Shown here piece after piece: positions 1-64,000 of a stretch of DNA of 64,000 nucleotides. Both the position numbers and the translations under genes were made by a program. The DNA comes from Candidatus Brocadiaceae bacterium (GTDB lineage: Bacteria > Planctomycetota > Brocadiia > SM23-32): positions 1 through 64,000 of the forward strand of contig JAAYEJ010000005.1 in the NCBI GenBank assembly GCA_012728835.1, given 5' to 3'. The notes beneath the pieces were generated by a model. It made no database searches, was not told where the DNA came from, and saw only the letters and a program-made list of their open reading frames with translations. Within the stretch, counting starts at the first letter, position 1, and every line of letters starts with the position of its first letter.

Positions 1-51
1 CTTGAGCCGATCCCGCTCCTTCTGGCTCATCTCGATCCGGTCTCCCTCCAT
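1..51 (-). CDS. ISNCY-family transposase, N-terminal fragment (cut by window start)
   Basis: Only the first 17 codons are in the window, read on the minus strand from ATG at 51. The peptide begins MEGDRIEMSQKERDRLK. The MSQKERDRLK stretch is the usual opening of ISNCY-type transposases, where it precedes the helix-turn-helix domain. A purine-rich AAGGAGAG lies just upstream, and a second possible start is the ATG at 30. Whether the transposase is intact cannot be judged from here. Confidence 0.5.
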   Translation of the reverse strand, partial: MEGDRIEMSQKERDRLK

Positions 52-126
52 CCGCTCTCCTTCCACCCGAAGGAAAGCGGACATTTCTATCCGCCGAAGA
101 CCGGACATTACTATCCGCGTATGACA
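1..126 (-). mobile_element. Left-over end of an ISNCY-like insertion sequence
   Basis: This is the terminus and start of an insertion sequence whose body lies beyond the window's left edge. Its outer end is taken as TGACA at 122-126, which reads TGTCA from outside. Two copies of a 16-bp motif lie just inside, GGACATTTCTATCCGC at 79-94 and a one-mismatch copy at 103-118. They repeat directly at 24-bp spacing, as expected for transposase binding sites. The family name rests on the transposase N-terminus and is moderately sure. A related pair of motifs in the same orientation occurs at 8352-8401. Confidence 0.6.
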
Positions 127-143
127 CCGTAGCCAGTTCATGC

Positions 144-173
144 TTGACTACCCAATGTAGTTCGTGCTATGCT
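144..173 (+). promoter_or_regulatory. Sigma-70-type promoter just outside the insertion sequence
   Basis: TTGACT (144-149) and TATGCT (168-173) are separated by 18 bp. The element sits 18 bp beyond the insertion-sequence end and points into the Cys-rich/LolA-like/C39 cluster. It would start transcription near position 180. Confidence 0.4.
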
Positions 174-567
174 CCTTGTCATAGTGCAGGCAGCACGCAC
201 CTCGTGCGCAGTGCGGCAGGTGTCAGGACGGGTGGCAGTTCTGCGTTCAGAGCGTCCGGTACCATCTGGGGTGGTGCTCCCTTCGTGCGTAGTTTGGGGG
301 GATGATGCTGAGAAGTGCAACAACAAGAGTTGCGGGGATCGCCTGGGTTGTTACGTGGCGTTTTTGAACGAGATCAAGATGGACTGTGATACGCGGATGA
401 GTGATTTGGCGGGAGCGTGTGGGGCTACTGATTACGAGAAGACCTGCGGGGAACATTACCACTGCTACTGTGTGGGTCCATTTTGGTTTCGGCCACCGCA
501 ATGCAACTGTGATGATGTTGAACCGCACTGGAAGGGCGCGGTCAAACCGCTTACTGCCGGCTGTTGA
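169..567 (+). CDS. Cys-rich small protein, function unknown
   Basis: No family is recognised. The reading frame is open from 169, but the true start must be further in because 169 overlaps the apparent -10 box. In-frame GTG codons at 184, 232 and 274 are alternatives and none has a convincing ribosome site. The last ~85 residues look like real protein: charged and aromatic residues with eleven cysteines, including paired motifs such as HCYC and QCNC, and a terminal Cys. There is no clear signal peptide. It lies about 100 bp upstream of, and in the same direction as, the secreted LolA-like/C39 genes. A disulfide-bonded or metal-binding product, perhaps a substrate of the C39-like protein, is only an inference. 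Confidence 0.45.
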   Translation: MLLVIVQAARTSCAVRQVSGRVAVLRSERPVPSGVVLPSCVVWGDDAEKCNNKSCGDRLGCYVAFLNEIKMDCDTRMSDLAGACGATDYEKTCGEHYHCYCVGPFWFRPPQCNCDDVEPHWKGAVKPLTAGC

Positions 568-669
568 GGCTATGGGTGAGTGAGTGTGTGGGCTGGGAGT
601 GCGCGAGGGGCAGGCTGTGGCCTGCCCCCTCGTTGCCGAGCGAGGGTTTGAGTGCAGGAGGCACATGAC

Positions 670-1872
670 ATGCGGATGCACTGGAGGAGCGTGCTGGGGG
701 GAGCTGGGGCCCTTCTGGTGGTGTTGGGGGGGAGTGTCCTGGGTTCGAGTGACTCGCTGGTGGCAAGTGCTGTCGCGGCGTCGAAGTCGTTTGATGAGGC
801 GATGAGGACCGGGGAAGGGGAGTGTACGGTTCGGTTTGAGGGCGTCACCACCCATGGAGCGGACGGCCAAAAACTGTCGGGCTTCGCCCGCTACGTGCGG
901 GTCGTGAATGTGCGCTTTGTGATGGATGACCAGCACATCCGAACAGACATGCGTGATGTGCGGAACGAGGTCAATGGCGTCGATGGAGAGCTCGTCGAGC
1001 GTGTGGGGGTTGAGGATGATCGCGTGCGGAAGGAGTATAAGCCTGGAGAGGACTACGCGTACGTGCACGCGAAGACAGACTTTCCGTCCGGGATAGCGAC
1101 CTTGCGCTGCGATCCACGCGATGCCTTCCTGCCGCAGGGACATAGATTGGCCGATTGGGTTGCCGAGGCAGAAGCGCGTGGGGGTGCGGTTGAGACCGAG
1201 GCGAAGGACGAGGTGGTGCGGATCAGATTCAAGGAAGCGGATGGCAGCCAGGAGGCCGTCTTTGATGTGAACGTTCAGAGCGGCGGGATTCTTGCCGAGC
1301 GGTACTACCGGGACGGCGTCTTGGGCGAGGACGTCGAGCGTCAGTTCCGCCGAGCCGAGACCGATATGGGAGTTGCCCTGGTCCCCGAGCGCGTGCGGCT
1401 GCGCGCCTACAACCCGGATGGGGGCCTTGTCTCTGAGCGCGAGATGGTCTTCGCATCTTTCCATTTCAGGGATCGGGTGTCTCAGGCGGAGTTCACGTGG
1501 CGGGGGATGGGGGTGCCGGAACACGCTCGGATCGTTGACCGGACGGCGGGGGATGCCATGTACGTTCTCGGTGGGGAGGCGCACATACAAGACGCCCTGG
1601 ACACTCTGGTTGCTGGTGCCGCAGAGGAGGAGGCGGGAGGCACGCTCGGCAGTGCAGCAGGGGACGCTGGAGGTCCATCCGTGGGAGTTGCTGAAGGGCC
1701 GTCGGATTCAGATGGCCCTGTGGGCAGTGACCCGATGTCGGCCGCGCATTCTGACGGACGCAGGGGAAGCAAGGCGGCGCTGTGGACAGGTTTTGCATGT
1801 GCTGCCGTAATCCTCTGCTTGCTCGTCGGGGTGCAACGTTGGCGACGGCATCGCCGAGAGAGGGGGAGATGA
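670..1872 (+). CDS. Secreted LolA-like protein with C-terminal membrane anchor
   Basis: This is a 400-residue protein of unknown function. ATG at 670 is chosen because AGGAGG (656-661) sits 8 bases upstream; an in-frame GTG at 652 would overlap that site. The N-terminus is a signal peptide (basic RMHWR, then a Gly/Ala/Leu/Val core). Residues ~35-310 alternate polar and hydrophobic residues in the manner of beta-rich LolA/LolB-like periplasmic domains. A Gly/Ser/Pro-rich linker (~325-365) leads to one transmembrane helix near residues 368-390 and a basic tail (RWRRHRRERGR). The stop overlaps the next start (ATGA at 1869), so the two are translationally coupled. The protein at 3884 has the same layout. 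The LolA resemblance is structural in style and not a firm family assignment. Confidence 0.65.
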   Translation: MRMHWRSVLGGAGALLVVLGGSVLGSSDSLVASAVAASKSFDEAMRTGEGECTVRFEGVTTHGADGQKLSGFARYVRVVNVRFVMDDQHIRTDMRDVRNEVNGVDGELVERVGVEDDRVRKEYKPGEDYAYVHAKTDFPSGIATLRCDPRDAFLPQGHRLADWVAEAEARGGAVETEAKDEVVRIRFKEADGSQEAVFDVNVQSGGILAERYYRDGVLGEDVERQFRRAETDMGVALVPERVRLRAYNPDGGLVSEREMVFASFHFRDRVSQAEFTWRGMGVPEHARIVDRTAGDAMYVLGGEAHIQDALDTLVAGAAEEEAGGTLGSAAGDAGGPSVGVAEGPSDSDGPVGSDPMSAAHSDGRRGSKAALWTGFACAAVILCLLVGVQRWRRHRRERGR

Positions 1873-3512
1873 CAATGGGGCGTTCTGTTGCGGTTGCGGT
1901 TTGTTGCGCGATTGTGGTCCTCGGCGCGCAGGAGGCCATTGCGGAGGACGAACCGCGGTTCGACTGGCGAAAGGACTGCGGGCCAATGGCTGCCTACATG
2001 GCAGCGAGGTACTTTGAGCACAGTGTCGACTTGAGCGAGTGTGTCGCTGGCTGCACGAGGAATGAGAGGGGAATGGTCGATGCGCTGGAGGTCGTCAGGG
2101 TCCTTGAGCGCTTGGGGTTGCACGCAGTCGGTGTGCGGGCAACGCCGAGGCAGCTCATGGATGCGTTGCGGCCCGGGCGAGGCGGGATGATCCATGTGGG
2201 TGGAAACCACTTCGCTGTCGCGTGTAACCCCAAGGAAGGCTCCCTTCTGATCCTTGATTCACGCGATGCCCGGCGGGGCTCGCCAAAGCGTATGGATGCC
2301 GACACATTGTCCTCGATCTGGGATGGGGTGACCATCATCGTCTCCGGAGGGGAGATCGAGCCCTACCTACCTGCCCCTCGTGCTGCGTCGGAGGCAGATC
2401 ACGAGCGGGCTAAGTCGGAGCCCCTCCCTGATCGCACTGCAGAGCCATGTTCCGGAATCCAACAGGGGACCAGCGAGATCAGGCTCGAAGCCGTGGGTCC
2501 CGACGGCGTCCGCACTCTTGCAGTACCGGTCTCAGCTTGGACACCGTCGAGTACCAGTGGGCCGATGCCGCTCGATGATGGCGCCGTTCAGGACGTCCCG
2601 GTCAAGGTTGCACTGCAGGGAGATGGTCCTGTCAGGGACCCGACGTTTTTTGTTCGTGCCGGTTGTAAGGCGGGGCTGGAGCGCGCATTGTGTACGCATC
2701 CGTTCGAGGGGCGAGCAACCGAACTGCGCGTATCGCTGCCTCCGGGCGACGATTACTTGGCGGAGGTCACATGGGAGAGCGAAGGCGCCAACGGCCTGAG
2801 TTGGTGGTCAACCCTGTACCACCCCTTTGGGCCGGATGTGGACCTGAGTCTCATCGCCCTCACGGGGCGTTGTGCTCTGGCTGGCGGCGTGGGGCACTTG
2901 GCAGACACTGGCCCTGATCCCGCGGGAGGCGGCACGCGCGTTCCGATCTACCGGGCGTTTGTCCTTTACGACGTCGGAGAGGGAACAGAGGTATTCACGC
3001 GCCACCTCCAGCAGGATCCAGCTGTCAAGGAGCAGTTTGGGTTCGACAACCTACCATCCGGTGACGCGTCGCTTGTGACCGTTGGCGTTGTCCCCGGGGG
3101 CAGGCAGAGGTTCGTCTGGCGCAGGCGCGTTCACCTTGCGCCAGGGTCGGTGAGCCGTGCTGATCTGGAATGCCCAAGGCTCGGGGATTGCGCAGTCCGA
3201 GGTAGGATCACGGGGGCGAAGCCGCTGGACGGGGCCTGGCAGGCAGTGCTGCTGAGACCTCCGTCTGCAGATCCCGTTCGTTGGGCAGGAATCATCGACA
3301 TAGTCCTTGATGACGCGATCTCGCTGATTGTGGCGGATCGCCAAGGCAACTACATCTTGCAGGGGCTTATTCCGGGTCAGTACACCCTTACGGCTCTGCA
3401 GTTGTTTGGCCGGGCGCCCGGCAGCCCGATCGTCCAGCAGTCCAGTCCCCTGACGCTTGTGGCGGGCGATGAGGCGTCCGTGGACTTCGACTTGGCACGT
3501 TCACCTGACTGA
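1869..3512 (+). CDS. Secreted C39-peptidase-like protein with beta-sandwich C-terminus
   Basis: This protein of 547 residues overlaps the upstream gene by four bases; ATG at 1875 is an alternative with better spacing from GGGGGAG (1862-1868). A signal peptide ends near AIA. The next ~130 residues follow the C39 cysteine-peptidase pattern of bacteriocin exporters: DCGPMA (catalytic Cys), a second region with CVAGC, GGNHFAVA (catalytic His) and LLILDSRD (Asp). The Gln that normally lies six residues before the catalytic Cys is Phe here. Family C39 cleaves after double-Gly leaders. This copy has no ABC-transporter domain and is exported. The remaining ~370 residues look like repeated carboxypeptidase-regulatory or Ig-like beta domains (for example GNYILQGLIPGQYTL). 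A protease or a pseudo-protease adaptor are both possible. Confidence 0.65.
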   Translation: MTMGRSVAVAVCCAIVVLGAQEAIAEDEPRFDWRKDCGPMAAYMAARYFEHSVDLSECVAGCTRNERGMVDALEVVRVLERLGLHAVGVRATPRQLMDALRPGRGGMIHVGGNHFAVACNPKEGSLLILDSRDARRGSPKRMDADTLSSIWDGVTIIVSGGEIEPYLPAPRAASEADHERAKSEPLPDRTAEPCSGIQQGTSEIRLEAVGPDGVRTLAVPVSAWTPSSTSGPMPLDDGAVQDVPVKVALQGDGPVRDPTFFVRAGCKAGLERALCTHPFEGRATELRVSLPPGDDYLAEVTWESEGANGLSWWSTLYHPFGPDVDLSLIALTGRCALAGGVGHLADTGPDPAGGGTRVPIYRAFVLYDVGEGTEVFTRHLQQDPAVKEQFGFDNLPSGDASLVTVGVVPGGRQRFVWRRRVHLAPGSVSRADLECPRLGDCAVRGRITGAKPLDGAWQAVLLRPPSADPVRWAGIIDIVLDDAISLIVADRQGNYILQGLIPGQYTLTALQLFGRAPGSPIVQQSSPLTLVAGDEASVDFDLARSPD

Positions 3513-3883
3513 GGGATCCGCCTCGGCGCTCAGGTCGCTCTCCAGCGTAGCCCTATCCTCCGGGCGGGCACTGGCGAAGATACGATGAAGAGGATACCCT
3601 GTAAATCCATTCACCCCAGCCGGACTCTAACATCCCGGGTGGTCCAGTCAAAGGGGGCAGCTCAGTGGGGCAGATTTGTCGAGTTGCCTGTAGGCCCTGG
3701 GGTGCGTTGTCACCTGCGGGAAATGCTGCCGGGATGCGCACTTCTGCGAGTGCTGAACGTACAGTGCGGATCAGGAGGCATGGTATCGCGACCTCACGGG
3801 TTCTGAAGAGTGCAGCTGAATCGACAAGCAAGACAGAGTGGAGTGCTCTGGCGCGCCGGCATCTCTAAGCAGAGGTTAGGCCG
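3513..3883. other. Intergenic stretch, no gene recognised
   Basis: Short open frames occur (for example 3585-3806), but none has a ribosome site or protein-like composition. A weak CTGAG/CTCAG hairpin follows the upstream stop. No convincing promoter was found. Confidence 0.4.
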
Positions 3884-5377
3884 ATGAAGTCACTGGGTGG
3901 TGTGGCCGTGGGCTTAGTGAGTTGGGTGACAGTGTGGACACAAGTGGTGGGTGGGTCGGTTCTTGCAGCGCCGGCGACACCGGACGCCTCCGAGCTCTGC
4001 GCGCGGATAGCCTATGCTGCTAGCCAGCGTATTGAATCGGGCGTCTTCAAATGCCACTTGGTGAAAGCGTTTGATCCGACCCCGCGGCCGAAGGGGGCAA
4101 TCGAGCGGGAGGTTGAGGAGTTTGAAGCGCAACTGCGGGCCGACGTGCGGTCAGGGAGGGTGCCTGCGAGTTGGCAGGAGGAGCTCGATGGGCATCGAGC
4201 GGGGGCTTCGTGGGAGAACTTCCTGCAAGACCCTCAGGTGCAGCATCTGGTTGAGGCGAAGATAAGGAGGACGGTTCAATCGCAGCGTGACTCTCTCGTT
4301 GACTTGTCGAAGACAACGGAAGAGGAGGCTGAGCTAAGATACGTGCTTGGCAAGGACGGTCGGGTTCGCAAGGAGACCACGTACGAGTTCTTCAAGCAGG
4401 GTGCCGAGGAAATTCCACAGTTCCGGGGGCGGCTGGACATCGTGGTATTGACACCGGAGCAGAAGCGGACCTTTACCCCCGCGCACAAAGTGGGGACTAT
4501 TCACCTGGGCTTCGATCAGAATCGGCGGGTTCGGTTATGGGACATGAACTGCAGGACGCCGCTTGCGGGGGGGTGTCCAGCTTCGAGCCTTGCGAAGCCG
4601 GAGAACATGGTGTCAGTGTCCGAGGAGGAGACTGGAGAGGGCAATGCGCTGCGGGTAGTGTTCAAAGACTCATTCAGCGAGCCCGGGGTGGGAAACGTAC
4701 ACGTGTTGTGGGTGTTGCCCGACAAAGGGTACAGGCTGCTCCGGGAGGAGGTATACATCCATGGCAAACTGATTATGAAGGAGGAGTGCAGCGGATACAT
4801 TGAGATTGAGCCGGGGCTGTGGTACCCGATGCGACAGAGGTCGGAGCTTGTTAAGGCCCAACTCCCTGCGGGTATTGAGGCAGCAGTTAAGGCCGGTCGA
4901 TTGGATCGGGCCTCCGAAGAGGTTTTTGCCGCGCAGACGATCCTTGAGTGCCGTTCCACTGAACGCGTGTTCTCGGTGGTGCAGTGCAACGCTGTGATCC
5001 CGGAGGACAGTTTCGCGTTGCCATTTCCCGAGGGTACACGCGTGTACGACTACGTTGCTGGCAGCGAAGAGAAGGCCCTCATATACGTTGTTGGAGAGCG
5101 CGAGGAGGCGCCGACAGCCGCTCTGCTTGAGGGGCTCGCGGAGGACACAAGCACTGGCGTTGTGGCGACAAAGGGCCCTGATGACCACAGTAGCCCATTG
5201 CCTGCAGTGCCGCGGCGACCGCCAGATGCCAGCAGAGGGGGCACGGGACGAGGATCCGGGTGGTGCGCACCGGCAGGGCTGATTGCGGTGGTTTGCGTGG
5301 GTCTCTGTATTGCTGTTATGGTGCATGGAAGGCGCAAGCGCGGAAGGGCACAGAGAGGAGGGGCGGCAGGTGACTGA
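3884..5377 (+). CDS. Secreted LolA-like protein with C-terminal membrane anchor (second copy of the layout)
   Basis: The product is a 497-residue protein of unknown function. The start has AGAGG (3871-3875) 8 bases upstream. A signal peptide ends near VLAAPA. Residues ~30-130 are helical and charged. Residues ~150-390 are strand-rich with LolA-like spacing, including paired cysteines in MNCRTPLAGGC. A Pro/Ser/Gly-rich linker precedes one transmembrane helix (APAGLIAVVCVGLCIAVMV) and a basic tail (HGRRKRGRAQR). This repeats the architecture of the protein at 670, with little obvious sequence identity. The two flank the C39-like gene, which suggests a joint envelope function. That link is inferred from gene order only. 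Confidence 0.65.
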   Translation: MKSLGGVAVGLVSWVTVWTQVVGGSVLAAPATPDASELCARIAYAASQRIESGVFKCHLVKAFDPTPRPKGAIEREVEEFEAQLRADVRSGRVPASWQEELDGHRAGASWENFLQDPQVQHLVEAKIRRTVQSQRDSLVDLSKTTEEEAELRYVLGKDGRVRKETTYEFFKQGAEEIPQFRGRLDIVVLTPEQKRTFTPAHKVGTIHLGFDQNRRVRLWDMNCRTPLAGGCPASSLAKPENMVSVSEEETGEGNALRVVFKDSFSEPGVGNVHVLWVLPDKGYRLLREEVYIHGKLIMKEECSGYIEIEPGLWYPMRQRSELVKAQLPAGIEAAVKAGRLDRASEEVFAAQTILECRSTERVFSVVQCNAVIPEDSFALPFPEGTRVYDYVAGSEEKALIYVVGEREEAPTAALLEGLAEDTSTGVVATKGPDDHSSPLPAVPRRPPDASRGGTGRGSGWCAPAGLIAVVCVGLCIAVMVHGRRKRGRAQRGGAAGD

Positions 5378-5786
5378 TGGTGTGTGTAAGGAGCGCAGGG
5401 GGGGCGGGGGCTACGCACAGCGACTGGCAAGCATCCGGCGTGCGGGAGTGGAGCCAGCGGATTCCCACTGCAAGGGTGCTGCAGACTGGGTGCGTTTCCC
5501 GTGCAGGAACCCCAGTCGGATGCTCGCTGGCATGGCGACCGCGCCGCGGGATGCAGAGCGCCGTGTCCTGGCGGAGTTCGAGCAGTTGCCGGTTCCCGCG
5601 GATGCCTTCCTCCGCGCGCCGCTTCCTGCCCGCCCTGGGGGGACGGATAGAGATCGTGACTTCGCGCGGAGGTCTGGGCTTCGAGCCAGTCCCCAGACTG
5701 CCGTAGGCCGCGCTTCGCGCCGGCCCAGTGGGGCCTGTCGGCTGTGGGGGCCTTCTGCCGTGCAACACCTCCTTGGGTCATGTTAG
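5370..5786 (+). CDS. Possible small hypothetical protein overlapping the previous gene
   Basis: A GTG at 5370 has an excellent ribosome site, AGGAGG at 5356-5361 with an 8-base spacer, and overlaps the previous stop by 8 bases. The frame runs 138 codons. Composition is poor (Arg/Ala/Gly/Pro-rich, five scattered Cys) and resembles out-of-frame translation, so only the Shine-Dalgarno site argues for it. No family is recognised. Positions 5787-5957 that follow hold a TATACT box at 5838 without a good -35 partner. Confidence 0.25.
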   Translation: MTDGVCKERRGGGGYAQRLASIRRAGVEPADSHCKGAADWVRFPCRNPSRMLAGMATAPRDAERRVLAEFEQLPVPADAFLRAPLPARPGGTDRDRDFARRSGLRASPQTAVGRASRRPSGACRLWGPSAVQHLLGSC

Positions 5787-5957
5787 GCGGAGGCCGTGAT
5801 CGATGGGGCGGCAGTCGCGCCCTCTGGCCATCCATGCTATACTTGCCCTGGTTCTTGGCGCGCAACCGGTGAGCTTGAGGCGGATGGGCGGCCTTGCCAC
5901 GGCCAAGTCTCGTGCATTGTGGGTGACCGTCGGTTCATTGCTGGCATGTAGGCGGAC

Positions 5958-6707
5958 GTGATGGGCATTATTAGGACGGGCTGGCCGCAAGTCAGAGGGA
6001 ACTTGGCCCAGGAACTCCTGGTGGATCCCTATGTGGTCTGGCATGCGCGGGCGACCGATTCTACCGACTTTCTGCTGGTTGGCTCGACGCGGGACTCACG
6101 GAACCTCGCGCGTGTCTATCCGAGTGCTCCGAAGCACGACGTCTGGCTCGAGGCCCACGACGAGAGCGCGGCATCCTTGCTGCATGGACTACCTGCACGG
6201 CGGAGCTTGTTCTTTCAAGGAGCGACCTCTCTCGGATTGCGCCTGATCCAGGAAGCATTCGTCGGTGCGGCGGACGTGTGTGGTGTCTTCTGCGTTGCTG
6301 ACCGCAGCCGGTTCCAACCGGTATTCCGGCATGAAGCCCGGAAGCTTGAGCCGCGAGATTGGCAAGCTCTGGAGCGTTGCGATGCGGAGTACGAACCTCC
6401 AGGGCCCGGCAATGACTGGGAGCGTGTGTACGGAAGCTACAAGGGCGACGAACTCGCCGGCTACGCGTGGGCTTGGTGCGCCGACGGGATGGCGGAGGTG
6501 CACGTGAAGATCCGCCCCGAGCACTGGCGCCAGGGCTACGGCCAGAGCGTGGTGTCAGCGGCGACGGAGGACATGCTCCGAGCGAACGACGTCGTCCTCT
6601 ATCATGCCACGGGGGAGAACAACCTGGCGAGTCTACGCCTGTGTCTCTCCCTCGGTTTCACACCAATCAGAACAACGTTCGCGTTCACAGGCGTGCGCCG
6701 GGCATGA
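5958..6707 (+). CDS. GNAT-family N-acetyltransferase
   Basis: This 249-residue protein transfers an acyl group from acetyl-CoA to an amine of unknown identity. The GNAT core is in the C-terminal half: the acetyl-CoA-binding motif A appears as KIRPEHWRQGYGQSVVSAA (R/Q-x-x-G-x-G type). ATGENNLASLRLCLSLGF follows, as in motif B of these enzymes. The N-terminal ~130 residues have the divergent first GNAT half seen in two-lobed family members. The start may be GTG 5958 or ATG 5961, with AGGCGG just upstream. It is likely a passenger of the accessory segment, and its neighbours give no substrate clue. Confidence 0.65.
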   Translation: MMGIIRTGWPQVRGNLAQELLVDPYVVWHARATDSTDFLLVGSTRDSRNLARVYPSAPKHDVWLEAHDESAASLLHGLPARRSLFFQGATSLGLRLIQEAFVGAADVCGVFCVADRSRFQPVFRHEARKLEPRDWQALERCDAEYEPPGPGNDWERVYGSYKGDELAGYAWAWCADGMAEVHVKIRPEHWRQGYGQSVVSAATEDMLRANDVVLYHATGENNLASLRLCLSLGFTPIRTTFAFTGVRRA

Positions 6708-6932
6708 CCTCCCAGCCTTGGGGCCTGCCCGCGAGGGAGATGATCCTGACGGGGCGTGGCGAGCCCGGTCCCCCTATCCGACACCGCGATGCACGGCAGA
6801 TCGCCGGACAGCCAGTTCTGTCGCGCCTGCCAGTCCCCCAGTGCCCCAAGTGGCAGGCCACCCTCCACTACTTGGCAGCGCCAACCGTTCTGGGACGGAT
6901 GTTGGTGATCAAAGAAACCAGGCGCCCGCCAC

Positions 6933-7486
6933 TCAAGACTCAGCCAATTCCAGGGGCGGGCTCTCCCCGACGCGGTCCGCAACCAGCCCTGCAAGCCCGA
7001 GGATAGTAGGGGCAACGTTCGTGACGGTCGCATCTGCCAGCCGGGAGGGCACGTTGCTCAGAATCGCTCCAGGGACTACGGCGGGATCGACAATGTGGTC
7101 GCCGCACCAGTGTCTCTCATTGCGCGTCACAACGTCGACGCTCAGGCCGCCGACGGCCGTCTGCCAACCCATGCGATAGCCCGGTGCCATGCCGGGGATG
7201 AGGTCCGGCCCCTCGCTGCGGTGCGGGCCGTTGTGGATCTGGTGGCCTCGGTAGGCGACGCGCACAGGCTGGGTGCCAGTTTGGGGATCGCGGTAGGCCT
7301 CCAGGCGGGCGGCGATCTCTTCAATCGTCTCTGACTGTTTGGAGGGGTCGACAACGCCGTTCCCCTCGCGACCGCGGAGGTTGATGTACAAACTTGAGAA
7401 CCCACAGCCATAGGCCACGGTCCGCGACCAGTCAACCAGCCTGTAGAGGGCGGCCTCGTCTTCCGTCTTGCCTGCTCTGGGTTCGG
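6933..7486 (-). pseudogene. Type I phosphodiesterase/nucleotide pyrophosphatase, C-terminal remnant
   Basis: This is the last ~185 codons of an alkaline-phosphatase-superfamily phosphodiesterase, read on the minus strand and cut at its 5' side by the IS66 end at 7487. Recognisable segments in family order are VDWSRTVAYGCGFSSLYINLRGREG, shortened here to its core SLYINLRGRE, then YRMGWQTAVGG, then the metal-site GDHIVDP, then APTILGLAGL before the stop. The catalytic Thr/Ser and first metal ligands lay in the lost N-terminus, so the product cannot be active. The frame continues into the insertion sequence and gives a meaningless 277-codon fusion. Confidence 0.7.
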
Positions 7487-8352
7487 GTAACCGTTCACGG
7501 ATTTCCTGAGAATCTGCCCTCGCGGTTTGCGTATCCTGCCGCATCATGGCAGACGCAGCGACATCCGAATGCCCCAACTGCAGGCGGCTCGAAGCCCTTC
7601 TGGTCGCTCTGGAAGCACGCGTGACGGAGTTGGAGGCGCACAACGCCGCGCTTGAGTCCGAGATTGCCCGGCTGCGCAAGGACTCCTCCAACTCGCACAA
7701 ACCGCCGTCCAGCGATATCGTCAAGCCGCCGGCGGCCAGGCGGCGGCGCGGCAAGAAACGCCGCATCGGTGGCCAGCCGGGCCATCCGCGACACGAGCGG
7801 ACGCCCTTTCCGCCCGACCAGATCGACCAGACGCGCCAGTATCGGCTCGAGTGCTGCCCCGACTGCGGAGGGCCACTCGAAGAGGTACGGCGAGCGGCTT
7901 CTGGATCGCCTGCGCGTTCTGTTCGGGATCATCCACCGGCGGCCGAGCATGGCGCCGGACCGGTTCGCGTGCGCCCTGGAGACCCAACGGAAGCTGATCG
8001 TGCACGTGGCCACGCATCCGCCGTGGGGGAAGGAGGCGCGCAACATGGCCGAGCGGTTCCGTCGACACGGCAAGGCCCACTTCCGTTTCATCACGACGCC
8101 GGGCGTGGAGCCGACGAACGACCTTGCGGAGCAGGCGCTGCGGTTTGTGGTGATCGACCGGCGGATGACGCAGGGCACGCGGGGGGAGGCCGGACGGCAG
8201 TGGTGCGAGCAGTTCTGGACGGTGCGTGCCACCTGCGCCCAGCAGGGCCGCTCTGTCTTCGATTCTCTTCACGCTGCCGTCACCGCCCATTTCGCGGGCC
8301 AGCCGGCGCCGTCGCTTCTGCCGGCTTGACCGGGAGACCCGTGAACGGTTAC
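7487..8352 (+). mobile_element. IS66-family element, internally deleted
   Basis: The element is bounded by perfect 14-bp inverted repeats, GTAACCGTTCACGG at 7487-7500 and its complement at 8339-8352. They begin with GTAA as IS66 ends do. At 866 bp it holds only a broken transposase. IS66 elements make 8-bp target duplications, but the flanks (7479-7486 GGGTTCGG and 8353-8360 GACATTTC) do not match. The two sides were therefore brought together by deletion or recombination after insertion. The left flank is a phosphodiesterase gene and the right flank an ISNCY-like end. Confidence 0.85.
7546..8329 (+). pseudogene. IS66 transposase with the middle deleted and frames shifted
   Basis: The N-terminal ~113 codons from ATG 7546 are typical IS66: a coiled-coil leucine-zipper-like start, SSNSHKPPSSD, a basic KKRRIGGQPGH, then the zinc-finger half CCPDCGG. 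At about 7884 the reading shifts frame and resumes in the C-terminal domain (ERLLDRLRVL, then TTPGVEPTNDLAEQALR with the last acidic catalytic residue, and RSVFDSL). Some 200 residues between, including the first catalytic Asp residues, are missing compared with the ~450-520 residues usual for the family. It cannot encode an active enzyme, although the intact ends could still be moved in trans. Confidence 0.85.
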
Positions 8353-8401
8353 GACATTTCTATCTGCCGTGTATAGTGGACATTTCTATCTGCGGTTGAC
8401 A
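8353..8401. mobile_element. Orphan ISNCY-like insertion-sequence end
   Basis: Two direct 16-bp motifs, at 8352-8367 (first base shared with IS66) and GGACATTTCTATCTGC at 8378-8393, precede an outer TTGACA at 8396-8401. This is the same arrangement and direction as the end at 79-126, with different spacers, so it is a relative rather than the same copy. The transposase that belonged to it is gone. IS66 sits directly against it. It interrupts the betaine-binding protein gene that resumes at 8403. Confidence 0.6.
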
Positions 8402-8402
8402 C

Positions 8403-8669
8403 GCTCTGGAAGCCGGAGACCTGGACCTGTACGCCGAATACACCGGGACGGGACTGGTCAACATCCTCCGGCGCCAGGTGGTGACGGATCCCGACGAGGT
8501 GTACGGGATCGTCGCCAGGTCCTTCCGGGAGCAGTATGGCCTGACTTGGCTGCAGCCGTTCGGCTTCAACAACACCTACACGCTGACGATGCGCCGGGAG
8601 CAGGCCGAGGCGCTTGGCATACGGACCATCTCCGACCTGGCCGACTACGTCCGCACAACGGCGCAGTAG
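8403..8669 (+). pseudogene. Glycine betaine/osmoprotectant-binding protein, C-terminal remnant
   Basis: The last 88 codons of an OpuAC/ProX-type periplasmic binding protein of an osmoprotectant ABC importer. The core LDLYAEYTGTGL is the family's ligand-site signature, followed by WLQPFGFNNTYTLTM and SDLADY. An in-frame stop at 8397-8399, inside the insertion-sequence end, seals the 5' side. The first ~200 codons and the usual permease/ATPase genes are absent from the window, so transport function from this locus is lost. Confidence 0.8.
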
Positions 8670-8786
8670 GGCCGGCGCAGAACGTGCAGGTATGTGCGGG
8701 CACTGGCATTGCGCGAGGCCATGGGCTATCCTCGCTGGTCGCTGCCGGTCTTCGCCTGCACGGCTTTCGGAGGTGCGGCCCGCACC

Positions 8787-9374
8787 ATGACGCCCGAAGT
8801 CTCCATCAGGATCCCGGACTGGCTGGACGCCCACCTGCGGACGCTGGATGCCGTCCACCCGGAGGGGGACGAGCGGATGCGGCTGGTGATCGAACTCTCC
8901 CGACTGAACGTCCGCCACGGCACCGGCGGCCCGTTCGGCGCGGCGGTCTTTGCCCGGGACAGCGGCCGACTGCTGGCGGCCGGCGTGAACTGCGTGGAGA
9001 CGTCCGGCCGCTCGGTCGCGCACGCGGAGGTCGTTGCCATCCTGGCGGCTCAGGCCCGGCTGGGCACATACGATCTGGGAGGCCCCGGCCGGCCCGAGTA
9101 CGAGCTGGTCAGCAGCGCCGAGCCCTGCGCGATGTGCCTGGGGGCCGTCTGCTGGTCGGGCGTGCGAAGGCTCGTCTGCGGCGCCCGCGACGAGGATGTC
9201 CGCAGAATCGGGTTCGACGAGGGGCCGAAACCGGCCGACTGGACAGCGGCGTTCGAGGCCCGGGGCATCCGCGTGGTGCGCGACGTCCTGCGGGACGAAG
9301 CCGTCTCGGTGCTCCGCCTCTACCAGGCGGCCGGCGGCGTGGTCTACAACGCACGGCAGGGGAGCGGGCGCTGA
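8787..9374 (+). CDS. Nucleoside/guanine deaminase (cytidine-deaminase fold)
   Basis: This 195-residue cytosolic zinc enzyme hydrolytically deaminates a nucleobase or nucleoside. Key motifs are GGPFGAAVF, HAEVVAI (zinc ligand His and proton-shuttle Glu) and PCAMCLGA (two zinc-binding Cys). IGFDEGPKPADW near the C-terminus is like the guanine deaminases of this family. ATG at 8787 gives the normal length; the frame is open to 8694 and GGAGG (8769-8773) is rather far (13 bases). It lies 117 bp after the betaine-protein remnant and converges with the next gene. tRNA adenosine deaminase is less likely from the C-terminal motif. Confidence 0.75.
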   Translation: MTPEVSIRIPDWLDAHLRTLDAVHPEGDERMRLVIELSRLNVRHGTGGPFGAAVFARDSGRLLAAGVNCVETSGRSVAHAEVVAILAAQARLGTYDLGGPGRPEYELVSSAEPCAMCLGAVCWSGVRRLVCGARDEDVRRIGFDEGPKPADWTAAFEARGIRVVRDVLRDEAVSVLRLYQAAGGVVYNARQGSGR

Positions 9375-9399
9375 CCTGCCGGCCCTGTTGTCGCGCCCG

Positions 9400-11367
9400 T
9401 CAACGCCGCCCGCCGCGTCGGGACGATGCACGGCGGGAACCGCCGCCCCTCCCCGCATCCTCCACCGCCGTGCGCATGCCTCCATCGTCCCGCCGCCGTG
9501 CCTGGGCCCGCGGCTGCTCCGTCCGGGGCTCCCGGACCGCCGGTCGCATGTGCGGACGCGGGCGGCTGTCGCGCAGCTCGGCGGCGGGCTCGGGTCGTTC
9601 GGGCATTCGCCGGGCCGGCCGCTCGGCACGGGGCTCGACACGGCGCACCTCAACGCGCGCCTCCGGGCGCCGCTCGCGGGGCTCAGGCCGGGGACGAACG
9701 ATCTGCCGGGCTGCGCCCGCCGGAGCGGCTGGCGGATCGTCCGACCTCCGTCGCGCCGGCGGAGGGGCCCGGCGCGTCAGATCCTCCGCGCGACGGGCGC
9801 GGCCCGCCTCGAGGCGAGCCGGCCGGCCCCTGTCGTCGGCCCCCTCCCGCGACCCGGCGGGGCGGGCCGTCGGGGGCAGCGGCCGGTCATCGCGAGCCGC
9901 AAGGGTCGTCGCCGGCCGCGCGTGCGGCCGTCCGTGCGAGAGGGAGGCCGTCGACGGGCCGTGCACGCGGCCGGGCGGCATGCCGGGGCGGTCGCCCAGG
10001 TGAGCCACCCGCTTCCGGGCATCCGCCAGCCCGCGTGTGACGGCCGGACGGCCGGACCAACCCGAGGCGGCGACCACGGCATGGGAGCGACGGTCCAGGC
10101 GCCGGCGCACGTGCGGGTCGGCATGCCGTCCCGGCGCGGGCCGGCCACGATGACCTGCCGGATGGCCGATGCCCTTGACCGTTCGGATATCCTTCACGAC
10201 GCGGCCGCGGTCCACCATGATCGCCTTGTCGCAGATCGACGTCCTGCGCGAGACGATCGCGAAGCCGAGCCGGGCGTCGAAGCAGTCGAAGGACGCGTAG
10301 TGCCAGAATCCGATGGACACGCCGGACGGACATCCGACCGACAGGCTCACCCCGAGGCCCAGCGGCGGGCAGCACACGACGGGGCGATGGTACCAGTCGA
10401 TGGGCGCCCAGAGGAGGCCGTCCGTGCAGGCCACCCACTGGACGTGTGCGGGGCGCCACCGCCAGCTCGGCCGCCACAGCCAGCCGTGGTTGACGGAGAA
10501 GCTCCAGAAACCGTACCGGGAGGTGACATACTCGAACGAGCACTGCGGCACCCAGTACCAGCCCACGGGTTCGTAGTGCCGCCAGACGCCCTGGTAGTAC
10601 GGCCTCCAGGTCGCCGTCGGGGCCGGCTTCCAGTAGGTGATCCCTTCGAGCGCCACCCACTCGCCGCTGCGGCCCAGTTCATAGGCCCCCACGGCGTAGT
10701 GCGGCACGGTGTCCGGCAGATGCACGCCGGCCACCACGGCGTCGCGCTGCAGGTGCCACTGCGCCAGCCTGTCGGCAAGCACCCCGGTCATCGGTTCCAG
10801 TCCCGTGAACGCCCCCTCAGGGCTGACGCGCAGCCGGAACCTCTCCTGCATCTCGGCGGTCGCCTCGCCGCTGCTCAGCACCTCGACTTTGCCGGAGAGG
10901 GCGCAGACCGTGACCCCGCCGTCCGGGGCGACGTCGATGCGCGCCAGGGCCGAGTCGGCCATGGCGAGGGCGCAGGCCGGCGTTTCCACGGAAACGACCC
11001 GGCCGGGCACCGGACCCGCGGCGACGTAGAGCGATCCCTCCCAGAGCCGGTAGCGGTGTTCGGTGATGGAGAGCACGTCGAGCCCGGACGACTCGCCGAG
11101 GCGCAGGAAGACCCGCTCCGGCATCTCGAGTTCGGCCAGGGAATCCTCCTCCGTCAGCATCGTGTCGTCGGCAGCGACCAGCTCGTTCAACTCGGCCTGC
11201 GACCAGTCGTCCTGCTGTCGCCCCCAGGTCAACAGCCCTCCCTCGAGCGCGCTGACGCGCCCGAAGGCCCGCACGCCGTCCTGCTCGACCGCCGCGACGG
11301 CCGGGAGCAACACCGCTGCGACCAGGGCTGCACAGGCAATCGTCGGGAACCAACGTGAACGTCCCAT
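9400..11367 (-). CDS. Secreted FecR/DUF6600-type protein with long Arg/Pro-rich tail
   Basis: This protein has 655 residues. ATG 11367 follows AAGGGG at good spacing; the frame also opens at GTG 11373. Residues 1-28 are a signal peptide. Residues ~35-190 resemble a FecR domain (LWEGSLYVAAG, then ALSGKVEVLSSGE). Residues ~230-340 carry tryptophan/tyrosine-rich repeats of the YxWxP kind (WRPYYQGVWRHYEPVGWYWVP) typical of DUF6600. A Cys-containing hydrophobic segment follows (~350-400). The last ~250 residues are almost only Arg, Ala, Pro and acidic residues and should be disordered. Such proteins are cell-surface or periplasmic in planctomycetes and their role is unknown. Confidence 0.7.
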   Translation of the reverse strand: MGRSRWFPTIACAALVAAVLLPAVAAVEQDGVRAFGRVSALEGGLLTWGRQQDDWSQAELNELVAADDTMLTEEDSLAELEMPERVFLRLGESSGLDVLSITEHRYRLWEGSLYVAAGPVPGRVVSVETPACALAMADSALARIDVAPDGGVTVCALSGKVEVLSSGEATAEMQERFRLRVSPEGAFTGLEPMTGVLADRLAQWHLQRDAVVAGVHLPDTVPHYAVGAYELGRSGEWVALEGITYWKPAPTATWRPYYQGVWRHYEPVGWYWVPQCSFEYVTSRYGFWSFSVNHGWLWRPSWRWRPAHVQWVACTDGLLWAPIDWYHRPVVCCPPLGLGVSLSVGCPSGVSIGFWHYASFDCFDARLGFAIVSRRTSICDKAIMVDRGRVVKDIRTVKGIGHPAGHRGRPAPGRHADPHVRRRLDRRSHAVVAASGWSGRPAVTRGLADARKRVAHLGDRPGMPPGRVHGPSTASLSHGRPHARPATTLAARDDRPLPPTARPAGSREGADDRGRPARLEAGRARRAEDLTRRAPPPARRRSDDPPAAPAGAARQIVRPRPEPRERRPEARVEVRRVEPRAERPARRMPERPEPAAELRDSRPRPHMRPAVREPRTEQPRAQARRRDDGGMRTAVEDAGRGGGSRRASSRRGGRR

Positions 11368-11411
11368 GGCCACCCCTTTCCGCCCAAATTCGGTATCAGG
11401 TCTTTATGTCC

Positions 11412-11439
11412 ATTATAGGCGTTTGGGCACCGATAACAA
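11412..11439 (-). promoter_or_regulatory. Sigma-70-type promoter of the FecR/DUF6600 gene
   Basis: On the minus strand, TTGTTA (11439-11434) and a perfect TATAAT (11417-11412) are 16 bp apart, giving a ~40-base leader before ATG 11367. Confidence 0.55.
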
Positions 11440-11549
11440 TACCGTGAAATGCCGTGCGCATCGCGGGCAGGCCGCGTGGGCGTCGCCCGGGGCGTCGGTC
11501 GGGCACTGTGTGCGGCCGGGGACGGCCGCGCTGCCCATCCGGGGGCGCC

Positions 11550-12464
11550 TCACGCGACGAACTGCCTCAGGAAGGCCGCGCTCTGGCGGAGGGATGCCTT
11601 GCGGCGCTCGAGGGACCCCTCGAACGCTCGGTCCTCGACTTCGACGCACACGGCACCCCGGTAGCCGGTGTCGGTGAGGGCCCCGAAGAACCGGCCCCAG
11701 TTCACGTCGCCCAGCCCGGGGAGCTTCGGCGTGTGGTACTGCAGGGGGTGGGCCAGAATGCCCACCTCGTTCAGGCGCTCGCGGTCCACGCGGGCGTCCT
11801 TCGCGTGCACGTGCACGATCCGGTCGGCAAACTCGCGCACGGCGCGCGCGTCGTCGATCTGCTGCCACACCAGGTGCGACGGGTCCAGGTTCAGGCCGAG
11901 GTTCGGGCTGGGGAGTTCCCTGAACATGCGCCGCCAGACGGCGGGGCTGTGGGCCATGTTCTTGCCGCCCGGCCACTCGTCGCCGGTGAAGAACATCGGG
12001 CAGTTCTCAATGCCGATGCGCACGCCGCGCGCCTCGGCCTCGCGGACGATGGGTGGCCAGCGCTTCAGGAACACGGACCAGTTGTCGTCGATCGATCTCG
12101 TGTGGTCGCGTCCGATGAAGGTGTTGACCACGCCGACCTCGAGGCGTTCGGCCGCGCGGAGGGCCTTCTTGAGGTGGCTGATGTAGACGCGCGCCTCCCG
12201 TCCGTCCGCAGCCAGCGGGTTCGGGTAGTAGCCCAGTCCGCTGATCGCAACCCCCGCGTCATCCAGGAGTTGCCGAATCCGGCGCGCCCCGGCGGCCGTC
12301 AGGCCGGCGACGTCCACGTGGGTGACGCCCGCGTAGCGGCGCTCGGCCCGGCCGGCCGGCCAGCACATCACCTCCACGCAGTCGAACCCCTCCTCGGCAG
12401 CGAAGCGGACGACCGACTCCAACTCCAGATCCGGCAATATGGCACTGACGAAACCGAGCTTCAT
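11550..12464 (-). CDS. Sugar phosphate isomerase/epimerase (xylose-isomerase-like TIM barrel)
   Basis: The 304-residue cytosolic TIM-barrel protein belongs to the AP-endonuclease-2/xylose-isomerase-like family. ATG 12464 has AGGAGGGAT 7 bases upstream; the frame runs further but without support. Metal- and substrate-site segments are visible: GIENCP (Glu on a beta strand), [11 protein letters not shown] (Asp-x-x-His), HVHAKD and CVEVED near the end. These correspond to the Glu/Asp/His/Glu metal ligands of the family. The substrate cannot be named; relatives act on inositol derivatives, tagatose or other keto sugars. It is divergent from the ModA-like operon, with 188 bp between start codons. 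Confidence 0.75.
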
Positions 12465-12652
12465 GCCGATCCCTCCTCGAACGCAGGACGCCGGCCATCC
12501 CTGTGACCACCGGGTGCCCCATTCTACCGCCCGGCGGTCGCGCATCCAAGCCGGCAGTGGATGCCGGGATGTCCGCGGCCATTCGATTCGGCCGTCGGGA
12601 GCCGTTATATTGGGATGGAGGTCATGCTCCTCGATGTTCATGGGGTGGGATC

Positions 12653-13525
12653 ATGTGGGTCAGACGCTGCGGTCCGATGGTGGTGTGCCTGCTCCTGGGC
12701 GTTCTGTGCGCTTCGGCGCCTTCCTGTGGCCGTTCGGATGAGCCGGAGCCGCGTGCTCGCAAGGGCGCGCCCCGTGCCGACGCCACGACGGAGGCCACTC
12801 CGACCCCCTACGACACGGGGGAGTTCGAGCAGCTCGCCGCCGACCGGACCATCATCCTGCACTGCGGCAATTCGATGCGTCCGGCGGCCGAGGTGCTGGC
12901 GGCGGCCTTTCAGAAGACGCACGGCATCGGCGTTCAGTTCAACTTCGGCGGGTCATCCGAGCTGATCGCCAGCCTGGAGCTGGGTCAGAAGGGCGACCTC
13001 TACATGCCCCACGACCCGTATGCGAGCATGCTCGACGAGAAGGGCCTGCTGGAGCGCTACGAGGTCGTCGGCTACCTGGAGCCGGTCATCGTCGTGCCGC
13101 CGGGCAATCCGGACGGCATCCGCTCCCTGCGCGACCTGGCCACGCGGCCGTTGAAGGTCGGCCTGCCCGACGCCCGCTACGCCACCTCCGGCAAGCTGGC
13201 CATGGCGGCGTTCGAGCAGATGGGCCTGGCCGAGCAGGTGCGGGCCAATATCGGCATGGAGGGCCGGAGCAACAACGACGTCGCCGTGGCGGTGGTGCAC
13301 GGCCACGTGCAGGCCGGCATGGTCTGGAACTTCCTCGCCCGCTACTACGAGGGCCGGTTGGAGGCGGTGGCGCCCGGGGTGGAGTTCCCCGAGACCCGCG
13401 TGACCCTGTGCCTGCTGAAGAGCGCCCAGGACCGCGAGGCGGCCGAGATGTTCATGCGGTTCGCCTCGTCCGAAAGGGCCAAGCAGGTCTTCCGCGACAT
13501 GGGCTATCTGAAGAGCCCACGGTAG
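12653..13525 (+). CDS. ModA-like periplasmic binding protein (first of two)
   Basis: This exported binding protein has 290 residues and the molybdate/tungstate/sulfate-type fold. The N-terminus (basic, then a Val/Leu core, then APSCGR) could be a lipoprotein signal with a weak lipobox. The mature part starts with IILHCGNSMRPAAEVLAAAF and continues FNFGGSSELIASLELGQKGDLYMP, the usual ModA first and second ligand loops. ATSGKLAMAAFEQMG and the VAVAVVHGHVQAGMVW hinge follow. The Asn/Asp choice that selects oxyanions is not decisive by eye. It is the first gene of a run of seven ABC-related genes. The start has GGGTGGGA shortly upstream. Confidence 0.75.
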   Translation: MWVRRCGPMVVCLLLGVLCASAPSCGRSDEPEPRARKGAPRADATTEATPTPYDTGEFEQLAADRTIILHCGNSMRPAAEVLAAAFQKTHGIGVQFNFGGSSELIASLELGQKGDLYMPHDPYASMLDEKGLLERYEVVGYLEPVIVVPPGNPDGIRSLRDLATRPLKVGLPDARYATSGKLAMAAFEQMGLAEQVRANIGMEGRSNNDVAVAVVHGHVQAGMVWNFLARYYEGRLEAVAPGVEFPETRVTLCLLKSAQDREAAEMFMRFASSERAKQVFRDMGYLKSPR

Positions 13526-13564
13526 GACGGATCCCCCGCGCCCGGGGACGGAGGCATCCCTGCC

Positions 13565-14551
13565 ATGAACGGCGTCGCACGGCCCATTCTGACCATCGCG
13601 CTGGCCGTCATGGTGTCCGGCACGGGCGCCGGCCGGGCCGAGGCCTGCGTCACACCGGTATTCCAGTTCGCCCTGGAGAACTGGACGCCGTGCAACCTCG
13701 ACGTGGCCGTCGTTCATCGGGACAAGCTGTCTGCGGACCAGGAGGCGGCCGCGAACCTGCTCCGCCGAGCGGCGCACGGGGACGGGAGCGCCGCGAACGT
13801 CGACGTGCGGCTCGTGCGCGCGGGCAAGGACGGCGACTCGGGCGCACCTCTGCCCAGGATCGAGCTGCGCCTTGCCGGTGCGCGGCAGCCTGCCGCTCCC
13901 GTCTGGACGGGTGAACTGACGTCCGCCGGCGCGCAAGCCGTCCTGGATTCGCCCGCGCGCCGCGAGATCGGCCGGCTGCTGCTCGGGCGCAGATCCGCGG
14001 TCTGGGTCCTGCTGGAGGGCGGCGACCGCCGCCAGGACGAACGGGCGGCCGAGACACTGGAGCGGATGCTGCCGCGACTGGAGGCGACGCTCCAGCTTCC
14101 GGATCCGACGGCCTGGGAGGCCGCCGCCGGAACCGTCGCCTCGACGATCGACTTCGCCATGGTGCGCGTGCGCCGGGACGACCCGGCCGAGGCCGTGCTG
14201 GTCGGCATGCTGCTCGGCACGGAGCATGACCTGACGGACTTCGAGCGCACGCCCATCGTCTTTCCCGTGTACGGACGGGGGCGGGTCCTCTACGCGCTGG
14301 TGGGGCCGGGCATCAACGACCGCACGGTCACGCGGGCCGGCGAGTTCCTGGTCGGGCCCTGCTCGTGCATCGTCAAGGCCGACCATCCGGGCGCGGACCT
14401 GCTGCTGTCCGTCGACTGGGCAGCGGAGGTGGTGCCCCTCGGGCGGCCGGATGCGATTGCGCCCGCCGGCCTGAGCACCTTCCTGGACCGCCAGGCCCGC
14501 GCGGCGCGCCTGCTCTCCGAGGACGGCGGACACGGGGGGGACCCGCAATGA
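13565..14551 (+). CDS. Secreted protein of unknown family in a dual ABC operon
   Basis: This 328-residue protein has a signal peptide ending near GRAEA, and the mature part begins CVTPVFQFALENWTPC. I do not recognise a family. There are four cysteines in the mature part: two near the N-terminus and two in GPCSCIVK near residue 275, which could form disulfides or a metal site. The central part has thioredoxin-like or Rossmann-like strand patterns (SAVWVLLEGG), and LLLSVDWAAEVVPLG precedes the C-terminus. No membrane anchor is visible. The stop overlaps the permease start by four bases. That coupling suggests a periplasmic partner of the FtsX/LolD-type transporter. Confidence 0.6.
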   Translation: MNGVARPILTIALAVMVSGTGAGRAEACVTPVFQFALENWTPCNLDVAVVHRDKLSADQEAAANLLRRAAHGDGSAANVDVRLVRAGKDGDSGAPLPRIELRLAGARQPAAPVWTGELTSAGAQAVLDSPARREIGRLLLGRRSAVWVLLEGGDRRQDERAAETLERMLPRLEATLQLPDPTAWEAAAGTVASTIDFAMVRVRRDDPAEAVLVGMLLGTEHDLTDFERTPIVFPVYGRGRVLYALVGPGINDRTVTRAGEFLVGPCSCIVKADHPGADLLLSVDWAAEVVPLGRPDAIAPAGLSTFLDRQARAARLLSEDGGHGGDPQ

Positions 14552-15852
14552 CCCTCTGGGGCCTGGTCGTCAGGGAAGCCCGGTTCCGTCTGGGAGGCTT
14601 CTGCATCGGGCTTGTCTCGGTCGTGGCGGCGATCGCGTGCCTGACGGGCGCCGTGACGCTGCTGCACGCTCACGACATCCGTTCGGACCGCGTCCTGATC
14701 GAACGCGAGAAAGCGACGCGCGAGGAGATGGCGCGCATGGAGGACGACTACCGTCTGATCATGCGCGACCTCGGCCACAACGTCCTGATCATCCACCGGG
14801 ATCAGGACCTGGCCGCCCTCGTGGCCGCCGGCTACCCCGAAGTCACCATGCCCGAGGAGTATGTGCACCGCCTGGCCGACCGGGGTATCGCGACGCTCAA
14901 CCACCTGCTGCCCGTGCTCCAGAAGCGGACCGTCTGGCCGGAGCACGGCGTGGAGATCCTCCTGAGCGGCACGCCGGGCCAGACGCCCAACCGCGCCAAG
15001 AAGGGGTTCCTGACGGCCGACGGCACGGCCTACCGCGACCCGATCGTCGCAACGATCCCGCACGGTGCGGTGCGGCTCGGCAACGGGGTGGCCCGGCGGC
15101 TGGGGCTGCATGAGGGGGACAGGGTGGTCCTGATGGGGGAGGAGTTCGTCGTCGACCGCGTCCTGCCGGGCGAGGGGAACGTGGACGACATCGCCGTGTG
15201 GTGCTCCCTGGAGAAGGTGCAGCAGTGGCTGGGGCTGGAGGGGCGCATCAACGGCATCCTGGGTCTGGAGTGCATCTGCGAGGTCGACCGGCTCGGGGAG
15301 GTGGCGCGCGAGGTCGGGGCGATCCTGCCGGACGTGACCGTTCTGGAGTTCAGTTCGCGCGTGAGAGCCCGTGCACAGGCGCGCGGGAGGGCCGGGGAGG
15401 CCCACCGCACGGCGATCGCGGCCGAGATGGAGCATCAGCGCCGGATGCGGCGGGAGAGGGAGCTGTTCGCCGCTGTGCTGGTGCCGGTGGCCCTGACGGC
15501 GGCGGGGCTGTGGGTCTTCTTCCTGGTGCTGGGCAACGTGCGCGAGCGGCGGACGGAGATCGGCGTCCTGCGCGCCCTGGGCGTGCGGCAGGCGACGATC
15601 ATGGGCGTCTTCCTGCTCAAGGCCGTGGCCATGGGCGCGCTCGGCGCGGTGCTCGGCTACGTCGTGGGAGTCGTGGGCGGGGCCCTGTGGGGAGGTGTGG
15701 GGCCGACCACGGCGGACTTCTTCGGGTCCTTCCGCCTCCGGCTGTTCCTGGCTGCCGTTCTGGTGGCCCCGGCGCTGTGCGCCGCCGCGGCCTGGCTGCC
15801 GGCGATGCGCGCGGCCCGCCAGGACCCGGCCGAGGTGCTCAGGGACCGCTGA
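14548..15852 (+). CDS. FtsX/MacB-type ABC transporter permease
   Basis: The gene product is a 434-residue inner-membrane protein with the MacB/LolCE layout. One transmembrane helix lies near residues 12-37, then a large extracytoplasmic domain (~40-285). Three helices close the C-terminus: VLVPVALTAAGLWVFFLVLG, the segment after IMGVFLLKAV, and LFLAAVLVAPALCAAAAWLP. ERRTEIGVLRALGVRQATI is the cytoplasmic signature of FtsX-type permeases that contacts the ATPase. Such transporters move lipoproteins or peptides, or work as mechanotransmitters, rather than importing solutes. It overlaps the preceding secreted protein gene (ATGA) and is 6 bp from its ATPase. Confidence 0.8.
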   Translation: MTLWGLVVREARFRLGGFCIGLVSVVAAIACLTGAVTLLHAHDIRSDRVLIEREKATREEMARMEDDYRLIMRDLGHNVLIIHRDQDLAALVAAGYPEVTMPEEYVHRLADRGIATLNHLLPVLQKRTVWPEHGVEILLSGTPGQTPNRAKKGFLTADGTAYRDPIVATIPHGAVRLGNGVARRLGLHEGDRVVLMGEEFVVDRVLPGEGNVDDIAVWCSLEKVQQWLGLEGRINGILGLECICEVDRLGEVAREVGAILPDVTVLEFSSRVRARAQARGRAGEAHRTAIAAEMEHQRRMRRERELFAAVLVPVALTAAGLWVFFLVLGNVRERRTEIGVLRALGVRQATIMGVFLLKAVAMGALGAVLGYVVGVVGGALWGGVGPTTADFFGSFRLRLFLAAVLVAPALCAAAAWLPAMRAARQDPAEVLRDR

Positions 15853-15858
15853 GCGGCG

Positions 15859-16587
15859 ATGGAAGGGGAGGAGGCGATCGTGTCCGCAACGCTTCAGATC
15901 GACGGCGTCGGCAAGACCTACCGCCGGCCGGACACGGTCCAGGCGCTTTGCGACGTCTCCCTCCGGGTGGAGCCGGGCCGCTTCCACGTGGTCCAGGGGC
16001 CGAGCGGCAGCGGCAAGACCACGCTGCTGCTGGCCGCCGGCGGGCTGCTGGCGCCGGATGCGGGCGTCGTGCGCGTGGACGGGCAGGACCTCTACGCGTT
16101 GTCGGCCGAGCACCGGGCACGCTTCCGCGCGGAGCACATCGGCTACGTGTTCCAGCAGTTCCACCTGATCCCCTATCTGAGCGTTCTGGACAACGTGCTG
16201 GCCGCCTGCCTGGCCCTGCGCAGGCCCGGCGCCCGTGAACGGGCCGGGCAACTGATTGCCGAACTGGGCCTGGCCGGCCGCGCCCGGCACTTCCCGTCCG
16301 AACTGAGCACGGGGGAGCGCCAGCGGACGGCTCTGGCGCGCGCGCTGCTGAATGACCCCCGGCTGATCCTGGCCGACGAACCGACCGGCAACCTGGACCG
16401 CCGCAGCGCCCAGGTCGTGCTGGCGCATCTGCGGGACTTCGCCCGCCGGGGCGGCGCCGTCCTCATGGCCACCCATCAGAGCGACGTCCCGGCGGACGAG
16501 GTGCTGCACCTGGACGGCGGAACGCCCGCCGGCGGCCCGGAGACCGCGCGCCGTGCCCCCGATCCGCCCTGCGAGGACACCCGATGA
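15859..16587 (+). CDS. MacB/LolD-type ABC transporter ATPase
   Basis: The 242-residue ATPase partners the FtsX-type permease just upstream. Walker A is GPSGSGKTT, the Q-loop is in YVFQQFHLIPYLSV, the signature is LSTGERQR (with Thr for the usual Gly), Walker B is LILADEPTGNLD, and the H-loop is ATHQSD. The phrase ADEPTGNLD is characteristic of the MacB/LolD/FtsE group. The stop overlaps the next start by four bases, linking this exporter-like pair directly to the second ModA-like protein. Confidence 0.85.
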   Translation: MEGEEAIVSATLQIDGVGKTYRRPDTVQALCDVSLRVEPGRFHVVQGPSGSGKTTLLLAAGGLLAPDAGVVRVDGQDLYALSAEHRARFRAEHIGYVFQQFHLIPYLSVLDNVLAACLALRRPGARERAGQLIAELGLAGRARHFPSELSTGERQRTALARALLNDPRLILADEPTGNLDRRSAQVVLAHLRDFARRGGAVLMATHQSDVPADEVLHLDGGTPAGGPETARRAPDPPCEDTR

Positions 16588-17423
16588 ACGAGCCAGGCCG
16601 GGCCCTGTGGAGGATCGCGCTGCCGGCCCTGACGGCGGTCGCGCTGGTGACCGGGCTCCTGCTGGTCTTCCGTTCCCTCGCGCCGGCAGAGGACGGCCCG
16701 CGGAGCCTTCTGGTCTGCTGCGGCGCCGGGCTGCGCCCGCCCGTGCAGGAGGCGATCGAGTTTTTCGAGCGCCGTTCGGGCGTCCGCGTCGAGGCCGACT
16801 ACGGAGCCGCCAACCTGCTCCTGGGCCGGATCAAGCTCTCCGGCCGCGGCGACGTGTTCGTGCCGGGCGACGCCTTCTACGTGGCCGAAGCCCGCCGCGA
16901 GGGGATCGTGGTCGAGGAGCGCCCTGTGGCGTCGTTCGAACCCGTCATCATGGTCGCCCGGGGGAACCCGAAGGGCGTCCGCGAGGTGGCGGACCTGGCC
17001 GCGCCGGGCCTGCGGGTGGGCCTGGTGGACGAGCGGACCGCCGCCATGGGCCGCATCACGCCGGAGTTGCTTCGCAGGAACGCCGTCCCGCAGGACGATG
17101 TCCGCCGGAACACGGTTCTCGACACCGTCACGGTGACGGAACTGGCCCAGGCGGTCGCACTCGGGCACGTGGACGCCGGCCTGGTGTGGCGGCCGGTCGC
17201 CCTGCAGTATCCGGACGCCGCCGAGATCGTCGAGATCCCGCCCGACCGGAACGTGCGCTCCCCGGTCTCGGCCGCCACTCTGACGACGGCGGCGCACCCG
17301 GATGCCGCCAGCGCGTTCGTCGCGTTTCTGGCCGGGCCGATGGGGCGCGAGTGCTTCCGGCGACATCGGTACGCGCCCCCACAGGAACACGAGCCGCGGC
17401 AGGCGTCCCTGCCGGCTGACTGA
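16584..17423 (+). CDS. ModA-like periplasmic binding protein (second of two)
   Basis: The protein of 279 residues has an N-terminal transmembrane or uncleaved signal helix (ALWRIALPALTAVALVTGLLLVF) and no lipobox. The ModA pattern follows: LLVCCGAGLRPPVQEAIEFF, ADYGAANLLLGRIKLSGRGDVFVPGD, and TVTELAQAVALGHVDAGLVW. It differs from the first copy in having CCGAG where that has HCGNS, so the two may bind different ligands. It immediately precedes the importer permease and ATPase genes and is probably their main binding protein. Confidence 0.75.
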   Translation: MNEPGRALWRIALPALTAVALVTGLLLVFRSLAPAEDGPRSLLVCCGAGLRPPVQEAIEFFERRSGVRVEADYGAANLLLGRIKLSGRGDVFVPGDAFYVAEARREGIVVEERPVASFEPVIMVARGNPKGVREVADLAAPGLRVGLVDERTAAMGRITPELLRRNAVPQDDVRRNTVLDTVTVTELAQAVALGHVDAGLVWRPVALQYPDAAEIVEIPPDRNVRSPVSAATLTTAAHPDAASAFVAFLAGPMGRECFRRHRYAPPQEHEPRQASLPAD

Positions 17424-17442
17424 GCAACGCGGAGTCGGCGCC

Positions 17443-18297
17443 ATGTCCTCCCACTCGAACAGAAGGCCGCACAACCACACGGCGGACAGCCGCCGAACCG
17501 CCCCGGCAGGGGGGCCGCGTCTTCTGCGTCTCGTCGCGGGAGCGCTTCTTGTGGCCTACACGGGGTTCATTGCCGTGCTGCTGGTGGTCAGCCTGCTGTA
17601 CGTGCGTCCCGCCGACTTCGCCGCCGTGATCCGCAGCGCGGACGTCCGGCACGCGGCCTGGCTGACCACGTGGACGTCCCTGTTGAGCGCGTTGCTGGCG
17701 CTGGGGTTCGCCTTGCCGGTCGGCTACGCACTGAGTCGCTTCCGGCTGCCCGGTCGGGCGGTGCTCGACACGCTGGTGGACGTGCCGATCATCCTGCCGC
17801 ACCTCGTGGTGGGCGTGGCGCTGCTGATCTTCTTCCGCACGGCGCTCGGGCGTGCCATCCAGGGCCTGGGCCTCGCGTTCGTGTATGCCCCGGAGGGAAT
17901 CGTGCTCGCCCAGTTCGTCTGCGTCTCGCCGTATGCCGTCCGCACGGTGAAGGCCGCCCTGGACGCGGTGGACCCGCGCATCGAGGACGTGGCGCGCACG
18001 CTCGGATGGCCGGCGCACCAGGTGTTCCTGCGGGTGACGCTTCCGATGATCCGCAACGGCATCGTGGCGGGCGGCGTCATCGCGTGGGCGCTGGCCATGG
18101 GCCTGTACGGCCCTCTCATGGTCTTCGCGGGGACCACGCGCAGTCGCACCGAGGTCATGGCGACGTCGGTGTACCTGGAGCTTTCGGTCGGCCGCATCGG
18201 CCCGGCATTGGCCATCGCGATCCTCCTGGTGCTCTTCACGATGGCCTGCCTCCTTGTGTTCAAGCGGCTGGCCGGGAGGACGGGCTCGCTGTGGTGA
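17443..18297 (+). CDS. ModB/WtpB-type ABC importer permease
   Basis: The protein has 284 residues and about six transmembrane helices after a polar N-terminal ~30 residues. The EAA-type loop that docks the ATPase reads VEDVARTLG in sense (here IEDVARTLGWPAHQVFLRVTLP). It is the molybdate/tungstate/sulfate class, and the segment YGPLMVFAGTTRSRTEVM is usual in that class. GGAG lies about 8 bases before ATG 17443; the frame opens further upstream without support. It forms the importer half of the operon with the binding proteins and the ATPase at 18344. Confidence 0.8.
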   Translation: MSSHSNRRPHNHTADSRRTAPAGGPRLLRLVAGALLVAYTGFIAVLLVVSLLYVRPADFAAVIRSADVRHAAWLTTWTSLLSALLALGFALPVGYALSRFRLPGRAVLDTLVDVPIILPHLVVGVALLIFFRTALGRAIQGLGLAFVYAPEGIVLAQFVCVSPYAVRTVKAALDAVDPRIEDVARTLGWPAHQVFLRVTLPMIRNGIVAGGVIAWALAMGLYGPLMVFAGTTRSRTEVMATSVYLELSVGRIGPALAIAILLVLFTMACLLVFKRLAGRTGSLW

Positions 18298-18343
18298 GAC
18301 GACCCGCGATGAACGGAAGGGGAGGGACCGGCCCGCCGGCGCC

Positions 18344-19444
18344 ATGCTTCGTGTAGAGCACATCGGGCTGCATCTGGGGAGCTTCGCGCTCAAGGACGTC
18401 TCGTTCGAGGTCCGGCGGGGGCAGCGCTTCGTCCTGCTCGGGCCGACCGGCTGCGGCAAGACGCTGCTGGCGGAGATCGTCTGCGGCCTGCGGGCGCTCG
18501 ATGCCGGGTGTGTGCGGCTGAACGGGCGGGACATCACGCGCCGGGACCCCGCACGCAGGAACATCGGCTACGTGCCCCAGGACTACGCCCTGTTGCCGTT
18601 CAAGACCGTCGAGTGCAACGTGGCCTTCGGTCTGGAGGCGCGCCGACTGGCCCGCGCGGAGGTCGCCCGCCGGGTCGGCGAGATGCTCGAACTGCTCGGC
18701 ATCTCCCGCCTGGCCGCCCGTCTTCCCAGACACCTCTCGGGCGGCGAGCGGCAGCGCGTCACCCTGGCCCGCGCGCTGGTCATCCGGCCCGATCTGCTGG
18801 TCCTGGACGAGCCCCTCAGCGCCCTGGACGAGGGCAGCGGCGAGGAGACGATCGCGCTCCTGCGCACGCTGCAGGCGGAACTGAACACGACCACGCTCCA
18901 CATCTGCCACCGGCTGGAGGAGGCATTCGCTCTGGCCGACACCATGGGGCTGATGCGCGACGGCGCGCTCGAACAGGTCGCCCCGCCGCCGGAGCTGCTC
19001 AGCCGCCCCCGCAGCCGCTTCGTGGCGCAGTTCCTGCGCCTGTCCAATCTGGTCGAGGGCGAGGTGCGTGACCTGCCTGAGGGCCGGGCGTTCTGCGTGG
19101 ACGGCGCGGTCTGGACGCGGACGGACCGCCCCGGCGGCCCCGCGCGGGCCGTCGTCCCGCTCGATGCCCTCTCGCTGTCGCTGACCAGGCCGCCGGACGA
19201 TCCGCGTCAGGTCGTCGTTGCCGACGTGATCGCCGAGAACCGGCCGTGCGCCCTCCGTCCGTTCGTGCGCCTGGGCGGGCGCCTGCGGCTGACCGTCCCC
19301 GGCGCGTTCCCGGCAGGGGCGTGGACGGAGGGACGGACGGCGTATCTGGCCGTGCCGCGTGACCGGCTGCACGTCGTGCCCGAGGGGCCCGCGGAACCGC
19401 CGGAGCGCACCGGTGGACCGGGGGGAGACGATCTGGTAGGGTGA
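18344..19444 (+). CDS. ModC/WtpC-type ABC importer ATPase
   Basis: The product, 366 residues long, energises the permease at 17443. Walker A is GPTGCGKT, the Q-loop is in GYVPQDYALLPFKTV, the signature is LSGGERQRV, Walker B is LLVLDEPLSALD, and the H-loop is ICHRLEEA. After residue ~235 a regulatory C-terminus with a TOBE-like beta segment (VVVADVIAENRPCALRPFVRLGG) is present, as in molybdate and sulfate ATPases. The ATG at 18344 gives the normal N-terminus MLRVEHIGLHLG, although the nearest purine-rich stretch is ~18 bases away. The oxyanion transported (molybdate, tungstate or sulfate) is not settled by sequence. Confidence 0.8.
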   Translation: MLRVEHIGLHLGSFALKDVSFEVRRGQRFVLLGPTGCGKTLLAEIVCGLRALDAGCVRLNGRDITRRDPARRNIGYVPQDYALLPFKTVECNVAFGLEARRLARAEVARRVGEMLELLGISRLAARLPRHLSGGERQRVTLARALVIRPDLLVLDEPLSALDEGSGEETIALLRTLQAELNTTTLHICHRLEEAFALADTMGLMRDGALEQVAPPPELLSRPRSRFVAQFLRLSNLVEGEVRDLPEGRAFCVDGAVWTRTDRPGGPARAVVPLDALSLSLTRPPDDPRQVVVADVIAENRPCALRPFVRLGGRLRLTVPGAFPAGAWTEGRTAYLAVPRDRLHVVPEGPAEPPERTGGPGGDDLVG

Positions 19445-19506
19445 GCCCGAGGGCCGGGTGGACCGGCCGGTCGGGTGCCGAGACCCGGAGCAGGAGACGG
19501 GACGTG

Positions 19507-22500
19507 ATGAGGAGCCTTACCGGCCGGGCGAACAGGCTGTCGGCAGCGGTGGTCTGCGCCGTTCTGACCGTGTGCGGCGTCCTGGCGGGCGCCGGCTGCG
19601 CTGCCGTTCCCCCCCGGGACTGGCCGATGTGGGGATACGACGCGGCGCGCAGCGGCGCCACCCCGATGAGGATACCGAAGAGACTGCATCTGCAGTGGCT
19701 GCGGCGTCTGGGCACGCCGCGCCCCGCCTGGCCCCTGCAACTGGACGACATCGGCAAGCTCGACTTCGACCTGTCGTACACGCCGGTGGTCATGGACGAC
19801 CTGGTGTTCGTGGGCTCGATGGTCAGCGACCGCGTCACGGCCTACCGGATCGACGACGGAGCGGAGGTCTGGCGCTTCTACACGGATGGGCCGGTCCGCC
19901 TGGCGCCGGCCGCATGGGACGGCCGCATCTACCTCGTCTCCGACGACGGGCACCTGCACTGTCTGAACGCGCAGACGGGCGAGCAGTTGTGGCGCTTCCG
20001 GGCCGGACCGACCGACCACCTTGTGCTGGGGAACTGCCGCGTCGTGAGCATGTGGGCGGCCCGCGGCGGCCCGGTGGTCAAGGACGGAACGGTCTACTTC
20101 GCCGCCGGCGTCTGGCCGTTCATGGGCACCTTCGCGTACGCCCTGGACGCGGCGAGCGGCGCGATCGTCTGGCAGAACACGGGGGAGTCCACCAACTGGC
20201 AGCGACAGCCCCACGGAGGCGCCTACTCCTTTGCCGGCATCTCGCCGCAGGGCTACCTGGCCGCCACCGAGGACCGCCTGGTGGTCTCCGGCGGCCGCTC
20301 CACCCCGGCGCTGCTCGATCGGCACACGGGCGAACTGCTGTATCTGGACGTCTACGGCAGGGGAGTGGGCGGGTACCGCGTGGAAGCCGACGGCGAGCAC
20401 TTCTACAACCACGGCGCCCGCCACCGCCTGGAAGACGGCCAGCGCGACGGCGACGGACTCCTGGTCAACGAGGTCCTGCTGGAGCGCGCCGAGCGCGTGG
20501 CCGACCGCGTGGACGGCCCCATCTTCACCGTGCTGGCCGCCAGGGGACGCGTCCTCCTGACGACGGCCGACGGCACGCTGTACTGCTTCGGCCCCGAGGT
20601 CTCGCAGGACCCCCTCGTCCACGACGAGCGGGCCGGCTTCGTCGGCCGGGCTGCCGTTTTCCCGCCGCCCGACGGCGAGCGGGGGGCCGCCATCGTCCGC
20701 CGGGCCGCCGCGATCGGCGGCGGGTATGCGCTCTTCCTCGGCGTCGGCGACGGCGAACTGATGGAGACCGTAGCCCGGCGCACGGAGCTGCACCTTGTGG
20801 GCGTCGACCCCGACCGGGAGAAGCTCGAGGCCCTGCGCCGCCACTTCGACGACGCCGGCCTGTACGGCACCCGGATCGCGCTGCTCCCCGGCCGGGCGGC
20901 GGACCTGAAGTACCCGCCCTACATCTCATCGCTGATCGTGGTCGAGGACCCGGCCGCGTGCGGCCTCTCGAACGACGAGGTGTATGAACTGCTGCGCCCC
21001 TACGGGGGTGTGGCCTTCGTCGGAGACGACGTCCTGGTCCGTGAGGGCCCGCTGCCCGACGCAGGGCAGTGGACCCACCAGTATGCCGACGCGGCGCGGA
21101 GCGCCGTCAGCCGCGACGACAGGGTGCGCCTGCCGCTCGGGCTGCTCTGGTACGGCACCGTCAGCAACAACAACGTGCTCCCGCGCCACGCCGCCGGCCC
21201 CCGCCCCCAGGTGGCCGGCGGGCGGCTGGCGATCCTGGGCGTGGAGTGCATCGGTGCCCGGGACGTCTACACGGGACGCGAACTCTGGGTCCGCTCGTTC
21301 CCGGGAGTCGGCCATCCGTTCACCAACCTCGAGTTGGAGGAGAAGTGGCGCGCCGGAGAGGACGTCTACATGAGCAACATCCCCGGGGCCGCCTACATCG
21401 GCAGCCCCTACGTCACGCTGCCGGACAGCATCTACCTCCGCTACCGTGGCCGCATCCACCGCCTGGACGCCGCCACGGGGGAGACGCTGGCCGAGTTCCC
21501 GCTCTACCCGGAGGGCACGCCGCCGCCCAATGACTGGGGCCCCGTCAGCGTCTGGGAGAACCTGCTGATCACGTGCACCGATCCGCACGAGTTCGACGAC
21601 CGGAAGCTCGGCTGGAGCGAGAGCTGGAACGCCACCTCCAGCAGCCGTCTGGTGGTCATGGACCGCTTCACCGGCGAGGTGCTCTGGACGAGGGCCGCCC
21701 GGATCGGCTTCCGCCACAACGCCATCGTGGCGGGCAACGGGCGCGTCACGGTGATCGACGGCCTCTCGGAACAGGCGCTCGAGTTCATGGAACGCCGCGG
21801 CGCCGCCCCCGACGCCGCCTCCCGAATCATCTCCATGAACGCCCCCGACGGACGGGTCCTCTGGGAGGCCGACAGCGATGTGTTCGGCACCTACCTGGCC
21901 TACAGTGAAGAACACGACATCCTGCTGGAGAGCGGCAGCGCCGACGGACGCCGGAGGCTGCCCGACGAACCCGTCCCCAACGTCACGGCGCGGTGCGGCG
22001 CCGACGGCCGCACCCTCTGGACGGGCACCCTGCAGTTCCCGGCCGCCATCGTCGGAGACCTGCTCTTCCCCGCACGGCCGGGCGAGGCACTGAACCTCCG
22101 GGACGGCACCCCCGCCGCACGGCCCCACCCGATCACCGGCGAGGAGATCACCGAGCAGTACTGGAAGGCCTACGGCTGCGGCGCCGCCAACGCCAGCACC
22201 CACATGCTGCTCTTCCGCTCCGGCGCGGCCGGGTTCTTCGACCTGGAACACGGCAGCGGCACGGGCAACTTCGGCGGCTTCAAGAGCGGCTGCACCGCCA
22301 ACCTCATCGCCGCCGACGGCGTGCTGAACGCCCCGGACTACACGCGAACCTGCCGCTGCTCCTACCAGAACCAGACCTCCCTGGGCCTGATCCACATGCC
22401 CGACGCCGACCTCTGGACCGCCGTGACGTTCGGCCGCGGCCAGGGGCCGATCCAGCGCCTGGGCGTGAACCTGGGCGCCCCGGGAAGCCGACGCGCCGAC

Positions 22501-23418
22501 AACGGAACCCTGTGGACGCCATACCCCTACACCGGCGCCCCCGGGCCGGACCTCGGCCTGCTGGTCAACACCGTCGACTTCGTCGACGTCCCCGTGCGCA
22601 TCGTCGGCGTCTCCGCCTCCTCCGGTGAGGACCCCGCCGGCACGATCGACGGCAATCCCGCCACGCGCTGGCGCATCGGCGACGACCGGCAGGGCCGGTT
22701 CGACCAGTGGATCGCCTACGAACTGAACCAACCGGCGGACATGGACTGCCTGGACCTGGCCTGGGCCGGCCCGCGCGGTACCCGCCTGCAGATCCAGACG
22801 AGCCCGGACGCGCAGGACTGGACAACCGTCCTCGAGATGAAAGGACAGGGGACGGGGCGGGAGGCGCGCACCTGCACCCTCGCACCAACCCGCGCCCGGT
22901 GGCTGCGCCTCACGTTCGGCGAGCACGACGAGCTGCGCGAGGACGCCAAGGGGGAACGGCTGGCCGAGTCCGCCTCCGTCTACTCCCTGCGATTGGGGGG
23001 GCTGGTCGACCCCGACGCCTATGCCTACTTCCTGCCCAAGCCCGTCTTCCGCAAGCACACGCGCCTGGTGGACGGCGCCGACGGGCTCCGCTGGGTGGCC
23101 GCCTCCGGCATCCGGGGCCTTCGCTACTTCAGACTGCAGAACGTCAACCCCGGCGGGGGGCTCTACACCGTCACACTGCACTTCGCCGAGCCCGACGACC
23201 TGCGTCCGGGCCAGCGGGTGTTCGACATCCGCCTGCAGGGCAAGGTCGTCGCCGAGGAGTTCGACGTGGTCCGGGAGGCCGGCGGCCCCGACCGCGCCGT
23301 GACGCGGACGTTCACGAACGTGCCCATCGCCGAGTCGCTGCTGCTGGAACTCCAGCAGGCGCCCGGTTCCCCGCACCCTCCGCTCCTCTGCGGAGTCGAG
23401 TTGGTTCAGGAAGGATAG
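19507..23418 (+). CDS. Giant lipoprotein: PQQ beta-propeller with inserted methyltransferase-like domain, plus discoidin and malectin domains
   Basis: The product has 1303 residues. ATG 19507 follows GGAGACGGGA, and the lipobox is LAGAGC. Residues ~35-390 contain PQQ-propeller repeats (DWPMWGYDAARSG, TGEQLWRF, ASGAIVWQN). Residues ~410-490 look like a class I SAM-methyltransferase Rossmann core: YALFLGVGDGELME, then LVGVDPDREKLEALRR. The propeller resumes from ~520 to 980 (DVYTGRELWVRSF, TGETLAEFPLY, FTGEVLWTRA). Residues ~1020-1140 match a discoidin/F5-8C type (TIDGNPATRWRIG). Residues ~1160-1300 resemble malectin (YTVTLHFAEPDDLRPGQRVFDI). It should be an exported carbohydrate-binding envelope protein; an active methyltransferase outside the cytoplasm would be odd. 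The catalytic role is unknown. Confidence 0.75.
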   Translation: MRSLTGRANRLSAAVVCAVLTVCGVLAGAGCAAVPPRDWPMWGYDAARSGATPMRIPKRLHLQWLRRLGTPRPAWPLQLDDIGKLDFDLSYTPVVMDDLVFVGSMVSDRVTAYRIDDGAEVWRFYTDGPVRLAPAAWDGRIYLVSDDGHLHCLNAQTGEQLWRFRAGPTDHLVLGNCRVVSMWAARGGPVVKDGTVYFAAGVWPFMGTFAYALDAASGAIVWQNTGESTNWQRQPHGGAYSFAGISPQGYLAATEDRLVVSGGRSTPALLDRHTGELLYLDVYGRGVGGYRVEADGEHFYNHGARHRLEDGQRDGDGLLVNEVLLERAERVADRVDGPIFTVLAARGRVLLTTADGTLYCFGPEVSQDPLVHDERAGFVGRAAVFPPPDGERGAAIVRRAAAIGGGYALFLGVGDGELMETVARRTELHLVGVDPDREKLEALRRHFDDAGLYGTRIALLPGRAADLKYPPYISSLIVVEDPAACGLSNDEVYELLRPYGGVAFVGDDVLVREGPLPDAGQWTHQYADAARSAVSRDDRVRLPLGLLWYGTVSNNNVLPRHAAGPRPQVAGGRLAILGVECIGARDVYTGRELWVRSFPGVGHPFTNLELEEKWRAGEDVYMSNIPGAAYIGSPYVTLPDSIYLRYRGRIHRLDAATGETLAEFPLYPEGTPPPNDWGPVSVWENLLITCTDPHEFDDRKLGWSESWNATSSSRLVVMDRFTGEVLWTRAARIGFRHNAIVAGNGRVTVIDGLSEQALEFMERRGAAPDAASRIISMNAPDGRVLWEADSDVFGTYLAYSEEHDILLESGSADGRRRLPDEPVPNVTARCGADGRTLWTGTLQFPAAIVGDLLFPARPGEALNLRDGTPAARPHPITGEEITEQYWKAYGCGAANASTHMLLFRSGAAGFFDLEHGSGTGNFGGFKSGCTANLIAADGVLNAPDYTRTCRCSYQNQTSLGLIHMPDADLWTAVTFGRGQGPIQRLGVNLGAPGSRRADNGTLWTPYPYTGAPGPDLGLLVNTVDFVDVPVRIVGVSASSGEDPAGTIDGNPATRWRIGDDRQGRFDQWIAYELNQPADMDCLDLAWAGPRGTRLQIQTSPDAQDWTTVLEMKGQGTGREARTCTLAPTRARWLRLTFGEHDELREDAKGERLAESASVYSLRLGGLVDPDAYAYFLPKPVFRKHTRLVDGADGLRWVAASGIRGLRYFRLQNVNPGGGLYTVTLHFAEPDDLRPGQRVFDIRLQGKVVAEEFDVVREAGGPDRAVTRTFTNVPIAESLLLELQQAPGSPHPPLLCGVELVQEG

Positions 23419-23470
23419 TCGGAAGACGCGGCATGAACGGCAGGTTCTTCTCCAGCCCCGGGGGATCAGA

Positions 23471-24385
23471 ATGACCAGGGGATCTTGGCTCTGCGTCGGC
23501 GGCGTGCTGCTCGCGGTTCTCGTCGTCTGCACGCGGGCAGCGTCTGCAGAAGGGCCGCCGCCGGCGACCGTCAAGGTGGCGGCCGTGCAGTTCGTCTCGG
23601 TGATGGGCGATCCTGAGGGCAACCGGGCGCGTCTGGAGCCGCTCATCCGCGAGGCGGCGGGGCAGGGGGCGAAGATCATCGTCCTTCCCGAGACGGCGAT
23701 CACCGGCTATCTGTCGCACGACATCAAGACCACCTGGCAGGTGCCCGGCCGGGCCGTCACGCCCGGGCTGGCCGGTGCCTCACCCGCTGCCGCGGCGGAG
23801 ACCGTCCCCGGCCCGTCCACGCGTGCCTTCGCGAAGCTGGCGGACGACCTGGACGTCTACCTGACCGTGCCCGTGCTGGAGGTCGATACGAAGAGCGGGC
23901 AGCACTTCAACACCGTCGTCCTCGTCGATCCCGGCGGTGCCGTCCTCCTGCACTATCGCAAGCTCAACCCCTGGCCCTATGCGGAGCGCGGGTGGGCCGA
24001 CAGGGGCGACCGCGGCTACGCCTACGTCGACACGCCCTATGGGCGCCTGGCGCTGCTCATCTGCTACGACGTCAACTTCGAGCCGCCCGTGCTGAAGACG
24101 AAGAAGGTGGACATCCTGCTGTACCCGATCGCGTGGGTCGACGACGAGGGCAGCGACTGGTTCGATGCCCGCCTGCCGGCCATCGCGCGCGAGAACGACA
24201 TGGCCGTCGTCGGCGCGAACTGGACGGTGCCCGAGAAGCCGGCCTGGCACGGCTACGGCCGGAGCCGCATCATCGACCGCCGGGGCAATATCCTCGCGCG
24301 ACCTGCCGGCGATCTGGGGGAAGAGGTACTGTACGCCGAGTTGCCGGTCGCACCACCCTCCGGCAGGGCTCCGGCTGGTGAATGA
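23471..24385 (+). CDS. Secreted carbon-nitrogen hydrolase (nitrilase superfamily)
   Basis: The enzyme has 304 residues and a signal peptide ending near ASAEG, which is unusual because most nitrilase relatives are cytosolic. The catalytic triad is complete: Glu in VLPETAITGY, Lys in HYRKLNPW, Cys in LLICYDVNF. These enzymes hydrolyse amide or nitrile C-N bonds, and the substrate is unknown. It begins 52 bp after the PQQ lipoprotein in the same direction, so the two may be co-expressed and act in the same compartment. Confidence 0.8.
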   Translation: MTRGSWLCVGGVLLAVLVVCTRAASAEGPPPATVKVAAVQFVSVMGDPEGNRARLEPLIREAAGQGAKIIVLPETAITGYLSHDIKTTWQVPGRAVTPGLAGASPAAAAETVPGPSTRAFAKLADDLDVYLTVPVLEVDTKSGQHFNTVVLVDPGGAVLLHYRKLNPWPYAERGWADRGDRGYAYVDTPYGRLALLICYDVNFEPPVLKTKKVDILLYPIAWVDDEGSDWFDARLPAIARENDMAVVGANWTVPEKPAWHGYGRSRIIDRRGNILARPAGDLGEEVLYAELPVAPPSGRAPAGE

Positions 24386-24456
24386 CCGCGTGCACAAACG
24401 GCCAGGGCCTCGGAGTTGTCGGGGCCGTACCGGCCCCCTCCGTGGTTCGCCCGCGC

Positions 24457-24485
24457 TTGTTGCTGTCCATTGCCCGCTGTAGGAT
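24457..24485 (+). promoter_or_regulatory. Possible sigma-70 promoter of the URO-D-family gene
   Basis: TTGTTG (24457-24462) and TAGGAT (24480-24485) are spaced by 17 bp, about 55 bases before ATG 24544. Each box has two or three mismatches. Confidence 0.35.
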
Positions 24486-24543
24486 TCCGGGGATACGCTG
24501 CGGCGTGCGGGCCGCAGGTTGTCCCTTTCGGAAGGACCTTTTC

Positions 24544-25593
24544 ATGAACAGCAAGGAACGCGTTCTGGCGGCGTTCGAGTTTCGGCGGCCGGACCGCATC
24601 CCGCGGTTCGATGGGTTCTGGGAGTACCCCGACTCGTGGGCCGAGCGCTTCGGCCCGCGGGAGGACCAGACCGACATCTCCATCTGGGTGCCCGACGAGG
24701 GCGTCTTCCCCTCGCGCGTCCGCGTTCTGGAGGAGACCGCCGAGCACACCATCCGCGTCGATTCCTGGGGCCGGACCGTCCGCCGGCACAGGGGCGCGCA
24801 CTTCGACGAAGTCCTCGCCGTGCCGATCCCCGACGGGGTGGACCCCGACACCGTGCAGTTCGATCCGCCCGACCTGCCCCTGCGCTTCGAGCGCGGGCAG
24901 AGCGAGACCGTCGGGTCCCGTGACCTCGCGCGCGACAAGGCGCGGTTCTGCGTGTTCGGCAAGACGGGCGGCCCGTTCCTGCGCACCTCGTTCGTGCGCG
25001 GCGAGACGCAGTTCCTCATGGACATGGCGGGCGATCCGCCGCTGGCCCGGGCGCTTGTCGACAAGCTGGCCGATCACTTCATCGGCATCGCAAGGGCGCA
25101 GATCGAGCGCTGGTGCCTGCAGGAGACCGGCGTCTGGATCTATGACGACATGGCCATGAACCAGGGCCCGATGTTCAGCCCCGCCTCGTTCGAACAGGTG
25201 CTCCTGCCGGCCTATCGACGCATGGTGCGCGAGTACAGGGCCGCCGGCGCGCGCTACGTGATGTTCCACTCCGACGGCAACATCCTGCCCGTGCTCGACA
25301 TGCTGGTGGACGCCGGCATCGACGGCATCAACCCGATGGAAAGGCGCGCGGGAATGGACCCGGCCACAATCCGCGCGCGGCACCCACGGCTCATCCTCAC
25401 GGGCGGCATCTGCAACGTCGAGACGCTGCCCCACGGGCCCGCCGAGCGGATTGAGCGCGAGGCGCGGGAACTCATCGACATGGGGCGGGACGGCGGCGTG
25501 GTCATCGGCCCGCACTCCATCGGCCCCGACGTCCCCATCGACAACTACGCGGTCTACCGCCGCACCTGCCTGCAGTACGGCGTCCTGGCGTGA
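24544..25593 (+). CDS. Uroporphyrinogen decarboxylase (URO-D) family protein
   Basis: This 349-residue cytosolic TIM-barrel protein starts at ATG 24544 with GGAAGGAC well placed upstream. It opens with SKERVLAAFEFRRPDRIPRF, the standard start of the URO-D/methyltransferase (MtaA/CmuA-like) group. Further group features are YDDMAMNQGPMFSP, MFHSDGNILPVLDMLVDAGIDGINPMER, and LTGGICNVETLPHG. True HemE has different active-site residues. Members of this branch are more often corrinoid methyltransferases or unknown enzymes in catabolic clusters. No corrinoid protein gene is nearby, so the substrate is open. Confidence 0.75.
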   Translation: MNSKERVLAAFEFRRPDRIPRFDGFWEYPDSWAERFGPREDQTDISIWVPDEGVFPSRVRVLEETAEHTIRVDSWGRTVRRHRGAHFDEVLAVPIPDGVDPDTVQFDPPDLPLRFERGQSETVGSRDLARDKARFCVFGKTGGPFLRTSFVRGETQFLMDMAGDPPLARALVDKLADHFIGIARAQIERWCLQETGVWIYDDMAMNQGPMFSPASFEQVLLPAYRRMVREYRAAGARYVMFHSDGNILPVLDMLVDAGIDGINPMERRAGMDPATIRARHPRLILTGGICNVETLPHGPAERIEREARELIDMGRDGGVVIGPHSIGPDVPIDNYAVYRRTCLQYGVLA

Positions 25594-25612
25594 TCCAAGC
25601 GGAAGGAAAGGG

Positions 25613-25700
25613 TGGTGCGGATGGGGGGATTCGAACCCCCATGAGCTTGCGCCCACTAGGTCCTGAACCTAGCGCGTCTGCCAGATTCCGCCACATCCGC
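25613..25700 (-). tRNA. tRNA-Leu, anticodon CAG
   Basis: Read on the minus strand, the acceptor arm GCGGATG pairs with CATCCGC, followed by A and an encoded CCA (25615-25613). The anticodon stem CTAGG/CCTAG encloses the loop TTCAGGA with anticodon CAG. A long variable arm and the T-arm GGGGGTTCGAATCCCCC are present, as in a class II leucine tRNA of 88 bases. It lies downstream of pgsA on the same strand. Confidence 0.95.
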
Positions 25701-25742
25701 ACAACGCCCACATTCTAATCGAGCCGACGGGCGCGCGCAAGT

Positions 25743-26315
25743 TCACGCGCGGGGCACCTCGTCGCCGGCGGCGGCGCTGTGGAGCCAGAAACGCACCAGG
25801 AAGCCGTAGGACAGCGCCGTGGTGCCCGCAAGGCACCAGAAGAGCAGGGCCTTGCCGCCCGGCAGGGCACGCCCGGTCGACTGGAGCAGCAGGTGCGCGT
25901 AGGCCAGGCCGACGAAGCCCGTCTGGAGGCAGAACTTCGTCTTGCCCATCCAGTTCGCGCCGAGGGGCCGGGCGGGGGTGGACCGTGCCTGTCGGACGGC
26001 CGTGACGGCCAGCTCGCGGGCCATGTTGAGCAGCGCGAGCCACAGCGGGACGAGGCCGCGGTCGGCCAGGACGAAGAGCACGCAGAGGACCAGGATCTTG
26101 TCCACCAGAGGGTCCAGCACGGTCCCGAACGTCGACTGCGCGTGCAGCCGGCGCGCCAGGTAGCCGTCGAGCCAGTCGCTGGCCGTGGCGACGGCGAACA
26201 GCAGCGCGGCGGCGGCAAGCGGCAGGGGGCGGTGGGCATAGGTGAGTGCGACGATCGCCGGCACGAGCGCCAGGCGGGCCAGCGTGATCGCGTTCGGGAG
26301 GCTCCGGGCCGCCAT
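25743..26315 (-). CDS. pgsA: CDP-diacylglycerol-glycerol-3-phosphate 3-phosphatidyltransferase
   Basis: This enzyme makes phosphatidylglycerol phosphate from CDP-diacylglycerol, the committed step to acidic phospholipids in the inner membrane. The 190-residue protein has about four to five transmembrane helices and the full CDP-alcohol phosphotransferase motif, D-x2-DG-x2-AR-x8-G-x3-D-x3-D, seen as DWLDGYLARR followed by FGTVLDPLVD. ATG 26315 gives MAARSLPNAIT, the normal start; the frame is open further upstream. It ends the dapA-pilT-gspE-like-cvpA run, 59 bp after the CvpA-like gene. Confidence 0.85.
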   Translation of the reverse strand: MAARSLPNAITLARLALVPAIVALTYAHRPLPLAAAALLFAVATASDWLDGYLARRLHAQSTFGTVLDPLVDKILVLCVLFVLADRGLVPLWLALLNMARELAVTAVRQARSTPARPLGANWMGKTKFCLQTGFVGLAYAHLLLQSTGRALPGGKALLFWCLAGTTALSYGFLVRFWLHSAAAGDEVPRA

Positions 26316-26374
26316 GGGAGGGGCTCCGCGAGGAATCGACGGGATCGACGGTGACCGCGCGGCCGGGATCCGGG

Positions 26375-27064
26375 TCAGGACTGTGCGGGGATCTGCGGCA
26401 CGATGTCCAGCGTGATCTCCGGGAAGTTGCGGTATTGCCAAATCCGGCCGCGGTCCCATTTGCCGTTCTCGTTCACGTCCAGGTAGCCGTCTCCGGTGTC
26501 CGCACGGCCGTTGAGGTTCTGGTCGGTCTCCAGGGGTTCGTCGTTCAGGAGGAAGTGCCTGCCGCCGCCCATGCGGCCCTGCACGTGGTCATACACGCGC
26601 AGCATGGCCGCCCCGGTGTCCAGGGCGGGAGATGCCTGGAAGCGTCCCATGTCGCCCGGGAGGAACCGGGCGAACGGGAGCATGGAGACGAAGATCAGGA
26701 GGGCACCGGTAACGACGACGGCGTTGAGCAGCCCGGCCGCCGGCCCGGCGATACGGTCGACCATGCGGATGGCGGGGATGCTGGGCACGGTGTAGGTCAC
26801 CTTCAGCCATCGGCCGAGGAAGAGGATGCCTCCGAAAAGCAGGGCGAACGAGATGGCCTCGAAGTAGCCCCTGGCCATCGGGTCGTTGCTCACGAACGCG
26901 GCGATGACGCCGGCCAGCTTATCGCTGAACGTCATGGCGCAGAGGAACCCGAAGAAGTTCCGCACCAGGGCATACGTGGAGAAGAACAGGCCGTCGCGGT
27001 AGCCGGCGATGGACATCAGCACCAACAGGGCCAGAACCAGAAGGGTGGCAAGCGTGCCGCTCAT
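26375..27064 (-). CDS. CvpA-family inner-membrane protein with acidic periplasmic-type tail
   Basis: The 229-residue protein starts at ATG 27064 after GAGAGGAAC. Four hydrophobic helices fill residues ~3-165 with CvpA-like features (GYRDGLFFSTYALVRNFFGF, then a GPAAGLLNAVVVTGALLIF segment). The tail (~185-229) is unusual: DQNLNGRADTGDGYLDVNENGKWDRG resembles dockerin/calcium-binding loops rich in Asp and Asn. CvpA relatives support colicin V production, biofilm and envelope stress tolerance, and the biochemical role is unsettled. It is 19 bp downstream of the GspE-like gene. Confidence 0.65.
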   Translation of the reverse strand: MSGTLATLLVLALLVLMSIAGYRDGLFFSTYALVRNFFGFLCAMTFSDKLAGVIAAFVSNDPMARGYFEAISFALLFGGILFLGRWLKVTYTVPSIPAIRMVDRIAGPAAGLLNAVVVTGALLIFVSMLPFARFLPGDMGRFQASPALDTGAAMLRVYDHVQGRMGGGRHFLLNDEPLETDQNLNGRADTGDGYLDVNENGKWDRGRIWQYRNFPEITLDIVPQIPAQS

Positions 27065-27083
27065 CGTGTTCCTCTCACACAGT

Positions 27084-28874
27084 TCAACCCTTGAGAACTC
27101 GGCGCACTTCATCCAGTGTGGTCAGGCCGGCGGTCACCTTGGCGATGCCGTCCTGGTACATCGTCCGGAACGCCGCCTTGCCGGCGGCCTCGCGGATGCT
27201 CTCGGCCGAGACCTTGGGCCGGGTCAACGCCTCCTTGACCGCGTCGGTCAGGATCAGCATGCCGAAGAGGCCCGTACGCCCCAGGTAGCCGGAGTTGAGG
27301 CAGTTCTCGCAGCCGACGGGGCGGAACCAGTGGCCCGGGTCCTCGGGGGCGATGCCCAGCTTCTGCAGCATGGCGGGGTTGGGCTCGACCTCCTCGCGGC
27401 AGACGGTGCAGAGCTTGCGCACCAGCCGCTGCGGCACGACGCAGGTGAGGGCCCGGTTCACGGGGTCGGGGCTTCCCGCGAGCTTCGCGAGCTGCACCAC
27501 GGCCTGGGGCGCGTCGATGGCGACCAGGCCGCCCAGGGTCAGCCCCTCCTCGCAGGCGAAGTGCAGGGCCTTCCCGGCCCGCTCGGGCTCCTCGAGCGAG
27601 TCCAGCAGGATGGCGCCCGGGCCCTCTCGAAGCAGTTCCTCGTAGAACGCCCCGAACGGCCGGTCGGTCGGAATCGTCCAGTCCCGCACGTGCTCCACCT
27701 TGTGCCGGGCGAAGCTCAGAAGGGCGATGTCCGTCGTGAATGCGTCGATTGCCCCGGCCAGTGCAAGCAGGGTCGTCGTCTTGCCGGACTCCGGGGGACC
27801 GCAGACCAGCAGGGCGCCGCGGTTCTGGGTGACCGTTGCCCGCATGCGCTTGATGATGGACTCGTGCGCACCGAGCGCCTCCAGGCCCTGGGCGTGCAGG
27901 TCGAAGGTCCAGTCGGGCAGGGCGAGCGTGAGAAGGGGCTTGCCGCCGGCTGCCGCGATCTGCACACCCACCTGCGCCTCGCCCATGCCGGGCAGGTCGG
28001 CCGACAGCGTGCCGGTGCCCTGGCGCATGCGCCCGCCCTGGGCCAGGCCGGCCAGGTCGGCGGCAAGCGCCATGATCTGGTTGCCGAGTTCCACCTCAAA
28101 GCTCTCCACGTTGTGCAGGACGCCGTCCATGAGGAACTGGGCCACGAACGTCTCGCCCGCCGGCTGGATGCGGACCTTGCGGCTCCTGGTGGCGCCGGCA
28201 CGCAGGACGAACTCCAGCAGGACGTCGGCGGCTTCCGACAGCGTCGGCTTCTCCTGGAGGACGTCCTCGGTGGTCCGGCCCGTCTCGTTCTTGAGCACGA
28301 AGGCCGGGCCCTGTCGGCGCGCGCGCGACGGCAGGGCCGCCAGCTTGCCGAGGCCCGGCACCTTGCCGACGATCGCGGCCCAGCGATGGGAGCCCAGAAG
28401 GCGGTGGCGTTCCGGCACGACGCGGTCGCGGAGCACAACGTACGTGCAGAAGGCGGCGGCAACGGTCACCAGCAGGAAGAACCCGAACGCACCGTGCACC
28501 AGCACGGACAGGGCCAAGCCCAGCCACCCGCCCGCCAGCAGGACGGTCGTGTAGATGGTGAAGTCGATCCCGACGCCCCGGGCGTCATCGCAGACCCACG
28601 AGGTGGTGTAGAGCCAGACGGCCGTCGCCACGATGACCAGCACGAGCCACAGGGGGTTGATGAAGAAGGCGCCCTGCGGCGCCGCCTCCGTGGCCTCCGC
28701 AGCGGGCACCTCGGCCGGGGCCGCTTCGGCCGGCACGTCGGCCGCCGCCTCCGCGGCCGGCGCCTGCGCGGCCGCCTGGCCGAACGCCACGCCGCCGGCG
28801 AAAAGCAGCGGGAGGAGGGCGATCAGGAGCGCCACGCTGAGCCTGCGGGATCGAGAGGCAATGGTCGTGTTCAT
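27084..28874 (-). CDS. Divergent GspE/PilB-like ATPase with N-terminal signal/membrane region
   Basis: This protein has 596 residues. The N-terminus reads like a signal peptide, then an Ala/Pro/Glu-rich segment (~33-65), then two or three hydrophobic helices (~70-145); ordinary GspE proteins have none of these. The T2SSE core follows: Walker A is GPPESGKTTT at ~355. Where the family has an Asp box (ExPxE), a Walker B GEIRD and a His box, this copy has ALLSFARH, LLDSLEEPE and GLVAIDA, so key catalytic residues appear lost. The four-Cys zinc element is kept (CTVCREEV, then CENCLNSGYLGRTGLFGM). It sits 17 bp after pilT. A structural or regulatory pseudo-ATPase is a reasonable inference. Confidence 0.65.
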   Translation of the reverse strand: MNTTIASRSRRLSVALLIALLPLLFAGGVAFGQAAAQAPAAEAAADVPAEAAPAEVPAAEATEAAPQGAFFINPLWLVLVIVATAVWLYTTSWVCDDARGVGIDFTIYTTVLLAGGWLGLALSVLVHGAFGFFLLVTVAAAFCTYVVLRDRVVPERHRLLGSHRWAAIVGKVPGLGKLAALPSRARRQGPAFVLKNETGRTTEDVLQEKPTLSEAADVLLEFVLRAGATRSRKVRIQPAGETFVAQFLMDGVLHNVESFEVELGNQIMALAADLAGLAQGGRMRQGTGTLSADLPGMGEAQVGVQIAAAGGKPLLTLALPDWTFDLHAQGLEALGAHESIIKRMRATVTQNRGALLVCGPPESGKTTTLLALAGAIDAFTTDIALLSFARHKVEHVRDWTIPTDRPFGAFYEELLREGPGAILLDSLEEPERAGKALHFACEEGLTLGGLVAIDAPQAVVQLAKLAGSPDPVNRALTCVVPQRLVRKLCTVCREEVEPNPAMLQKLGIAPEDPGHWFRPVGCENCLNSGYLGRTGLFGMLILTDAVKEALTRPKVSAESIREAAGKAAFRTMYQDGIAKVTAGLTTLDEVRRVLKG

Positions 28875-28891
28875 TCCGGGGCGTCCGTTGC

Positions 28892-29995
28892 TTAGCCAAT
28901 GGATCGGTGGGCGATGTCGATTCCCTTCAGGGCCATCTCCAGTGCGTCCTTGTTGGGCGCGTACTCGCGAGCCACCTTCTTCTCGATGAAGCCGGTGCGG
29001 ATCATGTCCACGAACGACTGCGTCCAGGTCTGCATGCCCTCGTCGCGACCGACGGCGATCAGGTCGCCGATGCGGGCGTCCTTGCCCTCCTCGATGGCCT
29101 TGCAGATGGAGGGGTTCGAGAACATGAGTTCGACGACGGGCACAACGCTGACGCCTTCGCGATAGGATGGGATGAGCTTCTGGCAGATGATGCCGCGAAG
29201 GTTGAAGCTCAGGCTCTGGCGGATCAGCTTGTGCTTGGATGGCTCGAACAGGTCCAGGATGCGCCCCATCGTGCCGGCGGCGCTGGAGGCGTGCAGGGTG
29301 CCGAAGACCAGGTGGCCGGTCTCGGCGGCCGTCAGGCCGGCCTGGAAGGTCTCCGGGTCTCGCATCTCGCCCACGAGGATCACGTCGGGGTCCTCGCGAA
29401 CGGCCGCACGCAGGGCGTCCGGCCAGCTGTGGCAGTCCAGCCCCAGCTCACGCTGGTTGACGATGCTCCGGGCGTCGTGGTGCAGATACTCGATGGGGTC
29501 TTCGATCGTCAGGATGTGGCAGCGCCGCTTGCGGTTGATCATGTGGAGCAGGCTGGCGAGCGTCGTCGACTTGCCCGAACCCGTGATGCCGCAGACGAGA
29601 ACGAGGCCCTGCATCTCATCGGTGAGGCGCGCGAGGCTGGCCGGCAGGTGGAGGTCCTCCAGGGACGGGATCTTGTCGGTCACCAGCCGCGCGGCAAGGC
29701 TGAGTTCGCCGCGCTGGAGGAAGAGGTTGACCCGGACGCGCCCCTTGGCGAACGTGTGTCCGAGGTCCAGGCTGCCCTTCTGGTAGAGTTCGGTCATGCG
29801 GTCATGGCCGAGCCACTCTTCGACCAGGGAGTAGATCTGCTTGCCGGTCAGGGGCTCCATCTTGGCGCGGTGCAACTCGCCGCCGATCCGGTAGATGGGC
29901 GGGTTCCCTGCCTTCAGGTGCAGGTCGCTGGCACCCAGCTCAGGCAACTGGTTGAACAGGACGTCGAGCTTGATGCCCTTTTCGGTCTCGGCCAT
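28892..29995 (-). CDS. pilT: Twitching-motility retraction ATPase PilT
   Basis: PilT is a cytoplasmic hexameric ATPase that disassembles type IV pili and drives retraction. The 367-residue length is normal for the family. Motifs are intact: GASDLHLKAG at the N-terminus, Walker A GITGSGKST, Asp box TIEDPIEYLH, Walker B DPDVILVGEMRD, and His box TGHLVFGTLHASSA. It is 36 bp after dapA and just upstream of the degenerate GspE-like gene. No pilus assembly core (pilB, pilC, pilQ) is in the window. Confidence 0.9.
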   Translation of the reverse strand: MAETEKGIKLDVLFNQLPELGASDLHLKAGNPPIYRIGGELHRAKMEPLTGKQIYSLVEEWLGHDRMTELYQKGSLDLGHTFAKGRVRVNLFLQRGELSLAARLVTDKIPSLEDLHLPASLARLTDEMQGLVLVCGITGSGKSTTLASLLHMINRKRRCHILTIEDPIEYLHHDARSIVNQRELGLDCHSWPDALRAAVREDPDVILVGEMRDPETFQAGLTAAETGHLVFGTLHASSAAGTMGRILDLFEPSKHKLIRQSLSFNLRGIICQKLIPSYREGVSVVPVVELMFSNPSICKAIEEGKDARIGDLIAVGRDEGMQTWTQSFVDMIRTGFIEKKVAREYAPNKDALEMALKGIDIAHRSIG

Positions 29996-30031
29996 AGGGA
30001 TCCTCCCGGGAGCCGATCGCGCGGCCCGCCG

Positions 30032-31081
30032 TCAATCGTGATAGCAGAGGTCCTGCCAGTACTCGGACTCCGACAGGCGACGTTCGATGTCCACGCCGAA
30101 GGCGTCCCCGATGGGCTGCAGTATCTCCGGGTTGGCGGCCCAGACAGCCCGCGCCGCATCCAGAACGACCTGCAGGCCGCGCTCGGTCATCTTGCCGAGC
30201 GGGCGGCGCACCGGTCCGACGGGCATTCCGAGCACTCGCATCAACGTCTTGACGGGCAGCGGGTTGCGCGCCTTGCACGCGCGCGGCCCGTAGGCGCTCT
30301 CTTCCTGCGTCTTCACCGTCACAATGTCGAACAGCGGCCTCAGGGCGGCGCTAAGCCGGTCGGCCTCGACGGCGTCTCCGTCCAGCAGGGCGCGCGTCAG
30401 ACGGGAGACGGCGGCCGGAGCCACGTTGGACATAACGCTGATCACCCCGCAGGCCCCGATCGCCTCGTCGGCCATCATCGATGCGGTGATGCCGTCGTCG
30501 CCACTGAAGATCTGGAACTCCGGTCCGCAGAGCCGGCGCGTCCGGCGCATGTTGTCCGGATTGCCGGTGGCTTCCTTGACGCAGCGGACGTTCGGGCACT
30601 CCTCGGCCAGCAGGGCCAGGTCCTCCGGCAGGAGCTGCGTGCCCGTGCGGCCGGGGATGACGTAGGGGATGACCTGAACGTCGGCGAACTCGCGGGCGAG
30701 CGGCGCCATGTACTCGCGCCGGATCTCGATCGAGCTGGGGCCGTTGTAGTACGGCTCGACCAGAAGGACGGCGTTCACACCGTTCCGCACGGCGTGGCGG
30801 GTGCTCTCGGTGGATTCCGCCGTGCTGTTGGACCCGGTGCCGGCGATGGTGCAGGCACGGCCGCCGACAATCCCGGCGGTCTCGGCGATGATGCGGGTGT
30901 GCTCGGCCCAGGTGACCGTGGGGCTCTCACCGGTCGTCCCGACGGCCAGGATGCCGGCCACCCCGCCTGCCAGTTGGAACTCCACCAGTTCGCGCAACGC
31001 CGCGTAGTCGACCTCGGCCCCATCCGCGCCCGCGAACGGCGTCACGCCCGCGGTATGACACCCCTCAGGAACCCGATACAC
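30032..31081 (-). CDS. dapA: 4-hydroxy-tetrahydrodipicolinate synthase
   Basis: DapA condenses pyruvate and aspartate semialdehyde in lysine and peptidoglycan (diaminopimelate) synthesis. The Schiff-base Lys lies in VRCVKEATGN, and GTTGESPTV and YYNGPSSIEI are the family's substrate loops; YVIPGRTG carries the catalytic Tyr region. GTG 31081 is chosen because AGGGG sits 8 bases upstream and the protein then begins MYRVPEGCHTAGVTPF. At 349 residues it is some 50 longer than the usual ~295, mainly at the C-terminus. dapB lies far away at 57870. A dihydrodipicolinate-synthase-family aldolase of another function cannot be fully excluded. Confidence 0.75.
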   Translation of the reverse strand: MYRVPEGCHTAGVTPFAGADGAEVDYAALRELVEFQLAGGVAGILAVGTTGESPTVTWAEHTRIIAETAGIVGGRACTIAGTGSNSTAESTESTRHAVRNGVNAVLLVEPYYNGPSSIEIRREYMAPLAREFADVQVIPYVIPGRTGTQLLPEDLALLAEECPNVRCVKEATGNPDNMRRTRRLCGPEFQIFSGDDGITASMMADEAIGACGVISVMSNVAPAAVSRLTRALLDGDAVEADRLSAALRPLFDIVTVKTQEESAYGPRACKARNPLPVKTLMRVLGMPVGPVRRPLGKMTERGLQVVLDAARAVWAANPEILQPIGDAFGVDIERRLSESEYWQDLCYHD

Positions 31082-31149
31082 CAATGCATCCCCCTGCCAA
31101 CCTGAGGCACCGACGCCCGACGGCACGCTCGTGCCGGATCCGTAGCGTC

Positions 31150-31177
31150 ATTCTATCGCCGCACGGCTTGATGTCAA
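31150..31177 (-). promoter_or_regulatory. Sigma-70 promoter of the dapA-pilT-gspE-like-cvpA-pgsA run
   Basis: On the minus strand a perfect TTGACA (31177-31172) and TAGAAT (31155-31150) are 16 bp apart, giving a leader of about 60 bases before GTG 31081. Confidence 0.65.
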
Positions 31178-31262
31178 GGAAAGCGGCGCGCCGCGGGCGA
31201 AAGCCGGCGCCGCCATGGGCGCACCGCGCTCGAGCCGGAAGAGCGTGCAGACCGGCAGGGTC

Positions 31263-31490
31263 TCACAGGTAGGGCAGGAGCGCCAGGAAGCGCGCAAGCT
31301 TGACGGCCCGCTTCACCATGCGCTGATGGCGGGAGCAGTTGCCGGACCGCTTCTTCCCGAACAGGGCCGCCTCGCCGGACACCAGCCGCTGCAGGTTCTC
31401 CAGGTCCTTGTAGTCCACAGCCTGAATCTTGTCGCGGCAGAACCGGCAACGGTTCTTACGGGTTCGCCTCGTCCGTTTGCGTCGGGCCAC
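31263..31490 (-). CDS. rpsR: 30S ribosomal protein bS18, cysteine-bearing form
   Basis: The 75-residue small-subunit protein binds 16S rRNA beside bS6. The signature part reads YKDLENLQRLVSGEAALFGKKRSGNCSRHQR, shown here only by its ends KDLENLQRL and SGNCSRHQR. It carries CRFCRDK near the N-terminus, a possible Cys zinc site together with the later Cys-His. It stands alone: the usual neighbours rpsF, ssb and rplI are not next to it. A strong promoter lies about 85 bp upstream. Confidence 0.95.
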   Translation of the reverse strand: MARRKRTRRTRKNRCRFCRDKIQAVDYKDLENLQRLVSGEAALFGKKRSGNCSRHQRMVKRAVKLARFLALLPYL

Positions 31491-31574
31491 TGCGCACGGG
31501 CCTCCTTCGGGTATGCGGTGCTCGTCACGTCCCTGGAAACCCCGGTGATCCGGGGATGCCGGGCAGGAACCGAC

Positions 31575-31603
31575 ATGATAGCCCCACGGCGGGCGCTTGT
31601 CAA
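31575..31603 (-). promoter_or_regulatory. Sigma-70 promoter of rpsR
   Basis: On the minus strand, a perfect TTGACA (31603-31598) and TATCAT (31580-31575) are 17 bp apart. The transcript leader before ATG 31490 would be ~78 bases. Confidence 0.65.
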
Positions 31604-31688
31604 TCGCATGCGGCGTCCGTGCATGTCCCCGTGCACGCGGTGCACGCGCGCCGTGGTGGGCTCGCGGGGCACGCCGAGGGAGGCGGCG

Positions 31689-33104
31689 TCAGAAGCCGTC
31701 TGCGGCCTCGCGGCCCGGAGGCGGTCCCTGTTCCTTCAGGGAGTCCAGGTCGATCTTGTAGCGTTCCAGCTTGTTGTAGACGGATTTCTCGCTGATCCCC
31801 AGCAGGCTGGCCGCCCGGCGCTTGTTCCCCTCCGTCTGGCGGAGGGTCTCGATGATGCAGAGCCGCTCCACTTCCTCCAGCGGCGTGCCGGCCAGTATCC
31901 TCAGCTCGCCGGACGATGGCTCGCCTGCGGCCTGCACGCAGTCCGGAAGCTGCTCCGGCGTGATGGAGCCGTTCCGGCAGAGGACCAGGCTGCCCTCGAT
32001 GATGTTCTCCAGCTCCCGTACGTTGCCGGGGTAGTCGTAGTTCATGAGCACCTGCATCGTCTCCGGCTCGACCGCCGGCACGGAGCGGCCGTTGCGCCTG
32101 GCGAAGCGCTCCAGGAAGTGCTGCACCAGCAGGGGGATGTCCTCCTTGCGGTCCCGCAGGGGCGGCACCTCGATGGTGACGACCTTGAGGCGATAGTAGA
32201 GGTCGAGACGGAAGCGGCCCGCCTTGGTCGCCTCCTCCAGGTTCTGATGCGTGGCCGCCACGATGCGGACGTCCACGGGGATGCGCTCATGGCCGCCGAC
32301 GCGCTGGACGGCCCGGTCCTGGATCACGCTCAGGAGCTTGACCTGCAGGTCCAGCGGCATGTCCCCGATCTCGTCCAGGAGGATCGTGCCGCGGTTCGCC
32401 TGCTCGAACAGCCCGATGTGCTGCTGAAGGGCGCCCGTAAAGGATCCCTTCTCATGGCCGAACAGCTCGCTCTCCAGCAGATCGCGGGGGATGGCGCCGC
32501 AGTTCAGCTTCACGAACGGATGACGCGCGCGCGCGCTGTTGCGGTGCACGGCGAAGGCCACCAGCTCCTTGCCCGTGCCCGTCTCGCCCAGGACGATCAC
32601 GTTGCTGTCGACTCGGCGGACCAGGTCAACGCGCTCGAACACCCGCATCATCAGCGCGCTGTTGCCGATCAGGCGCTTGCCCCGCTGGCCCACGGCCAGC
32701 AGACGACGGGTCTGGAGCGTCCCATGGCTCTTGAGAGCCTCCCGGCCGGCGCCGTCGATCGCCTCGGCCAGGCTCGTCCGCTCCAGGGGACGCGACAGGC
32801 AGCGGTAGGCGCCGAGCTTGATGGCGCGCAACGCGTTGTAGGCGTCGCCGGTCTCCGCCACGGCCACGGCCATCAGGTCCGAGTGGCGGTTCCCCGCCTG
32901 CCGGAGCAGGTCCAGGCCGCAGGCCTGCTCGTCGGAAACGTCCACGAGCAGCACGTCGACTCCGCACTCGCGCACCGCCCGCATGGCGGCCGCCGCGTCC
33001 GCGGCCACGAGCACACGCGGATACCGCTGCTCCAGAAACTGACAGAGCTTGTCACGAACAGGCGAATCCGACTCAACCACAAGGACCGTCAGACCACACC
33101 CCAT
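31689..33104 (-). CDS. Sigma-54-dependent response regulator (NtrC/PilR type)
   Basis: The product is a 471-residue transcription activator. A receiver domain fills residues 1-120 (phospho-acceptor Asp in DVLLVDVSD; Lys absent from the very end of strand 5, so phosphorylation is uncertain). The AAA+ domain has Walker A GETGTGKE, the sigma-54 contact loop GSFTGA, Walker [11 protein letters not shown], and [15 protein letters not shown] Fis-type helix-turn-helix closes the protein ([23 protein letters not shown]). ATG 33104 has GGAGG just upstream. No sensor kinase is adjacent. The pilin gene at 57318 has a sigma-54-type promoter, a candidate target by inference. Confidence 0.85.
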
Positions 33105-33198
33105 CGTTCCTCCCCCCCCCTGGCGCCCATCCGACCCCTGCCGAGCGCCGTTCGTCCATAGGCGCCTGCGGCGCCCGACCCATCTGACTACGGCTGCC

Positions 33199-33227
33199 AT
33201 GGTACGATGCGGCGAGGGCGAAGTCAA
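33199..33227 (-). promoter_or_regulatory. Likely promoter of the sigma-54 activator gene
   Basis: On the minus strand TTGACT (33227-33222) and TACCAT (33204-33199) are 17 bp apart, about 95 bases before ATG 33104. Confidence 0.45.
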
Positions 33228-33247
33228 CTCGGGACATGCGGGCTTCC

Positions 33248-34165
33248 TCAGATCGCGGCCTCGTCCCGCCTCGGCCCCCTCGCCGCAGGCCGCCCCGACG
33301 CCAGGAGGGCGCACAGGGGACGGAACCAGTCGTCCGTCGCATACATGTGCACGTGGCGGACGCCGCACCCGGTGAGATGTTCGGCCGTGCGGACGGCGTC
33401 ACAAACTCCGCCGGAAAAGCGGCCGACGGCGCGGAGGATCGGTGCGCCCGTCTCGGCGTCCCGACCGGCCACGAACGCCCGGCCGCCCGCAACCGCGGCC
33501 GGGGCGACCTCCAGGCGGACCGCCCGCAGGTCGTGCTTGCGCGCACACGCGGCCAGGCGCCTGCACACCGGGGCCTCGCGGAGGGAGGGGCGGTGCAGGA
33601 AGTCGCTCAACAGCAGGATGACCGCATGGCCGCGAAGGGCGCGGATCCGCGACAGCACCGGGCGGATGTCGGTCGTTCCGGCGCCGGCCGGCGCACAGAG
33701 GGCGCGGCTCACAATGCTGAGGACATGGCGCTCGCCGCTGCGGCACGGGATCGCGCGCACCGCGTCTCCCCCGAAGAGGAACGCGCCAACCCTGTCCCCA
33801 CTGCCCGCCGCCGCCAGGCCCACGGCCGCCGCCAGGGTGCAGGCCGCCTCGCGGGGCGTCCGCCCGGCTGCGCGCACGTCCATCGAGGCGCTCACGTCCA
33901 TGGCGATGACGACGTTGACCTGCCGCTCCTCGGCATACCGGCGGACGTACGGGCGCGCACGCCCGGCGCTGGCCGGCCAGTCGATGCGCCGCACGTCGTC
34001 GCCCGGCTCGTAAGGCGTCAGCTCCAGAAACTCCAGGCCCGACCCGCCGACGGCGCTGCGATAGGCGCCCGCCAGCGCCGTGCGCACGCGGCGCAGAACG
34101 TGCAGGCGCAGCCGGCGAACGCGCGCAAAGACGTCCGGCGGCACGAGGGGCACGCAATCAGACAT
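33248..34165 (-). CDS. DUF58 protein with von Willebrand A-like fold
   Basis: The protein has 305 residues. The DUF58 signature is clear: RVRTALAGAYRSAVGGSGLEF, then LTPYEPGDDVRRIDWPASAGR, then the metal-site-like VIAMDVSASMDV (DxSxS of vWA domains). TDIRPVLSRIRALRGHAVILLLSDFL follows. DUF58 proteins usually sit beside a MoxR AAA+ ATPase and a vWA protein, none of which is seen here. It overlaps the metallophosphoesterase gene by 8 bases. It is cytoplasmic with no membrane helix, and its biochemical role is unknown. Confidence 0.8.
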   Translation of the reverse strand: MSDCVPLVPPDVFARVRRLRLHVLRRVRTALAGAYRSAVGGSGLEFLELTPYEPGDDVRRIDWPASAGRARPYVRRYAEERQVNVVIAMDVSASMDVRAAGRTPREAACTLAAAVGLAAAGSGDRVGAFLFGGDAVRAIPCRSGERHVLSIVSRALCAPAGAGTTDIRPVLSRIRALRGHAVILLLSDFLHRPSLREAPVCRRLAACARKHDLRAVRLEVAPAAVAGGRAFVAGRDAETGAPILRAVGRFSGGVCDAVRTAEHLTGCGVRHVHMYATDDWFRPLCALLASGRPAARGPRRDEAAI

Positions 34166-35087
34166 CCCCGGCCTCCCGGATGGGGGAGAGTGCCTCCGCC
34201 CCGCCGGATGCCGTCAGCTCCACCACCACGGCCTCCGGAGGACAGAGGAGACGGAAGGGGGTGGCCGGGGAGGCCCCCAGGCCGTTGCCGAGCACATAGG
34301 TCGTGGGGCCGCTGCGGAAGGCGCCGCTGGCCAGGCGCCCGGGCAGGGTGGAACGCGTCACCAGGGCCCCGACGATGGGAAAGCGCACCTGTCCTCCGTG
34401 GGTGTGCCCGCAGAACGCCAGGCACGCGCCGCGCCGGCCGGTCTCTTCGCGCACATCCGGGCTGTGGGAGAGCACAACGACGGGCAGGCCGGACGGAACG
34501 CCCGCCCAGGCCGCCGAGTGGTCCGGCTCCTCCACAAACGCGTCCTGGAGCCCGACGATCGCCAGGCCGACGCCCTCCTCCGTGCGCACGACGCACGACT
34601 CGTCCTCCAGCACCCGCACCGAACCGGCGGCGAGCGCCTGCTTCACGTCCGCGGCCGGATTTGCCCGCGAACGCTTCCTGCGCCTCCACCGGGGCAGCAG
34701 GCGCATATAGGCTTCGGAGACGCCGTAGCGCCAGTAATCGTGCCCGGCCAGCACGGCGAAGGAGCCCAACCGCGGCTGGAAGACCCGCACGGCCCGGGCC
34801 AGGCTGCCCACGCCGCCCGCCCGGTCGATCAGGTCGCCGGTCCAGACGACCAGATCGTACGGTTCGCGTCGGGCCAGGTCCTCCAGGAAGCGCAGGATCG
34901 GCTCGTCGCGGCCGTGGAAGTGCGTATCGCTCAGGTGGAGCACCTTCAGGGCGGGCAGCCCCAGCGCCGCCGCATCGAATCGGAAACGGCGGGTCCGGAA
35001 GCGGCGGGGCTCGACCCAAACCGCCCAGACGGCCACGGCCAGGCCCGCAAGCAGGGCCGGGAGCAGGATCGCTGCGGGAATGGTCAT
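34158..35087 (-). CDS. Membrane-anchored metallophosphoesterase (YkuE/YaeI type)
   Basis: A 309-residue enzyme with one N-terminal helix (ILLPALLAGLAVAVWAVWV) and a calcineurin-like catalytic domain. Metal ligands occur in the family order: LHLSDTHFHG, VWTGDLIDR, VLAGHDYW (GNHD-type motif with His for the usual Asn), LSHSPD and FCGHTHGGQ. Relatives cleave UDP-diacylglucosamine or other phosphodiesters at the membrane. The exact substrate is unknown. ATG 35087 starts MTIPAAILL. Confidence 0.8.
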   Translation of the reverse strand: MTIPAAILLPALLAGLAVAVWAVWVEPRRFRTRRFRFDAAALGLPALKVLHLSDTHFHGRDEPILRFLEDLARREPYDLVVWTGDLIDRAGGVGSLARAVRVFQPRLGSFAVLAGHDYWRYGVSEAYMRLLPRWRRRKRSRANPAADVKQALAAGSVRVLEDESCVVRTEEGVGLAIVGLQDAFVEEPDHSAAWAGVPSGLPVVVLSHSPDVREETGRRGACLAFCGHTHGGQVRFPIVGALVTRSTLPGRLASGAFRSGPTTYVLGNGLGASPATPFRLLCPPEAVVVELTASGGAEALSPIREAGDV

Positions 35088-35091
35088 GGAA

Positions 35092-35121
35092 CTGACACCG
35101 CGGGCCGTGGTCGCGTAGAAT
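35092..35121 (+). promoter_or_regulatory. Likely sigma-70 promoter of fxsA
   Basis: CTGACA (35092-35097) and TAGAAT (35116-35121) with an 18-bp spacer, about 85 bases before ATG 35207. It lies directly upstream of the divergent metallophosphoesterase start. Confidence 0.45.
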
Positions 35122-35206
35122 GGTGCGGGAACAGGCTCCACCCGGAGGTCAATCTACCGTCCGCATCCGGGCGGTGTCAAACCCGCACCGAACGAAGGTG
35201 GTGGCC

Positions 35207-35668
35207 ATGCTGTGGCGGCTCATGCTGGTGATGACGCTGGTGCCGCTGACCGAGCTGCTTCTGCTGCTCCGTCTCGCGGACCTCTTGGGCTTTGTCCCCA
35301 CCGTGGTGCTGGTGGTCGGCACGGGCGTCGCCGGAGCGGCGCTGGCTCGGGCGCAGGGCCTGCGCGCGGTCGAGGGGATACGCCGGAAGCTCGAGCAGGG
35401 GGAGATGCCGGCCGACGATCTGGTCCACGGCCTTCTTGTGCTGGTGGCCGGCGCGCTGCTGCTGACGCCCGGCGTCATGACGGACACGGTCGGGTTCCTT
35501 CTGCTCGTTCCCCCGGTCAGGGCGGCCGTGGCCGGATGGATGAAGCGCCGGCTGTCCGCCCGGCTGGCGGGCGGTCGGGCGTTCATCCATGGGGGGTGGG
35601 AGTTCGGACCGATCCGGGAGAAGCCGCCCGACGGCGCGCCGCCCCTTGAGGACGTGGAGGAGCCGTAG
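35207..35668 (+). CDS. fxsA: FxsA-family inner-membrane protein
   Basis: The small membrane protein has 153 residues and three to four helices. Family features are PLTELLLLLRLADLLG near the N-terminus, ALARAQGLRAVEGIRRKLEQGEMPADDLVHGLL in the cytoplasmic loop (quoted by its ends ALARAQGL and DDLVHGLL), and LLLTPGVMTDTVGFLLLVPP. FxsA of E. coli modifies phage exclusion by F plasmids, and its normal role is unclear. AAGGTGGTG precedes ATG 35207. It converges with hisD. Confidence 0.85.
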   Translation: MLWRLMLVMTLVPLTELLLLLRLADLLGFVPTVVLVVGTGVAGAALARAQGLRAVEGIRRKLEQGEMPADDLVHGLLVLVAGALLLTPGVMTDTVGFLLLVPPVRAAVAGWMKRRLSARLAGGRAFIHGGWEFGPIREKPPDGAPPLEDVEEP

Positions 35669-35691
35669 AACCCCGGCCGGCTCAGGCGGGG

Positions 35692-37044
35692 TCAGCGGGC
35701 GGGGGGGGCCTCGCGCCCCGGCAGCATGCGCACTTCGACCGACCGCGCGTGCCCCTCGAGCCCCTCGGTACGGGCCAGCCGGGCGATGGTCTGTGCGTCG
35801 TCCTCCAGGGCGGTTCGGTCGTAGCGGATCACGGCGACCCGCCGCAGGAAGTCGTTGGCGCTCAGGCCGCTGGCAAACCGGGCCGTCCGGCTCGTCGGCA
35901 GCGTGTGCGATGGCCCGGCCACGTAGTCGCCGACGGCGACGGGCGTGTACAGTCCGACGAAGACGGCGGCCGCGTTGCAGACCTTCTCCGCCACGGCCTC
36001 CGGGTCGCCCGTCATGATCTGCAGGTGTTCGGGCGCCAGCCGGTCGGCGACCTCCGCACATTCGTCGATCGACCTGCACACGATGACGGCCCCGTATTCG
36101 CTCAGACAGCGGCGGGCCGCGTCGGGATGCGGCAGGCCGGCCAACTGCGCCTTGATGGCGCGCAGGGTGTCCTCGGCGAACGACTCCCGGTCGGTCAGCA
36201 GCACGGCCGAACCCGGGTTGTGCTCGGCCTGGGCCAGCATGTCCGCAGCCGCGCACTCGGCGTCGGCGGAGGCGTCGGCGATGATGACCACCTCGCTCGG
36301 TCCCGCCAGCATCTCGATGCCGACCTGCCCGAACACCTGCCGCTTGGCCGCGTTCACGTAGGCGTTCCCCGGGCCGACGATGAAGTCGACCGCCGGCACC
36401 GACGCCGTCCCGTACGCCAGCGCCCCGATGGCGTAGGCGCCGCCCAGGCGGTAGACCTCGTGCACCCCGGCCAGATGCGCGGCCAGCAGGCGGTCGTCCG
36501 ACACGGTGCCGTCCGGGCGCGCGGGCGTGGCCATGGCGATGCGCCGCACTCCGGCCACGCGTGCCGGAACAGCCGTCATCAACACGCTGGACGCCAGGGA
36601 CGCCGAAGACCCGGGGATGTAGACAGCCGCCGACCTCACGGGCCGGTAGCGCACCGAAAGCACCCGGCCCCGGTCATCGGTCGGTTTCGGAACGCGCGGC
36701 AGGATCGATTCCTGGAAACGCCGAATCCGCTCGGCGGCCAGTGTCAGCGCATCCACGAGGGCCGCCGGACTGCGCGCCACGGCGCCCTCGATCTCCTCCG
36801 GACGCACCCGGAGTTCGCCCGGCTCCAGCCGGCAGCCGTCGAACCTCTCGATCCCCTCGATCAGGGCCTCGTCGCCCCGCGCGCGCACGTCGGCCAGGAT
36901 GCGCCGCACGGTCTCTTCGACAGGCTCGCCGGCAGCCTGGGTGGACGCGCGCAAACCCTCGTCCAGACTGAGCTTACGCATCAGCGACTGGAAACGGTGG
37001 TCGAACGCGGCGTCGTCCGTGCGCCATATGTGCAAGTGGGCCAC
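35692..37044 (-). CDS. hisD: Histidinol dehydrogenase
   Basis: HisD catalyses the last two steps of histidine synthesis, oxidising L-histidinol to histidine with NAD and zinc. The 450-residue length is normal. Visible motifs are IPGSSASLASSVLMTAVPA, VDFIVGPGNAYVNAAKR, IEMLAGPSEVVIIAD, AEHNPGSAVLLTD and APEHLQI with the catalytic His, then GPSHTLPTSRTARF. The GTG start at 37044 has GGAGG 8-12 bases upstream. It follows the TatA-like gene on the minus strand, and no other his genes are in the window. Confidence 0.95.
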   Translation of the reverse strand: MAHLHIWRTDDAAFDHRFQSLMRKLSLDEGLRASTQAAGEPVEETVRRILADVRARGDEALIEGIERFDGCRLEPGELRVRPEEIEGAVARSPAALVDALTLAAERIRRFQESILPRVPKPTDDRGRVLSVRYRPVRSAAVYIPGSSASLASSVLMTAVPARVAGVRRIAMATPARPDGTVSDDRLLAAHLAGVHEVYRLGGAYAIGALAYGTASVPAVDFIVGPGNAYVNAAKRQVFGQVGIEMLAGPSEVVIIADASADAECAAADMLAQAEHNPGSAVLLTDRESFAEDTLRAIKAQLAGLPHPDAARRCLSEYGAVIVCRSIDECAEVADRLAPEHLQIMTGDPEAVAEKVCNAAAVFVGLYTPVAVGDYVAGPSHTLPTSRTARFASGLSANDFLRRVAVIRYDRTALEDDAQTIARLARTEGLEGHARSVEVRMLPGREAPPAR

Positions 37045-37094
37045 CGAGACACCTCCGTGTTCAACGCGGGGACAGCGCGACGCCGCGCGGCCGC

Positions 37095-37319
37095 TCAGCC
37101 GGCCGGGTGCCGGGGCTTCTCGGACGGCAGGGCGGGGGTGTCGGGGCCGCCGGCGGTGTCCAGATCGTCCTCGACCTCACGCAGGCCCTGCTTGAAGGAC
37201 GAGACGCTCTTGCCCAGGGACCGCATCACGGAGGGCAGGCGCGACCCGAACAGCAGCAGGGCGACCACGAGGACCACCAGCACCTCCCAGTGTCCCACGC
37301 CCCCGATGAACGCAACCAT
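37095..37319 (-). CDS. tatA: Sec-independent translocase subunit TatA-like protein
   Basis: The 74-residue protein has one N-terminal helix (GHWEVLVVLVVALLLFG), then the FGSRLPSVMRSLGKSV hinge and amphipathic helix typical of TatA/E. An acidic, Pro-rich tail follows. TatA oligomers form the pore of the twin-arginine export machine in the inner membrane. tatB and tatC are not nearby. TatB is less likely because the tail is short. It precedes hisD by 50 bp, which suggests shared transcription. Confidence 0.85.
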   Translation of the reverse strand: MVAFIGGVGHWEVLVVLVVALLLFGSRLPSVMRSLGKSVSSFKQGLREVEDDLDTAGGPDTPALPSEKPRHPAG

Positions 37320-37381
37320 ATACCGGGCCTCCCTGACCGAATGACGGTGCGTGCTGCCCGCCCGTTGCAGCATCCAGAGAG

Positions 37382-37410
37382 ATTATACATCCCCGGCGGC
37401 CTGCCTGCAA
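37382..37410 (-). promoter_or_regulatory. Sigma-70 promoter of tatA-hisD
   Basis: On the minus strand TTGCAG (37410-37405) and a perfect TATAAT (37387-37382) are 17 bp apart, about 60 bases before the tatA-like ATG. Confidence 0.55.
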
Positions 37411-37476
37411 TCCGTGGACCCGGAATCGCCGGCCCATGCCCCGGGTTTGACGCCGCACCATCCGGCGGCTAACCTG

Positions 37477-39012
37477 ATGGTCATGAGCCTCTCCACCGCA
37501 GAACTCGCCGCCGTTGTCCGCAATCTGAAACCGCTCCTGGAGGGCGGACGGATCGAGCGGATGGACCAGCCCGAAGCGGACCGCCTGGTGCTCTACGTGC
37601 GCAAGGGGCCCGCCCTGTACTGGGTGCTCCTGTGCACGCATCCGCAGTTCGCCCGGCTGCACCTGCTCACGAACCGGCCGCCCCGCAGCAAGCCGGCCTC
37701 CGGGTTCTGCTCGATCCTGAGGGATCACGCCACGACGGCGGAACTGAACGTCCTGCGCCGGGCGCCCGGAGACCGGATCGTCGTCGTCGAGTTCACCGGC
37801 CGTGACCGGCTGATGCAGCCCCGCCCCATGCGGTTGATCGCCGAGATGTTCGCCCCGGGCGGCAACTTCGTGCTGACGGACGAGGCCGACAGGATCCTGG
37901 CCGTCAACCGCCGCGTCGACTCGCCCCGGCGCCGGCTGGTGCCCGGGGCCGTCTACGAACTCCCGGAACCGCCCCCGAAGAGCGAACGGGACGCGGAGAA
38001 CCGCTTCGATGGGCTGGCCGACGCCGGGGATGCGCCGGCGCTGAGCCGCGCGGTTCAGAGCCTCTACGCGACGCTCGAGGCCCGGGAGCGCCTCGAAGGA
38101 CTGCGGGCCGGCCTGTCGAAGGCGCTGCGGGCGGCCGCGAAGTCCGCACGGCGCAAGGCGGCCGGCATCGGCCGGGCGCTGGACGAAGCGAGGAACGCGG
38201 ACGCCATCCGGCGGCAGGGGGAACTGCTCAAGATCGCCCTGCCGAACGTGCCGCCGCGCCGCGACCGGATCGAGGTGGACGACGTCTTCGACCCGGCGCT
38301 GCCGAAGGTCGTCGTCGAGCTGAACCCCGCGCTCTCGCCCGAAGAGAACATCGAGTGGCTGTTCCGACGCTACAAGAAGGCCCGGGCAGGGGCCGACCGG
38401 CTGGCCGAGCGGGCACGGGAGGCCGAGGAACGGCTCGGCGCCGTCGAACGGCTGGCGAAGGACGCCGCCGACGCCCGCACGGAGGCGGAGTTGGCCGTGC
38501 TCCAGGACGCGGTTGAGCGGCTGGGAGTGCCGACCGGCCCGCGCTCCGCCGCCCGGCCCCGGCCCGCAGAGGCCGCGCCCCGGGGACCGCGCACGTTCCG
38601 CTCAGAGGACGGCTCTGAGATCCTGGTGGCCCGCAGCCGCAGGGAAAACGAGCACCTCACGCTCAGCATCGCCCGGGGCAACGACTACTGGCTGCACCTG
38701 GCCGACTGGCCCGGGCCGCACGTCATCGTACGGGCGCCCAGGGGGGAGGTCAGCGAGCCTGCGCTGCTGGACGCCGCCCATCTGGCCGTTCACTTCAGCA
38801 GGCTGCGCGGGGCCGACCAGGCCGACGTGCTCTACACGCAGTGCAAGCACGTGCGGCGCCTCAAGGGCGGCAGCCCGGGCCGCGTGAGCCTTGCGCGCGC
38901 CCGCACGCTGCGCGTGCGCATCGACCCCGAACGCCTGGAGCGCCTGCTCAGGCCCGCGCCCGCCGGGCAGCGCCGGGGCGGGCCGGGCGGCGGCCGTGCC
39001 GCGCGACCTTGA
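37477..39012 (+). CDS. rqcH: Rqc2/NEMF homologue RqcH (NFACT family)
   Basis: This cytosolic protein of 511 residues binds stalled 50S subunits and recruits tRNA-Ala to add alanine tails that mark nascent chains for degradation. NFACT-N (~1-190) includes GRIERMDQPEADRLVLYVR, FTGRDRL and MFAPGGNFVLTDE. A coiled-coil middle spans ~195-380. The NFACT-R end (~400-490) has IARGNDYWLHLADWPGPHVIVR, seen here as GNDYWLHLADWPGPHVI, and CKHVRRLKGGSPGRVSLARARTL. ATG 37477 and 37483 are both possible. A weak TTGACG/TAACCT pair (37449-37475 region) would give an almost leaderless transcript. The Asp-Arg pair that binds tRNA was not resolved by eye. Confidence 0.85.
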   Translation: MVMSLSTAELAAVVRNLKPLLEGGRIERMDQPEADRLVLYVRKGPALYWVLLCTHPQFARLHLLTNRPPRSKPASGFCSILRDHATTAELNVLRRAPGDRIVVVEFTGRDRLMQPRPMRLIAEMFAPGGNFVLTDEADRILAVNRRVDSPRRRLVPGAVYELPEPPPKSERDAENRFDGLADAGDAPALSRAVQSLYATLEARERLEGLRAGLSKALRAAAKSARRKAAGIGRALDEARNADAIRRQGELLKIALPNVPPRRDRIEVDDVFDPALPKVVVELNPALSPEENIEWLFRRYKKARAGADRLAERAREAEERLGAVERLAKDAADARTEAELAVLQDAVERLGVPTGPRSAARPRPAEAAPRGPRTFRSEDGSEILVARSRRENEHLTLSIARGNDYWLHLADWPGPHVIVRAPRGEVSEPALLDAAHLAVHFSRLRGADQADVLYTQCKHVRRLKGGSPGRVSLARARTLRVRIDPERLERLLRPAPAGQRRGGPGGGRAARP

Positions 39013-39037
39013 CAATCGGCCCGCCGTCCTCTTCAAT
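39009..39037 (+). promoter_or_regulatory. Sigma-70 promoter of the nucleotidyltransferase/kinase fusion
   Basis: A perfect TTGACA (39009-39014) and TTCAAT (39032-39037) are 17 bp apart, about 40 bases before ATG 39081. The -35 box overlaps the rqcH stop codon. Confidence 0.5.
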
Positions 39038-39080
39038 GATGGGCCGACCTTCACTTCGCCCCTGGGGGATTCCTTCGCGC

Positions 39081-41642
39081 ATGTACTCCGAGTTCTGTTC
39101 CATTACGCTGGCGGCCGGCTGGGGCAGTCGCATGCCGGCCGATTCCCCGCCCAAGCCGTGCTGCAAGGTCGGGCCGGTCTCGGTCATCGAGAACGCCCTG
39201 CGGACCTTCGAGGATGCGGGCATCCATCGCCACGTGGTCGTCGTCGGCTATCGGGCCGAGGAGATCATGGCGGAGGTCTGCCGGCGCCGGCCGGACGTCC
39301 TGTTCGCCTTCCAGCCCGAACGACGCGGCACCGGCGACGCCGTCCGGTGCGCCATGGACCTGCTGAACGCGGCGTCCCGGCCCGGGCACGTGCTGATCTG
39401 TGCGGGCGACAAGGTCGTCGAGGCCCGGGCCATCCGCGGGATGCTGGAGGAGTACCTGGCGTCCGAGCACGACCTGTGCGTCCTGGCCGGTCCGTCCGAG
39501 CACTACGGCTACACCGGGCGCCTGATCGTGCGGGACGGCGGCGTGCAGGCCGTGATCGAACAGGCCGACGTGCAGGTCCGCCGCCTGGCCGCCGCCCTGC
39601 AGGAGATGGCGCCGCAGGAGCGTCCGCAGACGGTGGGCGAGTTCCTGGCCCTGTCCGCCGGCTACATCCGGCGCAAGGCGGGGCCGGGCAAGTACCTGCC
39701 CGCGCTGGCCGGGCTGGTGGCCCGGCCGGCGGACACGCCGCTGCCCTGGGACGCCGTGCAGGCGGCCATCGCGGGGCTGACGGACGGCTTCCACATGCGG
39801 AGCGGCCGCATCGAGCTGCGGGAGGCCGTCGAGGCCCACCTCTGCAACTTGAGCGTCTACGCGGGCCGCTTCGACCTCCTGTGCCGCAAGGTGCGCGACC
39901 TGCGCACGAACAACGTGCAGCGGGAGCTGTACTTCACGGACGTGCTGGACATGATGGCGGCCGACGGACACCGGGTGGGCCTGTTCCGCATCGACGACCC
40001 GGCCGAGGTGATGGCCTTCAACACGCCGGCGGAACTGGAGGAGGTGCGGCTCGTGCACGCCGTGCGCACGCAGAAGCACGTGCGCTACCCGGCCGCCGAG
40101 CAGTGGCTGAACTACCTGGCCTGGCACGGCCCGGCCGGCCCGGCGACGACCGCAATGGCGGGGCTGGCCGCGCGCGCCGGACGCGACCGCGCCGCCATCC
40201 TGGTCCGTTCCCCCGGACGCATCAACCTGCTGGGCCGGCACGTGGACCACCAGGGCGGCCGCTGCAACCTGATGGCCATCAACCGCGAGGTGGTCATCGC
40301 GGCCGCCCCGCGGGACGACGATCGCATCAACCTCTGGAACGCCGATCCCGGGGCCTATCCCGACTGCAGCTTCGCCTTCGGCGAGATGGCCGCCGACATG
40401 GCCTGGGAGGACTGGCTGCGGACGCTCGGCACGCAGCATCTGCGCCGCATGGCGTCCGGACGCGGGGCCGACTGGGGGCACCTGGTCCAGGGCGCCGCGT
40501 TCCGGCTGCAGCATCGGTTCCGGGGGCGGCGCCTCAGGGGTATGGACGCCTTCGTGTGCGGCGAGATCCCCGTCGCGGCGGGGCTCAGCTCGTCCTCGGC
40601 GCTCGTCGTGGCGGCCGCCGAGGCGCTGGCCGAGCTGAACGCCCTGAACGTGCACGCGCGCGAGTTCGTGGACCTGTGCGGCGAAGGGGAGTGGTTCGTC
40701 GGCACGCACGGGGGCAGCGGCGACCACGCCGCCATCAAACTCGCCCGCAGCAGGGAGGTCATGGCGGTCTCCTTCTTCCCCTTCGACGTGGTCGGCCACC
40801 ACCGGTTCCCGCACGACTGCGTCCTGCTCGTCTGCCACTCCGGGCTGCCCTCCGACCTCGGCCCGGAGGCCCGCACCCGCCTGAAGGCGCGGGTGGCCTG
40901 CTGCCACATCGCGCGCGAGATCGTGCGCGAGAGCCGGCCGGCGCTCGCCGACCGCATCGAGCACCTGCGCGACCTGAATCCCGAGCGCCTGGACCTGTCG
41001 CTGCCCGGCCTCTACGCCCTGGTCAAGGACATCCCGTGCACAATGGATGCACGTGCAATCGAGGCGCTGGCCGGACGGCGGGCGGCCGTCAGGACGGCCG
41101 TTGAGGCGCTGGACCTCCGGAACGGGCAGTTCCCCGTGCGCGACGCGGCCCTGTTCATCGTCTCCGAATGCGCGCGCGCACGCATGGCCGCCGACCTGCT
41201 GGACCGCGCGGACGCGGCCGCCCTGGGGCAGGCGATGAACGTCTCGCACGACGGCGAACGCGTCGCCGCCGCGCCCATCCGGGCCACCGACCGCTACCTG
41301 GACGGGCTCATCGCGCGCTCCGCGCGCCCCGAGTCCCTGGTCGAGGCAGGCGTGGCGCTCTGGCAGCAGCCGGGCGGCTACGGCTGCAGCACGCCGCAGA
41401 TCGACCGGATGGTCGACTGCGCGCGCACGCAGCCCGGGGTCCTCGGCGCGCAACTGGCCGGGGCGGGGCTGGGCGGATGCGTCATGGTGCTGCTGAAGCG
41501 GGAGGCCGTCGAGCCGACGCAGCAGGCACTGGCGGAGGGGTACTACGAGCCGAACGGCCTGGAGCCACGCACCTTCGTGTGCGAACCGTCGGGGGGAAGC
41601 CAGGTCCTCACGACCGTCGAGGCCCCGCCGGCGGCGCCTTGA
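39081..41642 (+). CDS. Sugar nucleotidyltransferase fused to a galactokinase-like GHMP kinase
   Basis: This 853-residue fusion protein is probably bifunctional. Residues 1-~230 are a GlmU/RmlA-type NTP-transferase: ITLAAGWGSRM (loop normally LAAGxGxRM), GDKVVEARAI where the metal Asp lies, and GYTGRLIVRDGG. Residues ~330-850 are a galactokinase-family GHMP kinase with its three motifs: GRINLLGRHVDHQGG, PVAAGLSSSSALVV and GAGLGGCVMVLL. The Glu of GEHTDY is Arg here, so galactose specificity is doubtful. GSGDHAAIKLA keeps the likely catalytic Asp. Such a fusion could phosphorylate a sugar at C1 and then make the NDP-sugar, as plant and Bacteroides FKP-type enzymes do with fucose. The sugar is unknown. 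Confidence 0.75.
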   Translation: MYSEFCSITLAAGWGSRMPADSPPKPCCKVGPVSVIENALRTFEDAGIHRHVVVVGYRAEEIMAEVCRRRPDVLFAFQPERRGTGDAVRCAMDLLNAASRPGHVLICAGDKVVEARAIRGMLEEYLASEHDLCVLAGPSEHYGYTGRLIVRDGGVQAVIEQADVQVRRLAAALQEMAPQERPQTVGEFLALSAGYIRRKAGPGKYLPALAGLVARPADTPLPWDAVQAAIAGLTDGFHMRSGRIELREAVEAHLCNLSVYAGRFDLLCRKVRDLRTNNVQRELYFTDVLDMMAADGHRVGLFRIDDPAEVMAFNTPAELEEVRLVHAVRTQKHVRYPAAEQWLNYLAWHGPAGPATTAMAGLAARAGRDRAAILVRSPGRINLLGRHVDHQGGRCNLMAINREVVIAAAPRDDDRINLWNADPGAYPDCSFAFGEMAADMAWEDWLRTLGTQHLRRMASGRGADWGHLVQGAAFRLQHRFRGRRLRGMDAFVCGEIPVAAGLSSSSALVVAAAEALAELNALNVHAREFVDLCGEGEWFVGTHGGSGDHAAIKLARSREVMAVSFFPFDVVGHHRFPHDCVLLVCHSGLPSDLGPEARTRLKARVACCHIAREIVRESRPALADRIEHLRDLNPERLDLSLPGLYALVKDIPCTMDARAIEALAGRRAAVRTAVEALDLRNGQFPVRDAALFIVSECARARMAADLLDRADAAALGQAMNVSHDGERVAAAPIRATDRYLDGLIARSARPESLVEAGVALWQQPGGYGCSTPQIDRMVDCARTQPGVLGAQLAGAGLGGCVMVLLKREAVEPTQQALAEGYYEPNGLEPRTFVCEPSGGSQVLTTVEAPPAAP

Positions 41643-41676
41643 GTCGGATTCCACAGGCAGAGCAGGAGGCAGGGCA

Positions 41677-42396
41677 GTGCGCACGGACGGACGGATGCCG
41701 GACGAAATGCGGGCAATGACCATCGAGCGGGGCTACACGTGCCACGCGGAGGGCTCGGTCCTGATTCACGTCGGCCAGACGCGCGTGCTCTGCACGGCGA
41801 TGGTCGAGGACCGCGTGCCGCCGCACTGCATCGGCAAGGGGAGGGGCTGGGTGACGGCCGAGTACTGCCTGCTGCCCAGCTCCGTCCCCGAGCGGCGCAG
41901 TCTGCAGCGCCCGGTGGGCGGCCGGACCCACGAAATCCAGCGCCTGATCGGCCGGGCGCTCCGCGGCGCCGTGGACCTGCACCGCATCGGCGGACGCACG
42001 ATCTGGATCGACTGCAACGTGATCCAGGCCGATGGCGGCACGCGCACGGCGTCGATCACCGGCGGCTTCGTGGCCCTGGTCGATGCCCTCTGGAGCCTGA
42101 AGGAGCGCGGGGCCTTCGAGAGCATCCCCCTGACGCAGGGAATCGCGGCCGTGAGCGTCGGCGTCGTGGAAGGGCAGCCCGTCGTCGACCTGTGTGCGGA
42201 CGAGGACCGGGCCGCCTCGGTGGACATGAACGTGGTCATGACGCACGACGGCCGGTTCGTCGAGGTGCAGGGCACGGCCGAGGGGCTCGCCTTCAGCCGA
42301 GACGAGCACGACGCGATGCTGACCCTGGCGCAGGACGCAATCGCGCGCATCCGGGGCCTGCAGGCGGAGGCCCTGGGCGAACGGCTCGTCCTCTGA
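41677..42396 (+). CDS. rph: Ribonuclease PH
   Basis: RNase PH trims tRNA 3' ends with phosphate. The 239-residue length is normal. Family motifs are MRTDGRMPDEMR, AEGSVLIHVGQTRVLC, GWVTAEYCLLP, THEIQRLIGRALR, QADGGTRTASITGGFVAL and DEDRAASVDMNVVMT with the metal-site Asp residues. Where most members have IDCDV this one has IDCNV. GTG 41677 has AGGAGG (41663-41668) at 8 bases. It is 34 bp after the fusion kinase and 8 bp before the methyltransferase. Confidence 0.95.
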   Translation: MRTDGRMPDEMRAMTIERGYTCHAEGSVLIHVGQTRVLCTAMVEDRVPPHCIGKGRGWVTAEYCLLPSSVPERRSLQRPVGGRTHEIQRLIGRALRGAVDLHRIGGRTIWIDCNVIQADGGTRTASITGGFVALVDALWSLKERGAFESIPLTQGIAAVSVGVVEGQPVVDLCADEDRAASVDMNVVMTHDGRFVEVQGTAEGLAFSRDEHDAMLTLAQDAIARIRGLQAEALGERLVL

Positions 42397-42404
42397 GGCC
42401 CGCC

Positions 42405-43283
42405 ATGCATGAGACGGCGGGAACCCCCGTGTGGAGGCCGGCGTTCGTGGTCTCCGGCCGGACGGCCCGGCGCATCGCCCGGGCCCCGGACGGCCCCCTG
42501 GAGGCCAGCCTGGACCTGGGCCGAACGCGCTCGACCGTGCGGATCGAGGCGGACTCGGCCACGCTTCCGGACGGCCGCACGGTGGACAGGGCGGCACTTG
42601 CCGAGGCCGTCTCCGACGGCGAGGACTGCATCGAGCTGACCCCCGCGGCCCCGCGGAAGGTCTACGCCTACAGCCGGGAACGTTGCTGCTACTACAAACT
42701 GTTCCAGCCGTTCGAGGACCGCCCGCCGACCATCGTCATCAACGGCGCCACGATGCACGCCATCGTGGGAAAGGACCCGTGGCAGGACGCGGCGGCGAAG
42801 GTCGGGCAGGTGGTTGCGCCCCGGCGCGGCGGGCGCTGCCTGGACACCTGCTGCGGGCTCGGCTACACGGCCCAGTTGCTCGTGCAGACCGGCTTCCGGC
42901 CCGTCGTCTCCTGCGAGGTCGATCCGAACGTGCTCGCGGTCGCCGCCGTGAACCCCTGGTCCGAGGGGCTCTGGTCCGAGGGGATCGAAGTCGCGCCGAG
43001 GGACCTGCGCGACATCGTGGCCGACGCGCCGGACGCCCGCTTCGCGTGCATCTTCCACGACCCGCCCACGGTGCACCAGGCCGGGGACCTGTACGCGGAG
43101 GAACTCTACCGCGCATTCGCGAGGGTCCTGGCGCCGGGCGGCGTCCTCTACCACTACGTGGGCGAGCCCGGACGGCGGGTGGGCCGCGACTACGCGCGCG
43201 GGGTGATCCGCCGCCTGCAGGCCGCAGGCTTCGCGGACGTGCGGCGGGCGGTGGCGGGCGTGCTCGCGCGCAAGACGAGATAG
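42405..43283 (+). CDS. SAM-dependent methyltransferase of the archaeal-type COG2521 family
   Basis: The protein has 292 residues. The N-terminal ~120 residues are strand-rich (KVYAYSRERCCYYKLFQPFEDRPPTIVINGATMHAI in part). The Rossmann core has motif I LDTCCGLGYTAQLL, the acidic loop SCEVDPNVLAVAAVNPWSEGLWSEGI (key: EVDPNVL and NPWS), motif IV FHDPPTVHQAGDLYAEELYRAF, and GGVLYHYVGEPGRRVGRDYARGVIRRLQ. The combination of LDTCxGLGYTA, NPWS, HDPP and HYVGxPG is that of COG2521, mostly described from archaea. The substrate is unknown, with an RNA or small molecule possible. Its close coupling with rph hints at RNA. Confidence 0.75.
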   Translation: MHETAGTPVWRPAFVVSGRTARRIARAPDGPLEASLDLGRTRSTVRIEADSATLPDGRTVDRAALAEAVSDGEDCIELTPAAPRKVYAYSRERCCYYKLFQPFEDRPPTIVINGATMHAIVGKDPWQDAAAKVGQVVAPRRGGRCLDTCCGLGYTAQLLVQTGFRPVVSCEVDPNVLAVAAVNPWSEGLWSEGIEVAPRDLRDIVADAPDARFACIFHDPPTVHQAGDLYAEELYRAFARVLAPGGVLYHYVGEPGRRVGRDYARGVIRRLQAAGFADVRRAVAGVLARKTR

Positions 43284-43288
43284 CGGCC

Positions 43289-43696
43289 CTACGGCGGGCC
43301 CGGGAGCCGGTCCACGAGGTCGGCCAGCGTCACGCGGACCAGGAAGTCATGCGCCTGCCGTTCGGCCTGCGCGAAGACCTCGTCGATCAGCGGCGCGTAG
43401 CCGGCGCCGGCAGCCGGCGCCCGGGTGCGCCGACGGGACTCCACGGCGGCGACGACCTCGGCGACGCTGATCAGGGCGGGGGGGCGCATGAGCGCGTAGC
43501 CGCCGGCCGGGCCGCGCGTGCTCCTCACCAGGGCGCGTCGCTTGAGCGCCAGGAGCACGTGCACGAGGTAGTTGGACGGGGCGCCGGTGCGCCTGGCGAT
43601 GTCGCGCAGCCTGGCGGGCTGGTCCTGCGCGTGGAGGGCCGCCAGGTCCAGCGCGGCCAGCAGCGCGTAGCGGGTCTTGGCGTCGTAGCTCTGCAT
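43289..43696 (-). CDS. Rrf2-family transcription regulator without cluster cysteines
   Basis: This winged-helix regulator has 135 residues. The helix-turn-helix pattern is in LRDIARRTGAPSNYLVHVLLALKRRALV, cited by its core GAPSNYLVHVLLAL, and the wing is STRGPAGGYAL, which is diagnostic for Rrf2. IscR/NsrR-type members carry three Cys that hold an Fe-S cluster in the ~90-110 region; here that stretch is RRRTRAPAAGAGYAP, without Cys. It may therefore bind a metabolite or partner protein, as CymR does. It follows the sugar ABC ATPase gene by 22 bp and may control that operon. Confidence 0.8.
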   Translation of the reverse strand: MQSYDAKTRYALLAALDLAALHAQDQPARLRDIARRTGAPSNYLVHVLLALKRRALVRSTRGPAGGYALMRPPALISVAEVVAAVESRRRTRAPAAGAGYAPLIDEVFAQAERQAHDFLVRVTLADLVDRLPGPP

Positions 43697-43718
43697 GTCG
43701 TCCCGAGCGAAGGGGACG

Positions 43719-44858
<1,140 letters not shown>

Positions 44859-44876
44859 CGGATCTCTCCCGCGCCG

Positions 44877-45707
44877 TCAACCTTTGATGGCGCCTTCGCC
44901 GACGCCGCGTATGAAGAAGCGCATGGTGAACGCGAACAGCACGACCAGCGGGATGGCGGAAATAAAGTAGGCCGCCATCAGGGGGCCCCATTCCTTCACG
45001 TAGGCGCCCTGGAGGTGGTAGAGGCCCACAGCCAGGGGCAGCAGTTCCGGGTCGCGCAGGGTGATCAGGGGCAGGATGAAGGAGTTCCACGTGCTGACGA
45101 AGTTCAGGATTGCCAGCGTGGAGATGATGCCGCCGCACTGGGGGACCACGACGTGCATGACCTGCTGGAAGTGAGAGGCGCCGTCGATGCGCGCGCACTC
45201 GAAGAACTCCTTCGGCATGTCCTCGATGAAGTTCCGCAACACGTACAGGCAGAGCACCTGGCCGCCGGCGGCCGAGACGATCGACAGGCCGATCAGCGAG
45301 TTGAGCATGTTCAGCCGCTTCATGAGGTTGAACAGCGGGATCAGGTTGGCCACGCCCGGCATCAGCATCAGGAGCAGCAGGGCCATCCAGAACAGGTCCC
45401 CGAGCGGCACCTTGTAGCGGCCGAAGACATAGGCGGCGATGATCGCGACGGCAAGCGTCAGCACGGTCGTCGTGACGGCCAGGAACACGCTGTTGGCGAT
45501 GTGCACGCCGACGGTGTTCCAGCCCACCACCCAGTTGCCGAAGTGGAGGGGCCAGGTGGGGAGCCAGGTTTGGTTGTAGAACTGCGCGTTGCTCTTGAAG
45601 CTCACGACCAGCATGACGTAGAAGGGCATGAACACGAGGGCCAGCATCACCCACAGATAGGCGTGCTTCAGGAAGCGCGCACCCGGCCCCTCGGACATTC
45701 TGCTCAT
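44877..45707 (-). CDS. Carbohydrate ABC importer permease, MalG type
   Basis: This inner-membrane protein has 276 residues and six helices. The EAA motif that contacts the ATPase is ECARIDGASHFQQVMHVVVPQ, quoted by its core ARIDGASHFQQV. FVSTWNSFILPLI and RGVGEGAIKG at the C-terminus are typical MalG-type segments. ATG 45707 overlaps the upstream permease stop (ATGA), so the pair is translationally coupled. The sugar is not predictable by eye. Confidence 0.9.
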   Translation of the reverse strand: MSRMSEGPGARFLKHAYLWVMLALVFMPFYVMLVVSFKSNAQFYNQTWLPTWPLHFGNWVVGWNTVGVHIANSVFLAVTTTVLTLAVAIIAAYVFGRYKVPLGDLFWMALLLLMLMPGVANLIPLFNLMKRLNMLNSLIGLSIVSAAGGQVLCLYVLRNFIEDMPKEFFECARIDGASHFQQVMHVVVPQCGGIISTLAILNFVSTWNSFILPLITLRDPELLPLAVGLYHLQGAYVKEWGPLMAAYFISAIPLVVLFAFTMRFFIRGVGEGAIKG

Positions 45708-46672
45708 TTCTTGACCTGCACCAGCTTGTTGTTGACCCACGTGAGCACGACGATGACGAAGAACAGCAGGATCCCGATCGCGCACGCGTAGCCGGCCTCG
45801 CGCGCCCAGAAGGCCTTGTAGTACATGTAGAGCCCGGGCACCATGGCCGCGCCGCCGGGGCCGCCCTCGGCGCCCAGCAGCACCAGGATGAGGCCGTAAC
45901 CCTTCAGAACCCCGATGATCATCAGCACCAGGTTGACCCGCACCTGCGTGGCGATCAGGGGCAGCTCGATGTAGAGGAACTTGCCGAACCACCCCACGCC
46001 GTCCAGCTCCGCACACTCGTAAACGGACCGCGGTATCTTCTCCAGGCCCGACAGGTAGATCAGCACGCCGATGATGCCGATCCACGGGAACCCCCAGAAG
46101 ATCAGCGCCGGCAGCACCAGGTCCGAGTCACCCAGCCAGGAGGGCGTCACGCCGGCTTCGAAGATCGCCTTCTGCGCCAGCCCCAGTTGAACCAGCCATC
46201 CGTTGGCGGCCACCAGCAGATCGAGCAGCCGGCTCCAGGAAAGGAACGCGTTCAGCAGGCCGACGACGGGGTTGTAGAAGAACTTCCAGATCAGGAGCAT
46301 CACCATCTGCGGAACCACCATCGGCACGACGAACAGGAGCCGGTAGAGGTAGCGCATCTTGTCCGACGTCGTGCGGTGGATGACCACGGCGGTGATCATC
46401 GAGGGGATCATCTTGAACAGGTCGGCGACGAACAGGATCAGGACGATGATGAAGGCCCGTCCCAGGACCGGGTCGGAGAAGGCGCGGCGGTAGTTCTCCA
46501 GGCCCACCCAGGTGGAGACCTCGTCGCCGTCCCACAGGTAGAAGCTGTAACGGATGCCGGTGATGGCCGGCAGGTACATGAACAGCCCGACCAGCAGCAC
46601 GGTCGGGAGCAACAGGAGGTACAGGGGCCAGTAGGACCTCAATTGCGATAGTCTGACTCGTTCGCGCGCCAT
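45704..46672 (-). CDS. Carbohydrate ABC importer permease, MalF type
   Basis: The product has 322 residues with six or more helices. The EAA loop is ECAELDGVGWFGKFLYIELPL (core AELDGVGWFGKF), and the segment MYLPAITGIRYSFYLWDG near the N-terminus is normal for CUT1 MalF partners. It forms the heterodimeric channel with the MalG-type permease whose start it overlaps, and it lies 23 bp after the binding-protein gene. Confidence 0.9.
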   Translation of the reverse strand: MARERVRLSQLRSYWPLYLLLLPTVLLVGLFMYLPAITGIRYSFYLWDGDEVSTWVGLENYRRAFSDPVLGRAFIIVLILFVADLFKMIPSMITAVVIHRTTSDKMRYLYRLLFVVPMVVPQMVMLLIWKFFYNPVVGLLNAFLSWSRLLDLLVAANGWLVQLGLAQKAIFEAGVTPSWLGDSDLVLPALIFWGFPWIGIIGVLIYLSGLEKIPRSVYECAELDGVGWFGKFLYIELPLIATQVRVNLVLMIIGVLKGYGLILVLLGAEGGPGGAAMVPGLYMYYKAFWAREAGYACAIGILLFFVIVVLTWVNNKLVQVKK

Positions 46673-46695
46673 CCGGCTCCTCGACTACGTTCCCG

Positions 46696-48339
46696 CTACG
46701 GTTTTGCGGCTACGCTGTCTATCCACACCCGTATGTCATTGTGGCGAGTGCCGAGCTGCACCACGTAGGCTTCCATGATGCGCTGGTACTGCGCCTGGCT
46801 GTCGGCCGTCAGGGCCTTTTCGGCGCCGACTGCGCCGGCCAGGGCGGCTCGCCGCAGGGCGGCGAAGCGTATCTGCTGGCTGAGCGTCTGCTCGCCGTTT
46901 CTGAATTCGGAGGCGACGCCCCCCGGCAGTTCCCGGTCGTAGGCCGCCATCAGGCTCTCGACGAAGGCCCGGTAGTCGATCTTGCCGCCCAGAAGCTCCT
47001 TGAAGGTCTGTTCGAAGGCAAGCTCCGCGCCGGGCGCGTCGTAGGTGATGCACGAAGCATAGCCTTCGATGAGAGGGGCGAAGGGCTGCAGATGCTCCGC
47101 CAGCCGGGCTCCTTCGGCTACGGGCAGCCAGGACATGGTGCGGTTGAGCTTCTCGTTGGCCTCCAGGGAGGTGGCGAAGCGAAGGAAGTCGAGCGTCGTC
47201 TCCACGTTCGGGGAGTCCTTGATCACGCCCATGGGGAATCCGCCCCGAAGCCCGGCCTCCGTCGTGGGCCCCGCCACGAGCGCGCCGTATCGCGGGTGAC
47301 TGGGGGAGGGCAGGGGGATTTCGGCCACGGCCAGGTCGAACTCGGCCTGAACGCGCATGACCTCGAAGTCCCACGTGCCCGTCGTGATCATCGCGGACTG
47401 GCCCTGCAGGAAGAGGAACACCGCCTCGTCCCGCCCCAGGGCCGTAAACCCGGGCGCAAAGTACTCGGCCAGTTCCTGAATCAGCGCGAAGTTGCCCTGC
47501 AGGGCGGGTTCGTCCATCCGGACCGCCCCCGAGTAGAGGGGGGCCGCCGACTCGATTCGGCTGACCGTGCCGTTGAAGTCCCGGTCCAGGCGGTCCAGGT
47601 AGTCGGCGGTCAACGCGGTTCGGTAGGTGTTGAAGAACTGGCGGAAGTTGTACCACGAACCCGCGATCGGCTCCATGATCACGCCCTGCTCCTCGCCCCA
47701 GGCCTTCAGGCGGTCGCAGAGTTCGGTGAGGTCCTCGAAGGTCTCCGGGAACGGCCCGTCCCAGACCTTGCGTACCAGGTCGCGGTTGTAGAACAGCCGG
47801 ACGGTCGAGGTCGCGATCGGCACGCGGAAGAAGCTCTGAAGCTCCTCGGAGTATCCCCCCTCCATCTCGTCGAAGAAGGCCTGCCTCCAGGGGACCCCCT
47901 CCAGGGGCGTGCCCGCGTTGTAGGGGTTCGGCTCGTCCACGTAGCGGTCCAGCGGCAGGAAGTAGCGGGCGTAGAACTTGGGCCACAGCGACCAGCCCAC
48001 GGCGCCTCCGGACCCGACCTCGATCATGTCCGGGGCCGTGCGCCCGATCAACTGGGTGTTCACCCACTGGAAGTAGCCCTGCTCCGGGATGAGGATCTGC
48101 CGCACCTCCACGTCCGGGTGGAGCGCGGTGTAGTCCGCAATCAGATCGTCGATGGCGCTGCGGATGCCCGGCTCCAGTTGCCAGTGGGCGAACCGCAGTA
48201 TCGTCTTGCGGCCCTGCCCCGGGGCCCCGCTCCGGCCGCGGAGGATGTTGGTGGCGACAACCGCCGTCGAAGCCAGGTACACGGTCACAAGCAGCAACAG
48301 GGCAGGGTAGCGCCGCAGCTTAATCCATAGGGATCGCAC
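46696..48339 (-). CDS. Sugar-type extracellular solute-binding protein, membrane anchored
   Basis: The binding protein has 547 residues, longer than the usual ~420 of family 1. The N-terminus has a basic start and one hydrophobic helix (YPALLLLVTVYLASTAVVATNIL) with no lipobox Cys, so it is probably tethered by an uncleaved helix. The ligand domains show LRFAHWQLEPGIRSAIDDLIADY, DMIEVGSGG, and FLFLQGQSAMITTGTWDF, as in maltose- and glycerol-phosphate-binding proteins. The C-terminal extension (~440-547) is helical and may be specific to this lineage. It delivers substrate to the two permeases downstream. Confidence 0.8.
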   Translation of the reverse strand: MRSLWIKLRRYPALLLLVTVYLASTAVVATNILRGRSGAPGQGRKTILRFAHWQLEPGIRSAIDDLIADYTALHPDVEVRQILIPEQGYFQWVNTQLIGRTAPDMIEVGSGGAVGWSLWPKFYARYFLPLDRYVDEPNPYNAGTPLEGVPWRQAFFDEMEGGYSEELQSFFRVPIATSTVRLFYNRDLVRKVWDGPFPETFEDLTELCDRLKAWGEEQGVIMEPIAGSWYNFRQFFNTYRTALTADYLDRLDRDFNGTVSRIESAAPLYSGAVRMDEPALQGNFALIQELAEYFAPGFTALGRDEAVFLFLQGQSAMITTGTWDFEVMRVQAEFDLAVAEIPLPSPSHPRYGALVAGPTTEAGLRGGFPMGVIKDSPNVETTLDFLRFATSLEANEKLNRTMSWLPVAEGARLAEHLQPFAPLIEGYASCITYDAPGAELAFEQTFKELLGGKIDYRAFVESLMAAYDRELPGGVASEFRNGEQTLSQQIRFAALRRAALAGAVGAEKALTADSQAQYQRIMEAYVVQLGTRHNDIRVWIDSVAAKP

Positions 48340-48346
48340 GATTCTC

Positions 48347-49249
48347 TCAGGCTCCCTCTTGGGCCTTCAGAGCGCGAACACGCTCCAGGCTCTCCCGGGC
48401 GCGGTAGAAGAGAGTGGTCCGCTTGAACTCCCGGGCGTAGCGTTCGTAGTACGTTGCCGCCAGATCGTAGTCCTTCAGTTCGTTCTCGGCGATGCGGGCG
48501 ATCTGCCACAGCACGACGCTGCGGGTCTTGACCCCGGCGATGCCCTTCTTCTCCGCGATGATCAGGTGGTCGACCGCCTCGCGCATCTGCCCGATGCTCT
48601 TGTAGTGGTTCGCCAGCATGATGTGCATGGAGGGCGCGAGCCGATTGTCGGGATCGGTCTGGAGGCGCTGCTCGAGGACGTTTGCCCCGCGTTCCTCGCG
48701 TCCGGAAGGCGGAAGGCTGAATCCGGCGGGTGCCGCCTTGTCGGGCATAGGCTCCAGCAGCGAGGCGGCCAGATGGATCACGGCTTCGTCCGCGATGGGG
48801 TCGTCGGGAAAATCCCGAAGCAGGGCCATCAGGCGGGCCTGGCCCTCGTTCGTCCGGCCCTCGAGACCGGCCGTCCCCTCCGCCAGGTCGACCAGGGCCA
48901 GCCCCAGCGTGCTCTGCCGGAGAGCGTCGGGCGTTTCCAGTTCACCCAGCCGCTCGTAGCTCTCGCGGGCCCTCGGAAAGTCGGGGTTCGTCCGCAGGTG
49001 ATGCGTGGTGGCCAGACCCAGCAGGGCGGAGTACTGGTCCTCGGCGGTGGCTTCCGGTGCGGCGGCGACGCCTTCGAAGACGCTGACGGCGACGTCGAAA
49101 TCGCCGGTCGAGTAGGCGCGCCAGCCTTCCTCCAGCCGGGCGCCCCCGGAGCCCTCGCCGGCACCCTCTCCACAGCCTGCCGCCAGGGCGACACACGCGG
49201 AAACGAGCAACAAACCGATGGCCCTGCGCACGGGAACCTCCACAGCCAT
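48347..49249 (-). CDS. TPR-like lipoprotein heading the sugar ABC operon
   Basis: The 300-residue lipoprotein has lipobox LAAGC. Residues ~35-295 are alpha-helical pairs with tetratricopeptide-style spacing (EGWRAYSTGDFDVAVSVFEGV; ENELKDYDLAATYYERYAREF). TPR proteins scaffold protein complexes. The gene is 7 bp upstream of the binding-protein gene and first in the operon, so it may organise the importer or handle its substrate at the envelope. A weak GAGG lies before ATG 49249. Confidence 0.75.
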   Translation of the reverse strand: MAVEVPVRRAIGLLLVSACVALAAGCGEGAGEGSGGARLEEGWRAYSTGDFDVAVSVFEGVAAAPEATAEDQYSALLGLATTHHLRTNPDFPRARESYERLGELETPDALRQSTLGLALVDLAEGTAGLEGRTNEGQARLMALLRDFPDDPIADEAVIHLAASLLEPMPDKAAPAGFSLPPSGREERGANVLEQRLQTDPDNRLAPSMHIMLANHYKSIGQMREAVDHLIIAEKKGIAGVKTRSVVLWQIARIAENELKDYDLAATYYERYAREFKRTTLFYRARESLERVRALKAQEGA

Positions 49250-49304
49250 ACCTCAACTGTACACGTCCGCCCGCCGGGATGCGGCATTCCCGGCACCGGC
49301 CCTT

Positions 49305-49332
49305 ACTCTAACGGCTCGCTCAGGATTGTCAA
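49305..49332 (-). promoter_or_regulatory. Sigma-70 promoter of the sugar ABC operon
   Basis: On the minus strand a perfect TTGACA (49332-49327) and TAGAGT (49310-49305) are 16 bp apart, about 55 bases before ATG 49249. It should drive the six genes down to the Rrf2 regulator. Confidence 0.6.
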
Positions 49333-49349
49333 GGAAACCCCGCGCGTTT

Positions 49350-51707
49350 CTACACGCGGAAGAGCTGCCCCATCCTGCGCCCGAGCAGCGCGCCGGCCGC
49401 CAGCAACGACAGGGCCAGGAACACCATCGCCCAGACGCCCAGCGCGCTGGCGATGTACGGGCCGTCCTCGATGCGCTGTGTCAGCACGAAGATGGCCTTG
49501 GTGATCGGGTAGAAGCGCTCCTTCATGGCCAGGATCAGGCTGTCGCTGACCTCCAGCATGGCGAACGAGAACACGAGGATCCCGCCGGCGATCAGGTTGG
49601 CGCTCAGCAGGGGGGCCGTGATCCGCCGCACGGCGCGCATGGGCGGGCTCCCGAGGTTGATGGCCGCTTCCTCCAGTTGCACGTTGACCTGCTGGAAGCC
49701 CGCATAGGCGGCCCGGACCATGTAGGGCAGGCGCCGGATGCCGTAGGCGATGACCAGCAGCGGGACCGGGTTCTCGCGCGGGTCCAGCGGCGTCCACGAG
49801 AAGGCCGCCACGTAGCCGAACGCCAGCACCAGGCCCGGCACGGCCAGGGGCAGCATGACCAGGGCGTCGAGCACCTGCGCGCCGCGGAACTTCGTCCGCA
49901 CCAGCAGGTAGGCGATCAGCACGCCCAGAACCACGTCCAGCCCCGTGCTGAGGCTGCTGTAGCCGATGCTGTTGCGGATGCTGGACAGGGTCAGCGAGTG
50001 GCCCAGCGCGTCCTCGAAGTGGGAGAGCGTGTAGCGCTCCGGCAGGACGGTCATGAACCACTCCGCGCGCAGCGAACTGAAGATGACGGCCAGGTGGGGC
50101 AGGCAGGCCGCCGCCACCACCAGGAGCACGAACGAGACGATCAGCACGCTCCGCACGGGGCCGGCCGACCTCTCCGTTGATGCCGAGGGGCCCCGGGTCA
50201 GGGACTGGTACGCCTTCAGGCCGAAGAGCCGCTTGGTCAGCAGGAAGATGAGCGCCGTCAGGGCCAGCACCCCGACGACGAGCGCGTAGCCCTGCGGGTT
50301 GTTCTCCAGTTCGTTCACCTGGTTGAATATCTGCACGGCGACCACCCGGTTGTAGCCGAACACGAGCGGGGTGCCCAGGTCGGTGAACGCCCAGATGAAC
50401 ACCAGCACCGACCCGGCGAACAGCCCGGGCATCATCAGGGGCAGGGTGATGCGCCGGAACAGCCGCGGCCCGTGCGAGCCCATGTTCATGGCCGCCTCCT
50501 CGAGAGACGGGTCCACGTTGGCCAGGGCGGCGGCGAAGTTCAGATACATGATCGGGTAGAGATGCAGAACCTCCATGATCACGACGCCCCAGAACCGGGC
50601 CCCGCCGAGCCAGTCGATCGGGCTGCCGATCACGCCCGCCTGCATGAGCAGCAGGTTCAACGAGCCGAACCGGGCGAGCACCTGCCGCATGCCGATCGCC
50701 CCGACGAACGGGGGCATGATCATGGGCACCAGGAGCAGGCCGCTCAGGAGGCCCTTGCCGGGGAAGCGGTACCGAACCACCAGCAGCGAGAGCGGCAGGG
50801 CGACTGCGGCCGTCAGAAGCGTCACAACGCAGCCGAGCGCCAGGCTGTTCAGAATCGAGCTGCGCGTCAGGGCGTCGGTCCAGAAGTACTTGAAGAACGC
50901 GAACGTGAAGTGCCCCGCCTCGAACCGCATGGGCCGGATCGCCTGTGGAAACGCCGCCTCGATCATGAGCCGGTTGACCCGCTCCTGGCGGTGGGGCGGC
51001 AGCGCGATGTCGACGATGGACGAGGCGCCGCGCGCCTCCAGAGCGGCACGAAGCCCCGGGACGCCCCCGGCGTCCAGAGCGGCCGTCAGGTCGCGCTCGA
51101 GCGCGCGCCCGAAGACCTCCGCCAGCGGAGGCCGCAGGGCCTGCCAGTCCCACTCCTCCGGCGGCTGTGCCCTGAGTGCGGCGGCCAGTTCGGGACGGGT
51201 CGCCTCCAGTTCCGCGCGGAACCACTCGGGAGCGTCCTGCAACACCTGCTGCAGTTCGCCGACGGACAGGAGCCCCGTGCGGCTGTCGATCTGCCGCCGC
51301 GCCTGGTCGGTCCGCACGGCCATGGCCCGGCGGCCGGGCGGGGTGGCCGACAGGTCCCCGAACGCCTCCGCTTCCGTCAGGTCGCCTCGCGAGATGAGTC
51401 CGTTCAAGGCACGGAGGATCTCCTTGCGGGCATCCGGCGGGGTCGCCGCACCGTCCGCCGCGGCCTGAACGGCCTGCCGGGCCTCGGGGGGCAGCGCCCG
51501 GGCCAGGGCGCCGGCCGGCCCCGCGGCGTCGGTGGAGACGGCCGCGGCCGCGCTGAGCGCCGGCCAGTCCGTCACGTCGCCGGGCGTTACCTTCCACGAG
51601 CCGTCGAAGAACGCACCCTTGCAGGAATGGGCCAGCGGATACACGAGGAAGGCCGCCAGGAAGCCGAAGACAGGCAGCACAAGCAGCAGTGTCCGCACGC
51701 GCTTCAT
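49350..51707 (-). CDS. Iron/polyamine-type ABC permease, both halves fused, with a large insertion
   Basis: The permease has 785 residues with two six-helix halves, as in FbpB/SfuB iron(III) transporters (usually ~500-560 residues). After the first helix (LLLVLPVFGFLAAFLVYPLAHS) there is an extra ~240-residue, mostly helical, soluble domain (~35-275) rich in Ala/Glu/Arg. Two EAA loops are seen: LEEAAMNMGSHGPRLFRRITLPL and LEEAAINLGSPPMRAVRRITAPL (cores EEAAMNMGS and EEAAINLGS). The insertion lies on the periplasmic side by topology and may contact the binding protein. The same-strand ATPase and binding-protein genes lie just upstream. Confidence 0.85.
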   Translation of the reverse strand: MKRVRTLLLVLPVFGFLAAFLVYPLAHSCKGAFFDGSWKVTPGDVTDWPALSAAAAVSTDAAGPAGALARALPPEARQAVQAAADGAATPPDARKEILRALNGLISRGDLTEAEAFGDLSATPPGRRAMAVRTDQARRQIDSRTGLLSVGELQQVLQDAPEWFRAELEATRPELAAALRAQPPEEWDWQALRPPLAEVFGRALERDLTAALDAGGVPGLRAALEARGASSIVDIALPPHRQERVNRLMIEAAFPQAIRPMRFEAGHFTFAFFKYFWTDALTRSSILNSLALGCVVTLLTAAVALPLSLLVVRYRFPGKGLLSGLLLVPMIMPPFVGAIGMRQVLARFGSLNLLLMQAGVIGSPIDWLGGARFWGVVIMEVLHLYPIMYLNFAAALANVDPSLEEAAMNMGSHGPRLFRRITLPLMMPGLFAGSVLVFIWAFTDLGTPLVFGYNRVVAVQIFNQVNELENNPQGYALVVGVLALTALIFLLTKRLFGLKAYQSLTRGPSASTERSAGPVRSVLIVSFVLLVVAAACLPHLAVIFSSLRAEWFMTVLPERYTLSHFEDALGHSLTLSSIRNSIGYSSLSTGLDVVLGVLIAYLLVRTKFRGAQVLDALVMLPLAVPGLVLAFGYVAAFSWTPLDPRENPVPLLVIAYGIRRLPYMVRAAYAGFQQVNVQLEEAAINLGSPPMRAVRRITAPLLSANLIAGGILVFSFAMLEVSDSLILAMKERFYPITKAIFVLTQRIEDGPYIASALGVWAMVFLALSLLAAGALLGRRMGQLFRV

Positions 51708-51723
51708 GCCGGAGGCTCTCCTG

Positions 51724-52785
51724 TCACTCGGGCAAGATGACGGCGTCGGCCGCCTCGAAATGAACGTCGATCCTCTGGCCCGTCTGCGGCGACTGCTCGC
51801 CCGGGTTCCCCTGGAACGCCTTCAGATCCTGGCCGCCCGCCGAGAGGACGAACTGCTCCACCTCGCCCAGGTAGAAGCTGCTCTCGACGACGGCCGAGAA
51901 GGCGTTGACGGGGCCCGGCCCGAGCCGCAGGCCCTCCGGACGGACCATGCAGACGGCGCGGCGGCCCGCCTCGGGGACGTTCGGGCCGAGCACGGCGTGC
52001 AGATCGCCCAACTCGGAGCGAAGCACACCCCGGCCGCCGGCCGCCTCCACCAGCGTGCCCGCGACCATGTTGGCCTCGCCGATGAACTCCGCCACGAACC
52101 GGCTCACAGGTCTGCGGTAGACCTCCCGGGGCGTGCCGATCTGCTCGACGCGTCCCATGCTCATCACGGCCAGACGATCGGCCATCGACAGGGCTTCCTT
52201 CTGGTCGTGGGTGACGTAGATCGTGGTGATCCGCGTCTCGTCGTGGATCCGCCGGATCTCGCGTCGCATCTCCAGACGAAGGCGGGCGTCCAGGTTCGAG
52301 AGCGGCTCGTCCAGCAGGACGACGTCCGGCTCGACGACGAGCGCACGGGCCAGGGCGACGCGCTGCTGCTGTCCGCCGGAGAGCTGGTTCGGCATGCGCT
52401 CCGCAAACCGTTCCATGTGGACCGTGCGGAGGGCCTCCGCCACGCGCCGCTCGCGTTCCGGCCCGTCCACCTTGCGTTCGCGCAGCCCGTAGGCCACGTT
52501 CTCCCCCACGGTCATGTGCGGCCACAGCGCGTAGTTCTGGAACACCATGCCCGTGTTGCGCCGGTGGGGGGGGACTCTGTCGATGGGGCGCTCGTCGAAC
52601 AGGATCGAGCCGCCGTCCGGCTGAAGGAAGCCGGCGATCAGGCGGAGGATCGTCGTCTTGCCGCAACCGGACGGGCCGAGCAGGAAGAACAGCTCGCCCT
52701 TGCGAACCTGGAACGTCGCGTCGTCCACGGCCACGGTCCCATCGTAAGCCTTGGTGACGTGTCGCAGCGAGACGCCGGCCATCAT
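51724..52785 (-). CDS. Iron/polyamine-type ABC importer ATPase (FbpC/PotA type)
   Basis: This 353-residue ATPase has Walker [10 protein letters not shown], a Q-loop in [12 protein letters not shown], signature [14 protein letters not shown], Walker [17 protein letters not shown] and H-loop YVTHDQKEA. The C-terminal TOBE domain (~240-345) includes [14 protein letters not shown]. It overlaps the binding-protein gene by four bases and is 16 bp from the permease, so all three form one transcription unit. Iron, spermidine and thiamine classes look alike here. Confidence 0.9.
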
Positions 52786-54182
52786 CTCTCCTTCGCCAGT
52801 CGACGGTAACGGGTCTTGGCCTCCTGGGACCAGCGCGCCACCATGTCCGCCCGGAACGCGGCATCGCCCCAGCGGTCCTCGGCCATGCGCAGCAGATCGT
52901 CCTCGCTGATGGGGGGCTCCAGCAGGGCGCGGACCCTGGGATCGCCCTCCGGCAGGTCCCGCAGCACGCGCCAGGCCGCCGCCAGTTCGGTGTGCACGTC
53001 GATGATGCAGGCGCCGATCAGCGCGTTCAGAATGCCCCAGCGCCGGTTCTTCTTGTCCAGGTCGAACTCCACTCCGGACTCGAACTCGTAGGGGTCCATC
53101 CCGACGGCGGCGTACTGGCGGTAGCGCTCCACGAGCCCGCGCATGACGGGCAGCCGGTACAGGCCGTATCGCGCCGGGCCGCCGGGCGTCCCCGCCCGCT
53201 GCATCCAGATGCGCTGGCCGTGTTCGGACAGAACAAACCCGACGAACAACTCGGCCAGCTCCGCGTCCGGCGCTCCCTTCAGCACGCCGATCCCGTCCGG
53301 GTTGATCACCGTCAGGGCCTGGGGCAGGCAGAAGGCCATGCGATCCTCGCCCGCCTCGGCAACGGCTCGCAGCCCGTAGGTGTCGATCGCCATGCCGCAG
53401 GCGGCCTCGCCGGCCGAGACGTCCAGGGGCACGTCGCTGGCGCCGCGACTGAAGCTACGGCAGTTCGCGCACATCCGCATCACGTTCCGCCAGCCCGTCT
53501 CCCAGCCATAGGCCTGCAGGATGATCTCGAACGCCATGTGGATGCTGCCGCTCTGGCGCGGGTCCGCGCCGGCCACCCAGGAGAAGAACCCGGGTCGGCC
53601 CAGGTCAGCCCATTCGCGGGGCTCCGGCAGCCCGAGCACCCCCAGGACAGCCTTGTTGTAGAGGATCCCGAACCCCGACAGGCAGGCGCCGAACCAGAGC
53701 TGCCCCGCGTCGTAGACCTCCGTGCCCGCATGCGACTGGGGGATGGGCGCCAGAACCTCCGCCGGCAGACTGCAGCGGTGCAGAAGCCCCAACTGCGAGA
53801 ACCGCAGGAACGGATCCGAGCCGCCTCCGAAGAAGATGTCGACTTCAATGCCGCCGGGGCGCGACTCGAACTGGTCCTCCACCCACTGGATGGCCGTGGT
53901 CGTGCCGCCCGGATCCAGCCACTCGATGTCCGTCAGGAAGCCGCGCGTCTCGGCCGTCCACTCCGCAAAGGCACGCGCGAACTCCCGGCGGATGGCCTCG
54001 GCGTGCGGCGTGACGATGACCAGCTTGCGGGAGGGCAGATCGGAGGTGTTTCCCTCCTGGACGCGGACGGGCTCCGGGCGCAACAGGAAAGGCACCCCCA
54101 GAACGACGGCGAACGCGCAGACGAACGCCGCCTGCATCGCCCGCCTCCCGCGCCCGCCCGATGTGCTTGATTGAGTCATCAT
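52782..54182 (-). CDS. Iron/polyamine-type extracellular solute-binding protein, membrane anchored
   Basis: The protein has 466 residues from ATG 54182 (54179 is equivalent). One N-terminal helix (MQAAFVCAFAVVLGVPFLL) without a lipobox suggests an anchor or uncleaved signal. The binding fold shows KLVIVTPHAEAIRREFARAF, EVDIFFGGGSDPF, SGFGILYNKAVL and MAIDTYGLRAVAE. The C-terminal ~130 residues extend beyond ordinary ~340-residue FbpA proteins. It overlaps its ATPase gene by four bases. Iron ligands (paired Tyr) were not placed with confidence. Confidence 0.8.
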   Translation of the reverse strand: MMTQSSTSGGRGRRAMQAAFVCAFAVVLGVPFLLRPEPVRVQEGNTSDLPSRKLVIVTPHAEAIRREFARAFAEWTAETRGFLTDIEWLDPGGTTTAIQWVEDQFESRPGGIEVDIFFGGGSDPFLRFSQLGLLHRCSLPAEVLAPIPQSHAGTEVYDAGQLWFGACLSGFGILYNKAVLGVLGLPEPREWADLGRPGFFSWVAGADPRQSGSIHMAFEIILQAYGWETGWRNVMRMCANCRSFSRGASDVPLDVSAGEAACGMAIDTYGLRAVAEAGEDRMAFCLPQALTVINPDGIGVLKGAPDAELAELFVGFVLSEHGQRIWMQRAGTPGGPARYGLYRLPVMRGLVERYRQYAAVGMDPYEFESGVEFDLDKKNRRWGILNALIGACIIDVHTELAAAWRVLRDLPEGDPRVRALLEPPISEDDLLRMAEDRWGDAAFRADMVARWSQEAKTRYRRLAKER

Positions 54183-54227
54183 GACCCGGCCGCCGAACAC
54201 CGTTCGCCACAGCGTCGCAAGCGCGGT

Positions 54228-54256
54228 AGTCTAACGGCTGGAATGCCCGTTGTGAA
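54228..54256 (-). promoter_or_regulatory. Sigma-70 promoter of the iron/polyamine-type ABC operon
   Basis: On the minus strand TTCACA (54256-54251) and TAGACT (54233-54228) are 17 bp apart, about 40 bases before ATG 54182. It is divergent from the purine permease promoter. Confidence 0.6.
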
Positions 54257-54340
54257 GTTCACCCGGCATTTTCCGGTCTTCGCCGAGTGCCCCGTCCCCG
54301 TGCCGGTCCGTGCCCGCCGGGCGTACGGATCCTCCGCGGG

Positions 54341-54369
54341 TTGACCACCGGCCGGGCCCCTCGTATAAT
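54341..54369 (+). promoter_or_regulatory. Sigma-70 promoter of the purine permease
   Basis: TTGACC (54341-54346), 17 bp, then a perfect TATAAT (54364-54369). The leader to ATG 54419 is ~42 bases, too short for a purine riboswitch, and none is seen. Confidence 0.7.
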
Positions 54370-54418
54370 TGCCGACCCGCGGGCCGGGCCGGCAAGGGGG
54401 GCGAAGGGAACCGGTGCA

Positions 54419-55780
54419 ATGACACACCTCGAACGGATGTTCCGGATCCGGGAGCGGGGGAGCACCGTCGGCAGGGAAGTGCTCGGGGGCGTCACCACGT
54501 TCATGGCGCTCTCCTACATCATCTTCGTGCAGCCCGCGATGATGCATGCGGCCGGCATCCCCCTGGCGGGGGCCTTCGTGGCCACCTGCGTGGCCAGTGC
54601 CCTGGCCTGCATCCTGATGGGCCTCCTGGCGAACTACCCGATCGCCCTGGCGCCGGCGATGGGCCACAACGTGTACTTCGCCTACGTCGTCGTCCTGAGT
54701 CTCGGCCTCACCTGGCAGCAGGGCCTGACGGCCGTCTTCGTCGGGGGCTGCGTGTTCGTGCTGCTCTCGTTCGTCGGCTTCCGCGCCCGGCTGATGGAGA
54801 TCATCCCCGACAGCCTCAAGAGGGGTATCGCCGCCGGTATCGGGCTCCTGATCACGTTCCTGGGCCTCCAGTACAGCGGCCTCGTGGTCGGATCGCTCGC
54901 CACCGGCGTCCAGTTCGGAGACATCCACAACCCGACGACGCTGCTGGCCGTCTTCGGCCTCGCACTGACGCTGGCCCTGATGGCGCTGAACGTGCGGGGC
55001 GCCGTACTCTGGGGTATCGTCGGGACGACCCTCGTCGGCCTGGTGGGCACGCTGGCCGGCCGGCCGCTGCTGAACCTCCAGACGAGCGGGCACGGCGCAT
55101 TCTCGCCCGCCGACTCGATGCTGAAACTGGACTTCGCCGGGCTCTTCCGTGCCGAGGGCTGGCTGACGATCATCCTGACGTTCCTGTTCCTGGACGTCTT
55201 CGACACCGTCGGCACCCTGATCGGCGTGAGCGAGCGCGCGGGACTGCTGGACGAGTCCGGGCGGCTCCCACGAGCTCGCTGGGCGCTCTTCAGCGACGCC
55301 GCCGGCACGGTCATAGGGGCCCTGATGGGCACCAGCACCGTCACCAGCTACGTGGAAAGCGCCGCCGGCGTCCAGGCCGGGGCCCGCACGGGCCTCGCCA
55401 ACATGGTCACGGCCGTCCTGTTCCTGCTGGCGCTCCTGGCGTATCCGGCGCTGGCGGTCGTGGCCACGTGTCACAGCTACACGGAAGACGGGTTTCTGAT
55501 GAGCCAGTACCCGGTGCTGGCTCCCGCGCTGATCGTCGTCGGCTCGATGATGCTCAAGAGCCTGGCCCGGCTGGACTGGGACGACGCCACCGAGTTCCTG
55601 CCTGCGTTCCTGACCGCCGTGCTCATGCCGCTGGCGATCAGCATCACCGAAGGGCTCTCGTTCGGGTTTATCAGCTACAGTGCGCTCAAGCTCGTCACCG
55701 GTCGCGGTCGCGACGTGCACTGGGCCTTCCATGCCGTCTCGGCGGTGCTGATTCTGCGCTACATCGCCGTGCCGCCTTGA
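54419..55780 (+). CDS. Guanine/hypoxanthine permease (NCS2, AzgA/PbuG type)
   Basis: The 453-residue inner-membrane transporter has about 12-14 helices. AzgA-type features are EVLGGVTTFMALSYIIFVQPAMM, LAPAMGHNVYFAYVVV, FLFLDVFDTVGTLIGVSERAGLLD (core DVFDTVGTLIGV), and GTSTVTSYVESAAGVQAGARTGLAN (core STVTSYVESAAG), which are the substrate-site segments of this branch. It imports purine bases with protons. ATG 54419 gives the standard N-terminus MTHLERMFRIRERG. The FHA gene follows at 22 bp. Confidence 0.9.
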   Translation: MTHLERMFRIRERGSTVGREVLGGVTTFMALSYIIFVQPAMMHAAGIPLAGAFVATCVASALACILMGLLANYPIALAPAMGHNVYFAYVVVLSLGLTWQQGLTAVFVGGCVFVLLSFVGFRARLMEIIPDSLKRGIAAGIGLLITFLGLQYSGLVVGSLATGVQFGDIHNPTTLLAVFGLALTLALMALNVRGAVLWGIVGTTLVGLVGTLAGRPLLNLQTSGHGAFSPADSMLKLDFAGLFRAEGWLTIILTFLFLDVFDTVGTLIGVSERAGLLDESGRLPRARWALFSDAAGTVIGALMGTSTVTSYVESAAGVQAGARTGLANMVTAVLFLLALLAYPALAVVATCHSYTEDGFLMSQYPVLAPALIVVGSMMLKSLARLDWDDATEFLPAFLTAVLMPLAISITEGLSFGFISYSALKLVTGRGRDVHWAFHAVSAVLILRYIAVPP

Positions 55781-55802
55781 CGGCCAGACTCGCGGAGTAC
55801 CC

Positions 55803-56171
55803 ATGCAGGAACCGAACGGCAACACGATGATCCTGGTCGCCCTGGGCGACGACAAGGGCACGACCTGGCCGCTGACCGCCGGGCAGTCCTACACGATCGG
55901 TCGGAGCCGGAAGTGCGATCTCCGCCTCGGCGACCGCACCGTATCCGCCCGACACGCCGCGCTCGAATCCCGCCAGGGGCTCTGGATCGTCCGCGACCTG
56001 CACAGCTCCCACGGCACATTGGTCAACAAGCAGCGCCTTCTGGGGCCCAAGCCGCTGTTCGACCGCGACACGATCCAGTGCGGCAAGACCCTCCTGGAGT
56101 TCCGCAGCTACGAGGAACCGGATCCGGCCGACCTGCTGGAGATCGAGCGGGGGCTCTCCATCCGCCAGTAG
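55803..56171 (+). CDS. FHA-domain protein
   Basis: The 122-residue cytosolic protein is a single forkhead-associated domain, which binds phosphothreonine peptides made by Ser/Thr kinases. The phosphate-site residues are visible: YTIGRSRKCDL (Gly-Arg-Ser), VSARHAAL (Ser-x-x-His), and HSSHGTLVNKQRL (Asn-Gly-type loop with SHGT-VN). No kinase or phosphatase is adjacent. It follows the purine permease by 22 bp and may be co-transcribed. A tandem repeat begins right after its stop codon. Confidence 0.9.
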   Translation: MQEPNGNTMILVALGDDKGTTWPLTAGQSYTIGRSRKCDLRLGDRTVSARHAALESRQGLWIVRDLHSSHGTLVNKQRLLGPKPLFDRDTIQCGKTLLEFRSYEEPDPADLLEIERGLSIRQ

Positions 56172-56172
56172 C

Positions 56173-56306
56173 GTGCGCCGCAACGGCTCGGCGTGCGCCG
56201 CAACGACCCGGCATGCACGGCAGCAAACCGGCATGCGCGGCAACAGACCGGCATGCGTCGTAACCCCTCGGCGGCCGCCGCAGCGACCCGTCATGCGCGG
56301 CCACTC
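56173..56306. repeat. Degenerate 20-bp tandem repeat, about 6.7 units
   Basis: Units start at 56173, 56193, 56213, 56233, 56253, 56273 and 56293 (partial). The consensus is close to RTGCGCGGCAACGACCCGGC, with an ATGC/GTGC opening and CGGC end. The first begins one base after the FHA stop codon. A 20-bp period is not a codon multiple, so it is not a protein repeat. Several unit joints form GCATGC palindromes. Its function is unknown. Confidence 0.75.
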
Positions 56307-57246
56307 GCTTGGCCCCGGCGCGGCCCTGGCGGAGGACGGCCAACCCCCGGCAGGGGAGCGACGCGCCGGCGACATCCCGCCAACGAGGCCCGAGAAGCCC
56401 CAGGCCGCAGCATGCCATTCACCCTCGGCATGACGTCCGATAATCAATATTATGTATTATTCGGGGGGGGCGGGCGCCCGGGCCGTTTCGTCCCGCGACC
56501 TTCCTCGGACATGCAGGGCCGCCGATTCCGTCGAGGAAGCCCGGCGCCCCGCCCGCTATCGGCAAACGCCCGGGCATGCCGACGATCCGTGCACTGACCA
56601 TCTCCGTCAGCACCGAGTCCTTGCGCGAGCCGCCGGAACACCACCGACCCGCCGATTCCGGCCGCGAAGCCGGGTTCCCGGCCCGGAATCCACGCGATCT
56701 GTCGACGCCGCACGGACACGCCCTCCGCGCGTCGCCCCCGCGCTCGGTCCGCTCGGCTTCCGGCCGGGTCGGCGTGTGCCGCACGACCCGGGCCACGCGA
56801 GCCGCGGATCGAGACACGAGACGCCCGCGCCTCTGCGTTCGCGCAGCCGTTCACGGCCTGCGACGGCCCGCGCCTGCCGTCCGTCGCGCAATCTGGAGGG
56901 CGTGTGGACGCGTGCCATGGCCCGTCTGCCCGGTCTGCGGCGTGTGGGTATCTGTTGTGTCGGCCGGACGCCGCCCACTGACGGAACACGGGCGATGCGG
57001 GCGGAGATGCGGCCCACAGCCCGGCTCCCGCGCGATTCTGCTTGCTTTTGCGTGGGGAGTGATGTAGACTATTGCGTGGGTTGGTGCGCAGCGAACTGGT
57101 GACAAGTGCGTCAGAATGGAGCATCCATGGAGCGGCGTCGGCTGGAAAGCACGCGAAGCGACGGCCTCCGTAAGATGCACACTGTGAAAGAGATACAGGA
57201 TGCCGCGCGGGACCATGGCCGGGCTTCGCCTGCCTTGGGCCGGTGT
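56307..57246. other. Long intergenic region, no gene recognised
   Basis: About 940 bp without a supportable gene. Open frames on both strands are Arg/Pro-rich and lack ribosome sites. Visible features are an A/T-rich island around 56439-56460 in otherwise G+C-rich DNA, and a related segment occurring twice (GCCGATTCCG at 56521 and 56651, followed by similar sequence). A sigma-70-like pair also lies near its right end, TTGCTT (57042-57047) and TAGACT (57065-57070) with 17 bp between. Confidence 0.5.
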
Positions 57247-57262
57247 CGGCATAGGGTTTGCT
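57247..57262 (+). promoter_or_regulatory. Sigma-54 (-24/-12) promoter of the first Flp pilin gene
   Basis: CGGCATAGGGTTTGCT matches the -24/-12 consensus TGGCAC-N5-TTGCW. GG (57248-57249) and GC (57260-57261) are exactly 10 bp apart, and TTGC is perfect. Transcription would start near 57273, 45 bases before ATG 57318. The NtrC-type activator at 31689 is a candidate partner. Confidence 0.6.
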
Positions 57263-57317
57263 TGACTGTCCGGTCGTTACAGACGTACTTCTCACCTTTT
57301 CAAAAGGAGGGCGGCGC

Positions 57318-57509
57318 ATGAGTCGCCTCATGTTCAAGGTCTGGATGGCGCTGCGGTCCAAGAAGGGCCAAAGCTTGGTTGAGTATGCTCTGATTCTCGC
57401 TCTGGTGGCGATCGTCGTCATCGTCGCCCTGACGGCGCTGGGCGGGTCGGTCGAGGACAAGTTCGTGGACGTCACGAACACCCTGGACAACAGCACGTCG
57501 GGCGGATAG
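57318..57509 (+). CDS. Flp/Fap-type pilin (first)
   Basis: The 63-residue prepilin has the class IVb/Flp pattern: a basic leader, then KKGQSLVEYALILALVAIVVIVALTALGG, in which the Gly before QSLVEY is the prepilin peptidase site and the Glu is position +5. The short C-terminus (VEDKFVDVTNTLDNS) is normal for Flp. GGAGG (57306-57310) is well placed before ATG 57318. It would be cleaved by a TadV-like peptidase and assembled by a Tad machine encoded elsewhere. A terminator follows directly. Confidence 0.9.
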   Translation: MSRLMFKVWMALRSKKGQSLVEYALILALVAIVVIVALTALGGSVEDKFVDVTNTLDNSTSGG

Positions 57510-57521
57510 CCGCAGCACCGT

Positions 57522-57573
57522 GAGCGGGGTAGAGCCCGGCTACGCGCAGGCGGCTCTACCCCCGCTCTTTTAT
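57522..57573 (+). terminator. Rho-independent terminator after the first Flp pilin
   Basis: GAGCGGGGTAGAGCC (57522-57536) pairs with GGCTCTACCCCCGCTC (57552-57567, one bulge), followed by TTTTAT. The stem is ~15 bp, and the terminator separates the two pilin genes. Confidence 0.8.
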
Positions 57574-57654
57574 GGCTGTTCAGAGACAGCGCTCGCCGGC
57601 ACGCTCGTGTGGGGCATGGCATGCGGGCGGCTGGGCTATGCAGGTGGCAGAACG

Positions 57655-57834
57655 ATGGGCAGACCGGAGGAGGCTTTCCGCGGCGATCGGCGGCGACACG
57701 GGCAGACGCTGGTGGAGTATGCCATGATCCTGGCTCTGGTGGCGCTCGTGGCGGTCATCGCGTTGCGCACCCTGGTGCAATACCCGGTGGACCCCGTCAC
57801 GACGGTGGCCAACGTCATGGACAACGCAACCTGA
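57655..57834 (+). CDS. Flp/Fap-type pilin (second)
   Basis: The 59-residue prepilin has leader MGRPEEAFRGDRRRHG and mature start QTLVEYAMILALVALVAVIALRTL, with the Gly/Gln cleavage site and +5 Glu. The tail (VQYPVDPVTTVANVMDNAT) resembles the first pilin only at VMDNAT versus TLDNST. ATG 57655 is preceded only by a poor AGGTGG. It lies beyond a strong terminator, so it should have its own signal or rely on read-through. A minor pilin is one possibility. Confidence 0.75.
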   Translation: MGRPEEAFRGDRRRHGQTLVEYAMILALVALVAVIALRTLVQYPVDPVTTVANVMDNAT

Positions 57835-57869
57835 GGCGACACGGCGAGGGCACGCGCACTCGCATCGCT

Positions 57870-58658
57870 TTACGCCAGGACGTCCTGCATCGAGTAGACC
57901 CCGGGTTCGCGTCCCGCCAGGAAGACGGCCGCGCGCACCGCTCCGCGGGCAAACACATCACGACTGCTCGCCTTGTGGACGAGTTCCACGCGCTCCCCTT
58001 CGGCGGCGAAGATGACCGTGTGGTCGCCGACGATGTCGCCCCCGCGCACGGCGTGGATGCCGATCTCCTCGGGCGTGCGAGGACCGCAGAGCCCCTCGCG
58101 GCCGTGCCTCAGAACGACGGCCGGGTCTCGTTCCAGCGCGGCGCAGATGCGTCGTGCCAGTTCGGCGGCGGTGCCGCTCGGGGCATCCTTCTTGCGCCGG
58201 TGGTGTGCCTCCACGATCTCGATGTCATACCCGTCCCCCAGTGCCCGGGCCACCTCTGCCGCCAGCCGGAACAGCAGGTTCACGCCGATCGACATGTTCG
58301 GCGCCGCCAGCAACGGCACGCGCGTCGCCACGTCATCCCGCAGCTCGGCCAGTTCCGCCTCCGTGAGCCCCGTCGTGCCGGTCACGAAGGCCACGCCGGC
58401 GGCCGCGCACTGCCGCGCCCGCTCCATGGTGCTCTCGGGCGCGCTGAAATCGATCAGAACGTCCGGGGCGCCGCACAGATCCACACCCAGCCGAATCCCC
58501 AGGGCCCCCGCGCCGACCAGCACGCCGGCGTCCTGCCCGAGCGCCGGATGGCCCGCCCTTTCCAGCGCGCAGACAAGACGGCACTGAGACGCCTGCGAGA
58601 CCAGCGACACGACACGCCGGCCCATCGCGCCGGCGGCCCCGTTGACGGCGACGTTCAT
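57870..58658 (-). CDS. dapB: 4-hydroxy-tetrahydrodipicolinate reductase
   Basis: DapB reduces the DapA product with NAD(P)H in the diaminopimelate pathway. The 262-residue length is normal. The nucleotide-binding start is VNGAAGAMGRRV, TGTTGL and APNMSIGVNLLF follow, and the substrate site is EAHHRRKKDAPSGTAAELA with the catalytic His and Lys. ATG 58658 gives MNVAVNGAAG. It converges with the second pilin and is divergent from the heptosyltransferase operon. Confidence 0.95.
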   Translation of the reverse strand: MNVAVNGAAGAMGRRVVSLVSQASQCRLVCALERAGHPALGQDAGVLVGAGALGIRLGVDLCGAPDVLIDFSAPESTMERARQCAAAGVAFVTGTTGLTEAELAELRDDVATRVPLLAAPNMSIGVNLLFRLAAEVARALGDGYDIEIVEAHHRRKKDAPSGTAAELARRICAALERDPAVVLRHGREGLCGPRTPEEIGIHAVRGGDIVGDHTVIFAAEGERVELVHKASSRDVFARGAVRAAVFLAGREPGVYSMQDVLA

Positions 58659-58713
58659 TGTCTGTCTCTCCCCGGAATCCGGATGGATCGGCCCGCCGGC
58701 CCGCACCTGATAG

Positions 58714-58743
58714 GTGACGGGCGGCCGGCGTGCGCGCTATAAT
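58714..58743 (+). promoter_or_regulatory. Sigma-70 promoter of the heptosyltransferase/ABC exporter operon
   Basis: GTGACG (58714-58719) and a perfect TATAAT (58738-58743) with an 18-bp spacer, about 85 bases before the TTG start at 58830. Confidence 0.5.
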
Positions 58744-58829
58744 AGAGGATCGGTGCGACGCCCGCAACCTCACCCGCAGCGGCGGTGCCTGTGGCCACCC
58801 CGCGGCGGACACCCTTGGACGGCTGAGCC

Positions 58830-59894
58830 TTGGCACAGGATCCTCCTCAACGCATCGGCATCCGTGCACCCAACTGGGTCGGCGACGTGGTCATGGCCAC
58901 CCCCGTCCTGCGGGCGGTGCGCGAGCGCTTCCCGGCGGCCTGCGTGACGCTGGTGGTGCGCAAGGGCCTCGAGAGGATCGTCCACGGCGCCCCATGGTTC
59001 GACGAATGTATAGTCTACGGGCCCCGGGGGATGCGCTCGGCGGGCGAGTTCCTCCGGACGGTCCGCGCGCTGCGCCGGCCGAGGTGCGACCTGGCCCTCG
59101 TGCTGCCCAATTCGTTCAGCTCGGCGCTGATGTTCCGTCTGGCAGGGGCGCGCCGTCGCGTCGGCTACGCGCGGGACGCCCGGTCGTTCCTGCTGACCGA
59201 CGCCCTCCCCCGCCCTTCCCGGGACGGCCGCTTCCGCCCGACCTACATGGTCGATTTCTACCTGGCGCTCTGCGAAGCCGCGGGCATCGAAACGGAGCGG
59301 CGCGATCCGGAACTGCCCTTCTCGGGCGCAGATGCGGAGGCTGCAGGCGCGGTCCTCGATCGCCGGGGCATCCGGCCGGCCGATCCGCTGGTGCTCCTGC
59401 ACGCGGGGGCGGCCTTCGGCCCGGCCAAGCGGTGGCCGCTGAGCCGCTTCGCACGCCTGGCGGAGTGGATCGCGGATGAATGCGGCGCCCGTGTCGCCGT
59501 CATCGGCGGGCGGAACGAGGTCGCCGCGGCCGCAGAGGTGGCGCGTGAAGCGCGCGTTCCCATCGTCGATCTGACCGACTGCGGCATCGACCTGCACCTG
59601 CTCAAGCCCGTGGTGGCCCGCAGCCGTCTTCTGGTGACGACCGACTCCGGCCCTCGCCACTACGGGATCGCGCTGGGCGTGCCGACCGTCTGCCTGATGG
59701 GGCCCACGCATCCCGGCTACAGCACCAGCGGCCGGCCGCACGACCGTCTCGTCCGGGTCGACGTGCCCTGCGGGCCCTGCCAGAGGCGCGCCTGCCCCCT
59801 CGACCATCGCTGCATGGAACGCCTCACCGTCGAGATGGTTGCGGAGGCCTGCAGGGCCGCCCTGTCTGACGTTTCGGGAGACACCGCCGGATGA
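58830..59894 (+). CDS. waaF: Lipopolysaccharide heptosyltransferase II
   Basis: The 354-residue family 9 glycosyltransferase adds heptose to the LPS inner core at the cytoplasmic face of the inner membrane. Motifs are IRAPNWVGDVVMATPVLRAVR (core APNWVGDVVM), PNSFSSALMFRLAGARRRVGY, the donor-site FGPAKRWPLSRFARLA, and TDSGPRHYGIALGVPTVCLMGPT. CGPCQRRACPLDHRCMERL near the end is usual for WaaF. The only plausible start is TTG 58830. It shows that the cell makes LPS or a related glycolipid. The stop overlaps the ABC ATPase start by four bases. Confidence 0.9.
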   Translation: MAQDPPQRIGIRAPNWVGDVVMATPVLRAVRERFPAACVTLVVRKGLERIVHGAPWFDECIVYGPRGMRSAGEFLRTVRALRRPRCDLALVLPNSFSSALMFRLAGARRRVGYARDARSFLLTDALPRPSRDGRFRPTYMVDFYLALCEAAGIETERRDPELPFSGADAEAAGAVLDRRGIRPADPLVLLHAGAAFGPAKRWPLSRFARLAEWIADECGARVAVIGGRNEVAAAAEVAREARVPIVDLTDCGIDLHLLKPVVARSRLLVTTDSGPRHYGIALGVPTVCLMGPTHPGYSTSGRPHDRLVRVDVPCGPCQRRACPLDHRCMERLTVEMVAEACRAALSDVSGDTAG

Positions 59895-60613
59895 TCAGGC
59901 TGGACAACGTCGTCAAGAGATTCGGCAGGGTGACCGCCGTAGACGGGCTGAGCCTGGAGGTGCCGGCAGGCGAGTTCTTCGTGTTTCTGGGCCCGAACGG
60001 GGCCGGGAAGACCACGACCATCAAGCTGATCGCGGGCCTGCTGCGTCCGACCTCCGGGCGCGTCCTGCTGGGCGGATTCGACGTTCAGGCCGACTCCATC
60101 CGGGCGCGGTCGATCATCAGCTACGTGCCCGATCAGCCGTTCCTGTACGAGAAGCTGACCGGCCGCGAGTTCATGTGGTTCGTCGGCCGCATGTATGGCA
60201 TGGAAGACGGGACGATCCGCCGGGAGGTCGACCGGATGGCCGATGTGTTCGAGCTGCACGACTTCCTGGACGAGATGGGCCAGACCTACTCGCACGGCAT
60301 GAAGCAGCGTGTCGTCGTCGGCGCCGCCCTGCTCCACGATCCGAAGGTGCTCGTGATCGACGAGCCGCTGGTGGGACTCGACCCCAAGGGGGCCAACACG
60401 CTCAAGAACCTCCTGCGCGACCTGACCGCCGGCGGAGTCGCGGTCTTCATGTCCACCCACACCCTCGCCGTGGCCGAGGAGACGGCCGACCGCGTCGGCA
60501 TCATCCGGCGGGGCTCGCTGATCGCGCTGGGGACGCTGGAGGAAATCTACGCCGCCGCACAGACCGACAGCCGCCTCGAGGACGCCTTTCTGCGGCTGAC
60601 CGAGGAGTCGTAA
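59891..60613 (+). CDS. ABC-2-type transporter ATPase
   Basis: The product is 240 residues with Walker A GPNGAGKTT, a Q-loop in SYVPDQPFLYEKLT, signature SHGMKQRV (Ser-His-Gly-Met for the usual LSGGQ, normal in this group), Walker B VLVIDEPLVGLD and H-loop STHTLAVAEE. It is the cytoplasmic engine of the exporter whose permease follows within 15 bp. It is translationally coupled to the heptosyltransferase gene, which hints at a cell-surface glycolipid substrate without proving it. Confidence 0.9.
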   Translation: MIRLDNVVKRFGRVTAVDGLSLEVPAGEFFVFLGPNGAGKTTTIKLIAGLLRPTSGRVLLGGFDVQADSIRARSIISYVPDQPFLYEKLTGREFMWFVGRMYGMEDGTIRREVDRMADVFELHDFLDEMGQTYSHGMKQRVVVGAALLHDPKVLVIDEPLVGLDPKGANTLKNLLRDLTAGGVAVFMSTHTLAVAEETADRVGIIRRGSLIALGTLEEIYAAAQTDSRLEDAFLRLTEES

Positions 60614-60627
60614 TGGAGGCCGGCGGC

Positions 60628-62304
60628 ATGGACGATCTGAGGGGGCTGGCGGGCGCGCGCCTGCGGATGCTCGGCCACGCCGCGCACGAGTTCCTCACCG
60701 GATCGCGGCTCCGTGCGGCCGTCGTGCTCGGGCTGGTCGCCGGCTTCTGGCTGCTGATGTTCGCGATGTTTCGCGATGCCTTCGCGTTCCTGAACTCGTA
60801 CCGCGGGCTGAGCGACATCGTGCTCGACTACCTGTTCGCGTTCTTCTACCTCTCGCTCCTGGTGATGATGACGATCAGCAACGCCGTCATCGCCTACGCG
60901 TCGCTCTTCCGGAGCGAGGAGACGACGTTCCTGTTCGCCCTGCCTCTGGGCGAGGAGAACACGTTCTGCTACCGCGCGACGGACTCGCTCGTCTTCAGCA
61001 CCTGGGGCATGGCGACCCTGGTGGTGCCGATGATCCTGGCCTACGGCGTCACGTTTCCCACCCACGTGATGTTCTACCCGGCGGCGGCGGTGCTGGCCGT
61101 GCTGTTCCTGCTGCTGGCCACGGAACTCGGGGCGTTCTTCGCCTTGCTGGCCGCGCTCGTGCTGCCGCGCCGAAAGGGCACGATCCTGGCGCTGCTCATC
61201 GCCGTCGGCTGCACGCTGCTCCTCCTCTGGGTTCTGCCCCTCTGGCGGCAACGCTCACAGAACCTCTTCAGCGAGGCCGGCATCCGGTCCGTGATCGACC
61301 GCATCGCGTTCTGCCAGCACTGGGCCCTGCCGAGCCGCTGGGTGAGCCACGGCATGCTGGCGGCCGCCCGCGGGCAGGCGCGCCAGGCGCTCTTCCTGAC
61401 CCTGATGCTCGCGTCCAACGTCGCCTTCGTCGGCATGGTCACGCGGCGGTTCGGCTTCCATGCCTTCCGGCATGCGTGGACGTCGCTGCAGGGGGCCGGC
61501 AGCCGGAGGCGCCGCACCGCCAACGGCGTGGCCGATGCCCTTCTGGACGGCCTGGTGTGGTTCCTGCCGCTCCGCCTGCGCCTCCTGGTCGTCAAGGATC
61601 TGAAGACCTTCCTGCGCGACCCCACACAGTGGTCGCAGTTCCTGCTCTTCTTCGGGCTGCTCGGCCTCTACGCGTTCAACATGCCACGCTTCGGCCTGCA
61701 GGACGCCGCACCCCTCTGGCACAGCCTGAGTTCGAACCTGAACCTGGCGGCGACGTGCCTGACGCTCGCAACGCTGACGAGCCGGTTCGTCTTCCCTCAG
61801 TTGAGCCTGGAGGGCCGGCGCATCTGGATCACGGGGCTCCTGCCGCTCCCCCGCACGACCGTCCTGTGGGGCAAGTTCTTCTTCGCCGCCGCCGGCACGT
61901 TCGTCATCAGCGCCGGCCTGGTGGCCGTCGGCGACACGTCCATCGGACTGCCGGCGTGGACGGTGGCCGTGCACGTGCTGACGGTCGCCTGCGTCTGCTG
62001 CGGCCTGAACGGGCTGGCCGTCGGGCTCGGCGCGCTCTACCCGCGCCCGGGCACCGACAACCCGTCGCGGATCGTCAGCAGCTTCGGCGGCACGCTGAAC
62101 CTGATGTGCAGCATCAGTTTCCTGGCCTTCGCGCTGGCGCCCGTCGTCGTGCCCCTGCACATGCACGCGGTCGGGATCCTGCACGGCGGCCGGTTCGCGT
62201 TCTGGATGGCGGCGGGGCAGACGGTCGTACTGGCCGTATCGGCCGTCGCCTGCCTGGTGCCCATGCTCGCCGGCGCCCGTGCCTTCCGCCGCATGGAGTT
62301 CTGA
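60628..62304 (+). CDS. ABC-2-type exporter permease
   Basis: The 558-residue membrane protein has about 12 helices in two groups (residues ~35-240 and ~315-545), separated by a basic cytoplasmic loop (~265-310, GAGSRRRRTANGV). ATG 60628 has GGAGG (60615-60619) 8 bases upstream; ATG 60613 overlaps the ATPase stop but lacks such spacing. It resembles large ABC-2 permeases of the YthQ/putative exporter kind, not the O-antigen Wzm type. The substrate is unknown. Confidence 0.8.
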   Translation: MDDLRGLAGARLRMLGHAAHEFLTGSRLRAAVVLGLVAGFWLLMFAMFRDAFAFLNSYRGLSDIVLDYLFAFFYLSLLVMMTISNAVIAYASLFRSEETTFLFALPLGEENTFCYRATDSLVFSTWGMATLVVPMILAYGVTFPTHVMFYPAAAVLAVLFLLLATELGAFFALLAALVLPRRKGTILALLIAVGCTLLLLWVLPLWRQRSQNLFSEAGIRSVIDRIAFCQHWALPSRWVSHGMLAAARGQARQALFLTLMLASNVAFVGMVTRRFGFHAFRHAWTSLQGAGSRRRRTANGVADALLDGLVWFLPLRLRLLVVKDLKTFLRDPTQWSQFLLFFGLLGLYAFNMPRFGLQDAAPLWHSLSSNLNLAATCLTLATLTSRFVFPQLSLEGRRIWITGLLPLPRTTVLWGKFFFAAAGTFVISAGLVAVGDTSIGLPAWTVAVHVLTVACVCCGLNGLAVGLGALYPRPGTDNPSRIVSSFGGTLNLMCSISFLAFALAPVVVPLHMHAVGILHGGRFAFWMAAGQTVVLAVSAVACLVPMLAGARAFRRMEF

Positions 62305-62349
62305 ACGGCCCCACCGCCGGCGCCACCGGCACGCAGGATTCGGGCGCGC

Positions 62350-62610
62350 TCAGACGGCGATGATGCACGTCCGGCCGGGCTCGAGGCCCGTCGACGCCGG
62401 CAGCGTCAGGTAGTGGTGTTCGTGGGGCTCGTCCGGCCCCTGGCAGGTGCACTGCTCGCTTACCACGCGCAGGCGGCGGCGCGTTCCGTCCACGTCCGCC
62501 ATGAACGCCGCGCCCGGCTGCGGCACCCTCCCCCACTCCGTCTTCGGCCACAACACGCACAGCCCGAAGTCGTCCCTGTGCAGCACCTTTCTCCTGACCC
62601 GCGTCGCCAT
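62350..62610 (-). CDS. Small hypothetical protein
   Basis: This 86-residue protein is of no recognised family. ATG 62610 follows GGAGG at ~8 bases. It starts MATRVRRKVLHRDDFG and looks like a small beta-barrel protein (WGRVPQPGAAFMADVDGTRRRLRVVSEQ in part). CTCQGPDEPHEHHYL holds two Cys and three His that could bind metal. No signal peptide or helix is present. It converges with the ABC permease gene. Confidence 0.55.
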   Translation of the reverse strand: MATRVRRKVLHRDDFGLCVLWPKTEWGRVPQPGAAFMADVDGTRRRLRVVSEQCTCQGPDEPHEHHYLTLPASTGLEPGRTCIIAV

Positions 62611-62763
62611 TCGCCCCGCCTCCACAGATTGGTCATCCACGACTACGCAAAAGCAGAGCACCTGCCGCAGAGCACGCGCAGGGCGCTGAAACAACGCCAT
62701 CCCCTGCCGCCTCTGCGTCCTCCCCTCTCTCTGCGGTGAAACCGATACGAGCCGTTCCCCCCC

Positions 62764-62797
62764 AGAGAAAGGGGCGCCCGTAGTCGGGGCGCCCCTT
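62764..62797 (-). terminator. Rho-independent terminator of the class II aldolase-like gene
   Basis: AAGGGGCGCC (62769-62778) pairs with GGCGCCCCTT (62788-62797) across a 9-base loop. Read on the minus strand, the stem is followed by TTTCTCT. It lies 30 bp after the stop of the 62827 gene. Confidence 0.6.
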
Positions 62798-62826
62798 GGC
62801 GTGCGTCGGTACGGCTCTGAGATGCG

Positions 62827-64000
62827 TCACTCGGTGGCGTTCGAGTCGCGGAAGACGACGTCGCGCTCGGCCACCTCGGCCAGCACCTTGCGGAACTCGG
62901 GGCCCCGCTGCCAGCACTGGCAGCTCTTGATGAGTTCGATCGCGCTGTCGGCAGTGGCCTTGACCTCCAGTTCCTTCCGGCCGCGGCCGATGGCGTCCTT
63001 CTCGCGGTTCAGGATGCCGTCGCGATACTTGTCGATCCACTGGACCTGCGCCATGGTGCCGGCGAACAGGTGCTGGGTGTTGATGTTGCGCTTGAAGACC
63101 GGGCCGATGAGGTCGTCTTCCCACAGGAAGCCCGTGCCGCCGTGGCCCGCGTAGGCGATGTGACGGCCCATGAGGTCCTTCAGGGCGCTCTGGGCGGCCT
63201 GCAGACGGCCGAAGTCGATCTTGAACTGCTCGCCCGCCTTGGCGGCGTGTTTGCTGCCGACCTCGTAGGCGATGCCGTCGGCGTCGGTCTTCTGCACGAA
63301 CGTGGTCAGGTGCTTCAGGAACGCCTGAGCCTCTTCCTCCGGCATCGTCGGCGCGCCCTTGGGGGCGTGCGGCCCCGGCCAGTAGGCGTATTCCTCTTCC
63401 TCGCCGCTGCTGCCGGTCGCGCTGAACTCGGCCTCGATGATCACGTCCGTGTTGTCCAGACCCACGCGGACGCCGTCGATCAGCCACTTGGAGCTGGCCA
63501 GGTTCACGGCCGCCGGGGTGGCGCCGGTGTCGATCATCGCCCAGGCGGGGTCGCTCAGGTCCACCGAGCCGAAGAAGTCGCGCGCATACTCGCCGAACTC
63601 GTCGCTGGTCAGGTAGTTGACGTATGCGGCGAACTCCCCCTTGCTCACGTTGCAGCCGATGGACTCGATGGCGTCCTCCAGCAGTGCGCGCGCCACCGGC
63701 TCGTAGATGCCGCCGCAGCCGTGCGGTTCGGCGTAGGCCTTCACGCTGAACTTCGGCGAGGTGTAGTGGTCCAGGCTCATCCAGATCAAGTCGGCATCGT
63801 AATCGTCCGCGATCCAGTCAAGCATCTGGGCCGCCCGCCGGGCGCCCACGGCGGCGGGGCGCGTGCGCGTGTTGCGCCGGACGCCTTCGATGGGCTTCAG
63901 CTTCTTCGGGTGGCTGCCGGTCTGGTCCGTGGCCGTGTAGCTGATCTGGATGATCTGCGGGCTGCCCTGGAAGGCGGCCGAGGCCATCACGAGCCCACGC
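62827..64000 (-). CDS. Class II fructose/tagatose-bisphosphate aldolase-like protein, 5' end outside the window
   Basis: The C-terminal ~390 residues are present, and the frame stays open to the window edge. The pattern is that of class II aldolases: SPQIIQISYTAT early, LIWMSLDHYTSPKF (Asp-His of the active site), AYAGHGGTGFLWED (metal-binding His and GG-x-G) and VFKRNINTQHLFAGTM, which matches the family's V-K-x-N-x-D-T-Q segment. Class II enzymes cleave fructose- or tagatose-1,6-bisphosphate with zinc. It is longer than ordinary FBA and the match is by pattern only, so the substrate is uncertain. An ATG near 63987 is internal, not the start. Confidence 0.6.
   Translation of the reverse strand, partial: RGLVMASAAFQGSPQIIQISYTATDQTGSHPKKLKPIEGVRRNTRTRPAAVGARRAAQMLDWIADDYDADLIWMSLDHYTSPKFSVKAYAEPHGCGGIYEPVARALLEDAIESIGCNVSKGEFAAYVNYLTSDEFGEYARDFFGSVDLSDPAWAMIDTGATPAAVNLASSKWLIDGVRVGLDNTDVIIEAEFSATGSSGEEEEYAYWPGPHAPKGAPTMPEEEAQAFLKHLTTFVQKTDADGIAYEVGSKHAAKAGEQFKIDFGRLQAAQSALKDLMGRHIAYAGHGGTGFLWEDDLIGPVFKRNINTQHLFAGTMAQVQWIDKYRDGILNREKDAIGRGRKELEVKATADSAIELIKSCQCWQRGPEFRKVLAEVAERDVVFRDSNATE

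Follow-up and report, generated by a model that had tools for sequence, protein, structure and literature searches.

A low-GC gene cluster at the edge of an insertion sequence

We analyzed a stretch of 64,000 nt (hereafter, the window) that corresponds to C5:1-64000, the start of contig C5 in a genome assembly of 3.07 Mb and 82 contigs whose source phylum is Planctomycetota. The cluster of interest occupies the first bases of this contig, and since the contig ends at window nt 1 (C5:1), the context to the left of the cluster is missing. The following features were recognized:

1-126, strand not given: terminal part of an insertion sequence (IS) element, inside which the contig starts; right end at ~nt 126
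144-173, + strand: promoter-like match TTGACT-18-TATGCT from a consensus scan (9 of 12 matches), which is not evidence of function
169-567, + strand: Cys-rich ORF (ORF call, codon bias, Cys excess over shuffled sequences, and position as elsewhere)
670-1872, + strand: anchored LolA-like protein P0001 with a signal peptide, LolA-like domain, C-terminal transmembrane (TM) helix, and basic tail (out-of-genome profile)
1869-3512, + strand: exported C39-like protein P0002 with an N-terminal hydrophobic segment, C39 domain, and C-terminal beta region (Pfam, profile, and AlphaFold)
1959-2348, + strand: C39 domain of P0002, with Cys37, His114, and Asp130 present and Gln at -6 replaced by Phe
3884-5377, + strand: second anchored LolA-like protein, P0003, with a TM helix at ~residues 461-481 and a basic tail (profile and Foldseek)
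7546-8376, + strand: frameshifted transposase remnant (frame-split ORFs), presumably IS66-type; right border of the island, outside the system

The ORF listing confirmed the four genes of the original prediction (169-567, 670-1872, 1869-3512, and 3884-5377), and the start/stop overlap that it described is the ATGA shared by the 670-1872 and 1869-3512 genes. A promoter had also been proposed at the IS edge; the match at 144-173 is indeed there, but the -10 box shares nucleotides with the start codon at 169. No clearly coding sequence was found between 5377 and 5786.

The right end of the IS was placed at ~nt 126 because the alignments of at least 10 further, near-identical copies from this genome all stop at window nt ~124-132. 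Many of the copies in this genome lie at contig ends, where the IS breaks the assembly. The GC content is 0.59-0.67 from position 1 to ~8.4 kb versus ~0.70 beyond, with the change (from ~0.62-0.67 to ~0.70) falling at the IS66-type remnant, and GC3 is 0.59-0.70 in the cluster genes versus 0.87-0.93 in genes elsewhere in the window. Since both values are lower in the cluster than in the rest of the window, the cluster appears to be an acquired, IS-bordered low-GC island.

The same island holds a GNAT acetyltransferase ORF (5958-6707) with weak NCBIfam matches to ArsN1 and RimI. Farther along the window, positions 12503-19444 carry two substrate-binding-protein ORFs and ABC permease/ATPase genes that resemble molybdate/tungstate-type uptake clusters. 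A paralogue of the anchored proteins, P0005, is located at the start of contig C17, again in a low-GC island, where it adjoins a DUF1573 fragment and a transposase remnant that resembles the one at 7546-8376. At ~4990 of that locus (L021), the low-GC island terminates within a TlpA-like thioredoxin gene, and the DUF1573 fragment abuts the tail of this host gene.

An exported C39 protein and its distinct group

The 1869-3512 product had been predicted to be an exported C39-peptidase-like protein, and it does combine an N-terminal hydrophobic segment with a Pfam Peptidase_C39 match (PF03412; E 3e-8, 34 bits vs a cut-off of 22). The same cut-off was also passed by proteins of five related loci (L098, L169, L171, L172, and L189). 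A C39 profile built without any window sequence picked up P0002 at E 1.2e-16, with the best shuffled sequences at E 47 or worse. In the AlphaFold model, the C39 domain (residues 31-160) has pLDDT block means of mostly 90-96, and the best-matching PDB entry is that of a double-glycine protease with a leader peptide bound (6mpz), so that the structural comparison originally suggested for this product came out in favor of a C39 fold. The C-terminal beta region gave a sub-threshold match to CarboxypepD_reg. The 547-aa protein contains no ABC permease or ATPase domain according to Pfam and NCBIfam, and direct searches with it found no relative among the contigs of its own genome and no close relative in 98 related genomes.

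P0002 retains C37, H114, and D130. Among 23 aligned C39 domains of the system described below, the Cys and the His are each present in all 23 and the Asp in 20. The Gln found six residues before the Cys in other C39 domains is absent from all 23 and is Phe in P0002. It is kept in every ABC-type C39 examined and in other free C39 proteins that lack LolA-like neighbors, with one exception (L198). Thus, the C39 proteins of the system appear to form a distinct group that keeps Cys, His, and Asp and is devoid of the Gln. This Gln has been proposed to stabilize the oxyanion, a role that is debated in the LahT150 co-crystal structure paper (PMC6363468), and for that reason its loss does not in itself mean inactivity; some of these C39 domains could nevertheless be inactive given the missing residue. 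L013 and L014 were rejected as members, as they are Gln-containing C39s without LolA-like neighbors. At L199:3284-3841, a small ORF with the leader-like sequence LSDLEMDELRGN overlaps a Gln-containing C39 gene and may represent either another peptide system or a frame shadow.

Two anchored LolA-like proteins

The original prediction regarded the 670 and 3884 products as LolA-like. This likeness is supported by an out-of-genome LolA-like profile (E 1.3e-17 for P0003, 1.8e-15 for P0005, and 1.6e-4 for P0001; best shuffle, E 47) and, for the 3884 product, by Foldseek, but not by Pfam, in which neither P0001 nor P0003 has a match; compared with Pfam, the alignment of these proteins yielded weak LolA_like matches in 2 of 18 members, below the cut-offs. 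The P0003 model has a good beta core and a low overall confidence (pLDDT 55), and with this model the best Foldseek matches were 4z48 and 3bk5 (E 2-3e-5). The best structure matches of this low-confidence model, a DUF1329 protein, an outer-membrane lipoprotein-sorting domain protein, and LprG, all belong to the LolA superfamily. The LolA-like proteins share a closing motif, F-x-x-x-F-P-x-G-T-x-V-x-D. A direct search with P0001 found nothing, and the matches of P0003 in G169 and G084 were rejected because they are located in an unrelated flavodiiron-like protein.

Relative to the LolA/LolB/LprG/RseB superfamily, P0003 may be alike in fold, as judged from its low-confidence model (4z48, 3bk5, LprG, and LolA-LolB), and the anchored proteins are alike in their conserved closing motif. 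They differ in being predicted to be held in the inner membrane by a C-terminal helix and basic tail, in being neither free chaperones nor lipoproteins, and in scoring below the Pfam cut-offs. Another LolA-like domain is found in the same genome at C42:9907-11574 (L004, P0006), where an ECF sigma factor, a membrane helix, and a LolA-like periplasmic domain are fused in one protein, followed by an ankyrin-type ORF.

The gene set recurs across Planctomycetota

An alignment limited to the C39 part of two proteins proved too weak, and profiles were grown from LolA-like loci instead. A search with P0003 led to a locus (L055) in which the gene of an anchored LolA-like protein and that of a C39-DUF1573 protein overlap, and the LolA-like profile then retrieved loci with an adjoining C39 gene in many families. 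When both profiles were applied to 392 genomes of the phylum, 12 pairs of C39 and LolA-like matches lay within 2.5 kb of each other versus 0.09 expected, and 4 of these pairs were not profile seeds. Loci chosen by the C39 profile alone again displayed LolA-like and/or Cys-rich genes beside the C39 gene, and so did loci that were collected independently by scanning named genomes with an alignment of C39-rhodanese proteins. The named metagenome-assembled genomes with related loci are labeled Planctomycetaceae, Planctomycetia, and Gemmataceae. Hence, C39 and LolA-like genes adjoin in many planctomycete families, and the gene set, whose conservation the original prediction had left to be checked, does recur.

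The variants contain further partner domains, namely, DUF1573 (L055, L101, L103, and L169), rhodanese (L189), and TPR (L098). Some loci have LolA-like and Cys-rich genes and no C39 gene, which suggests that maturation is not always needed. C39-TM-rhodanese proteins, in which the rhodanese part is a sulfur-transfer domain, are encoded at L189:4927-6156, L195:4777-5949, and L203:1889-3100, with small Cys-rich precursors as neighbors in L189 and L195 and a LolA-like gene in L203. An apparent operon at L103:3162-8473 comprises genes for an ECF sigma factor, an anti-sigma-like protein, a LolA-like-TM-DUF1573 fusion, and a Cys-rich secreted protein.

Cys-rich precursors with double-glycine leaders and natural fusions

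At the related loci, the C39 and LolA-like genes are accompanied by a small ORF that has 6-17 Cys and, as judged by a simple hydrophobicity rule, a signal peptide of the Sec type. In C39 loci, this precursor usually has a double-glycine leader (LSxxExxxIxGG/GA) between the signal peptide and the Cys-rich part. Examples, with a slash at the presumed cut site, are LSLDQLQAVTGG/GDC and LSFEQLHAITGG/GDC in L169, LSDKEQGEVWGG/QGAC in L170, LSEMSHIRGG/AC in L192, and VSAAEAATILGG/ATC in L193. Among the 22 GG/GA leaders listed, 14 have L/V at -12, 12 have E/Q at -8, and 16 have I/V/L at -4, which we take to be the classical double-glycine pattern. The NCBIfam CCRG-2 RiPP leader model matched one leader (E 5.5e-4, below the curated cut-off).

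These leaders are associated with C39 genes. Of the 131 small signal-peptide ORFs located no more than 3 kb from a C39 gene, 9 reached a score of 10 or higher with a leave-one-locus-out leader profile, compared with 3 of 810 elsewhere (p 2e-6). A partly hand-curated count placed GG/GA in 19 of 26 Cys-rich precursors of C39 loci versus 1 of 12 from LolA-like loci that have no C39 gene (p 3e-4). Both p values overstate the case, since related loci are not independent samples. Certain Cys-rich ORFs flagged by the filter (e.g., L100 1469, L196 3232, L179 4709, and L176 3134) proved to be frame shadows, and the curated counts do not include them. Some C39 loci (L190, L191, L099, and L108) have G-R, G-Q, or G-L instead of GG/GA, and parts of the leader pattern are kept in L190, L099, and L108.

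In L171, L172, and L187, a single ORF consists of a signal peptide, a LolA-like domain, a C39 domain, a GG/GA site (YEILGG/DG, KKIKGA/AD, and KQIFGG/SS, respectively), and a Cys-rich domain. In L098, TPR, C39, LSRQQMQAIRGG, and Cys-rich parts are combined in one ORF that is followed by a LolA-like gene. The fusions bring together exactly the components of the original prediction, with the presumed cut site kept between the protease and the Cys-rich domain.

Taken together, the recurrence, the leaders, and the fusions mean that the link among the components no longer depends on the gene order of one genome. A chance assembly of arbitrary exported proteins beside an IS, to which the lack of full-length relatives of P0002 itself in simple searches might point, is contradicted by recurrence far above chance, by the fusions, and by the leader association, and we regard it as highly improbable.

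The leaders also bear on whether the C39-like domain could be a leader-binding chaperone, like that of HlyB, holding the GG leader of the Cys-rich protein at the membrane. The absence of the oxyanion Gln from all system C39s examined and the lack of the second Gly in some leaders would fit such a role. A binding-only domain would, however, be expected to lose the Cys, which like the His is universal in the alignment with the Asp nearly so, and GG/GA predominates in the leaders; moreover, the role of the Gln has been questioned (PMC6363468), and the periplasmic C39 protein FapD needs its own Cys (PMC5557850). Binding alone is therefore quite unlikely in our estimate, and we retain the peptidase reading.

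The L171 and L172 fusions adjoin ECF sigma and anti-sigma genes, as does L103. Together with the P0006 fusion of this genome and the fact that the LolA fold is common to RseB, this raises the prospect of a signaling device in which the anchored LolA-like protein, in the manner of RseB, monitors the Cys-rich protein or the state of the envelope and acts on an ECF sigma factor. At most loci, including the window, there is no adjacent sigma factor, however, and the anchored proteins end in a short, basic cytoplasmic tail that has no known domain. Signaling would also leave the GG leaders and C39 fusions unexplained, although it could regulate them, and we consider it an unlikely main function.

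The Cys-rich ORF and the state of the window copy

The Cys-rich core of the 169-567 ORF (295-567) has 11 Cys in 90 aa, a number reached by 0.02% of shuffled sequences. The ORF shows coding-like codon use and occupies the position of the Cys-rich genes upstream of LolA-like genes at other loci. The original prediction of a secreted Cys-rich protein therefore holds for its Cys content and coding character, but not for secretion, as no convincing Sec signal peptide was found in its first 42 codons. Nor does an LSxxExxxIxGG leader precede the Cys-rich core, where VVWGD/DAEKC stands instead. It seems that this ORF lost, or never had, a recognizable leader. In-frame stops at 130-132 and 145-147, outside the IS end, argue against the idea that the IS simply cut off the 5' part of the gene in frame, and this idea was rejected. 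A direct search with the core gave only weak chance matches (L007 and L008), which were inspected and rejected as relatives.

The window copy may accordingly have suffered damage, be atypical, or rely on a precursor encoded elsewhere. A decayed, IS-damaged remnant that is nonfunctional here would be in keeping with the Cys-rich ORF, which has neither signal peptide nor leader, and with the location of the low-GC island, which sits at the end of a contig and is flanked by an IS end and a broken IS66-type gene. On the other hand, the three large ORFs are intact (400, 547, and 497 aa) with coherent codon use, and P0002 keeps the C39 catalytic residues. We consider decay a realistic possibility, short of the favored one, and it touches the window copy only, not the system.

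A proposed periplasmic maturation system

The recurrence, gene order, leader motif, catalytic residues, and fusions can all be read from the sequences. They point to a planctomycete-wide, ABC-independent periplasmic C39 system that would mature Sec-exported Cys-rich proteins with LolA-like partners, to which we assign a probability of roughly 0.74. The interpretation of the cluster as part of a maturation system, as originally predicted, is supported by the recurrence, by the Cys-rich Sec precursors with GG leaders, and by the natural fusions.

We infer proteolysis, its cleavage site, the localization of the components, an escort role for the LolA-like proteins, and the function of the Cys-rich product, and the steps would be as follows. 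A small precursor would cross the inner membrane via Sec, with its double-glycine leader, LSxxE(L/A)xx(I/V)xG(G/A), sitting behind the signal peptide. The Sec-exported C39 cysteine peptidase would cut after GG/GA in the periplasm and release the Cys-rich domain, and a LolA-fold protein with one C-terminal inner-membrane helix would hold or pass on the precursor or the product. DUF1573, TPR, rhodanese, or redoxin partners would be added in variants, with DUF1573 often accompanying the LolA-like proteins. Of these components, the window would supply an intact C39 gene and both LolA-like genes, together with a Cys-rich ORF lacking a recognizable leader.

Comparison with known systems and significance

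The nearest precedent is FapD of the Pseudomonas Fap amyloid system, a Sec-exported periplasmic C39 protein that is unfused to an ABC exporter and needs its active-site Cys; GG/GA sites are suspected in a partner protein, as in the planctomycete set (PMC5557850). FapD is needed for amyloid secretion, and the same study left its substrate open and called the class uncharacterized (PMC5557850). The planctomycete loci depart from the Fap system in several respects. The neighboring ORFs that were read included no FapB, C, E, or F genes and instead encode LolA-like, DUF1573, and Cys-rich partners; the GG leaders match the classical consensus and belong to a precursor that is either adjacent or fused, in contrast to the unsettled substrate of FapD (PMC5557850). 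P0002 does not match the NCBIfam FapD model (NF058616), and L172 does so weakly (E 0.0099).

With the AMS/PCAT ABC exporters (LahT150, PCAT1, and ComA; PMC6363468), the system C39s share the fold, the Cys/His/Asp residues, and the double-glycine leader pattern. They differ in the lack of a transporter or ATPase domain, in a precursor that would be exported by Sec first, and in the Gln at -6, which no system member has and which all examined ABC-type C39s retain. No description of the planctomycete LolA/C39/DUF1573/double-glycine set was found in an incomplete literature search, which is weak evidence of novelty.

As a rule, a double-glycine leader with its C39 peptidase is read as a sign of an ABC peptide exporter. 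In the planctomycete loci, the pair would act on the opposite side of the membrane, after Sec export. We lean towards a phylum-wide maturation of disulfide-rich proteins in which GG processing is uncoupled from ABC export and carried out by a Gln-less C39 peptidase, with a LolA-fold escort and self-processing fusions. Unlike FapD, the one periplasmic C39 peptidase described, the loci offer precursor-protease pairs, and even single-chain fusions, for testing substrate choice and the need for the Gln. They would also define a new set of disulfide-rich secreted proteins of Planctomycetota, which leader searches tied to ABC exporters are likely to miss.
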